Below are positions 1 through 35,351 of a DNA stretch of 35,351 nt, piece after piece. The DNA comes from a virus. The notes under the pieces were generated by a model. The model made no database searches and was not told the DNA's origin. It saw only the letters and a program-made list of their open reading frames with translations. A program made the translations under genes and the position numbers. The stretch spans positions 1-35,351 of the IMG/VR virus record IMGVR_UViG_3300040856_002686. One strand, 5' to 3'. Position 1 is the first letter of the stretch; every line of letters begins with the position of its first letter.

Positions 1-1
1 G

Positions 2-778
2 GCAAATGGTATCAGATTCCGCGATGAATATGCCGGTACAATTCGTGGATATGTTTATGCAAATAATTCTAACGAAATTGGTTTCTTAGATTCTGATGGA
101 CAATGGGCAGTTCGTGTTGTAAGAGATAATTATGTAGAACTTAGAGATAATGATGAAATAACTTTCCGTGCTGGCGTAGGTGGAGTTTCTGGTGATTATG
201 GAACTGTTTGTACTGAAGGTGCTGGTAAAAATAATTGGGAAGGATATTCAATTAATGGTCGTGCAGTCTTTATGCATGATGGTTCAAGTGCTACTGGTTT
301 ATATAATGATGTTAATAACCACTGGATGTTATATGCAACACATAATGCTGCTACAGATTTAAGATATGCAGGAAATGCGAAGATAACCACAACAAATACT
401 GGGGTAACTGTAACTGGAGATGTAAACTCAACATCAGATATAAAACTTAAGAAGAACATAGAAACAATTGATAGTGCATTAGACAAAGTTCTTAAACTTC
501 GTGGCGTATATTTTGATTGGAATAGAGAGGAAATGGGAACTGATAGAAATATTGGTTTCATTGCTCAAGAAGTTGAGAAAGTTGTTCCAGAAGTAGTGAC
601 TGAAATTGAAAGTAACATTTTAGACGAAGATAATAATGTTATTGGAAGTGAATCTATTAAGAATGTTTCTTATGGTAACATGACAGCATTACTAATACAA
701 GCAGTTAAGGATCAACAAGACCACATAAATAAATTGAAAGAAGAAATCGAAAGATTAAAATCAATTATTAAGTTTTGA
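2..778 (+). CDS. Tail fibre C-terminus with S74 intramolecular chaperone (5' partial)
   Basis: The frame is open from the left edge, so only the last 258 residues are present. The C-terminal ~120 residues are a peptidase S74 / endosialidase-type chaperone domain. It starts at the signature TSDIKLKKNI, continues with GVYFDWN and NIGFIAQEVEKVVPEVV, and ends in a coiled-coil helix (residues LLIQAVKDQQDHINKL onward). In this family the domain trimerises the fibre and then cuts itself off just before the Ser of the SD motif. The upstream part is beta-rich and repetitive (FRDEYAGTIRGYV, ELRDNDEITFRAG), as in fibre shafts. It is probably the host-recognition fibre or a whisker protein. The role is sure; the exact fibre is not. 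Confidence 0.9.
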   Translation, partial: ANGIRFRDEYAGTIRGYVYANNSNEIGFLDSDGQWAVRVVRDNYVELRDNDEITFRAGVGGVSGDYGTVCTEGAGKNNWEGYSINGRAVFMHDGSSATGLYNDVNNHWMLYATHNAATDLRYAGNAKITTTNTGVTVTGDVNSTSDIKLKKNIETIDSALDKVLKLRGVYFDWNREEMGTDRNIGFIAQEVEKVVPEVVTEIESNILDEDNNVIGSESIKNVSYGNMTALLIQAVKDQQDHINKLKEEIERLKSIIKF

Positions 779-785
779 GGAAACG

Positions 786-1034
786 ATGATTACAAGTCAC
801 ATTATAGATGAGTTTGATCCCTCTGACAAGAGGGTTCAAATAACCTTCGTAAACCATGAAGGTCTCATACATAAAAGGTACATTAATATACCACATTTAG
901 AAGATGGATCTTTAGACCAGAGTTCTCTTGAAGATATTATAAACAGTCAAATAAAAAGTTGTGATTATAAAGAAGAAATAGGAGCACTTGTTTTTATAGA
1001 TCCCGAAACACAATCTGGAATAACAACAAACTAA
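786..1034 (+). CDS. Small hypothetical protein downstream of tail fibre
   Basis: An 82-residue acidic protein that I do not recognise. It starts 7 nt after the fibre stop with a good ribosome site (GAGGAAA), so it is probably co-transcribed with the fibre. There are no membrane segments or cysteine motifs; a short amphipathic stretch lies at SLEDIINSQIKSC. The position suggests a fibre-associated or assembly protein, but that is inference from context only. The strong promoter just downstream separates it from the following glycan-enzyme cluster. Confidence 0.7.
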   Translation: MITSHIIDEFDPSDKRVQITFVNHEGLIHKRYINIPHLEDGSLDQSSLEDIINSQIKSCDYKEEIGALVFIDPETQSGITTN

Positions 1035-1044
1035 TCTTGGGGTC

Positions 1045-1073
1045 TTGACAAGGGTATCAATTTTGAATAGAAT
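1045..1073 (+). promoter_or_regulatory. Sigma70-type promoter of the glycan-enzyme island
   Basis: Perfect -35 TTGACA (1045-1050), a 17-bp spacer and -10 TAGAAT (1068-1073). Transcription would begin near 1080. The -10 covers the TTG at 1073, so that codon cannot start the next gene, whose start must be ATG 1112 or 1142. Confidence 0.8.
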
Positions 1074-1111
1074 TGGCTTGTCACCCTTTGGAAATTACTT
1101 TAGATAACAAT

Positions 1112-2119
1112 ATGAGATCATTACATAAATCATTAGAAAGCATGAACTTTGTAAAAGAATGTATAGGAAATGGAGGAAGTATCCATCCATTAGTAACAGA
1201 TTCATCAATACTTAAAGGTCCAGCATTAACAAATCCTTCTATTTACTTGGATGGAGATAAATTATTAGTTAATTTAAGAAACATTAATTATACTTTATAT
1301 CACTCTGAAAAAAAGAAATACGAACATCCTTGGGGGCCACTTGTTTATATTCATCCCGAGAATGATTGGAAACTTCGTACAAAGAATATTCTGTGTCAAT
1401 ATGATGAGAATATGAATCCAATATGGCAGAGACATATTGATACTTCTAAACATCCGGATAAAGAACTATGGGATTTTGTAGGTCTTGAAGATGCCAGGAT
1501 TATTCGTTGGGATGGAAGACTTTTTATGTGTGGTGTTCGGAGAGACCTTGATACTATTGGTACTGGTAGAATGGAACTATCAGAAATTGAAATTGGTGAT
1601 GATTATGTGAAAGAAATAGCACAGTATCGTATTCCAACTCCAGGTGGTAGAGAATCCTATTGTGAGAAAAATTGGATGCCTATTTTTGATATGCCGTACC
1701 ACTTTGTTAAGTGGACTAATGGTACAGAAGTAGTTAAATATAATATTGAAGATAATACTACGGATACTGTTATCCTCAAAGAATGGAAAGATCTTGGATG
1801 TATTGATCTAAGAGGTGGTTCTCAGGTTCTTCCTTTTGGTAATGGATTTCACTTTACTCTCTGTCATGAGACTTATCTAACTCGTAGTGAACAAGACCGC
1901 AAAGACGGAATTTATAGACATAGATTTATTGTGTGGGATGATAATTGGGATATTATCAAAGTATCACAACAATTTTCTTTTATGGAAGCAGAGATTGAAT
2001 TTGCTGTTGGTATGACAGAATATAGAGATGATTATTTAATTACATTTGGATTTCAAGATAATGCTTCTTATTTGCTAAGAGTGGGTAAAGATTGCATTAA
2101 AAAATTTATTTTTAGTTAA
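1112..2119 (+). CDS. Five-bladed beta-propeller glycosidase/phosphorylase-like protein (GH130-like)
   Basis: 335 residues from ATG 1112. The frame stays open to a TTG at 1073, but that lies inside the -10 box; ATG 1142 is an alternative, preceded by GAAAG. Features of the GH43/GH130-type propeller superfamily are visible: repeated blades with DGDKLLVNLRN, the segment FVGLEDARIIRWDGRLFMCG (compare the G-x-E-D-P/A-R motif of GH130 mannosyl phosphorylases), RGGSQVLPFGNGFHFTLCHE and EIEFAVGMTEYRDDYLITFG. GH130 enzymes cleave or phosphorolyse beta-mannosides; a sugar-binding or transferase role is also possible. It opens an island of sugar transferases and methyltransferases and ends 2 nt before the next ATG. 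Family assignment is moderate and substrate unknown. Confidence 0.6.
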   Translation: MRSLHKSLESMNFVKECIGNGGSIHPLVTDSSILKGPALTNPSIYLDGDKLLVNLRNINYTLYHSEKKKYEHPWGPLVYIHPENDWKLRTKNILCQYDENMNPIWQRHIDTSKHPDKELWDFVGLEDARIIRWDGRLFMCGVRRDLDTIGTGRMELSEIEIGDDYVKEIAQYRIPTPGGRESYCEKNWMPIFDMPYHFVKWTNGTEVVKYNIEDNTTDTVILKEWKDLGCIDLRGGSQVLPFGNGFHFTLCHETYLTRSEQDRKDGIYRHRFIVWDDNWDIIKVSQQFSFMEAEIEFAVGMTEYRDDYLITFGFQDNASYLLRVGKDCIKKFIFS

Positions 2120-2121
2120 TT

Positions 2122-2742
2122 ATGTTACTAAATTTTTCTGATCTTTATAAAAAATATGATATGAACATAAAAGGAGTAATTCATATTGGGGCTCATCATG
2201 GGGAAGAAGTCTCTGTTTATATTAGTAATGGAATAAAGAACATTGTTTTATTTGAACCAATAGAATATAATTTTGATATTATTGAAAATAATGTTAAAAA
2301 TTATATTGCAAATATTATTGGTCATCAAGTCGCTCTAGGAAATGAAAATAAAATAGTCGATATGTATTTGAGTAGTAATAAGTATGAAAGTAGTTCAATT
2401 TTAAAACCAAAAAAGCATCTTGAACTATATCCAGATATAACATTTACCGAAACAAAAAGAGTTGAGGTAAAAAAATTAGATGATTATAATTATACAAAAT
2501 ACAATTTTCTTAATATCGATGTTCAAGGATATGAACTTGAGGTACTAAAAGGATCTGAGAATACTCTTAAATATATTGATTACATTTACTGCGAAGTTAA
2601 TCGTGGAGAGGTATATGAAAATAATGCATACATAGAAGATATTGATGAATTTTTGTCAAATCATTCTTTTGAGAGAGTCGAGACAAATTGGTGGGAAGAC
2701 CATGACTGGGGCGATGCCCTTTATATAAAACAGGAGAATTAA
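2122..2742 (+). CDS. FkbM-family SAM-dependent methyltransferase
   Basis: 206 residues. Class I methyltransferase motif I is seen as GVIHIGAHHGEE (about 18-29), followed by the FEP acidic strand end (45-47) and the FkbM signature FLNIDVQGYELEVLKGSE. FkbM proteins usually O-methylate sugars or small molecules, which fits the sugar-enzyme context. It starts 2 nt after the upstream stop and ends 6 nt before the next gene, so it belongs to one operon. Codon use is strongly AT-rich like its neighbours. The substrate is unknown; methylation of a glycan made by the adjacent transferases is inference. Confidence 0.85.
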   Translation: MLLNFSDLYKKYDMNIKGVIHIGAHHGEEVSVYISNGIKNIVLFEPIEYNFDIIENNVKNYIANIIGHQVALGNENKIVDMYLSSNKYESSSILKPKKHLELYPDITFTETKRVEVKKLDDYNYTKYNFLNIDVQGYELEVLKGSENTLKYIDYIYCEVNRGEVYENNAYIEDIDEFLSNHSFERVETNWWEDHDWGDALYIKQEN

Positions 2743-2748
2743 TTTAAA

Positions 2749-3390
2749 ATGGCAGCAACAAAAACTACAACTAGAAAAAGAACAACAATAAAAAAAACAG
2801 AAGAACCTTTAGAATTGAATTTAGAAACACTTATAAAGTTTCATGGGTATTGGGATGAAGCACATCAATGGTTGAAAAATTTTATTAATAAAAATGATCT
2901 TAAAACTGGAGTTGAGATTGGTGTTGCATTCGGGGCAAATATGAAAGTTCTTCTAGAAGAAACTGAACTAGAAAAACTTTTTGGCGTTGATTCCTATGTC
3001 AAGGATACCTGGGATCTTGGTGGGTTTCTTGATGTTGATAAGGAATTTGGATCATTCGATTTATTATATGAACATGTTAAGCAGTTTCTGTCTGAATATG
3101 GATCGAGAGCAAATCTAATTCGTATGACATCTGAACAAGCATCAATAAAATTTAAAAATGAAAGTTTAGATTTTGTTTTTATTGATGGAGATCATACTGA
3201 CATCGAAAACGATCTAAAATATTGGGAATCAAAAGTTCGTGATGGTGGATATATTATTGGTCACGATTGGAATCATCCAAGTTTTGGTAATATTACTGAG
3301 TATCTAAAAACAAGATTTGATGAAGATCAACTAGTTGGAATTGATGGCCCAGTGCATATTTGGTATGTTCAAAAAGGAGCATTCATGTAA
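2749..3390 (+). CDS. Class I SAM-dependent methyltransferase (Methyltransf_24-like)
   Basis: 213 residues. A basic Lys/Thr-rich N-terminus (first ~20 residues) precedes a Rossmann methyltransferase. Motif I is GVEIGVAFGANM, motif II ends in FGVDSY, and motif IV is LDFVFIDGDHT, followed by GGYIIGHDW. The IDGDH plus GGYIIGHDW pattern is typical of Methyltransf_24 / cephalosporin-hydroxylase-like enzymes found in surface polysaccharide clusters. The stop codon directly abuts the next ATG. Its target could be a sugar or an amino-sugar intermediate; the sequence does not tell. Confidence 0.8.
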   Translation: MAATKTTTRKRTTIKKTEEPLELNLETLIKFHGYWDEAHQWLKNFINKNDLKTGVEIGVAFGANMKVLLEETELEKLFGVDSYVKDTWDLGGFLDVDKEFGSFDLLYEHVKQFLSEYGSRANLIRMTSEQASIKFKNESLDFVFIDGDHTDIENDLKYWESKVRDGGYIIGHDWNHPSFGNITEYLKTRFDEDQLVGIDGPVHIWYVQKGAFM

Positions 3391-4716
3391 ATGAGTTTTG
3401 ATTATAGACAATGTATTGATTTTGCTAAAAATTATCTTCCAAAAAATCCTGTATTCTTTGATGTTGGGTGTAATATTGATCCTATTGTAGAAAGGGATAA
3501 TGCGGAATGGATTGAAAATTGGAATGATGATTTTACTGGATTGTTTTTAAATGAAATTTCAAGTGCAAATTGTTTTGCTATAGAACCATTGCACTATGCA
3601 ACATTTGAAAATAGATGGGGTAATGACGTTAGAATAAATCTAATAAAAATTACTTTATCGGATAAAGATGGAACTGAAACAATATATTATCCGGGAGAAA
3701 GACATGTTCTTTCTAGTTTTTATGTGCAGGATGAGTTTAACGGGGAATTCTTAAATTCAATTGAAATTGAGTGTAAAAAATTAGATACATTATCCCAAGA
3801 ACTTGGTTTGGGTGGTATTGATTATTTGAAATTAGATATTGAGGGTGCAGAATATAAAGCACTTTTAGGATCTAGAGAATTATTGGAGCAGAAGAAGATA
3901 ACTTTCATTCAATTTGAGTATGGACTTCTAGGTGGGAATATTCCTTCTGTCAAATTAATTTACGATCTTCTCTCTGGATATGGATACCGTAAAATTCTTG
4001 TTTCTGGTAGAGAACAATTATGGACTCATTTGAAAGTTTATAATTTATCTCCTACATGTCAGATACCTGATTTGGATGAAATTTATTATAAGTATTTTGG
4101 ATTTAGAGTCGGGGTGTTTGTTGAGGTTGGTGCATTTGATGGAGAATCTGTTTCTAATACATCTTGTCTTGCAGATTGTGGGTGGGAAGGATTCTATATT
4201 GAACCAGTAAAAAAACATTATCTTGAGTGTTTAGAAAGACATCAGAAAAATAATGTTAAAGTTTCTAACCTTGCCATCGGAACGGAAGAAGGGGCGCAAA
4301 AAATATATTCATCTGGAATAGTATCAACATTAGATCCAGAACATTCTGAGATGTTATCTTATATGGAAATATTTGGTTATCCGCAATTCTCATTGGAAGA
4401 ATGTGAGCAAGTTAGACTTGATACTTATTTGAATCAAAATAATATTCCTAAAAATTTTGATTTATTGGTTGTTGATGTTGAGGGTAGGGAAAACGATGTT
4501 TTTTCTTCTTTTGATCTCAATGAGTGGAGACCAAAAATGCTAATAGTCGAACTTGTAGACGACCATGCGCATTTTCAACATAATAAAAATTTAATAAATT
4601 CTTGTTCCAATTTAAGAGGATATATAAAAGATAACGGATATACTGAAGTATTTCGTGATCATATAAACACTATTTTTGTTCTGAATGACTATATCACTGG
4701 CAATACCAACATATAA
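3391..4716 (+). CDS. Tandem two-domain FkbM methyltransferase
   Basis: 441 residues with two FkbM-like domains in one chain. The first (~20-205) has VFFDVGCN at motif I, FAIEP, and DYLKLDIEGAEYKALLGS. The second (~235-430) has VFVEVGAFDGE, GFYIEPVKKHY and LLVVDVEGRENDVFSSF. Single FkbM proteins are ~200-280 residues, so this is a fusion or internal duplication of diverged copies. Together with the gene at 2122 and the C-terminus of the 6261 gene, the island carries four FkbM-like folds. The 3' end overlaps the next gene by 32 nt. Two different methylation positions on one glycan is a reasonable inference, not shown. Confidence 0.8.
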   Translation: MSFDYRQCIDFAKNYLPKNPVFFDVGCNIDPIVERDNAEWIENWNDDFTGLFLNEISSANCFAIEPLHYATFENRWGNDVRINLIKITLSDKDGTETIYYPGERHVLSSFYVQDEFNGEFLNSIEIECKKLDTLSQELGLGGIDYLKLDIEGAEYKALLGSRELLEQKKITFIQFEYGLLGGNIPSVKLIYDLLSGYGYRKILVSGREQLWTHLKVYNLSPTCQIPDLDEIYYKYFGFRVGVFVEVGAFDGESVSNTSCLADCGWEGFYIEPVKKHYLECLERHQKNNVKVSNLAIGTEEGAQKIYSSGIVSTLDPEHSEMLSYMEIFGYPQFSLEECEQVRLDTYLNQNNIPKNFDLLVVDVEGRENDVFSSFDLNEWRPKMLIVELVDDHAHFQHNKNLINSCSNLRGYIKDNGYTEVFRDHINTIFVLNDYITGNTNI

Positions 4717-5431
4717 TAGTTCTCAATATTTTTGGGATTGTATAAAACCTGCTATTCATAATGATTTTATTGGGGAGATTGTAATCCACGATGATTACTC
4801 TTCTCAGTCTGAATACGCAAATATTCTTGAAATAGTTTATAATCTTAATACAAATAAAATAAAAGTATATAGATCTGAAAAAAATCAAAAAGCATATATT
4901 AATAAGTATCTTTCTATCTCAAAGTGTACTAATGATTGGGTTTATTTGTTTGATAGTGATAATTGGTTTGACGAATCTATAATTGATGTAATAAGTAAAT
5001 TGGATTATAATAAAACAAATATTTGCTATTTGATTGATCAATTAAATGTCACTGATGGTAATATAATAGTATTTGATTATGAAGATAAAGTGTTAAATTT
5101 GAGAATAATAAAAGAATATATTGAAAAAAAGATACATCATATTGACTGGGTTTTAAATACTGGAAATTTTATATGCAATAAAAACGCATATTTAAATTCC
5201 CAAAAACCTGCAGTAGATTCTTTTTTATCTAATGATGGGAAATTTAATAACCCAAAGGGATGTGATGTTTTATTATTTTCATATTATTGGTTGATGTCCA
5301 ATAATTCTTTTGAGATTGTAGATGGATTTTATCACAATCATCGTATTCGTCCCGGAAATTATTTTGTAGAAGAACTGTATGAGAACATGAAAATGGTTGG
5401 AGAATACCTAGACAAAATTTTATTACTATGA
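4685..5431 (+). CDS. Family 2 (GT-A) glycosyltransferase
   Basis: 248 residues. The N-terminus MTISLAIPTYNSSQYFWDCI is the usual GT2 first strand. IVIHDDYSS and the DSD metal/nucleotide-sugar motif (residues 90-92, in WVYLFDSDNWFD) follow at the expected distance. The C-terminal half has no second clear motif, and the enzyme is near the lower size limit for GT2. It overlaps the upstream gene by 32 nt and the downstream gene by 4 nt (ATGA), implying translational coupling. The acceptor sugar is unknown. Confidence 0.85.
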   Translation: MTISLAIPTYNSSQYFWDCIKPAIHNDFIGEIVIHDDYSSQSEYANILEIVYNLNTNKIKVYRSEKNQKAYINKYLSISKCTNDWVYLFDSDNWFDESIIDVISKLDYNKTNICYLIDQLNVTDGNIIVFDYEDKVLNLRIIKEYIEKKIHHIDWVLNTGNFICNKNAYLNSQKPAVDSFLSNDGKFNNPKGCDVLLFSYYWLMSNNSFEIVDGFYHNHRIRPGNYFVEELYENMKMVGEYLDKILLL

Positions 5432-6264
5432 TTACATTTCCACATATAGGATATATTGGAAGACTTGGAAATCAGTTATTTCAATATTCTGCTTTATTTT
5501 CAATATCTAAAAAACATAATTGTGACTTTTCTCTTCTCGATTCTAATTTAGAACTATATAAGTGCTTTAAGTTAAAAACAAAAGTTTCTCCATATTATAA
5601 TAAGGACTTTATTTGTGTACATAAACTTGGTAATGATATAATTACTGATTATAATACAATATTTTTAACTGACAATGATCAATATAATAAAATATTAAGC
5701 ACAAATTTTGATCATAATTTCTATAATACAAATCATGATCATAAAAGTATTTTTGGGTTTTTTCAAAATTATAAGTATTTTTCACAATACGAAAATGAAC
5801 TTAGAAGTCAACTTAAATTCAGGAGAGGTTATAATGCAATTTCTGACTTATATCTTAGTCAGAAATATTCTGGAGATGAACTATTAAGTATTCATATAAG
5901 AAGGACAGATTACTTAAATTCTTCTGTGTTAAATAATTTGGACCTATCTTATTATGAAAATGCATTAATTTATTTTGATAGATCTCTTCCAGTGTTAGTT
6001 TTTTCGGATGATCCAAAATGGTGCCAAGAACAAACACTATTCAAGGATGATAGGTTCACTATAGTAAAAAGTAATAATACTTATATTGATTTGTGCTTGA
6101 TGTCAAAATGTGATTATCACATCATCGCTAATAGTTCTTTTAGTTGGTGGGGTTCTTGGTTAGCACAAAGCAAAAAAACTATATGTCCTAGACAATGGTT
6201 TTCATTAGATTATAATTTTCTAGACTCTGACGGATTAAGATTACCAAATTGGATTTCAATATGA
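5428..6264 (+). CDS. Family 11 glycosyltransferase (alpha-1,2-fucosyltransferase-like)
   Basis: 278 residues. All three GT11 motifs are present: GRLGNQLFQYSALF at 11-24, HIRRTDY at 156-162 (the HxRRxDY GDP-fucose site), and NSSFSWWGSWLA near residue 235. GT11 enzymes transfer fucose in alpha-1,2 linkage onto galactose, in bacteria mostly in O-antigen or capsule. Length is normal for the family. It has ATGA overlaps on both sides. It implies a fucose-containing glycan on virion or host surface, using GDP-fucose from the host since no fucose synthesis genes are in the window. Confidence 0.88.
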   Translation: MITFPHIGYIGRLGNQLFQYSALFSISKKHNCDFSLLDSNLELYKCFKLKTKVSPYYNKDFICVHKLGNDIITDYNTIFLTDNDQYNKILSTNFDHNFYNTNHDHKSIFGFFQNYKYFSQYENELRSQLKFRRGYNAISDLYLSQKYSGDELLSIHIRRTDYLNSSVLNNLDLSYYENALIYFDRSLPVLVFSDDPKWCQEQTLFKDDRFTIVKSNNTYIDLCLMSKCDYHIIANSSFSWWGSWLAQSKKTICPRQWFSLDYNFLDSDGLRLPNWISI

Positions 6265-9218
6265 ATGTATCAATAATTTGCGCATGTAAAAATCGTTATG
6301 ATGCTCTTAGAGTTTCTCTAAACTCTTGGATGGCATTCGATGAAATTAAAGAAATTATCATTGTTGATTGGAGTTCGGATGAACCAATTAACCATCTTAC
6401 AAAATTAGATAAAAGAATTAAAATCATTAGAGTTAATGATGAAAAGTATTTCAATCAACCACAACCATTGAATCTTGCTGCTAGTATTGCAACAGGAGAT
6501 TATATTCTTAAAATGGACTGTGACTATATGCTCAATCCATATTTTTCTTTTTTTAAAGAATATCAAATTGATGATAAATCATTTCTGTGCGGGCAAGATT
6601 CTTATGTATGTAAACATGAATATTGGGACGAAAACCTAAAGGGTTATGCAATTAATGTTCATCAAATGGATCTTGATGAAATGATGAAATATCAACATTC
6701 ATATAGTCCTTTTTACAAGTATCTTACTGGTCTTTGTTTTGTGTCTAGAGAAAACTATTGGAAAGTTGGTGGTTATGATGAAAGGATGGGAAAATATTAT
6801 GCATATGAAGACGACCAAATGACCAAAAGGTTGTCTATGATGGGATTAGAATGTAAAAAGTTAAAGCAAGATTACAATATTATCCATATTCCGCATCCAG
6901 ACAAAAAAAGATATGAAAATTTTGAAGGATATGGAGAAGACTCTGGTGATAACGATATTGAAAATGTAAAACGAAAAATTGATGATCCAAATACATCACA
7001 ATCTGATCGCTGGCAAATGGAATATTTACTGGCAAAAATTAATGTTGAATATAATGAAGAACTATTCTCACAATTAAAAGACTATTATATTGATAGAATT
7101 TATGATTGGGAAGTTGTAAATATTGATGATCAAAATTACTTTGCTACTAGAAAGGAAAAAATTAATAAACTTTCTGGATTGAATACTGTATATTATGTTA
7201 GTCTTGAAGAAAGTAAAGATAGACAAAAGAAGATAGAAAAAAGATTAACAGAATACGGTGTAAAAAACATCAAGTCAATCATTTCTAAAAGGTTTACTGA
7301 GTGTGATGATGTAGTCACTGGTAAGTATGTTGATACACTTAATGATGGTACTAAGGGTTGTTGTGTATCTCATCTAAAGGCAATCAAAGATTGGTATGAA
7401 ACGACTGATGATGACTATGGATTTTTCTGTGAAGATGATCTAAGTCTTGATACTGTTGATTATTGGAACTTTACATGGAATGAATTTATTGAAAATCTTC
7501 CCGAAGATTGGGGGTGTATCCAGATGCTTCCTATTCGTGGAGACTATGGAGACATCAAGATCAGAGATCGTTATTGGGATGATTGGTCAGTAACTGCTTA
7601 TATTATTAAAAGGGAGTATGCCAAATACATTATAGATAATTATATTGTTGATGGAACATATCATCTTGAATTAAGAGATGCTGAAGTTCAACCTTTGATT
7701 GAAAACATCTTATATACGAGTGCTGGAAAAGTTTATACGATTCCAATGTTTGTAGAAGATGTTGGATTCACATCAACATTTGAAGGTGGGGATGGTGATG
7801 TAAAAGATGGGCAAAAAAGAAATCATTATTATGCCCACGATTATATTATAAATTGGTGGAAAGACAATGGAGAACAAAGAACTATTGAGGAACTTATGGG
7901 AAGGTCATTTGAAATTAAAATGGTTGAAGAATCAGTTGTAAAAAAAGAAATAATCGTTGACATTACAAAAGCAAACCTTAATGATCTGCTATTAGAGTAT
8001 GCTTTAGACACTGAGAATCCAGTTAAAAACTTTAATCTTGGTATGTGGTATGAACACCACAGACATAATGCACCAGCATTATCATTTTTCTTGAGATGTG
8101 CTGAGAGGACTGATGATGATTTGCTTGCTTATGAAGCATTGATTCACGCTTCTAATGCTTATGATCGTCAGGGAACTAGGGATCAAACAGCAAAGGGACT
8201 TCTACAACAAGCATTGTGTATAATGCCTAAGAGACCAGAAGCATATTATTTACTTTCCAGATTTGCTGAAAAAAGAGAATGTTGGCAAGAATGTTATATT
8301 ATGGCGCAGTGGGGAATTGATTTTTGCGATTTTAATTGCAAACCATTGCATACTGATGTTGAATATCCAGGAAAGTATTGTCTTATTTTTGAAAAGGCAT
8401 TGGCGGCATGGTCATGGGGTAAAGGAAGTGAAACAAGAGAACTTCTTATTGATTTAAAGAACAATTATAAACTGGATGATAATCATTTTACTCTTGTTCG
8501 TAATAATTTAATAAAAGTTGGTTCGGGTGATATTGTTGAAAAGGATTATAATTTAGATGAAAATAAAACTAGAATATTTAAATATAAATTTGATGGTATT
8601 GAGAAAATAAAGAAAAATTATTCACAATTGTTCCAAGATGTATTTGTTCTTTCTGTATTGGACGGAAAAGAAAATGGAACATATCTGCAGATTGGTTACA
8701 CTGATACTGTATACAAAAATAATACAACATTACTTGAACAAACATTTGGGTGGAAAGGAGTTTCTATATGTGAAGATGATGAATTAAATACTAGATTTTC
8801 TCAAGAACGAAGGAATACATATTTCTGTGGTGAGGTAGAATTACTTGATTATTCCAAGATTCTTAGTGATATGAATACTGGGGATATCATAGATTATTTG
8901 CAAATCGATTCTGGTAATGTTAAAAAATCATTTGAAACTCTTTTGTCAATTCCATTTGATGATTATAAATTTAGGATTGTGACATTTAAACACGATTACT
9001 ATATGGATATGACCAATGGGTATCGTGATAAATCTCGTAAATATTTTAAATTATGTGGATATAAATTAGTTGTATCTGATGTTTCTTCTGATGGAATTAA
9101 TTCATGTGAAGATTGGTGGTATAATCCAGCAACTATTGATAGTAGATTTATTGATAAATTTAAATCAAACTCCACTGAAGTTGTAAATATTGTTAAATAT
9201 ATGTTTAGAGATCAATAA
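6261..9218 (+). CDS. Four-part fusion: GT2 + GT25-like + TPR-like + FkbM-like
   Basis: 985 residues from ATG 6261, whose ATGA overlaps the upstream stop; the in-frame TTG at 6249 is rejected. Domain 1 (~1-215) is a GT-A transferase: SIICACKNRYDAL, DCD at 86-88, and the galactosyltransferase C-terminal signature GGYDERMGKYYAYEDDQM near 170-187. Domain 2 (~305-500) resembles GT25 of LPS synthesis: YYVSLEESKDRQKKIEKRL, GCCVSHLKAIKDWY, and the acidic FFCEDDL at 388-394. Domain 3 (~575-755) is helical and TPR-like. Domain 4 (~785-950) matches FkbM in layout (NYSQLFQDVFVL, FGWKGVSI), but motif I reads TYLQIGYTDT, so SAM binding may be lost. It closes the island. The fusion suggests an assembled glycan-building enzyme; substrates are unknown. 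Confidence 0.8.
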   Translation: MNVSIICACKNRYDALRVSLNSWMAFDEIKEIIIVDWSSDEPINHLTKLDKRIKIIRVNDEKYFNQPQPLNLAASIATGDYILKMDCDYMLNPYFSFFKEYQIDDKSFLCGQDSYVCKHEYWDENLKGYAINVHQMDLDEMMKYQHSYSPFYKYLTGLCFVSRENYWKVGGYDERMGKYYAYEDDQMTKRLSMMGLECKKLKQDYNIIHIPHPDKKRYENFEGYGEDSGDNDIENVKRKIDDPNTSQSDRWQMEYLLAKINVEYNEELFSQLKDYYIDRIYDWEVVNIDDQNYFATRKEKINKLSGLNTVYYVSLEESKDRQKKIEKRLTEYGVKNIKSIISKRFTECDDVVTGKYVDTLNDGTKGCCVSHLKAIKDWYETTDDDYGFFCEDDLSLDTVDYWNFTWNEFIENLPEDWGCIQMLPIRGDYGDIKIRDRYWDDWSVTAYIIKREYAKYIIDNYIVDGTYHLELRDAEVQPLIENILYTSAGKVYTIPMFVEDVGFTSTFEGGDGDVKDGQKRNHYYAHDYIINWWKDNGEQRTIEELMGRSFEIKMVEESVVKKEIIVDITKANLNDLLLEYALDTENPVKNFNLGMWYEHHRHNAPALSFFLRCAERTDDDLLAYEALIHASNAYDRQGTRDQTAKGLLQQALCIMPKRPEAYYLLSRFAEKRECWQECYIMAQWGIDFCDFNCKPLHTDVEYPGKYCLIFEKALAAWSWGKGSETRELLIDLKNNYKLDDNHFTLVRNNLIKVGSGDIVEKDYNLDENKTRIFKYKFDGIEKIKKNYSQLFQDVFVLSVLDGKENGTYLQIGYTDTVYKNNTTLLEQTFGWKGVSICEDDELNTRFSQERRNTYFCGEVELLDYSKILSDMNTGDIIDYLQIDSGNVKKSFETLLSIPFDDYKFRIVTFKHDYYMDMTNGYRDKSRKYFKLCGYKLVVSDVSSDGINSCEDWWYNPATIDSRFIDKFKSNSTEVVNIVKYMFRDQ

Positions 9219-9223
9219 ACTGT

Positions 9224-9628
9224 ATGGATAAATACCAAATCAGTAGAGTTCTTGAGGTATTTGATGGTTCATCATTTGAAGGAATAATTGATTTGGGTAT
9301 GGGAGTTTATCTCAAGAAAAAAATATTTTTATCTGGGATTCTCTCCCCTATAAATAATGAGAATGAAAAAGAATATTGGCAGCAAGCAAAAGATAAACTA
9401 ACATACTATCTTAGACATGCTGTTAGTGGATGTGTATATGTCCATGTTGATGAATATCATGATGATTATGTATATGGAGTAGTTTACACTAATGAGTTTG
9501 AAAACTCATTAAATTGGATTATGTTTTTGAAAGGTTATGTGTGGGATGATGGTATAGATCTTCCTTCGCAAGAAAATAAAAAAAGAGAAACTTATGTTTT
9601 GAATACACCAAATACGAGGTTAAAATGA
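9224..9628 (+). CDS. Degenerate staphylococcal-nuclease-fold protein (predicted inactive)
   Basis: 134 residues. It aligns without gaps over ~60 residues to the intact SNase encoded at 14529-14870 on the other strand: RVLEVFDGSSFE against INRIVDGDTVD, and KKKIFLSGILSPIN against NQRIRLSGINAPET. All catalytic positions are changed: Asp16 to Ser, Arg35 to Phe, Glu43 to Ile, Arg84 to Tyr. The OB-fold is therefore probably retained while nuclease chemistry is lost, suggesting a binding or structural role. It starts 5 nt after the glycan fusion gene and overlaps pcyA by 4 nt (ATGA). Confidence 0.65.
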   Translation: MDKYQISRVLEVFDGSSFEGIIDLGMGVYLKKKIFLSGILSPINNENEKEYWQQAKDKLTYYLRHAVSGCVYVHVDEYHDDYVYGVVYTNEFENSLNWIMFLKGYVWDDGIDLPSQENKKRETYVLNTPNTRLK

Positions 9629-10329
9629 GAGATTTACACCCATTAATTCAAAGTCTTGCTGATTCAATTTTGGATAGTTGGAATGAGCACTTTGAAATGA
9701 AAGAAATAGAAATACCAGAAGAATTTGGTAGAATTGAAAAATCTTCTGGAGATGAAGAAGAAGTTTATATTGAAAACTATGTATGGGAAACTGAAAAGTT
9801 TAGGAAGATTCATTTGGAAGTTGCCCAGATGAAATCTGGACTTGATATTCTTCATACAAATATGTACCCGAGATATGAGTATGATTTACCGATCTTTGGT
9901 GCTGATATTGTTGCATCTTCAAAATCAGTTGGAGCGGCAATTGTTGATATTAGTTCTATTAAAGAAGATAGATCACTTCCAGAGTCTTATAAAATTTTGG
10001 ATATTGTATCTGATCGAGAATTTGAGAAAGATAAAAAAATGCCTGAGTGGGGGGATGTATTCTCCGAGTACTGTGTATTTGTGAGTCCGACTGAAGAAGA
10101 ATATAATAAGTTTGTAAATATAGCATTTACATATTTAAACTATCATTGTGCTATTTCTAATATTACTAAACCTGTTGGGAATGTTCAAGAAAATTATGAG
10201 GGGCATAAACATTACTGTGAAAAGCAAAGAAAAAATAATAAAACTAGAGGAGTTTTAAAGAGTATTTTTGGTGATGAATTTGCTGATAAATATATTTCAG
10301 AAATGTTATTTGATTACCCAGAGATCTAA
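9625..10329 (+). CDS. pcyA: Phycocyanobilin:ferredoxin oxidoreductase PcyA
   Basis: 234 residues, full length for ferredoxin-dependent bilin reductases. It matches PcyA more closely than PebA/PebS: HPLIQSLADSI, FRKIHLEVAQ, SGLDILHTNMYP, LPIFGADIVAS, EWGDVFSEYCVFVSP, HYCEKQRKNNKTRGVL and EMLFDYP all have PcyA counterparts. The catalytic Glu76-His88-Asp105 of Synechocystis PcyA correspond here to Glu65, His77 and Asp94, with identical spacing (12 and 17). The enzyme reduces biliverdin by four electrons to phycocyanobilin using reduced ferredoxin. It has a GAGG ribosome site and an ATGA overlap with the dead SNase gene. A phage ferredoxin is encoded at 12077. Confidence 0.95.
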   Translation: MRDLHPLIQSLADSILDSWNEHFEMKEIEIPEEFGRIEKSSGDEEEVYIENYVWETEKFRKIHLEVAQMKSGLDILHTNMYPRYEYDLPIFGADIVASSKSVGAAIVDISSIKEDRSLPESYKILDIVSDREFEKDKKMPEWGDVFSEYCVFVSPTEEEYNKFVNIAFTYLNYHCAISNITKPVGNVQENYEGHKHYCEKQRKNNKTRGVLKSIFGDEFADKYISEMLFDYPEI

Positions 10330-10739
10330 TGGAAGAACCAAGAACCACAGAAGTTATTCATAGTATAACTTATGCTGAAGATACTTCTACATCAGAAGTT
10401 GATTTGGAACCTAAATTGGAAGGAGTTGATCTTGATAATGCTCAGGAACTTGCTGATTATTACATGGCAAAGAGTGGTGTTCTTGACTCAGATCAATTGG
10501 AGGTTGAAAAAAAAGAAAAAGAACTTCGTGAAGATATTAGACAAGTTGTAGAAAACAAAGAAGATCTTATAGAATATCTTTGCAATCTTCATGCTTCTAT
10601 TGAAGTTATGGAAGAAAGGATATATGAACTTGAATTAAAAGCGGCACAGAAAGAAAAACAATCGGTAGAATCTTTAAGAAAACCACAAACTCCAGGTCTT
10701 GGTGGTGGATTAAGTCAATTACCTTTTGGTCTCATTTAA
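10329..10739 (+). CDS. Acidic coiled-coil hypothetical protein
   Basis: 136 residues. The middle (~50-115) is a long charged helix with heptad character (DQLEVEKKEKELREDI, IEVMEERIYELELKAAQKEK). The C-terminus is Gly/Pro-rich and ends GLGGGLSQLPFGLI. No enzyme motif. The ATG overlaps the pcyA stop by one base (TAATG), so it is translated from the pcyA transcript, and the next promoter lies just after it. It may be a virion or scaffold-like protein; I do not recognise the family. Confidence 0.75.
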   Translation: MEEPRTTEVIHSITYAEDTSTSEVDLEPKLEGVDLDNAQELADYYMAKSGVLDSDQLEVEKKEKELREDIRQVVENKEDLIEYLCNLHASIEVMEERIYELELKAAQKEKQSVESLRKPQTPGLGGGLSQLPFGLI

Positions 10740-10749
10740 TTTATACTGC

Positions 10750-10784
10750 TTGACAAAACTTGGGACCAGTGCTATCCTAAATAG
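10750..10784 (+). promoter_or_regulatory. Promoter of the outer-membrane protein gene
   Basis: -35 TTGACA (10750-10755), a 17-bp spacer and -10 TATCCT (10773-10778). The overlapping CTAAATAG (10777-10784) resembles a late box. The gene starts at 10823, leaving a leader of about 40 nt. Confidence 0.65.
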
Positions 10785-10822
10785 GTGTTGAGGATTCTGT
10801 TGTAATTCTTAACACTTTTTAA

Positions 10823-11686
10823 ATGTCGTTTAGTACTAAGACACTTATGTTTATTCGCTCTATTATTGCTGCCACTGCTGCTGTTGCTACTGCTGCTCCT
10901 GCTATGGCTGCTCCACTTTCTGATGTTCAACCAACTGATTGGGCATATCAGGCAATCGTAAACCTGAACACAGAGTATGGTTGCCTCGTTGGTTTCCCCG
11001 ATGGAACTTTCCGTGGTGGTGAACCTGCTACCCGCGATCAAATGGCAGCACTTGTAAATCACTGCCTGGATAATATTAGTGCTTTCACTAGTGCCGAAGA
11101 TGCCAAACTCGCTGCTGCACTTCGTGCCACCAATGGTCGCGTAAATACTCTTGAAGTTGCCGCTGCACAGAAGGCAGAAGGTGTTGGTAACTACCTCGGT
11201 GCTGGTGTGCTCCTGAACCAGCAAGGCACTGCTGGTAACGGTTACGATGCTGAGCGTACCATCTCTGGTGGTACTATCCAAGCACGTTACGCTGCCAAGA
11301 CCTTCAGTAACCAGAATGCTATCTCTGTTCGTCCTTATGCGAACTTTGTTGGCACTCCTTCTGGTGAAATCGGCGCTGGTGGCGGTGCTCTGCTGTCCTA
11401 TGACTGGAGCATTTCTCGTGCCAAGTCTGGTGTAAGCCGTGCTAACATCTACACTGGTGTTGGTTACCAGATTCCTTTCGTAAACAACACCGCTGCTAAC
11501 TATCAGTCTGCTGTTGGTGAGAGGGGTCAAGTTGTTCTTGCTGTGGGTGTTGAAGGTCGTCTGACCAACTCTCTTGTTGGTTTTGCTGATCTGAAGTTCC
11601 CCACTACCACTGCTGCTAACAGTTATGGTACTACTGGTGGTACTTATTCACCAGTGTTCACCACTGGTCTTGGTTTCAAGTTCTGA
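10823..11686 (+). CDS. SLH-domain outer-membrane beta-barrel protein (mini-porin-like)
   Basis: 287 residues. A signal peptide (hydrophobic Ala-rich stretch to PAMA, ~30; the start could also be ATG 10850) is followed by one SLH domain (~32-85, LSDVQPTDWAYQAI, GFPDGTFRGG, ATRDQMAALVNHCLD). Next come a short helical linker (SAEDAKLAAALRATNGRV) and ~185 residues of alternating beta strands ending in GLGFKF with terminal Phe, the outer-membrane barrel signature. SLH-linker-barrel is the plan of cyanobacterial porins (SomA/OprB type), but those are ~500+ residues; this barrel could hold about 8 strands. The gene is GC-richer and more host-like in codon use than the island before it, suggesting host origin. 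Likely exported by the host to its outer membrane during infection; a virion role is not excluded. Confidence 0.8.
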   Translation: MSFSTKTLMFIRSIIAATAAVATAAPAMAAPLSDVQPTDWAYQAIVNLNTEYGCLVGFPDGTFRGGEPATRDQMAALVNHCLDNISAFTSAEDAKLAAALRATNGRVNTLEVAAAQKAEGVGNYLGAGVLLNQQGTAGNGYDAERTISGGTIQARYAAKTFSNQNAISVRPYANFVGTPSGEIGAGGGALLSYDWSISRAKSGVSRANIYTGVGYQIPFVNNTAANYQSAVGERGQVVLAVGVEGRLTNSLVGFADLKFPTTTAANSYGTTGGTYSPVFTTGLGFKF

Positions 11687-11710
11687 TAAACGGTTAGGAA
11701 ATCGTAACAT

Positions 11711-11733
11711 GGGGGTTGACATGAACCCCCTTT
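11711..11733 (+). terminator. Hairpin, possible terminator, overlapping a -35 box
   Basis: GGGGGTT (11711-11717), loop GACATG, AACCCCC (11724-11730), then TTT. It lies 25 nt after the outer-membrane protein stop. The T-run is short, so termination may be partial. The hairpin contains the TTGACA of the next promoter. Confidence 0.45.
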
Positions 11734-11745
11734 CTCATATATACT
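11716..11745 (+). promoter_or_regulatory. Sigma70-type promoter of hli
   Basis: TTGACA (11716-11721), an 18-bp spacer and TATACT (11740-11745). ATG of hli follows at 11772. Confidence 0.7.
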
Positions 11746-11771
11746 TTTGTTGTAAATCTTTACAAAACATA

Positions 11772-11981
11772 ATGACTGTTACAAAAAATGAGTTCGGGCA
11801 AATGAATGTGTTTGCTAAAGAACCTACGATGTGGATGTCTAAAGAAGACATTGAACGTTATGGTTTTGAACCTTATGCTGAGAAGGCAGAAAAGATGAAT
11901 GGTCGTTGGGCAATGCTTAGTATCATCTCAGGTATCATCTCTTATGCTGCTACTGGCAAACTGTTCTTTGGTATCTTTTGA
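11772..11981 (+). CDS. hli: High-light-inducible protein (single-helix chlorophyll-binding)
   Basis: 69 residues from ATG 11772; the frame is open further upstream but only through the terminator and promoter. The C-terminal half is the Hli signature [16 protein letters not shown], one transmembrane helix with the chlorophyll-binding E-x-x-N-G-R-x-A-M motif, ending in [10 protein letters not shown]. Hli proteins sit in the thylakoid membrane near photosystem II and protect against excess light; phage copies are thought to keep photosynthesis running during infection. It is preceded by its own sigma70-like promoter and followed at once by the ferredoxin promoter, whose -35 begins 3 nt after the stop. 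Confidence 0.95.
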
Positions 11982-11984
11982 CAC

Positions 11985-12013
11985 TTGACAATGACGGAAC
12001 TTCTCTTTACAAT
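11985..12013 (+). promoter_or_regulatory. Strong sigma70-type promoter of petF
   Basis: Perfect TTGACA (11985-11990), exactly 17 bp, then TACAAT (12008-12013). The transcript start would be near 12020, giving a leader of about 55 nt before petF. Confidence 0.8.
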
Positions 12014-12076
12014 GACAAGCGTTGCCTTCTTCGTACTACTGGCAGTATCCTTAGAAAAAATTTGCGAGACTTATTT

Positions 12077-12373
12077 ATGACCACTTTTAATGTTACTCTT
12101 CAGTCCCCTGATGGTACTGAAACTACTATTGAATGTCCTGATGATATGTACATTCTTGAAGCAGCAGAAGAAGCAGGTGTTGACCTAAACTACTCTTGTC
12201 GTGCTGGTGCTTGTTCTTCTTGTGCTGGTAAACTTATTTCTGGTACTGTAGATAATGAGGAACAGTCGTTCCTTGATGATGAGCAACAAGCAGAAGGTTG
12301 GGTTCTAACTTGTGTAGCATATCCAACTAGTGACTGTGTTATTCTTACAGAGCAAGAGGAGAACCTGAATTGA
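12077..12373 (+). CDS. petF: [2Fe-2S] plant-type ferredoxin
   Basis: 98 residues from ATG 12077; an upstream in-frame ATG at 11978 lies before the promoter and is rejected. The four cluster cysteines are Cys41, Cys46, Cys49 and Cys79 in [14 protein letters not shown] and VLTCVAYP, with the canonical CX4CX2CX29C spacing. The protein is acidic at the C-terminus like photosynthetic ferredoxins. It would carry electrons from photosystem I to acceptors; PcyA, encoded 1.7 kb upstream, is the obvious phage partner because bilin reduction is ferredoxin-dependent. Partner specificity is inference. It has its own promoter. Confidence 0.95.
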
Positions 12374-12391
12374 AACAAAAACACCCTTATA

Positions 12392-12526
12392 ATGCTTAAA
12401 TATACTCTTGCTCGACTTCGATGGGGTTCTCTATCCCCACAACAAAAAGAAATCCTAAAAGGTATGTCTTTTATTCAAGTGTTTAAAAGACCTTATCTAG
12501 AATCTAAACTTTTCAAACATTATTAA
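12392..12526 (+). CDS. Small basic hypothetical protein (44 aa)
   Basis: 44 residues: MLKYTLARLRWGSLSPQQKE at the start and FKRPYLESKLFKHY at the end. It lies between petF and the second hli with no room wasted, 18 nt after the petF stop, and its stop overlaps the ribosome site of hli. Codon use looks coding (no rare runs). The function is unknown and there is no membrane segment. Likely real because it fills the only gap in a tight operon. Confidence 0.5.
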   Translation: MLKYTLARLRWGSLSPQQKEILKGMSFIQVFKRPYLESKLFKHY

Positions 12527-12538
12527 GGAGAAAGAACA

Positions 12539-12658
12539 ATGAAATTCGGTTTTACCCCTGAGGCAGAAATCCTTAACAGTCGTCTCGCAATGCTTGGATT
12601 TGTAATTGCCGTGGGAACTTATCTCACTACTGGTCAAATTATTCCAGGCGTATTCTGA
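12539..12658 (+). CDS. hli: Short high-light-inducible protein (39 aa)
   Basis: 39 residues: MKFGFTPEAEILNSRLAMLG followed by FVIAVGTYLTTGQIIPGVF. This is the minimal Hli core: the E-x-x-N-S-R-x-A-M helix with Asn-Ser in place of Asn-Gly, plus the C-terminal TGQ tail. The ribosome site AAGGAGAA lies 8 nt upstream. The protein is the shortest form of the family seen in cyanophages. It shares the transcript with petF and the 44-residue protein, and a strong terminator follows 23 nt after the stop. Confidence 0.92.
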   Translation: MKFGFTPEAEILNSRLAMLGFVIAVGTYLTTGQIIPGVF

Positions 12659-12680
12659 TTAAAACATATTCATAAACTTC

Positions 12681-12715
12681 AACTCTACCTATAAATAATA
12701 GGTAGAGTTTTTTTT
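12681..12715 (+). terminator. Rho-independent terminator after petF-hli
   Basis: A perfect 12-bp inverted repeat, AACTCTACCTAT / ATAGGTAGAGTT, with a 5-nt loop AAATA, followed by eight T. It ends the hli-petF-hli segment. Confidence 0.9.
12690..12697 (+). promoter_or_regulatory. T4-type late box inside the terminator loop
   Basis: Exact TATAAATA, the T4 late consensus, spans the left-arm end and loop of the terminator. It sits 23 bp before the ATG at 12720, so the same DNA may end one transcript and start the endolysin transcript. Confidence 0.5.
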
Positions 12716-12719
12716 GTTT

Positions 12720-12878
12720 ATGCCTAGAAACTATATTACGAAGGATGAGATGAAGGTTCTTATACTTAAACAAAAACATAAACTAATTGAAGAACCTTAT
12801 TACACATCAGATTCAAAAGCAGTTGCTAGTAAACACTTAAATGAACTCCTAGATAGATTAGATAAGTTTAGGTACTAA
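12720..12878 (+). CDS. Small hypothetical protein upstream of endolysin (52 aa)
   Basis: 52 residues, basic and helical: MPRNYITKDEMKVLILKQKH, then KLIEEPYYTSDSKAVASKHL. No membrane segment and no recognised family. It lies 4 nt after the terminator T-run and its stop is one base before the endolysin ATG, so the two are probably expressed together from the late box at 12690. A regulatory or lysis-related role is possible only by position. Confidence 0.6.
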   Translation: MPRNYITKDEMKVLILKQKHKLIEEPYYTSDSKAVASKHLNELLDRLDKFRY

Positions 12879-12879
12879 T

Positions 12880-14145
12880 ATGCAAATAGAACTAACAAAT
12901 TTCTTTATATACTTTGATGAAAAGAACCCAAAACATCTTGCTGCTGCAGATGATTTTGAAAGATTGCTTCTGGAAAAAGCACCAGAACTTCTAGAAGATG
13001 ATTCAAACTGGGTGAGAATTTACAGGGCAAGAAATAAAACATCTAATGAAATACTATTAGATGTTCCTTGGTATCCCCAAACAGATAACTATAGACTTCC
13101 AGATAGTACTTGCAACTCTTCTGCTTGTGCTATGTATCTTGAATTTCTTAAACCTGGATCTTTACCATCAGGACCAAAGGGTGATGATGCTTATTTGAAG
13201 AAGGTATTAGCACTTGGAGATTCAACTGATCATTCAATTCAGACGAGAGTTTTGGAATCTTATGGGATCAAGTCTACATTTAAGTACAATTTAGGTTTTG
13301 ATGATTTGGATGCTGAACTTCTTGCGGGTCGTCCGGTAGTTCTTGGAATTCTACATCGTGGACCAGAAACTGCACCTACAGGGTCTGGACATATGATTGT
13401 TTGTATTGGTAAAACTGAGAGTGGAGATTATTATGCACATGACCCTTATGGTTCCATTTATGATGGGTATACAAAAGCAGTAACAAATGGGAAAGGAGTT
13501 ATCTATAAGAAATCTACCTTAGAAAGACGATGGACGGTTAAGAATCCAAAAGATGGTTGGGGAAGAATCTTTGAACCCGTAAAAAAAGTAGAAGAGGCAC
13601 CATCACAGGGTGGTGCCTTACCAACCAAAAAGCAACTAGCATACATTTGGAATTGTCAAGAGTCTCTTATTAAAGATGAGGAAGTTTCAGAACTTCATAA
13701 ATGTTTGTTGGAATTTGATATAACAACAAAACCAAGAATAAGACACTTCTTGGCACAATGTTCACATGAAAGTAATGGTGGTCGTTGGATGAAAGAACTT
13801 GCTTCTGGTTGGGATTATGAAGGTAGAAAAGATCTAGGTAATACTCAAAATGGTGATGGTCCCAGGTATAAGGGTGCTGGATTTATTCAATTAACTGGAA
13901 GATATAATTATCAAAAGTTTTCTGACTATATCAAAGACCCAAAGGTGATGGGTGGTGTTAATTATGTTGCAGAGAACTATGCATTTACTGCTTCGGGATT
14001 CTGGTGGATGTCGAATAAAATGAATCAATTGTGTGACTCAGGTGCAACATGCCGTCAGGTATCTGCAAGAGTTAATGGTAGAGACCCTGCTAATGGACTT
14101 GCAGACCGTGAGAAATATTATAAGAGATGTTGTGAGATTATTTAA
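12880..14145 (+). CDS. Bifunctional endolysin: C39-like peptidase + GH19 glycosidase
   Basis: 421 residues with two wall-degrading domains. N-terminal (~60-235): C39/papain-like peptidase with Gln67 (PWYPQTDN), nucleophile Cys78 (DSTCNSSACAM), His171 (GSGHMIVCIG) and Asp188 (YYAHDPYG) in family order. C-terminal (~250-421): GH19 chitinase/lysozyme with HFLAQCSHESNGG (catalytic acid Glu297) and RYKGAGFIQLTGRYNY, the GH19 signature. GH19 phage enzymes cut peptidoglycan glycan strands; the C39 half may cut the peptide. No signal peptide, so release needs a holin. Late expression is likely from the box at 12690. A terminator lies just past the stop. Confidence 0.88.
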   Translation: MQIELTNFFIYFDEKNPKHLAAADDFERLLLEKAPELLEDDSNWVRIYRARNKTSNEILLDVPWYPQTDNYRLPDSTCNSSACAMYLEFLKPGSLPSGPKGDDAYLKKVLALGDSTDHSIQTRVLESYGIKSTFKYNLGFDDLDAELLAGRPVVLGILHRGPETAPTGSGHMIVCIGKTESGDYYAHDPYGSIYDGYTKAVTNGKGVIYKKSTLERRWTVKNPKDGWGRIFEPVKKVEEAPSQGGALPTKKQLAYIWNCQESLIKDEEVSELHKCLLEFDITTKPRIRHFLAQCSHESNGGRWMKELASGWDYEGRKDLGNTQNGDGPRYKGAGFIQLTGRYNYQKFSDYIKDPKVMGGVNYVAENYAFTASGFWWMSNKMNQLCDSGATCRQVSARVNGRDPANGLADREKYYKRCCEII

Positions 14146-14468
14146 TCTTCCTCGACTTTAGTTCTAAGTGCAATTACTGTAGTTAGAATTGCTAATAAAG
14201 TTTCATACCCCCTTCTTTCAGACTCTTTGCAGTTTAGAGGAGGGGGATTTTTTAATTTGCCATTTAGATTTGCTTGATTCATTGAACCCGGAATCATAAA
14301 GTTACAAGAAACAAAGTTGATTCCAACGAATCCAATGATGGCACAACAGATAACAAAGATTAACCTATTTAATACGGAACCCTTTTTTTCCACCTTTCTT
14401 GGGCGTCCTCTTGATGAACCTGACGACCTCTGCTGGTTGGTTCTTTGGTTTGGGTCTCCTGCCTTCAT
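14142..14468 (-). CDS. Single-TM membrane protein, possible lysis partner
   Basis: 108 residues. A basic Ser/Gln/Lys-rich N-terminus (~1-32) is followed by one transmembrane helix (LIFVICCAIIGFVGINFV, ~36-54) and a Cys-containing C-terminal part with ESERRGYETLLAILTTVIAL. A strong AAGGAG ribosome site lies 6 nt upstream of ATG 14468. The N-in topology next to the endolysin would suit a spanin- or holin-accessory protein, but I see no lipobox and no known motif. It converges on the endolysin gene with a 4-nt overlap of stops, and is the last gene of a coupled minus-strand chain. Confidence 0.65.
   Translation of the reverse strand: MKAGDPNQRTNQQRSSGSSRGRPRKVEKKGSVLNRLIFVICCAIIGFVGINFVSCNFMIPGSMNQANLNGKLKNPPPLNCKESERRGYETLLAILTTVIALRTKVEED
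14208..14253 (+). terminator. Terminator for endolysin, inside the opposing gene
   Basis: CCCCCTTCT (14208-14216) pairs with AGGAGGGGG (14238-14246; one T-G wobble), loop 21 nt, followed by ATTTTTT. It reads on the plus strand but is embedded in the coding sequence of the minus-strand 108-residue protein. Confidence 0.6.
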
Positions 14469-14532
14469 TGAATACTCCTTCGTTGGTAATGAGTCTTGTA
14501 ACTAACAATCCAAGAAGAAATAATCTTTTCAC
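14365..14532 (-). CDS. Out-of-frame overlapping small ORF (55 aa, GTG start)
   Basis: 55 residues starting at a GTG that overlaps the SNase stop as GTGA, the same 1-4 nt coupling used by the other genes of this chain. The start MKRLFLLGLLVTRL is hydrophobic with basic flanks, then the protein is very basic (RTPKKGGKKGFRIK). Two thirds of it overlap the 108-residue gene in another frame. It could be real (a nested membrane peptide like Rz1 in Rz) or accidental. Confidence 0.35.
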   Translation of the reverse strand: MKRLFLLGLLVTRLITNEGVFNEGRRPKPKNQPAEVVRFIKRTPKKGGKKGFRIK

Positions 14533-14870
14533 GGTATATAAGGTTTCGCGTATCCTTCATTCATCATATGAGTATTTATTGATTTATCATCATTTCCAAT
14601 ATAAATCCATCCAAGTATTCTCCCATACATGTCTTCTTTTTCTGTTTTTATTTTGAGTGGTTCTGTTGTATCTAACTTTTTTGTGAGCCATTCTTTTGAT
14701 TTCAAACCTTCTTCTTTTTCTTGTAAGTCTTTGGTTCTTGTTTCTGGTGCATTAATTCCACTGAGCCTTATTCTTTGGTTTATAGTAATGTGGAATCCAA
14801 CATCAATTGCGACATCAACTGTATCGCCATCTACGATTCGATTTATTTTTTCGATTCTATATTCGTACAT
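14529..14870 (-). CDS. Staphylococcal-nuclease (SNase) family endonuclease
   Basis: 113 residues, the bare SNase OB-fold core. Catalytic residues are intact: the DGDT loop at 14-17 (Asp16), Arg35 and Glu43 in RIRLSGINAPETRT, Asn40 in place of the usual Asp, and Arg84 in MYGRILGWIYI. SNases are calcium-dependent nucleases that cut DNA and RNA. There is no signal peptide, so it would act in the host cytoplasm, for example in host DNA breakdown. Its ATG overlaps the stop of the 30-residue membrane peptide (TAATG). A degenerate paralogue lies at 9224-9628. Confidence 0.9.
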   Translation of the reverse strand: MYEYRIEKINRIVDGDTVDVAIDVGFHITINQRIRLSGINAPETRTKDLQEKEEGLKSKEWLTKKLDTTEPLKIKTEKEDMYGRILGWIYIGNDDKSINTHMMNEGYAKPYIP

Positions 14871-14962
14871 TAGTCTAACCTAAAAATGTATACTATACAT
14901 CCTAGTGTTCCTAATAGAACTAGTCCAAGTCCTATACTCACTCCCCAGGGAAAATCAGTCAT
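14870..14962 (-). CDS. 30-residue single-helix membrane peptide
   Basis: Sequence starts MTDFPWGVSIGLGLVLLGTL and ends GCIVYIFRLD: one transmembrane helix with short polar ends. Start and stop are both fused to neighbours (ATGA with the 66-residue gene, TAATG with the SNase gene), which strongly supports translation. Size and shape recall small photosystem subunits or tiny holin-like peptides; no family can be assigned. Confidence 0.55.
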   Translation of the reverse strand: MTDFPWGVSIGLGLVLLGTLGCIVYIFRLD

Positions 14963-15159
14963 TTCCATTCCTCGTATAACTTCTTAAAATAAGCATCATA
15001 TTCTTCTAGAGTTTTGTATTTGTCAACTTCGTTTTCATCACTCCAGAAAAGTGCAATCTCGTGGAATTTCTCTTCTGCTTTTACTCTATTTACTCCATAT
15101 GTTCTGGAGAATGAAGACATCACAAAAGTCCATATCTTAACTTTATTTGTAGTTTCCAT
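14959..15159 (-). CDS. Hypothetical protein, first gene of the minus-strand chain (66 aa)
   Basis: 66 residues, charged and helical, with aromatic C-terminus (MSSFSRTYGVNRVKAEEKF, then LEEYDAYFKKLYEEWK). It is soluble and of no recognised family. It starts 23 nt downstream of a late-type AATAAATA box on the minus strand and is followed by the membrane peptide through an ATGA overlap, so it leads a four- or five-gene coupled unit reading toward the endolysin. Confidence 0.65.
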   Translation of the reverse strand: METTNKVKIWTFVMSSFSRTYGVNRVKAEEKFHEIALFWSDENEVDKYKTLEEYDAYFKKLYEEWK

Positions 15160-15181
15160 TTATTTTAGTGGAACTTACTAT

Positions 15182-15189
15182 TATTTATT
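15182..15189 (-). promoter_or_regulatory. Late-type box for the minus-strand chain
   Basis: AATAAATA on the minus strand (TATTTATT on plus), 22 bp before the ATG at 15159. It is back to back with a plus-strand late box 3 bp away. Confidence 0.5.
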
Positions 15190-15192
15190 AGG

Positions 15193-15200
15193 TATAAATA
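15193..15200 (+). promoter_or_regulatory. Late promoter box for the repeat structural gene
   Basis: Exact TATAAATA, 34 bp before ATG 15235. Confidence 0.6.
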
Positions 15201-15234
15201 ATTTTATGGCGTAAATGCTCTATTTTTTATATTA

Positions 15235-16980
15235 ATGGACAAAAAATTAAAATCTCCAAAAGAATTATTTGAAGAAAAGCAATTGTTAATTTTAGATGAA
15301 TCTGAACAAAAAAATCAAATAAAAGAAAATTTAGAATTTGAAAAACAGTACTCTAAAATAATAAGTCCAAAATTATTTTTTGGGGAAAATATTGAATTGT
15401 GTGAAGAAGATGGTGGTGTAGTAGAAGATAATATTTATCCAGAAGAAACTTATGCTAAAGAAGATGAAGAAAATAATGTAAAATCTTTTTTAGTTTATTT
15501 GTTTGATAATGTTAATTATCTTAAAGAGAATGTGGAGACTACAAAAAAATATAATAAAGAAATAAAATTTCTTAAAAAACATATAAAGATATTAGAAAAT
15601 GAAATACTAAATGATGAGGAATTTGATCCTAGTCATTTATATGAGAGCATCTCAAATCTAAAATATGAAATACAAAAAGTTAGATCTGAAATACCTGAGA
15701 TACCAGAACCTATATTATATGATGATCAATTAGAAGATCTTAAAAATATTATTTTAAATGTAAAAGAGTCTATTCCTATTGTACCGGAAATAAAATATTA
15801 TGATGATGATCTCAATGATTTGTTAGAAAGTGTTCAAAGTATCAGAACACAAGTAGAAGAATTTCCAGAAGTAAAATATTATGATTATCAGATAAAAATA
15901 GTTGAAGATAAAATAGAAAAAATTAAGGAATCTATTCCAGTTGTTCCAGAAATAAAATATTATGATGAAGATATAAGTTATCTTAGTGAAAAAATTAGTC
16001 ATGTAAAATCTTCTATACCAGAAATACCTGAAATAAAATATTATGATAATCAAATAGAAGATATTGAATGTAAAATAGAAGAACTAAAAACAACGATAGA
16101 TTCTTTACCACCTTTACCAGAAGTTAAGTACTATGATGATGATATTAATAAACTTGTAGAAAATTTAAGTGATATAAAAAATACAATAAAGAATTTACCA
16201 GAACCAAAATATTACGAGGAAGAACTTAAATTATTCGATCAGAAACTTGAATCAATAAAATTACTTATTCCAGAACCACAAACAATCCCAGAAATAAAGT
16301 ATTATGACAATGAGATATCAGATTTGAGAAATGATATCTCATTACTATCAAATAAAATATCTTCAATTAAAATCCCAAGTACAAAAAAATATGATGATAG
16401 ATTAGATGAATTTTATAGTAAATTTGATAAAAAAAATGAAGAACTTACTCAGAAAATAAAATGTCTTGAAGAAATTTTTGAATATTTTAACAATACTCAG
16501 GAGGAAGTTTTAAATGAGTCTACGGTAACAGAACCACCACAAACGGATAATGAAGATCCACTTACTCCTTTAAATCAACAGTTTGTAACATTCAAACAAC
16601 TTCAAGAGCATTATCAACTCTTTATTAGCAGAATACAGCAGCAGTTATCTACTCTCGGTGGTGGTGGCGAAACCCAACTAAAGTATCTAGATGATATCGT
16701 TGGGATATCGACTAATGCTAGTTTTTATGATGGAAAATATTTAAGATATAATCATTCAATCCGTAAGTTTGAGTTTTCTCAAGTTATTGGTGATGGTGGA
16801 GAATTTGAGGCTAAAGTTACAAATCTTTTCGATGTTGATACATCGAATCTCAATAATGGATATTTGATGGTATATGATCAGTCTTCAGAAACTTTTGTTT
16901 TTGTTAATCCACAGACATATTTCGGCATTAACGCCGATTATAATCCGGACCCATCTGTTGCTGATTATGGAACTTATTAA
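15235..16980 (+). CDS. Virion structural protein with 27/30-residue KYYD repeats
   Basis: 581 residues. The first ~150 are acidic and helical. Residues ~159-388 are tandem repeats built as P-E-I/V-K-Y-Y-D followed by a coiled-coil segment with Ile/Leu heptads and ending I-P. The KYYD lysines fall at 187, 214, 241, 268, 298, 325 and 355, with degenerate copies at both ends, giving 27- or 30-residue spacing. The C-terminal ~130 residues (LGGGGETQLKYLDDIVGI, YDGKYLRYNHSIRKFEF, YLMVYDQSSETFVF) resemble small fibre/bead domains of cyanophage structural proteins. Late promoter upstream. Probably an elongated tail or neck fibre; the exact part is unknown. Confidence 0.75.
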   Translation: MDKKLKSPKELFEEKQLLILDESEQKNQIKENLEFEKQYSKIISPKLFFGENIELCEEDGGVVEDNIYPEETYAKEDEENNVKSFLVYLFDNVNYLKENVETTKKYNKEIKFLKKHIKILENEILNDEEFDPSHLYESISNLKYEIQKVRSEIPEIPEPILYDDQLEDLKNIILNVKESIPIVPEIKYYDDDLNDLLESVQSIRTQVEEFPEVKYYDYQIKIVEDKIEKIKESIPVVPEIKYYDEDISYLSEKISHVKSSIPEIPEIKYYDNQIEDIECKIEELKTTIDSLPPLPEVKYYDDDINKLVENLSDIKNTIKNLPEPKYYEEELKLFDQKLESIKLLIPEPQTIPEIKYYDNEISDLRNDISLLSNKISSIKIPSTKKYDDRLDEFYSKFDKKNEELTQKIKCLEEIFEYFNNTQEEVLNESTVTEPPQTDNEDPLTPLNQQFVTFKQLQEHYQLFISRIQQQLSTLGGGGETQLKYLDDIVGISTNASFYDGKYLRYNHSIRKFEFSQVIGDGGEFEAKVTNLFDVDTSNLNNGYLMVYDQSSETFVFVNPQTYFGINADYNPDPSVADYGTY

Positions 16981-16981
16981 T

Positions 16982-16989
16982 GATAAATA
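16982..16989 (+). promoter_or_regulatory. Late-type promoter box
   Basis: GATAAATA directly after the stop of the repeat protein, 28 bp before ATG 17018. Confidence 0.55.
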
Positions 16990-17017
16990 GTATTACAAAC
17001 CAATTTTTATAACAACA

Positions 17018-18319
17018 ATGGCAAATAGATTACAATTAAGAAGAGGATCTACAGCTCCTGGCAGTATTTTCTATGAGGGAGAACCTATATTTGACTTGAG
17101 TGATAAGTCTTTGTATGTAGGTAATACTGGTGCTACGGGGACTGGCGCAGGAACTTCTATTGCTAGTGCAGAAACATTTCTATCATCTCTACAAATTCTA
17201 ACTAGAGCAACTGCCTCAACTGCGGGTGCAATTAATCTTTATGAAGATACTGATAATGGTACTAATAAAGTACAACTGATTGCTCCAACAACTCTGGGTT
17301 CTGATGTTGTTTTAACTCTACCTTCTAACGATGGTGATAATGGACAATTGCTAAAAACTGATGGTAGTGGAAATCTTTCTTTTGCTACACCCTTTAGTGT
17401 TGATGCAGATACTGGAACTGCAGATCCAATTCTTGTTGGAGACACTATTACATTTACTGGTGGAGAAGGGATCGACACCGAAGTTACTGATGGAGTTATA
17501 ACTATCTCTGCGGAAGATGCAACTAGTTCAAATAAAGGAGTTGCTTCTTTTAATACTGGAGACTTTTTAGTAACTTCTGGTGCTGTTGCTGTTGGTGATA
17601 CTTTTGTAAATACTGTAACTACAGATAGTGGTACTTTAACACCATCTGGTCATGGACTTTCAATTCTTGGTGGTGAGGGCCTTAATGTAACTCACACTGG
17701 AACTACAATTACTGTTGCTGGAGAAGATGCTACTGACTCTAATAAAGGTGTAGCATCCTTTGATTCTGGCGATTTTGTAGTAACCTCTGGTGATGTAACA
17801 TTGGCAGATAGCGCAAATGGTGCTGTTCTTGCCGTCAATGGAACAACAAATGAAGTTGAAGTCTCAAGAACAAATGGAACTATAACTGTAGGTTTACCAG
17901 ATAATGTTACAATTGGAAACGATCTAACTGTAAATGGAAATCTAAGAGTAGTAGGAACTGCCGTAAGTTTTGAAACACAGACTATTAAGGTAGAAGATAG
18001 ATTAATTGAACTTGGTCTAGTAGATGCTGCTGCGCCAACTTCAGCGACTACTTGGGATTCAGGTATTGCTTTTAATTACTATACTGATAGTGCTAAAAAA
18101 TCAGCAATTGTTTGGTTAAACAACCAGTTTGTTGGCATTGCTTCTGCTATTTCTGAGTCTGCAGATACTGGAACTTCTGATCCTCAAATTACTATCAGTT
18201 CTTACGCTCCACTTGTTTCTGCTGGTCTTTATGTTGGTGGAACAACCTCTAATGATGAGGTAATAAATAGTTCCAAAGAGGCAGTGAACCTCATTTTTGA
18301 TGGAGGAACTTATAGTTAA
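17018..18319 (+). CDS. Tail-fibre-like structural protein with 70-residue duplication
   Basis: 433 residues. The N-terminus NRLQLRRGSTAPGSIFYEGE is the short conserved domain seen at the start of many cyanophage fibre proteins. LPSNDGDNGQLLKTDGSG is the common fibre-shaft motif. Two copies of a ~70-residue unit follow: GGEGI...EDATSSNKGVASF (from 148) and GGEGL...EDATDSNKGVASF (from 218), each ending GDF-V-TSG. The C-terminal part has VNGNLRVVGTAVSFETQTIK and LIELGLVDA, again fibre-like. A late box precedes it, and the next ATG overlaps its stop by one base. A trimeric fibre or capsid decoration is plausible. Confidence 0.8.
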   Translation: MANRLQLRRGSTAPGSIFYEGEPIFDLSDKSLYVGNTGATGTGAGTSIASAETFLSSLQILTRATASTAGAINLYEDTDNGTNKVQLIAPTTLGSDVVLTLPSNDGDNGQLLKTDGSGNLSFATPFSVDADTGTADPILVGDTITFTGGEGIDTEVTDGVITISAEDATSSNKGVASFNTGDFLVTSGAVAVGDTFVNTVTTDSGTLTPSGHGLSILGGEGLNVTHTGTTITVAGEDATDSNKGVASFDSGDFVVTSGDVTLADSANGAVLAVNGTTNEVEVSRTNGTITVGLPDNVTIGNDLTVNGNLRVVGTAVSFETQTIKVEDRLIELGLVDAAAPTSATTWDSGIAFNYYTDSAKKSAIVWLNNQFVGIASAISESADTGTSDPQITISSYAPLVSAGLYVGGTTSNDEVINSSKEAVNLIFDGGTYS

Positions 18320-18561
18320 TGGATGAAATTAACCTTGATTACACTGATATAATAAAAGCATATCAGTCAAAAACTACAGAATTATTAAATCAAGTAATAA
18401 CCGCAGAAGCAAAATTTAATGCTTCTGCTGGTTATATAGCAAAATTAAAAGAAAGAATTCAAGAACTAGAAGCAGAAAATAAAAAACTTCAAAAGTCTAC
18501 TTCGAAAAATACTTCTAAAAAAACAATAGAGCAGGAAGAAACAGTTGTTGATTATAACTAA
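18319..18561 (+). CDS. Coiled-coil hypothetical protein (80 aa)
   Basis: 80 residues, one long helix (AEAKFNASAGYIAKLKERIQ then ELEAENKKLQKS) with heptad Leu/Ile, and a polar Lys/Thr tail. The start overlaps the upstream fibre stop (TAATG), so it is translated with the fibre protein. It may be a fibre chaperone, trimerisation partner or small virion protein; no family is recognised. Confidence 0.75.
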   Translation: MDEINLDYTDIIKAYQSKTTELLNQVITAEAKFNASAGYIAKLKERIQELEAENKKLQKSTSKNTSKKTIEQEETVVDYN

Positions 18562-18600
18562 TGTTCTTGAAAAATTTTAATATCATTTTGGGGTCTAGTA

Positions 18601-18897
18601 ATGGCAAATGTTTTTAAACCTAAAAGATCTGGTACAGCATCATCAGTTCCAACAACAAGTAATCTTGCTGATGGAGAACTAGCTGTTAATAGTGCAGATA
18701 GAATCATTTACCTTAGAGAGGGAGCAAGTATTATTCCTATAGGAAAAGCTTCCGATACAATTACATTTTCTTCAGTTCCTACATCATCTTCTGATACTGG
18801 AACTATTGGACAAGTGGCAAAAGATTCGACGTACCTATATGTGTGTGTAGCGACTGATACATGGGAGAGGATTCCTTGGCACCATGGATCTTGGTAA
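18601..18897 (+). CDS. Small fibre-like structural protein
   Basis: 98 residues. The start MANVFKPKRSGTASSVPTTS and LADGELAVNSADRIIYLREG match the N-terminal attachment domain of cyanophage fibre proteins, and are related in style to the start of the 17018 product. The end, YLYVCVATDTWERIPWH, is the short bead domain often found in such proteins. No shaft follows, so this is either a minimal fibre protein or a truncated remnant. The psbA promoter begins 16 nt after the stop. Confidence 0.75.
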   Translation: MANVFKPKRSGTASSVPTTSNLADGELAVNSADRIIYLREGASIIPIGKASDTITFSSVPTSSSDTGTIGQVAKDSTYLYVCVATDTWERIPWHHGSW

Positions 18898-18912
18898 ATT
18901 TTGTGGGGGGGG

Positions 18913-18946
18913 TTGACGGCAGGACTCCATCATGGTACTATAAATA
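18913..18946 (+). promoter_or_regulatory. psbA promoter region (sigma70-like plus late box)
   Basis: TTGACG (18913-18918), a 17-bp spacer and TACTAT (18936-18941), overlapped by an exact T4-type late box TATAAATA (18939-18946). psbA ATG is at 19026, leaving a leader of roughly 70-75 nt. The overlap suggests use in both early and late infection. Confidence 0.7.
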
Positions 18947-19025
18947 GGTCGGTGAGGGAAGTCAGGGTTTCCTGACAGAACTTCACCAACTTATGTACAT
19001 CGAAAATTTAACGGAGTAATTACTT

Positions 19026-20317
19026 ATGACCGCTTCAATCGCTCAGAAGCGCCAAGTAGGTGCTTGGGAGCAGTTCTGTGAGTGGGTAACTTCCACTGAA
19101 AACCGCCTTTATGTGGGTTGGTTTGGAACGCTAATGATCCCAACCCTTCTCGCAGCAACTATTTGCTTCATTGTTGCTTTCGTCGCTGCCCCTCCCGTCG
19201 ATATTGACGGCATCCGTGAACCTGTTGCTGGTTCACTCATGTATGGAAACAACATCATCTCTGGTGCTGTTGTTCCTTCGTCCAATGCTATTGGACTGCA
19301 CTTCTATCCCATCTGGGAAGCCAACTCACTTGATGAATGGCTATATAATGGTGGACCATTTCAACTGGTCGTCTTCCATTTTCTAATCGGTATCTATGCC
19401 TACATGGGTCGTGAGTGGGAACTTTCCTACCGTCTGGGTATGCGTCCTTGGATCTGCGTTGCTTATAGTGCTCCTGTTGCCGCTGCTTCTGCAGTGTTCC
19501 TTGTCTATCCTTTCGGTCAAGGTTCCTTCAGTGATGCAATGCCTCTTGGAATCTCGGGCACGTTTAACTACATGCTCGTCTTCCAAGCAGAACACAACAT
19601 TCTCATGCATCCTTTCCACATGCTCGGTGTGGCTGGGGTATTTGGTGGCAGCCTCTTTAGTGCTATGCACGGAAGTTTGGTTACGTCTTCACTCGTTCGT
19701 GAAACAACTGAATCCGAATCCCAAAACTATGGATACAAGTTCGGACAAGAAGAAGAGACCTACAACATTGTAGCTGCTCATGGTTACTTCGGTCGCTTGA
19801 TCTTCCAATACGCTTCATTCAACAACTCTCGTTCACTCCACTTCTTCTTGGCAGCATGGCCAGTAGTGGGTATCTGGTTCACCGCACTTGGTGTATCCAC
19901 GATGGCTTTCAATCTCAACGGGTTTAACTTTAATCAGTCTATCGTTGAGAGTCAAGGTCGTGTGATCAACACATGGGCAGACGTTCTTAACCGTGCTGGA
20001 CTGGGAATGGAGGTAATGCACGAGCGTCAAGTTGTGCTTTGCGCTCTTTAAATCGGATGAATTGCTGGAAACCCCAAGTGGGCAATCAGCAGCCAAGTCC
20101 TGGATACATCCAGGAAAGGTTCAGAGACTACCTGAGGAATACAGTTTCCTTAATAACAGGTTCAAGCGTCCGACACCAGAAATGGTGATGATATAGTCCA
20201 ATCCTGATAGTAATATCAGACAGTTAGGGAAAGTTTAAGAATGCACACAACTTCCCTCTTGACCTGGCATCAGCAGAATCTACTCCTGTAGCACTTACTG
20301 CTCCTTCCATCGGTTGA
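19026..20317 (+). CDS. psbA: Photosystem II D1 protein, split by a group I intron
   Basis: Exons 19026-20027 and 20240-20317 join in frame to 359 residues. Functional residues fall at standard D1 numbers: Tyr161, Asp170, Glu189, His190, His198, His215, Ser264, His272, His332 and Glu333 in exon 1; His337, Asp342 and Ala344 in exon 2. Glu130 (MGREWE) marks the high-light D1:2 type. Without splicing, the reading frame stops after seven wrong residues (QVVLCAL) and lacks Asp342 and Ala344 of the manganese cluster. D1 turns over quickly in light, and phage copies replace it when host synthesis stops. GC and codon use are host-like. Terminator at 20344; leader with late box upstream. Confidence 0.97.
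20028..20239 (+). ncRNA. Group I self-splicing intron in psbA (212 nt)
   Basis: P1: exon GAGCGT (20022-20027) pairs with intron GCGCTC (20041-20046), with the diagnostic U-G pair at the 5' splice site. P10: exon 2 AATGCAC (20240-20246) pairs with GTGCTTT (20034-20040) with one mismatch. P7: GACTA (20126-20130) with TAGTC (20194-20198). P6-like hairpin CCTGGAT/ATCCAGG around 20099-20114. The last intron base is G (20239). No ORF inside. A psbA intron of this kind at a conserved position is known from cyanophage S-PM2. Confidence 0.93.
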
Positions 20318-20343
20318 GTTAGTTAGAAAAACTGAATAACAAG

Positions 20344-20369
20344 AAAGAGACCTTTAGGTCTCTTTTTTT
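20344..20369 (+). terminator. psbA terminator
   Basis: AAAGAGACC (20344-20352), loop TTTA, GGTCTCTTT (20357-20365), with the T-run continuing to 20369. It lies 26 nt after the exon 2 stop. Confidence 0.88.
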
Positions 20370-20373
20370 ATGC

Positions 20374-20388
20374 TATAATGTATAAATA
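20374..20388 (+). promoter_or_regulatory. Promoter of the homing endonuclease gene
   Basis: TATAAT (20374-20379) directly followed by the late box TATAAATA (20381-20388), 26 bp before the endonuclease ATG and straight after the psbA terminator. Confidence 0.6.
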
Positions 20389-20413
20389 GTTATACACGAA
20401 AGAAAGCACGAAA

Positions 20414-20839
20414 ATGACTAAATTGTATTCTGACCTTTATAGAACTTGCATGACTTGTGGGGAAGAAAAAAGTATTCTTGAATTTTATTTTCGTGATAAA
20501 AAAACTGGTAGAAGACACTCTGCATGTAAAGAATGTGATAAAGCAAGAGTGAAGGCAAGACATCAAGCAAACCCAGAACGCACAAGAAATAATGATCTGA
20601 AAAGAAACTATGGTATAACTCTTGAAGAACATACAAAAATGTATGAAGAACAAAATGGACGATGTGCTATTTGTGGTAATGAAGGTAATGGTAAGTGGAA
20701 AAAGTTATGTGTAGACCATTGTCATACCACTGGTAAGGTTAGAAAACTACTCTGCAACAACTGCAACACCGCACTGGGGCTGGTAGGAGACAACACCCAC
20801 ATCCTCCAAAGCATGATAGAATACTTGGAAGCACTCTAA
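20414..20839 (+). CDS. Free-standing HNH homing endonuclease (endonuclease VII-like)
   Basis: 141 residues. The N-terminus has two CxxC pairs (CMTCGEEKS, CKEC; a zinc ribbon). The C-terminus has the endonuclease VII/HNH beta-beta-alpha-metal core: CAICG, LCVDHCHTTGKVRKLLCNNC, then NTALGLVGDN. Genes just downstream of psbA in some cyanophages encode F-CphI, an HNH enzyme that cuts intronless psbA near the intron insertion site and so spreads both itself and the intron. Position and family here match; target specificity is inferred. It has its own promoter and terminator. It can also be read as a resolvase-like nuclease. Confidence 0.85.
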   Translation: MTKLYSDLYRTCMTCGEEKSILEFYFRDKKTGRRHSACKECDKARVKARHQANPERTRNNDLKRNYGITLEEHTKMYEEQNGRCAICGNEGNGKWKKLCVDHCHTTGKVRKLLCNNCNTALGLVGDNTHILQSMIEYLEAL

Positions 20840-20858
20840 ACCACTTCCCAAACCGTCC

Positions 20859-20885
20859 ACCACTCCTTGCACGGGGTGGTTTTTT
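20859..20885 (+). terminator. Terminator after the homing endonuclease
   Basis: ACCACTCC (20859-20866), loop TTGCAC, GGGGTGGT (20873-20880; one T-G pair), then TTTTT. Confidence 0.8.
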
Positions 20886-20911
20886 ATTGTGTGTTTTCTT
20901 GGAGAAATCAC

Positions 20912-21019
20912 ATGTGGCCACATCTTGATGGATACGCAGATGAAGGTATGATGAAAGATTTATTTTGGTGGTATCTAAATTATGGTCATCATAATACATA
21001 CTATGAATGGGACACTTGA
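20912..21019 (+). CDS. Aromatic micro-protein (35 aa)
   Basis: 35 residues rich in Trp, Tyr and His (MWPHLDGYADEGMMKDLFWW then YLNYGHHNTYYEWDT). A GGAGA ribosome site lies 7 nt upstream. No family recognised. It stands between a terminator and a small hairpin, so it may have its own short transcript. Coding status rests on the ribosome site and composition only. Confidence 0.45.
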   Translation: MWPHLDGYADEGMMKDLFWWYLNYGHHNTYYEWDT

Positions 21020-21030
21020 AGAACTAGCAC

Positions 21031-21053
21031 AGGGAGACCCCACAAGGTCTCCT
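21031..21053 (+). terminator. Hairpin after the micro-protein gene
   Basis: GGGAGACC (21032-21039), loop CCACAA, GGTCTCCT (21046-21053). There is no T-run, so it may be a weak terminator or an RNA-end hairpin. The arms resemble those of the psbA terminator (GAGACC/GGTCTC). Confidence 0.35.
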
Positions 21054-21134
21054 ATTGGTCTATAATAACCTTGTAAGCAATCAAACCGATGACTAACCAC
21101 CCAATGACTGACCAACAACTAAACTTTGAGTAAA

Positions 21135-21338
21135 ATGAAAGGCACTATCTCACCGTTGCTGAGGATTATCATGAGCGATCCTGAGATGAGTAAAAGATTT
21201 ATAATGGGATTTTTCGCAGGACATACAACTATCGACTTAGGCAATGGTCAGAAGGTTACTGTAAGTCGCACTCAACGAAAAAGCTTAAACAAACCAAGAA
21301 AAAGGAGAAATATTTTTCAGCTACTTCTTGGTAAGTAG
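21135..21338 (+). CDS. Basic hypothetical protein (67 aa)
   Basis: 67 residues from ATG 21135 (a TTG at 21126 is in frame but has no ribosome site). The N-terminal half is amphipathic (SPLLRIIMSDPEMSKRFIMG, FFAGHTTIDLGNG) and the C-terminal third is strongly basic (RTQRKSLNKPRKRRN). No family recognised. It could bind nucleic acid or membrane. Moderate support from composition and position. Confidence 0.5.
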   Translation: MKGTISPLLRIIMSDPEMSKRFIMGFFAGHTTIDLGNGQKVTVSRTQRKSLNKPRKRRNIFQLLLGK

Positions 21339-21414
21339 TTACAAACCACTTTTGGATTATGTTGAGGTCTTAGATAAAAAGTCAGCAAAACGAAATAAAT
21401 CTAAAGGATTTTAA
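21328..21414 (+). CDS. Possible micro-ORF (28 aa, TTG start)
   Basis: TTG start overlapping the end of the preceding gene in another frame; SSYKPLLDYVEVLDKKSAKR looks protein-like. There is no good ribosome site. It may be a gene remnant. Confidence 0.2.
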   Translation: MVSSYKPLLDYVEVLDKKSAKRNKSKGF

Positions 21415-21449
21415 TTTAGTTTACTACATAAAGAAGTTACCTAGTTACA

Positions 21450-21611
21450 ATGAATAATCTATCATTTACTGAAGAACAGATTAAACTTCTTGCGGACGCT
21501 GTTTGGATGCGTCAGAGATGTTTTATAGCAGGAGATAAAAGTTTTAAACAGTATGGTGCTATTCTAAACGAAATTCTCAAAGACATTGATTACACACCAA
21601 GTAGATTATAA
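21450..21611 (+). CDS. Hypothetical helical protein (53 aa)
   Basis: 53 residues: MNNLSFTEEQIKLLADAVWM then RQRCFIAGDKSFKQYGAILN. All-helical, mildly acidic, resembling small cyanophage proteins of unknown role. Its stop overlaps the next ATG (TAATG), which supports both genes. No ribosome site stands out upstream. Confidence 0.6.
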   Translation: MNNLSFTEEQIKLLADAVWMRQRCFIAGDKSFKQYGAILNEILKDIDYTPSRL

Positions 21612-21766
21612 TGATTTCTTCTGATACTCCATATAAATTGTCCGAAATTATCAGGGATACTTGGCCTGGTATTTACAGACCTGAAAAAACGCATTATAAT
21701 AAAAACCAAAATTATCATGGACTACTGGATTGTAAAGGACAACATGAATGGAAAAATAATCGCTAA
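21611..21766 (+). CDS. Hypothetical protein (51 aa)
   Basis: 51 residues beginning MISSDTPYKLSEIIRDTWPG, with a polar His/Asn-rich C-terminal part (THYNKNQNYHGLLDCKGQHE). No recognised family or membrane segment. It is coupled to the previous gene by a one-base overlap, and a late-type box follows 27 nt after the stop. Confidence 0.55.
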   Translation: MISSDTPYKLSEIIRDTWPGIYRPEKTHYNKNQNYHGLLDCKGQHEWKNNR

Positions 21767-21792
21767 TTGTGGTAATATTAATGACGCAATAT

Positions 21793-21800
21793 GATAAATA
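21793..21800 (+). promoter_or_regulatory. Late-type promoter box
   Basis: GATAAATA, 24 bp before ATG 21825. Confidence 0.5.
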
Positions 21801-21824
21801 AAAATAACAACCACTAAAAAATAA

Positions 21825-22136
21825 ATGAAACTTACCGAAGATCAAATTAAAGATTATAATTTGAGAAAATCTGGTGCAAATATTAGTTCATTTATGTTTA
21901 AAGTTGAAGAAAAACCTGGTGTAGTCAAGTACAAAACTATCACTATAGGAAAAAAATATAAAATAAACAATCTTAATAATAGGGGAGTTAATGGAAAGAT
22001 TGTTGAGGTGATTTGTTTTGTTTATGAGTATGGTGGTGATATAAATTCTTCAGATCCTATTGGGATAGGAGTTAAGTTCCTCTTTAATAATAAAAGAGGA
22101 ACTTATTATGATATGTTACATTTAACTGAAATTTAA
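21825..22136 (+). CDS. Hypothetical protein, beta-rich (103 aa)
   Basis: 103 residues. A short helical start (MKLTEDQIKDYNLRKSG) is followed by alternating strands with a GKKYKINNLNNRGVNGKIVE segment that recalls SH3-like barrels, then YDMLHLTEI. No recognised family. A late-type box lies directly upstream and glutaredoxin follows 12 nt after the stop. Confidence 0.65.
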   Translation: MKLTEDQIKDYNLRKSGANISSFMFKVEEKPGVVKYKTITIGKKYKINNLNNRGVNGKIVEVICFVYEYGGDINSSDPIGIGVKFLFNNKRGTYYDMLHLTEI

Positions 22137-22148
22137 TTTTTTTTAACT

Positions 22149-22385
22149 ATGAATTTTACAGTATACTCTAAAAATGGATGTCCATACTGCATTAAAGTTG
22201 TGCAGGTTCTTGGAATGGCAAATTTAAATTATAGTGTTTTAAAATTGGGGGAAGATTATGACAAAGAAGAGTTCTACTCTAAATTTGGTCAAGGTTCTAC
22301 TTTCCCTCAAGTAATTGTTGATGGAAAAAGTATTGGGGGTTGTTCTGATACTGTTAAATACCTTAAAGAAAATAAGTTAGTTTAA
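22149..22385 (+). CDS. nrdC: Glutaredoxin
   Basis: 78 residues, a compact thioredoxin fold. The redox pair is Cys11-Pro-Tyr-Cys14 in YSKNGCPYCIK, the cis-proline loop is TFPQVIVDG, and GGCSD follows as in glutaredoxins. Phage glutaredoxins supply electrons to ribonucleotide reductase for deoxynucleotide synthesis; T4 NrdC is the counterpart, though this protein is shorter. The stop overlaps the next ATG by one base. Confidence 0.92.
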   Translation: MNFTVYSKNGCPYCIKVVQVLGMANLNYSVLKLGEDYDKEEFYSKFGQGSTFPQVIVDGKSIGGCSDTVKYLKENKLV

Positions 22386-22744
22386 TGGATTTTGACCCTC
22401 ACGAAATTTATTTTGATGTGGAGAAGGCTATTGATTTAGCCTTCTCTGGTAAGTACGTTCTTAAATTTTACGATTATCTTAAAATTAAAAACATTAAAAA
22501 AGTATTCATTGAAGAATTTATAGAAAGTCCAACTGCTATTGAATTAAAAGATTTAATTCAAGATTTGAGTGAATACTTAGATGGTGGATCCGATAATCAA
22601 CATAAGCAACTTAGGGAGGGATATGGTCATATATCAAAACCAGAAGCCAGAAAGATAAAAGATTATCTTTCTTCTATTTTAGAAGACGCTGAGAAATATA
22701 ATTATGATAAACGAAGAGGAAAGAGAAAAAAGACAACTAAATAA
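22385..22744 (+). CDS. Hypothetical protein (119 aa)
   Basis: 119 residues, mostly helical, acidic N-terminal half and very basic C-terminus (DKRRGKRKKTTK). EFIESPTAIELKDLIQDLSE and HISKPEARKIKDYLSSILED suggest two helical pairs. Unknown family. It is coupled to glutaredoxin by TAATG, and its 3' end overlaps the next gene by 41 nt. Confidence 0.7.
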   Translation: MDFDPHEIYFDVEKAIDLAFSGKYVLKFYDYLKIKNIKKVFIEEFIESPTAIELKDLIQDLSEYLDGGSDNQHKQLREGYGHISKPEARKIKDYLSSILEDAEKYNYDKRRGKRKKTTK

Positions 22745-22940
22745 TAGTACATCGACTCAAATTAATAGAGGTTTTGAGTTGATGTTACTTTATTTAAATA
22801 AAAAAAAGGAGAAAAATTCCCAAAAAAGAAAGAAAACTTTTGAAATTAACCTCAGTCAAAATTTAACTTTCTTCAATAAAAATGTAGATTTTAACTTTGT
22901 GTTAAATTTTGATGTAAAAGAAAAAAAAACAGGAGAATAA
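22704..22940 (+). CDS. Basic hypothetical protein (78 aa)
   Basis: 78 residues, Asn/Lys-rich: NSTSTQINRGFELMLLYLNK, then KKKEKNSQKRKKTFEINLSQ. The 41-nt overlap with the upstream gene is unusual for this genome, where most overlaps are 1-4 nt, so an internal start cannot be excluded. A second short gene follows 2 nt after the stop. Confidence 0.5.
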   Translation: MINEEEREKRQLNNSTSTQINRGFELMLLYLNKKKEKNSQKRKKTFEINLSQNLTFFNKNVDFNFVLNFDVKEKKTGE

Positions 22941-22942
22941 AA

Positions 22943-23170
22943 ATGGAACAAGCATTATTACTCACAAATACTATAATGCTAACATTATCCTTTTTTTTAG
23001 TTGGTGGATTAATTGGGTGGATTGCAAATAGAAATTATCTAGAATCCACTCCAATGTATATGCATCCAGAATTTATGGATGAAAATGGGAATATTATTCC
23101 CGACGAAATACTTGCAGTAAGATTTGAAAATGACCATGACAACAACGACGAAGAAGAAGATTACGACTAA
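22943..23170 (+). CDS. Single-TM membrane protein with acidic tail
   Basis: 75 residues. One N-terminal transmembrane helix (LLTNTIMLTLSFFLVGGLIG, about 6-27, then WIANRNYL) is followed by a cytoplasmic tail with MYMHPEFMDENGNIIPDEIL and a run of Asp/Glu (DHDNNDEEEDYD). An AGGAG ribosome site lies upstream. Proteins of this layout recur in T4-like cyanophages without known function. Its end overlaps the next gene by ~40 nt. Confidence 0.75.
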   Translation: MEQALLLTNTIMLTLSFFLVGGLIGWIANRNYLESTPMYMHPEFMDENGNIIPDEILAVRFENDHDNNDEEEDYD

Positions 23171-23705
23171 GTTACAACCGAATCCTTTTCAGAGTGAGAT
23201 ACTTTCTTTGGTATCAAAACAAAGAACTAATGCCGCTAAAGCAGAAGTACTACAAGAATATAGAAATGATGCTTTAGTTTCTTTACTAATATGGAATTTT
23301 GATGAAAGTGTAATTTCTATACTTCCAAAAGGACCTGTGCCTTATGCGGATAATACTGAACAAACATCTGTCGGTGGAAATTTGACCGATCTTGTTGAAA
23401 GTAAAACAAGAAGTCAAAATTTAACTAAAGGTGAATACGCCGCTGCTGATGAAGTTGGTAATAAACAGCATACATCATTAAGAAATGAATATGAAAAATT
23501 TTATATTTTTCTGAGGGGAGGGTCAAATAGTCTTTCTCAAATCAGAAAGGAGACTATTTTTATTAATATGCTTAAGGGTCTTCATCCAGAAGAAGCGGAA
23601 CTGATGTGTTTAGTTAAAGATAAGCGATTAACTGATAAATATAAGATAACGCATCAGAATGTTAAAGATGCGTATCCAGACATTACATGGGGAGGTAGGT
23701 CTTGA
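23130..23705 (+). CDS. Hypothetical T4-like cyanophage protein (DUF6433-like)
   Basis: 191 residues from ATG 23130 (23136 is equally possible; the TTG at 23124 is less likely). A basic Thr/Lys start is followed by a helical body: FQSEILSLVSKQRTNAAKAE, LQEYRNDALVSLLIWNFDES, then IFINMLKGLHPEEAELMCLV and HQNVKDAYPDITWGG. I recall similar proteins in T4-like phages as a family of unknown function (DUF6433); this is from memory and not certain. Confidence 0.75.
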   Translation: MTMTTTTKKKITTKLQPNPFQSEILSLVSKQRTNAAKAEVLQEYRNDALVSLLIWNFDESVISILPKGPVPYADNTEQTSVGGNLTDLVESKTRSQNLTKGEYAAADEVGNKQHTSLRNEYEKFYIFLRGGSNSLSQIRKETIFINMLKGLHPEEAELMCLVKDKRLTDKYKITHQNVKDAYPDITWGGRS

Positions 23706-23709
23706 TATT

Positions 23710-24012
23710 ATGACTTGGGAACCCGAAGAATTAAGTACAATACCAAAGAAGTATAACTGCGAAATAACATTTAATAGAACTACATTAGATAGGATTAAAG
23801 ATCCTTCTCTACCAAATGATGCTTATATTGTAATATATTCTTCGGACGATAATACATATATGGATTTATGTCGAGGGAGAAAAGTTGATATCTTTGATCT
23901 CTATTATGATAAATTTGGATCTGGATCATTAAAAAAAATAGATTGGGGATATGGTAGAACTAATCCCAAATTGTGGGGATATAAAAAAAAGGAGAAAAAA
24001 GTGAGTAAATAA
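23710..24012 (+). CDS. Hypothetical protein (100 aa)
   Basis: 100 residues from ATG 23710, with a GGAGG ribosome site upstream; the frame continues further 5' but overlaps the previous gene. Acidic N-terminal half with YIVIYSSDDNTYMDLCRGRK and FDLYYDKFGSGSLKKIDWGY, then a basic tail. No family recognised. Confidence 0.65.
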   Translation: MTWEPEELSTIPKKYNCEITFNRTTLDRIKDPSLPNDAYIVIYSSDDNTYMDLCRGRKVDIFDLYYDKFGSGSLKKIDWGYGRTNPKLWGYKKKEKKVSK

Positions 24013-24034
24013 TATACAATATATTAAATTAAAA

Positions 24035-24361
24035 ATGGGAAAGCATTATCTTTTAAATTTGTATGGATGTCCTTTTTCACTTTTAGATGATGAATTTTTT
24101 CTAATTAGTTTACTTGAAAAATCTGCTATTTTTAGTGGAGCAAATGTTATCCAAACAATTCATAAAAAATTTGATCCTCAAGGAGTTACTGTATTAACAT
24201 TACTTTCGGAAAGTCACATAAGTATTCATACTTGGCCTGAAAGGGGAGATGCTGCAGTTGATATATTCACTTGTGGTGATTGTGATCCAAAAATAGGGTG
24301 CAATATAATCATTGATGAACTTCAATCTCAGAGTCATACACTAAGTTATATTGACCGTTAA
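24035..24361 (+). CDS. speD: S-adenosylmethionine decarboxylase proenzyme
   Basis: 108 residues, the short bacterial/archaeal (SpeH-type) form. The self-cleavage site is Glu59-Ser60 in SESHISIHTWPE; Ser60 becomes the pyruvoyl cofactor. His65 and Cys80 (DIFTCGDCDP) are the processing and catalytic residues of the family. It supplies decarboxylated AdoMet for spermidine synthesis and is a known cyanophage auxiliary gene. The stop overlaps a late-type box for the next gene. Confidence 0.93.
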   Translation: MGKHYLLNLYGCPFSLLDDEFFLISLLEKSAIFSGANVIQTIHKKFDPQGVTVLTLLSESHISIHTWPERGDAAVDIFTCGDCDPKIGCNIIIDELQSQSHTLSYIDR

Positions 24362-24368
24362 ATAAATA
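24361..24368 (+). promoter_or_regulatory. Late-type promoter box
   Basis: AATAAATA overlapping the last base of the speD stop, 20 bp before ATG 24389. Confidence 0.5.
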
Positions 24369-24388
24369 ATTTTTATTAAGGAATTCTT

Positions 24389-24706
24389 ATGTTATCAACA
24401 CAATATCGTCTTCGACTTGAATCAATCTGTGAAAAAATTATAAAAGGTGAATCTGTAGAGTTAAGTGAGATGGTATGGGCAGAAAAACTTGCTAAATCAA
24501 ATAGATCTGCTGCAACTATTTTGAGGAAGGCACGTAGACGTGCTGCTAATCCAGATATGGAAGAGGATAGTTTAGATTCTTTTATGAACGCATTGGATAT
24601 TGGAGATCCAGATCCATCAAATCATAAGACTGGTTTTGATACAATAGATGATATTTTAGATTTCTTTACCCAAGATAAACCTGACGACTGGAGACAAAGA
24701 GATTAA
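24389..24706 (+). CDS. Hypothetical protein (105 aa)
   Basis: 105 residues. The N-terminal ~50 are helical and basic (LRLESICEKIIKGESVELSE, then NRSAATILRKARRRAANP), while the C-terminal half is acidic (SLDSFMNALDIGDPDPSNHK, DDILDFFTQDKPDDW). A ribosome site AAGGAATT is present. The split charge suggests a small nucleic-acid- or protein-binding factor; no family is recognised. Transcription of the riboswitch unit begins ~70 nt after its stop. Confidence 0.75.
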   Translation: MLSTQYRLRLESICEKIIKGESVELSEMVWAEKLAKSNRSAATILRKARRRAANPDMEEDSLDSFMNALDIGDPDPSNHKTGFDTIDDILDFFTQDKPDDWRQRD

Positions 24707-24743
24707 AAAATAATAAAATTGTATCAGGTTATACAAGACAACC

Positions 24744-24772
24744 TTGCTATATATTATATGATGGTCTATAAT
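24744..24772 (+). promoter_or_regulatory. Promoter of the riboswitch-DUF4278 unit
   Basis: TTGCTA (24744-24749), 17 bp, perfect TATAAT (24767-24772). The predicted start near 24779 coincides with the first base of the riboswitch P1 stem. Confidence 0.75.
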
Positions 24773-24779
24773 GACCTTA

Positions 24780-24872
24780 CGTTCATCGGGGAAACCCGAC
24801 GCAAGTAGGACGGTGGAACGGATCGTTCATTCGCTATTCACAAATAGCGAACGCAAACCGCCCGAAGGAACG
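24780..24872 (+). ncRNA. Glutamine riboswitch (glnA / Downstream-peptide type)
   Basis: P1 is closed by CGTTC (24780-24784) and GAACG (24868-24872). Hairpin TCGGG-GAAA-CCCGA spans 24786-24799. The conserved joining segment CGACGCAAGTAGGAC and the 3' segment CCGAAGGAACG match what I recall of the glnA and Downstream-peptide RNAs, which bind L-glutamine. A species-specific hairpin TTCGCTATT-CACA-AATAGCGAA (24830-24851) is inserted. The Downstream-peptide class is defined by a short ORF just after it, as here. No search could be run. Confidence 0.82.
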
Positions 24873-24906
24873 GGACTAACAATCTCATTTCTTTGGAGGA
24901 AAACCA

Positions 24907-25044
24907 ATGTCTAAAGTTGTATATCGTGGTGTCTCTTATGACACCGAATTGCGTCTTCAGCAACAAGCACAGGCACAGCAAGAACCCCAGCAGTACAATG
25001 AAACTTATCGTGGTGTTAAGTTCGTGAAGGAGGGGCACAAGTGA
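24907..25044 (+). CDS. DUF4278-type downstream peptide (45 aa)
   Basis: 45 residues. Two YRGV motifs frame a Gln-rich middle: VVYRGVSYDTEL near the start and ETYRGVKFVKEG near the end, the DUF4278 pattern. A strong GGAGG ribosome site lies upstream; it may be masked or exposed by the riboswitch 35 nt away. From memory, the cyanobacterial DUF4278 protein PirA binds PII and controls flux into arginine synthesis, so a role in host nitrogen metabolism is a fair inference. The stop and next ATG overlap (TGATG). Confidence 0.8.
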   Translation: MSKVVYRGVSYDTELRLQQQAQAQQEPQQYNETYRGVKFVKEGHK

Positions 25045-25142
25045 TGAAAAAAATCAACTTCTTGCAAATCATCAAAAACAAAAAACAAAAAGAAGTGCGT
25101 CTTCATAATGCACAACTAGCACAATTAGTTGGGACAAATTGA
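25044..25142 (+). CDS. Basic micro-protein (32 aa)
   Basis: 32 residues (MKKINFLQIIKNKKQKEVRL, then HNAQLAQLVGTN). It is cotranslated with the DUF4278 peptide through the one-base TGATG overlap and shares its riboswitch transcript. Highly basic amphipathic helix; no family recognised. Confidence 0.6.
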   Translation: MKKINFLQIIKNKKQKEVRLHNAQLAQLVGTN

Positions 25143-25216
25143 CAATAACTGAAATATCAGTTGTATCTGTTGTTATAGTATTATTGTCACTGTATATACA
25201 GTGTATTTGGAATTAA
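25139..25216 (+). CDS. Possible 25-residue membrane peptide (TTG start)
   Basis: A TTG overlapping the previous stop opens MTITEISVVSVVIVLLSLYI then QCIWN, a perfect single membrane helix ending 13 nt before the terminator. The start codon is weak and no ribosome site is seen except by coupling. Confidence 0.35.
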   Translation: MTITEISVVSVVIVLLSLYIQCIWN

Positions 25217-25229
25217 CTAAAAAAGATTG

Positions 25230-25260
25230 AAGGAGGAGACTTGACTCTCCTCCTTTTTTT
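25230..25260 (+). terminator. Terminator of the riboswitch unit
   Basis: A 10-bp perfect stem AAGGAGGAGA / TCTCCTCCTT with loop CTTGAC, then T to 25260. Confidence 0.92.
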
Positions 25261-25292
25261 ATGTAGAATATGAGGGTATTCGTAAGTATTTG

Positions 25293-25460
25293 ATGGATTT
25301 ACAAAAGGTATCTTTATTGATTGCTAGTATAGAGTCATCTTTAGAAGTTTTGAAAATGGAATTATCGAGTTCAAATATTCCATCAAATATTATTAAATTG
25401 GAAAATTTGATCCCAGAATCTATTGATGATTATGAACCAGACTATCATGAGGAAGATTAA
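25293..25460 (+). CDS. Acidic hypothetical protein (55 aa)
   Basis: 55 residues. A helical N-terminus (MDLQKVSLLIASIESSLEVL) is followed by a very acidic end (SIDDYEPDYHEED). The stop overlaps the next ATG (TAATG). It leads the thyX operon after the riboswitch terminator. No family recognised. Confidence 0.6.
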   Translation: MDLQKVSLLIASIESSLEVLKMELSSSNIPSNIIKLENLIPESIDDYEPDYHEED

Positions 25461-25651
25461 TGCCGTATAATGACCTAACTGAATTCGAAAGAGAACTTGC
25501 ACGATTTGGTGATAAAGTCCAATTAATTGTTGGACTTGAGATTGGAGATAAAATATCACCAGAAGAAGCATACCAACAAATTAAAGGTATGATGAAAGAA
25601 CTAAAAAAACTTCGTAAACAAGAAAAAGATATTTGGGAGAATAATAAATGA
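25460..25651 (+). CDS. Small conserved-looking protein upstream of thyX (63 aa)
   Basis: 63 residues. MPYNDLTEFERELARFGDKV then QLIVGLEIGDKISPEEAYQQ, ending in a basic helix KGMMKELKKLRKQEKDIW. The GLE-GDKISPEEAYQ-IK pattern looks like a small domain shared with cyanobacterial proteins of unknown function. Coupled on both sides: TAATG upstream, ATGA into thyX. Confidence 0.7.
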   Translation: MPYNDLTEFERELARFGDKVQLIVGLEIGDKISPEEAYQQIKGMMKELKKLRKQEKDIWENNK

Positions 25652-26400
25652 AACCAATTAAAGCAAAAGATCTTATCGAACTTGATAAAAACCTTCAGGC
25701 AGTAAAACTTCAAGGGTATGCAATTCCAGAGCAAGTAATTTGGCAAGCAGGTAAAGGAGATTATTCTGAAGTTCCTGCTCACGAATTAAAGACTCCTTTA
25801 CCATCTGATTGTGGTAAGTGGATCGTAGAACAACTCCTAAGCAACGAGAGAGGACACTACGGACCCCTAGAACACCCTGGAATCACGTTCTCGGTGTCTG
25901 GGTATGTACATAGTGTTATGGTCCAAGCAAGGACCCATAGAGTGGGAGTTAGTTTTGATGTTCAGTCTCAACGATATACTGGAAAGCGTGTACTTAAGGT
26001 TGCTAGTGGTGAACTAAAACCAGAGGATGTTTTTTATGTACGTCCTCCAGGTTTTTATACCAATCGAATGGGTAAAAAATATGATTGGAAGGAAGAAGAT
26101 TATCACAACGAATTGGATTGGATTGTCAAAGGTTGTGAACGTTATGCTGCAAAGTATAATAAAGGTATGTGTGAAGAACATATTCGTGATTATCTTGCAC
26201 AAGCAATCCGTCAAAATTTTGTAGTTTCATTCAATCTTAGATCAGTGTTGCATCTATTGGATCTTCGTGCTAAGCTTGATGCTCAACTTGAGATTCAAGC
26301 ATTATGTGAGCAACTTATTCCAGAAGTAAAACTATGGGCACCTAACGTTTGGAATTACTATGAAGAAAAACGTCTACATAAAGCCAGGTTATCACCATAG
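25648..26400 (+). CDS. thyX: Flavin-dependent thymidylate synthase ThyX
   Basis: 250 residues. The ThyX signature appears as QARTHRVGVSFDVQSQRYTG (residues 93-112): Arg95-Thr-His-Arg98, then Ser107-Gln-Arg109-Tyr110. GHYGPLEHPGITFSVSG (69-85) is the usual ThyX His/Glu substrate region. ThyX makes dTMP from dUMP using FAD and methylene-tetrahydrofolate, supporting phage DNA synthesis. Length is normal for cyanophage ThyX. Its start overlaps the upstream stop by 4 nt. Confidence 0.93.
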   Translation: MKPIKAKDLIELDKNLQAVKLQGYAIPEQVIWQAGKGDYSEVPAHELKTPLPSDCGKWIVEQLLSNERGHYGPLEHPGITFSVSGYVHSVMVQARTHRVGVSFDVQSQRYTGKRVLKVASGELKPEDVFYVRPPGFYTNRMGKKYDWKEEDYHNELDWIVKGCERYAAKYNKGMCEEHIRDYLAQAIRQNFVVSFNLRSVLHLLDLRAKLDAQLEIQALCEQLIPEVKLWAPNVWNYYEEKRLHKARLSP

Positions 26401-26405
26401 TAAAT

Positions 26406-26564
26406 ATGAAATCATATTGTATTAAAGATTCTTTAACCGGACATGTTTTTAGAGTTTTTCTTACTGAAGAAGAATTTAAACAGTTTTTTAAAAAATATCC
26501 AGATATAGATGAGTGTGTAGATTGCATAGAATGTGATGATGCACCTTCTATAACTATTGAATAA
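26406..26564 (+). CDS. Cys-containing hypothetical protein (52 aa)
   Basis: 52 residues. MKSYCIKDSLTGHVFRVFLT is followed by EEEFKQFFKKYPDIDECVDC and IECDD. The CVDCIEC cluster suggests a possible half zinc-binding knuckle. No family recognised. It starts 5 nt after thyX; its stop contains a late-type box serving the next gene. Confidence 0.6.
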   Translation: MKSYCIKDSLTGHVFRVFLTEEEFKQFFKKYPDIDECVDCIECDDAPSITIE

Positions 26565-26567
26565 ATA
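26560..26567 (+). promoter_or_regulatory. Late-type promoter box
   Basis: AATAAATA, 25 bp before the TTG start at 26593. Confidence 0.45.
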
Positions 26568-26592
26568 ATTTTTTTATGTTCGGAGGAGAACA

Positions 26593-26835
26593 TTGGCAAT
26601 TTATCCTATTATTCATAAAGAAACAGGGGAAAAACGAATACTAGAAATAAGTGTTCATGAAATTACCCAGTGGTATGAAGATAATCTAGAGTGGAAAAGA
26701 GATTGGTCTGAAGGATGTGCTTCTTTTGGGGAAGTTGGGGAATGGAAAGATCGTTTAGTAAAAAAACATCCCGGATGGAATGACGTTTTAGAAAAAGTAT
26801 CAAAAGAACCTAAATCTCAAGTAAAAAAAATTTGA
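26593..26835 (+). CDS. Hypothetical protein with TTG start (80 aa)
   Basis: 80 residues. A strong ribosome site (GGAGGAGA, 26582-26589) precedes TTG 26593, and no ATG exists later in the frame, so TTG is the only possible start. YPIIHKETGEKRILEISVHE, then SFGEVGEWKDRLVKKHPGWN: it resembles short cyanophage proteins that have a Zn-ribbon-like start, but no cysteine pairs are seen here (one Cys only). Ends 5 nt before the phoH start codon. Confidence 0.7.
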   Translation: MAIYPIIHKETGEKRILEISVHEITQWYEDNLEWKRDWSEGCASFGEVGEWKDRLVKKHPGWNDVLEKVSKEPKSQVKKI

Positions 26836-26840
26836 ATCTT

Positions 26841-27599
26841 ATGGCAAGAAAGAAAAAATCATTTTCAGATCAACCTATTGGAGTTGGACTAACATTAAGG
26901 CAAATAAAGAGAAGAAAACCAATCAATGCAGATCTTTTAATTGATATTGATCCTTTAACTGATAATCAGAAAATTCTTTTTGACTCTTATTCTAAAGATA
27001 AAAACATCGTTGCTTATGGTGCTGCTGGAACAGGTAAAACTTTCATTACTTTATATAATGCCTTATGCGATGTTTTAGATGAAAGGAGTCCTTATGAAAA
27101 AATTTATATTGTTAGATCTTTAGTATCTACTAGAGAAATTGGATTCTTACCTGGTGATCATGAAGATAAGTCTTCTCTCTATCAGATTCCATATAAGAAC
27201 ATGGTGAAGTACATGTTTGAAATGCCAGATGATGCATCTTTTGAAGCACTATATGGAAATCTTAAAACTCAAGGTACTATAAGTTTTTGGTCTACTTCAT
27301 TTATTCGCGGTACTACGTTAGATAGAGCAATAATTATTGTTGATGAATTCCAGAATTTAAATTTCCATGAATTAGATTCAATCATTACACGAGTTGGTGA
27401 AGATTCTAAAATTATGTTCTGTGGAGATGCCACACAGAGTGACTTAATTAAAACAAATGAAAAAAATGGAATCATAGATTTTATGAAAATCTTAAGAATA
27501 ATGGAATCATTTGATATAATTGAGTTTGGAGTTGATGATATTGTACGTTCTGGTATAGTTAAAGAATATATCGTAGCAAAAATGCAACTAAATCTCTGA
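26841..27599 (+). CDS. phoH: PhoH-like P-loop ATPase
   Basis: 252 residues from ATG 26841 (an in-frame TTG at 26832 is rejected). Basic N-terminus, then Walker A GAAGTGKT (60-67), the PhoH motif IYIVRSLVSTREIGFLPGD, Walker B AIIIVDEFQN, and MFCGDATQSD. PhoH is common in marine phages; it is an RNA helicase/ATPase-like protein whose phage role is unsettled. Only the ATPase domain is present, as usual for phage forms. Tightly packed with the upstream gene. Confidence 0.93.
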   Translation: MARKKKSFSDQPIGVGLTLRQIKRRKPINADLLIDIDPLTDNQKILFDSYSKDKNIVAYGAAGTGKTFITLYNALCDVLDERSPYEKIYIVRSLVSTREIGFLPGDHEDKSSLYQIPYKNMVKYMFEMPDDASFEALYGNLKTQGTISFWSTSFIRGTTLDRAIIIVDEFQNLNFHELDSIITRVGEDSKIMFCGDATQSDLIKTNEKNGIIDFMKILRIMESFDIIEFGVDDIVRSGIVKEYIVAKMQLNL

Positions 27600-27613
27600 T
27601 ATAAAAAATAATT

Positions 27614-28294
27614 ATGAAACTTGATTTTGAACATAAAACACTAAATCTCCCAAAATTAAAAAGAGAAACGATAGATGGAGTAAGATATTATAATGTTCCA
27701 GATGAAAACAATCCTATCAAATTAGTTTCTATTACATCTGTAATTAGTAACTATAAAAAAAAATTTTTTGATTCTTGGAGAAAAAGAGTTGGTGTAGAGT
27801 TTGCAGATAAAAAAACTAAAAGAGCTACAAGTCGAGGGACTGATATGCACACTTTAGTTGAAAATTATTTGTATAACATACCAGAACTACCAGAAGTTCA
27901 ACCCTTGTCACAAATGTTATTTAAAATTGCTTTACCAGCATTAAATAGAATAAATAATATTTATTCCTTAGAAGGATCTTTATACAGTAAGTATCTTGGA
28001 ATTGCTGGTACTGTAGATTGTATAGCAGAATTTGATGGAGAACTTTCTATAATCGATTTTAAAACCTCCGAAAAACCAAAACCAAGAGAATGGATTGACG
28101 GATATTTTGTTCAGTGCTGTGCTTATGCATGTATGTTGAATGAATTGACTGGTCTATCAGTTAAAAAATTTGTTATTATAATGGCATGTGAGAATGGAGA
28201 AGTTGAAGTATATGTTGAAAGGGATAAAAAGAAATACATTAAAATGTTAGTTCAGTATATTAAAAAGTTTATATCAGATAAGCAAATTAGTTAA
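27614..28294 (+). CDS. PD-(D/E)XK exonuclease (Cas4/RecB/MGME1-like)
   Basis: 226 residues. Motifs of the RecB-type nuclease are present in order: GTDMHTLVENY (His79, Glu83), LEGSLYS (Glu120), GIAGTVDCIAEFDG (Asp135), and LSIIDFKTSEKP (Asp148-x-Lys150). A C-terminal FVQCCAYACM helix follows, as in Cas4 and mitochondrial MGME1. Probably processes DNA ends in replication or recombination; cyanophages carry it next to gp33 and gp59. No cysteine cluster, so it is not the iron-sulphur Cas4 form. Confidence 0.85.
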   Translation: MKLDFEHKTLNLPKLKRETIDGVRYYNVPDENNPIKLVSITSVISNYKKKFFDSWRKRVGVEFADKKTKRATSRGTDMHTLVENYLYNIPELPEVQPLSQMLFKIALPALNRINNIYSLEGSLYSKYLGIAGTVDCIAEFDGELSIIDFKTSEKPKPREWIDGYFVQCCAYACMLNELTGLSVKKFVIIMACENGEVEVYVERDKKKYIKMLVQYIKKFISDKQIS

Positions 28295-28309
28295 ATTAAA
28301 TTTAAATAC

Positions 28310-28588
28310 ATGAGATCAAAAAAATTACAAGTAAATAAAGAACTTGATAAAGAATTAGAAAAAAAATTTTATTGTCCATCTAAATTTTCTCAGGAAATAG
28401 AGATGATGGTTAAAAATAATTCCAATTCAAACTACATAGATGCGATAGTAGAATTTTGTGAACACAACAATATTGAAATTGAGTCTGTTCCAAAATTAAT
28501 CTCAAAACCTTTGAAAGAAAAACTAAAATATGAAGCAAGTCAACTTAATTTCTTAAAGAAAACTACGAGAGCGAAATTAGTATTTTAA
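28310..28588 (+). CDS. 33: Late-transcription coactivator (T4 gp33)
   Basis: 92 residues. NYIDAIVEFCEHNNIEIESV, then ISKPLKEKLKYEASQLNFLK and TTRAKLVF match the cyanophage gp33 core. In T4, gp33 links host RNA polymerase (beta flap) with the gp45 sliding clamp and so drives transcription from TATAAATA late promoters together with gp55. The many late-type boxes in this window are its presumed targets. Gene order gp33-gp59-DUF1825-gp32 is typical for cyanophages. Confidence 0.9.
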   Translation: MRSKKLQVNKELDKELEKKFYCPSKFSQEIEMMVKNNSNSNYIDAIVEFCEHNNIEIESVPKLISKPLKEKLKYEASQLNFLKKTTRAKLVF

Positions 28589-28590
28589 AT

Positions 28591-29181
28591 GTGGAACCAA
28601 TAGATTGTTATAAAACATATTTGTCTGTAAAAAATCACTTCTCTAAAGAGAATTATGATTTTTTTAAGTACAATGGAAAAACAAAAGTTAGTCAAAAAAC
28701 TTTCTATTCCAAAAAAGATAGATTTTGGTTTGAAAAATTATCGAGACAAAAAAATGAAAATGAAATAGTTGATTTTTTTGTCTCGAATTATTCATCATCA
28801 GATGATCCATCTAATCTTTGGATTGGAAACATTATTAAGGAGGGTGAAAAAATTTATGACGACTGGAAGTTAAAAAAAGAAAATCTTATAGATATATTTC
28901 AAAAAGAAGTACATAGAAAAATAAACAAAGAAAATTTTAATAACTATTTTAGTGTAATTAACAATAGACACCCTCCAATTTTAAAAGACTATCTCACAAA
29001 AGAAATTTCAATAGAAACTCTAATAATATTAGACAAAATTTTAAATTTTAAAACCGATTTGGATAAAAAATTATTGGATCCTATTTGGCAAACAATTTCT
29101 TTAAAAATTAAAAAATATTCTCCATTTTTAAATATTAATATATTTAAATATAAAAAAGTATTAAAGGATCATGTATTATGA
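28591..29181 (+). CDS. 59: Helicase loader (T4 gp59)
   Basis: 196 residues with a GTG start, 2 nt after the gp33 stop; no nearby in-frame ATG exists. Like T4 gp59 it opens with a helical domain (CYKTYLSVKNHF, FFKYNGKTKVSQKTFYSKKD, RFWFEKLSRQ), followed by WIGNIIKEGEKIYDDWK and a C-terminal half ending in the KIKKYSPFLNI region. gp59 loads the gp41 helicase onto forked DNA coated with gp32, which is encoded just downstream. Coupled to the next gene by ATGA. Confidence 0.88.
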   Translation: MEPIDCYKTYLSVKNHFSKENYDFFKYNGKTKVSQKTFYSKKDRFWFEKLSRQKNENEIVDFFVSNYSSSDDPSNLWIGNIIKEGEKIYDDWKLKKENLIDIFQKEVHRKINKENFNNYFSVINNRHPPILKDYLTKEISIETLIILDKILNFKTDLDKKLLDPIWQTISLKIKKYSPFLNINIFKYKKVLKDHVL

Positions 29182-29513
29182 GTTTTTTTAAATCCGAATT
29201 AGTTCGGTCAGAAATAGTCGAAATAACTTTACTTCAGGAAAAAGTTTATGATAATATTTTAAAATATCCTTTAATGACTGATGCAGAAAAACTTTGCCAT
29301 ATAGAAACATTAGAAAAACTTTTAAATAAACAAAAAGTTTTATATGCAAGACTAAGTTTGTCTGATGATCCGGAAGCAAAAAATATGAAATTAAAGATTG
29401 TTGATAGTATTAGATTCATGGGTGTTAGAGATGGAGTTGATGTTAACATCATTTTTAATAATATGGAAAAAATCTTAGAGTCAATGAAACGCACACTTGA
29501 CAAATCCGATTAA
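29178..29513 (+). CDS. DUF1825 family protein
   Basis: 111 residues. MSFFKSELVRSEIVEITLLQ, then KLCHIETLEKLLNKQKVLYA and RLSLSDDPEAKNMKLKI match DUF1825, a helical family shared between cyanobacteria and T4-like cyanophages. Its function is unknown. It is almost always found between gp59 and gp32 in these phages. The last codons contain the -35 box of a gp32 promoter, so the coding sequence and the promoter overlap. Confidence 0.88.
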   Translation: MSFFKSELVRSEIVEITLLQEKVYDNILKYPLMTDAEKLCHIETLEKLLNKQKVLYARLSLSDDPEAKNMKLKIVDSIRFMGVRDGVDVNIIFNNMEKILESMKRTLDKSD

Positions 29514-29526
29514 GGTGCTGTATACT
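29497..29526 (+). promoter_or_regulatory. Sigma70-type promoter P1 of gp32
   Basis: TTGACA (29497-29502) inside the DUF1825 coding end, 18 bp, TATACT (29521-29526). Confidence 0.7.
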
Positions 29527-29552
29527 GCTTAAGCAATCAAAAACACCAGGGC

Positions 29553-29581
29553 TTGACAACCCTCTAGAAAAATATTAGTAA
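29553..29581 (+). promoter_or_regulatory. Second possible gp32 promoter
   Basis: Perfect TTGACA (29553-29558), 17 bp, then a weak -10 TAGTAA (29576-29581), 56 bp after the first -35 box. Confidence 0.45.
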
Positions 29582-29615
29582 AGTAGTCCACAAGCCAAAT
29601 CTGATTTTTTAAAAC

Positions 29616-30611
29616 ATGTCAAATTTTTCAAATCTAAAAAAGCAATCCACTCTTGGTTCACTTACTCAAAAACTTGTTCAACAAGTTGAAAAGATGAACT
29701 CTGGATCAAGTTCCTCAGATGATCGTTTCTGGAAACCTGAAATGGGCAAAGATGGAGTGGGTTCTGCAATTATTCGTTTTCTTCCAGCTCCTGATGGAGA
29801 AGAACTTCCATGGGCAAAATTATATTCGCATGGATTCCAAGGTCCTGGTGGTTGGTATATTGAAAATTCTCTTACAACTATTGGACAAAAAGATCCGCTA
29901 GGAGAATATAATCGTAGTTTGTGGAATAGTGGTAACGAAAAGGATAAAGAAACTGTTCGTAAACAAAAGCGTAAACTTTCATATTATAGCAACATCTACG
30001 TAATCAAAGATCCTTCAAACCCACAAAATGAAGGAAAAGTTTTTCTATTCAAGTATGGAAAAAAAATCTTTGATAAGATTTTAAATGCTATGCAACCAGA
30101 ATTTGATGATGAAGAACCAATCAATCCATTTGATTTCTGGCAAGGTGCTAAGTTCCGATTAAAAATTCGAAAAGTTGAAGGTTATTGGAACTATGACAAA
30201 TCCGAATTTGATTCTCCAGGACCTCTTCTGGACGATGATGATGCTATGGAAGCAATTTGGAAGAAAGAATATTCATTAGAAGAACTTGTATCTCCAAGTC
30301 AATTTAAGACTTATGAAGAACTTGAGAAGCGTATGAATATTGTTCTCGGACTTAATAAATCCACAAGTCGTAATCAATTTTCTGAAGAAGAAGAATATGA
30401 GTCATATATTCCTAAAAAGACTAAAGAAGACTCTGTAATGGGAGAATTAGAAAAGTCCTATCAGAACAGCGTTACTTTTAATAAAGAGGACAATACTTCT
30501 TCTGAAAATACTTCTTCTGAAAATACTTCTTCTGAAAATACTTCACATAATGAAGTTGATGATGATGAAGAAGATGCTCTATCATACTTCCAGCGTCTTG
30601 CAGATAGTTAA
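29616..30611 (+). CDS. 32: Single-stranded DNA-binding protein (T4 gp32)
   Basis: 331 residues. The N-terminal cooperativity arm is basic (LKKQSTLGSLTQKL); the OB core shows SAIIRFLPAPDGEELPWAKL, LYSHGFQGPGGWYIENSLTT and SYYSNIYVIKDPSNPQNEGK; the C-terminus is highly acidic (VDDDEEDALSYFQRL), the contact for replication partners. There is no cysteine at all, so the T4 zinc site (three Cys and one His) is absent. A Ser-Ser-Glu-Asn-Thr tandem repeat (NTSSENTSSENTSSENTS) lies before the tail. Two promoters upstream; a strong terminator follows. Confidence 0.94.
   Translation: MSNFSNLKKQSTLGSLTQKLVQQVEKMNSGSSSSDDRFWKPEMGKDGVGSAIIRFLPAPDGEELPWAKLYSHGFQGPGGWYIENSLTTIGQKDPLGEYNRSLWNSGNEKDKETVRKQKRKLSYYSNIYVIKDPSNPQNEGKVFLFKYGKKIFDKILNAMQPEFDDEEPINPFDFWQGAKFRLKIRKVEGYWNYDKSEFDSPGPLLDDDDAMEAIWKKEYSLEELVSPSQFKTYEELEKRMNIVLGLNKSTSRNQFSEEEEYESYIPKKTKEDSVMGELEKSYQNSVTFNKEDNTSSENTSSENTSSENTSHNEVDDDEEDALSYFQRLADS
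30492..30536 (+). repeat. 15-bp tandem repeat in gp32
   Basis: AATACTTCTTCTGAA three times in perfect copies, plus a partial fourth (AATACTTC). It encodes NTSSE units and is in frame, so copy number can vary without breaking the gene. Confidence 0.95.
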
Positions 30612-31288
30612 TTAGTATATAATTTAATATTATCTGCTCTCTTAAGGGTTTTATCCACATACTGGGTAGAACCCTTTTTATATTTCATCATCAATTCCAT
30701 ATCATTTAAAATAATTGATAGATATTCAGTCTTTAATAGGTATATATTTCTTTTTAAATTTTCTATATTTAATTCATATTCATAATTCGTAACAGGAATC
30801 GCAACATTGGATATTGTTTTTTCGCTACCTAGACCATTATCATAATAAGTTATAGTGTATCCCTTATCTATCTTTACCCCTTTGGGAAAAATTACAAGTC
30901 CATTTGAGTCTCTACATTCAACACTCTCATAATATTTTATTGAATTTATTTCTGAGTATGAACCATATTTCTTGAGCAAATAACTATCAAAAGCATTTTG
31001 TTCCAGTGGCCATTCTGTCTGAACGTTTAATATATTATTACATAAAAGAACAACCCAATCTAAAGATTCATTATTATAAAACTTTAATGCTATTTGATCT
31101 GGTCTTTCATCACCCTCTATTTTGTATTTCACGAAATAGTTTAATTTCTCAAAAATATCTTTCCTAATTTTTCCTCTTTTAAATAAATTTTTTACCTGAG
31201 TATAATTATCAATTTGCGAATTATCGAGATCTCTATTTACATAATCAAAATTTGATATTTGTCTGAAATAAGTTTTTGTGATGTCCAT
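30608..31288 (-). CDS. 53: Baseplate wedge protein (T4 gp53)
   Basis: 226 residues. The gp53 hallmark is the LysM-like segment YKIEGDERPDQIALKFYNNE followed by LDWVVLLCNNILN. The N-terminus TYFRQISNFDYVNRD also matches the family. In T4, gp53 clamps neighbouring wedges together during baseplate assembly. Its stop overlaps the gp32 stop by 2 nt in convergent arrangement, and it starts 2 nt after the gp48 stop on the same strand. Confidence 0.92.
   Translation of the reverse strand: MDITKTYFRQISNFDYVNRDLDNSQIDNYTQVKNLFKRGKIRKDIFEKLNYFVKYKIEGDERPDQIALKFYNNESLDWVVLLCNNILNVQTEWPLEQNAFDSYLLKKYGSYSEINSIKYYESVECRDSNGLVIFPKGVKIDKGYTITYYDNGLGSEKTISNVAIPVTNYEYELNIENLKRNIYLLKTEYLSIILNDMELMMKYKKGSTQYVDKTLKRADNIKLYTN
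30644..30679 (+). terminator. Terminator after gp32, inside gp53
   Basis: A 14-bp stem (30644-30657 with 30663-30676, two T-G wobbles) and loop CATAC, with T to 30679. It serves plus-strand gp32 but lies in the coding end of minus-strand gp53. Confidence 0.82.
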
Positions 31289-31290
31289 TT

Positions 31291-32712
31291 TTAGTAACCT
31301 ATGTGAGTATCATTTTCTCCACCTGGGACTTTTTTATAGTCATCATCGAATATTGGTTCTAGTTCTTTAAATGACATATTTAGTCTGTATGATATCATAG
31401 AACCATCTTTGTGCGTCATATATGTTCCTTGTGGTGTATAATCAACTGTTAGATTAGTTAATGCACAAGGACCTTTTATCATGTTTATGAATGGATGTAT
31501 TTCGGGAGAGTCTCCTTGAGTATAAAGATATTTAATATTAAATACGTGAGGTGCCTTCAGGAATAATGAATCTGTACTCCTTTTTACAGACATTCCTTGC
31601 TTAAAAAATCTAATTATTTGTTTTATATCTCTCGCTTCTGCCTGATCTCTAGGAGCCATATCAATAACATATGAAAATTCTCTAAGTAAAGGACCAGTAA
31701 ATAGTAACTCAATATTTGGATTAAAAACGGCACCATTTAATCTTGACAATAAACCCTTTGCTCCAGATGCTTCTTGTGCTGCTAAAGTCAGTAAAGCTTT
31801 TTGCACCTGGGGATTTCCCGCTGCTGCTTTTGATTTATTGATGATTGATTCTAAAGAATTTGATCCTTGATCTATGAATGCTGAAGATATATCTGCAAAA
31901 GCTTGTTCCAGAACATTGAAATTTTCATCACTCCAATTAACGGAATTTGTATCTGTTATTCCTGCGGGAATAGCTATGGTCACTCTTCCTAAAGGTTGAG
32001 AACCAAATTCTCTATCTTCAAATCCAAATGTATTCGTTCTATTTCTTCTATTTCCATAAGAAAGCATAGTGAATTCAATAACATCTGAAATAGTCTCATT
32101 TTTATTTACTTTACTTAATTTTAAATATTTTGGATATACTAAATTTCTATTATAATTTGTTACTCTATAATTACCTTCTGCAAAATCTACATCTTTTATT
32201 GCATTTAGTTCATCTTTAGTTGGAGATGTTGGTCTATCATCTCCTCCGATTTTTTCATCTGGTTTATTGGGTTCTGATGTATTGTCTATAGATGATTTGT
32301 ATCCATCTTTATCAGCGATACTGGATTTATCTTCGGTAGAAGATGTGTTGTTTATAACTTTAACCGCACCAGATTTTGCTGTAGTTTTTAATTTCTCAAA
32401 ATCATTAGATCCAGACTCTCGCAATGCTCTATTATAAAACTCAGTACCGTCATAACTAGAGTCAACTGGTACTGTCCATTTATCTGTTGTGGGATCATAC
32501 TTATGAAATAATTTATCGCCAGAACTACTAGGATAGTACAAATCTATTATACCACTAGAATTATTTACTTTAAGTATATAATTTATGGTAGATTGATACA
32601 TCTCGCCTTGTCTTAGTATTCCAGTATCTACTTTGCTTTTTATGTTTACTCGGGCTTCGTAGATATTATCATCAGAAGTACTTTTTGCCCATCCTTGTGG
32701 AACGTTAGACAT
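31291..32712 (-). CDS. 48: Baseplate tail-tube cap protein (T4 gp48)
   Basis: 473 residues. The C-terminal ~170 carry the gp48 signature: NGAVFNPNIELLFTGPLLRE, then MAPRDQAEARDIKQIIRFFK and VFNIKYLYTQGDSPEIHPFI. The N-terminal ~180 residues are Ser/Lys/Asp-rich and variable, longer than in T4 gp48 (364 residues). In T4, gp48 sits on the hub with gp54 and starts the tail tube. Upstream lies a duplicated late-type box. Confidence 0.85.
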   Translation of the reverse strand: MSNVPQGWAKSTSDDNIYEARVNIKSKVDTGILRQGEMYQSTINYILKVNNSSGIIDLYYPSSSGDKLFHKYDPTTDKWTVPVDSSYDGTEFYNRALRESGSNDFEKLKTTAKSGAVKVINNTSSTEDKSSIADKDGYKSSIDNTSEPNKPDEKIGGDDRPTSPTKDELNAIKDVDFAEGNYRVTNYNRNLVYPKYLKLSKVNKNETISDVIEFTMLSYGNRRNRTNTFGFEDREFGSQPLGRVTIAIPAGITDTNSVNWSDENFNVLEQAFADISSAFIDQGSNSLESIINKSKAAAGNPQVQKALLTLAAQEASGAKGLLSRLNGAVFNPNIELLFTGPLLREFSYVIDMAPRDQAEARDIKQIIRFFKQGMSVKRSTDSLFLKAPHVFNIKYLYTQGDSPEIHPFINMIKGPCALTNLTVDYTPQGTYMTHKDGSMISYRLNMSFKELEPIFDDDYKKVPGGENDTHIGY

Positions 32713-32736
32713 CTATATTAGTAATTATTTCTATAT

Positions 32737-32771
32737 TAATATTTATTATTTAATATTTATTATTTAATATT
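32737..32771 (-). repeat. 14-bp tandem repeat duplicating a late promoter box
   Basis: TAATATTTATTATT occurs twice and then partially (2.5 copies). Each full copy contains AATAAATA on the minus strand (32740-32747 and 32754-32761), 27 and 41 bp before gp48. The repeat spans the stop codon of gp4. Confidence 0.7.
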
Positions 32772-33212
32772 AAGATCTTTTTCTGTTATTATTTTAAAAT
32801 AGATTTTCCGGTCCTCACAAAATTCCTTAGCAGCCTTCCATTTTGCTTTATTCTTTTCATAGGTTATTACCTCATTTAAAAAGGTTTTTTGCTTTTTCTT
32901 TGGCGTTTTTTCTGGTGGAATGGTTTGTTGTTTTGGCTTTACTTCTATAACATATGTTTTTACATCACCAGTGTTTTCTTTTACTTTAATTATAAAATCG
33001 GGAAAGTATCTTCTTACCTTATTAGTTGTAGGATCTAAGTATGGTATGAAAAATTCTTCAGAACCCCATTCTAATATATTCACATTTCTATCACAGTACC
33101 TCATAAATTTAAGTTCCCATGAGGATCTATAAATTATATTTGTATGGTCTCCTTTATATTTTTTTGGATTTTGTGGATGAAATTTTCCTTGCAGATACTT
33201 CTCTTTCCGCAT
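32760..33212 (-). CDS. 4: Head completion protein (T4 gp4/gp50)
   Basis: 150 residues. YRSSWELKFMRYCDRN, then LEWGSEEFFIPYLDP and RRYFPDFIIKV match T4 gp4. Glu33, Asp72 (YFPDF), Glu90 and Lys92 (VIEVKPK) form a PD-(D/E)XK nuclease-like set, as in TnsA-like folds. In T4, gp4 trims or protects packaged DNA ends before tail joining. Minus-strand late box at 33235-33242. Confidence 0.9.
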   Translation of the reverse strand: MRKEKYLQGKFHPQNPKKYKGDHTNIIYRSSWELKFMRYCDRNVNILEWGSEEFFIPYLDPTTNKVRRYFPDFIIKVKENTGDVKTYVIEVKPKQQTIPPEKTPKKKQKTFLNEVITYEKNKAKWKAAKEFCEDRKIYFKIITEKDLNIK

Positions 33213-33234
33213 ACATATAATATAAGACCCATAA

Positions 33235-33242
33235 TATTTATA
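33235..33242 (-). promoter_or_regulatory. Late promoter box for gp4-gp48-gp53
   Basis: Exact TATAAATA on the minus strand, 22 bp before the gp4 ATG at 33212. It touches the start region of gp54 on the plus strand. Confidence 0.6.
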
Positions 33243-33243
33243 A

Positions 33244-34107
33244 ATGGCTTCTAGATCTACTCAGGGACCAGCAGTAACAAAAAAAAGTGTAAGTGATATA
33301 AAGGGACTTTTATTAAGACCTGCATTGACATCCCATTACTTATGTCAATTTTATCCACCAAATTTAAATAATAGATCTTATACAGAATTTATAAACCAAA
33401 GGATAAATTCTGGGTTTACTGGCGCAAGGTATTCTGACAATCAAGAATTAATAGAATTATCATGTTCTGAAGCAACTTTACCAGGATCCTCTATTGCAAC
33501 TTATGATATTAATGACTCTTACCATGGAGTTAGTGAAAAGATTGCATATAGAAGATTATATGATGATAGAGCAGATTTTACTTTTTATGTTGATCATGAT
33601 TATAATATAATTCAATTTTTTGAAAATTGGATATCTTATATCACATTTGAGAATGATATATCTTCTCAAAAAGAGACTACATTTACTTATAGAGCAGAAT
33701 ATAAATCAAACTATCAAACAAGTGGTTTATCCATTACAAAATTTGAAAGAGACTATTCGGGTAAAATGTTGACCTATAGATTCATTGGGGCATATCCAAT
33801 ATCTATAAATTCAATGCCAGTATCATATGATTCTTCTCAATTATTAAAATGTACTGTGTCATTTTCTTACCTCAGATATGTTATAGAACTTAATACAAAT
33901 ATACCAGGATCTAAAGAACCCTCTTTAACTTCCGGGGATAACTCGTTACCAAAAACCTCAGATTATTTTAATAATCCTACTAGTATTAGAATTGATGAAT
34001 ATTATAATAGTGGAAACAATGGAGAGAATAATACTAATTGGGCAGATTTTTATGACGGAAGTAATAGAACATTACTTGGAGGACTTCCTGGTAATGGAAT
34101 AGCATAA
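33244..34107 (+). CDS. 54: Baseplate tail-tube initiator (T4 gp54)
   Basis: 287 residues. The tail-tube-type fold is shown by ELSCSEATLPGSSIATYDIN, then YRRLYDDRADFTFYVDHDYN and FFENWISYI, plus MLTYRFIGAYPISINSMPVS near the end. gp54 is homologous to the tube protein gp19 and starts tube polymerisation on the hub in T4. It stands divergent from gp4 and is followed by gp26 behind a late-type box. The C-terminal ~70 residues are low-complexity Asn/Ser/Gly. Confidence 0.85.
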   Translation: MASRSTQGPAVTKKSVSDIKGLLLRPALTSHYLCQFYPPNLNNRSYTEFINQRINSGFTGARYSDNQELIELSCSEATLPGSSIATYDINDSYHGVSEKIAYRRLYDDRADFTFYVDHDYNIIQFFENWISYITFENDISSQKETTFTYRAEYKSNYQTSGLSITKFERDYSGKMLTYRFIGAYPISINSMPVSYDSSQLLKCTVSFSYLRYVIELNTNIPGSKEPSLTSGDNSLPKTSDYFNNPTSIRIDEYYNSGNNGENNTNWADFYDGSNRTLLGGLPGNGIA

Positions 34108-34116
34108 AATTATGCA

Positions 34117-34124
34117 AATAAATA
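34117..34124 (+). promoter_or_regulatory. Late-type promoter box for gp26
   Basis: AATAAATA, 26 bp before ATG 34151; AGGAG ribosome site between. Confidence 0.5.
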
Positions 34125-34150
34125 AAGATGTCTGAATTGTATAGGAGATT

Positions 34151-34870
34151 ATGCCTTTACCAAAAATTTCTACACCAACATATGAATTGGAACTTCCATC
34201 TAATGGCAAAACGATAAAGTATAGACCCTTTTTGGTCAAAGAAGAAAAATTGCTGGTTATTGCATTAGAAAGTGAAGATACAAAGCAAATAACAAATTCT
34301 ATAAAAACTGTAATCAAAAACTGTATAGAGACTGATGGAATAGAAGTTGAAAAATTACCAACTTTTGATATTGAGTATATATTTTTAAATATAAGAGGAA
34401 AATCTGTCGGGGAAGATATTGAAGTAAATATTATTTGTCCGGATGACAATGAAACCACTACGACAGTAAAAATAAATGTTGATAATATTAAAGTTCAAAA
34501 AGATAAATCTCATACAAATAGAATAAGAATAGATGATAATCTAATGATGGAATTGAATTATCCATCACTCGATCAATTTATTAAAAGCAATTTTGATTTT
34601 TCTGAACAGAATCAAATGGAACAATCATTTGATTTGATTGCAGATTGTGTGGATAGAATATATAATCAAGAAGAAGTTTGGGAATCTGCAGACGTGACTA
34701 AAAAAGAAATTGTAGAATTTCTTGATCAAATGAATTCATCTCAATTTAAGCAAATTGAGAAGTTTTTTGAAACAATGCCAAAACTTTCTCATAAAGTGAA
34801 AGTAAAAAATCCTAAAACAAAAGTACAAAGTGAAGTTGTCTTAGAAGGGTTATCAAGTTTTTTCGCATAG
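34151..34870 (+). CDS. 26: Baseplate hub subunit (T4 gp26)
   Basis: 239 residues. The N-terminus PLPKISTPTYELELPSNGKT, then IKYRPFLVKEEKLLVIALES and IKTVIKNCIETD, is the T4bb-type hub protein pattern shared with T4 gp26; GLSSFFA ends it. A central acidic strand region has IICPDDNETTTTVKI. In T4 it takes part in hub assembly. gp51 follows 2 nt after the stop. Confidence 0.85.
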   Translation: MPLPKISTPTYELELPSNGKTIKYRPFLVKEEKLLVIALESEDTKQITNSIKTVIKNCIETDGIEVEKLPTFDIEYIFLNIRGKSVGEDIEVNIICPDDNETTTTVKINVDNIKVQKDKSHTNRIRIDDNLMMELNYPSLDQFIKSNFDFSEQNQMEQSFDLIADCVDRIYNQEEVWESADVTKKEIVEFLDQMNSSQFKQIEKFFETMPKLSHKVKVKNPKTKVQSEVVLEGLSSFFA

Positions 34871-34872
34871 CG

Positions 34873-35049
34873 ATGTCTCATATGAATCTTAGGAGTTATT
34901 TTGAATTGAATTTTTCTCTAATGCAGTATCATAAATATTCATTAACTGAAATTGAAAACATGATTCCTTGGGAACGAGATGTATATGTTGCTATGTTGGA
35001 AAATCATCTTGAAGAAGAACGCTTAAAACAACAGCAAAATGGCGGATAG
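34873..35049 (+). CDS. 51: Baseplate hub assembly catalyst-like (T4 gp51)
   Basis: 58 residues: MSHMNLRSYFELNFSLMQYH then KYSLTEIENMIPWERDVYVA. The MIPWERDVYVAMLENHLEEE helix is the conserved element of gp51-like proteins (also seen in tail assembly chaperones). T4 gp51 is longer (249 residues), so this is a short form typical of cyanophages. ATG 34882 is a possible alternative start. It overlaps the next gene by 11 nt. Confidence 0.72.
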   Translation: MSHMNLRSYFELNFSLMQYHKYSLTEIENMIPWERDVYVAMLENHLEEERLKQQQNGG

Positions 35050-35351
35050 AATAGAAATCATTGATGAAAGAATCCTTAAGTTACTTAAACTTGAGGATGA
35101 GTTTGAAATGTCTTATGGTGAATATATCCGTCATTTAAGGGAAGCACTAGTTGCAGCAAGTTTAACAAAATCAATTTATTCATCTGAAGAAGCAGAAATG
35201 CTTAGGGATGAATTTAAGAGAGTCGGAACAAATAAATCTAATGATAGATTTACTATAAAAGTAAAAAAATTTACAGTAAATCGATCTATACCAAAAACAA
35301 ATACCACAGGTGCCATAAAATTTTTAACTGGTAAAAAGAGTAAAGTAGAAC
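35039..35351 (+). CDS. Structural/baseplate hub protein (3' partial)
   Basis: The first 104 residues only; the frame is open at the right edge. The start MADRIEIIDERILKLLKLED is helical, followed by a basic stretch (TIKVKKFTVNRSIPKTNT). In T4-like cyanophages the gene after gp51 often encodes a large virion structural protein, which would fit. Function cannot be judged from this fragment. Confidence 0.7.
   Translation, partial: MADRIEIIDERILKLLKLEDEFEMSYGEYIRHLREALVAASLTKSIYSSEEAEMLRDEFKRVGTNKSNDRFTIKVKKFTVNRSIPKTNTTGAIKFLTGKKSKVE

Follow-up and report, generated by a model that had tools for sequence, protein, structure and literature searches.

In Synechocystis, the porins that join an S-layer homology (SLH) domain to an OprB barrel bind peptidoglycan; Slr1841 is essential, loss of Slr1908 leads to hypervesiculation, and Lpp is absent from cyanobacteria (PMC8707739). 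The order of SLH domain, stalk and outer-membrane barrel recurs in SlpA of Deinococcus and in OmpM of Veillonella (8bys, 8bym, 8bz2), and OmpM is a demonstrated outer-membrane tether (PMC10628300). Among isolated phages, the closest protein is p168 of S-PM2 (CAF34233, Q5GQG9). The passages on this gene in PMC2984593, which cite Clokie 2006, describe early and abundant transcription and suggest protection against infection or grazing. Beyond these passages, our literature search for a phage SLH porin turned up a single table row, which concerned a different S-layer-domain gene. Both the S-PM2 gene and the idea of protection were thus already known, the former long annotated as a "putative S-layer protein" and the latter proposed in 2010, so that the idea raised in our first-pass annotation was not a new one. 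What appears to be new is the barrel as a separate outer membrane protein (OMP) family, a fusion absent from the cells searched, and the existence of short and long alleles at shared loci.

The window analysed here, that is, the whole 35,351-nucleotide stretch of IMG/VR record IMGVR_UViG_3300040856_002686, is a T4-like cyanophage record (gp32, gp53, PhoH, Thy1, psbA). Coordinates written with two dots below refer to the + strand. The gene of interest (10847..11686) encodes a 279-residue protein that is 87.8% identical to S-PM2 p168 over 279 aa, has the same architecture and is likewise followed by hli genes. A tRNA-Gly gene precedes p168 by 45 bp, whereas the window has none, and the S-PM2 label names only an S-layer protein, leaving the barrel unnamed. 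The open reading frame opens at 10823, but since most homologues, p168 included, begin at the Met at 10847 and leave the in-frame ATG at 10823 unused, the later start is preferred and the first 8 codons of ORF 10823-11686 are probably untranslated. The gene is real and not a chance ORF, because relatives are encoded in 362 IMG/VR stretches and dN/dS between homologues is 0.09-0.18, a sign of purifying selection. An antisense ORF at 10772-11530 was taken as a shadow ORF.

The protein starts with a Sec-type signal peptide, MFIRSIIAATAAVATAAPAMA (10847..10909), which was judged by eye; it is alanine-rich and ends in PAMA ahead of a cut before Ala, with P18 and A21, the latter just before the cut, invariant in 51 homologues. 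A single SLH domain, of the cell-wall-binding type, follows at residues 24-67 (10916..11047; PF00395, 31.5 bits against a cut-off of 20.8). This region carries two conserved Cys that are present also in the full-length porins, and it was poorly modelled by AlphaFold2 (pLDDT mostly <55). Residues 68-115 (11048..11191) are predicted, at low to moderate confidence, to form a helical stalk. The remainder, residues 116-279 (11192..11683), is a predicted OmpA/OmpX-like barrel, for which the AlphaFold2 model built with 33 phage homologues places 8 beta strands in residues 116-278, mostly at pLDDT 75-94 with weaker loops. A second family member modelled with 51 sequences gave the same 8 strands. Hydrophobic alternation, taken strand by strand, exceeded that of shuffles (p = 0.0015), and all 33 aligned members end in Phe, the window protein finishing in FKF. 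The plan read from the letters alone (signal peptide, one SLH domain, helices and a barrel ending in Phe) was therefore borne out by PF00395, the models and the alignment, except that the barrel expected at ~185 residues comes to about 164. Sequence and model together give good support to a phage-encoded, exported SLH protein with an outer-membrane barrel.

When both models were compared with the PDB, Foldseek returned OmpA, Ail, OprG, OmpW, OmpX and NspA with probability 1.00, and the TM domain of OmpA (1qjp) gave a TMt of 0.67-0.69. The OprB barrel PF04966 had no match to the window protein up to E 5, while it gives 55.3 bits with the S-SRM01 porin. The porin family NF033921 (por_somb) scored 66.6 bits, below its cut-off of 100, over profile positions 6-71 of 485, which is the SLH end only. 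PF13505 gave no direct match up to E 5 in any of the 33 members, and the link of the barrel to it runs only through an alignment of small cyanobacterial OMPs (A3, see below). PF24653 (Phage_OMP) matched none of 13 records at E <= 1, including the window, S-PM2 and S-CREM1, and PHROGs had no clear family for the gene. The barrel is thus predicted to belong to the small, 8-stranded OmpA/OmpX size class, separate from the OprB porins. The Lom protein of phage lambda and other Ail/OmpX-like phage proteins are also 8-stranded outer-membrane barrels, but they come from temperate phages and lack an SLH domain. A half-size OprB porin was ruled out by the absent OprB match and the different fold. The first-pass annotation had described a half-size copy of the cyanobacterial porin plan; this held for the N-terminal half, but the barrel is of a different, smaller family, and the term "porin-like" was not upheld.

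We also considered a component of the virion or a true S-layer protein, as the S-PM2 annotation would imply, and regard it as extremely unlikely, given a signal peptide and a predicted membrane barrel. An S-layer protein forming a self-assembling extracellular array was rejected because the part outside the SLH domain is the predicted barrel. S-CREM1 virions are described as containing 14 proteins (4 structural, 9 unknown and 1 without a database match), which would leave no obvious place for the porin annotated in that phage.

Since the barrel is predicted to be 8-stranded and OmpA/OmpX-like, a general pore through the short-form protein is unlikely, although some 8-stranded barrels such as OmpW let small hydrophobic molecules through. 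This bears directly on the proposal that the phage makes a porin that raises or changes the uptake of solutes such as iron or phosphate during infection. The S-CREM1 relative is annotated as an "iron uptake porin", and the genomic slots in question also hold full-length phage porins of the por_somb family. Genes 169 and hli2 of S-PM2, just downstream, rise under phosphate starvation, and for S-PM2d in a phosphate-starved host genes 169 and 172, downstream of p168, are reported to rise (PMC10976474). However, the S-PM2 SLH gene is missing from the rows listed there as phosphate-responsive, and the 8 strands, the lack of an OprB match and the score below the porin-family cut-off make a change in nutrient uptake through a pore, one of the roles first suggested for the window protein, very improbable. 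The porin reading could still hold for the long form.

The architecture resembles that of a known tether. The window protein follows the OmpM-type order of SLH domain, helical stalk (here a low-confidence model) and C-terminal barrel, and it matches OmpM in sequence (E 1.7e-13). OmpM barrels are 16-stranded and trimeric, whereas the window protein has 8 strands in two monomer models. The cyanobacterial SLH-OprB porins (Slr1841/Slr1908, SomA type; NF033921) share its signal peptide, single SLH domain and stalk, but are proteins of 490-690 aa with an OprB barrel in place of the 8-stranded one. We propose, as a reading that we hold about as probable as its negation, that the protein is a phage-made outer-membrane tether that replaces the SLH porins of the host. 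It would be made early in infection, cross the inner membrane through Sec and fold in the host outer membrane, where its SLH end would grip the peptidoglycan-linked wall polymer. It would then stand in for the host SLH porins, which attach the outer membrane to the wall and which the infected cell may stop making; having little or no pore, it would hold the envelope together up to lysis. The same protein may also displace host porins from wall sites and alter the surface seen by other phages. For the short form we infer the membrane location, the wall binding and the lack of conductance from sequence and models.

The two halves of the protein have different relatives in cells. The phage profile matched porins in cyanobacterial genomes with about 100-128 bits over the SLH domain and stalk, and most of these matches stop at positions 118-126 of the profile (A1), near residue 105, at the end of the stalk; among the matches listed, some in porins of 540-695 aa extend past the stalk into barrel positions. 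The barrel profile alone, for which matches in phages served as positive control (1e-91 or better), had no match in 300 genomes from the family that includes Synechococcus WH7803, which is the family of the S-PM2 host. In the wider class it weakly matched 40 of 390 genomes, mostly in ORFs of about 170-280 aa. An alignment of 12 of these small secreted cyanobacterial proteins (A3), 11 of which match PF13505, aligned with the phage barrel at a probability of 98.7% (hhalign, E 1.7e-16; 36% identity over 140 columns). These proteins, OMP_b-brl proteins of about 176 aa, have a homologous barrel but, unlike the window protein, neither SLH domain nor stalk. With the SLH-stalk matching porins and the barrel matching small OMPs, sequence comparison shows the phage protein to be a porin-type SLH-stalk fused to a small OMP barrel. 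Short forms make up one clade of the SLH-stalk tree with support 1.0, and the fusion therefore probably arose once.

The fusion itself was not found, among the matches listed for the whole profile, in sets of 8 and 242 cyanobacterial genomes; of the short cellular matches retrieved, L209-L212 were truncated at contig ends and L213 carried a frameshift. A scan of 84,980 species genomes, with two barrel motifs only, returned no relative. The protein is common in cyanophages, and the fusion is absent from the cells searched. Four "host" sequences sit among the phage porins in the SLH-stalk tree, and a locus from a bacterial MAG labelled Microbacteriaceae (L085) encodes a porin that is 69% identical to the S-SRM01 phage porin; this and a few other "host" loci are possibly binned phage contigs.

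Within phages, a collection of 50,697 isolate records yielded matches in 6 records from 3 distinct phages: S-PM2 (88%), S-CREM1 (64%) and S-SRM01, annotated "porin" and matching in the SLH part only. Since only these 3 match, most cyanomyoviruses manage without a close relative of the window protein. The S-SRM01 gene encodes a complete SLH-OprB porin of 486 aa (por_somb, 286 bits). Full-length SLH-OprB porins were found in 505 viral stretches, many with hli, petF, psbA or a phage lysin gene as a neighbour; these genes (L004, L217-L296) are common in cyanophage contigs and seem to be little discussed in the literature. Like its IMG/VR relatives, the S-SRM01 long form shares SLH domain, stalk and genomic slots with the short form but carries the OprB barrel instead of the small one.

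The two forms were never found together in the records checked. Each of 22 phage records (the window, 8 other short-form and 10 long-form records, S-CREM1, S-SRM01 and S-PM2) had exactly one SLH match, a count that covers the record only, most being fragments in which a second SLH gene may lie outside; the small barrel was absent from all 10 long-form records. Of the short-form loci, 31 of 54 have a tRNA-Gly(TCC) no more than 400 bp upstream, as do 29 of 59 long-form loci. For an upstream GT25 glycosyltransferase gene the counts are 6 of 54 and 19 of 59, and in almost every one of these loci hli follows. In S-SRM01 the order is tRNA Arg-Asn-Thr-Gly, porin, Val-Ser-Pro, and in one short-form locus (L063) it is Asn-Thr-Gly, OMP, Val-Ser-Pro. 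When the DNA of a short-form locus (L025) was compared with that of a long-form locus (L218), similarity was about 70-90% ahead of the gene and about 67% in the SLH region, the barrels could not be aligned, and similarity rose to 91-99% shortly past the stop codon. Because the SLH region also diverges more than the flanks, the sequences indicate a swap of the whole gene; an exchange of the barrel alone was unsupported. Judged from these loci, short and long forms interchange at the same genomic slots, either after tRNA-Gly or between a glycosyltransferase gene and hli, a point that the first-pass annotation had missed.

In the window, the gene is preceded by a sigma70 promoter-like site with an extended -10 (TG), TTGACA-17-TATCCT (10750..10778), which has 10 of 12 consensus matches. 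Many homologues have TTGAC...TA...T within 250 bp upstream. Across the region, promoter-like sites number 23 and shuffled sequence has 22.3, so that such sites are not in excess, and the sole support for this one is its location upstream of the gene. Terminator-like sites do exceed the shuffled expectation (12 against 3.6). One such hairpin, GGGGGTTGACATGAACCCCC-TTTC (11711..11730), overlaps the -35 of the next promoter-like site, TTGACA-18-TATACT (11716..11745, from a sequence scan), which belongs to a downstream hli gene for a high-light-inducible protein (11772..11981; phrog_178, E 7.5e-28). The hli gene, found downstream in 33 of 54 short-form loci, is a conserved neighbour, as is petF ferredoxin (12077..12373; PF00111, E 3.6e-24). 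A second short hli of 39 aa (12539..12658; phrog_178, E 9.8e-19) and psbA follow, which confirms the setting among photosynthesis genes. A ferredoxin-dependent bilin reductase gene (9625-10329; PF05996, E 3.6e-56) has the ferredoxin gene 2 kb downstream. Further along are a tail-fibre-like protein with many PEIKYYDDxI-type repeats (15235-16980) and a group I intron (20018-20220; RF00028, 91 bits) near the psbA 3' end, which accounts for the unusual end of the psbA ORF, the rest of psbA lying behind the intron. An endonuclease-like ORF (20414-20839) comes after the remaining psbA, an arrangement similar to that in S-PM2, and a glutamine riboswitch (glnA leader, RF01739; 24778-24876) scores 38 bits, just above the cut-off of 35.

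At 12880-14145, near the OMP and hli genes, is an endolysin-like gene with C39-type peptidase and chitinase-like (GH19) domains. Its position 1.2 kb downstream, and the presence of such a gene no more than 6 kb away at some related loci, would suit a lysis helper that vies with the SLH porins of the host for binding sites on the wall and so weakens the envelope for the endolysin. We consider this quite improbable, since early transcription of the S-PM2 homologue fits poorly with an aid to lysis, and the lysin neighbour lies on either side of the gene and is absent from many loci. Expression before lysis, on the other hand, had been expected from the setting and agrees with what PMC2984593 reports of the S-PM2 gene.

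The strongest rival to a tether is superinfection exclusion or a defence against grazing, in which an early outer membrane protein would displace host porins or show new loops, leaving other phages unable to adsorb or inject. The transcription of the S-PM2 homologue and the protection proposed by those authors speak for it, and cyanomyoviruses reportedly lack the T4 r genes (superinfection, lysis inhibition). Glycosyltransferase genes (GT11; GT2 + GT25), possibly for surface glycans, lie upstream in the window (5428..9218), and part of the family has the gene directly behind GT25 (LPS-type) within a glycosyltransferase cluster. Allele swapping between two barrel types would also fit selection on an exposed surface. 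However, dN/dS points to purifying selection overall, and the other neighbours are photosynthesis genes. On balance we regard exclusion as rather unlikely. The wider stretch 2749-9218 holds two methyltransferase genes (one FkbM), the GT11 gene and a gene for a 989-aa protein with GT2, galactosyltransferase and GT25 matches, all possible surface-glycan genes.

The OMP gene has a GC content of 0.50 and a GC3 of 0.35, against about 0.2 in most genes tested, and members across the family are likewise richer in GC than their flanks. Recent acquisition from a host was rejected as the cause, the family being diverse, phage-only and of single origin. Since psbA is also GC-rich (GC3 0.47), high expression or an old origin is more likely.

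To return to the tether, a barrel without an expected pore fills the genomic slot of a porin, which suggests that anchoring, or the exposed surface, weighs more than transport. The full-length porins in the same slot could nevertheless mean that a pore, or exposed loops, is the key property. We tentatively suggest, while thinking it somewhat more apt to be wrong than right, that lytic cyanophages keep one gene for linking the outer membrane to the wall and swap pore-forming and pore-less versions of it. Writing on cyanophage auxiliary genes has been dominated by photosynthesis genes, and the labels "S-layer protein" and "iron uptake porin" are both misleading. The pair of short and long alleles offers a direct way to ask whether the pore or the tether alone is needed. 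SLH porins are essential or stabilising in cyanobacteria, and the phage protein is thus a handle on outer-membrane-to-wall attachment. If the proposal is true, it would represent an envelope takeover of a form not described for lytic phages in the available sources, one in which the phage would control the anchoring of the infected cell's outer membrane together with its permeability or its receptor surface.
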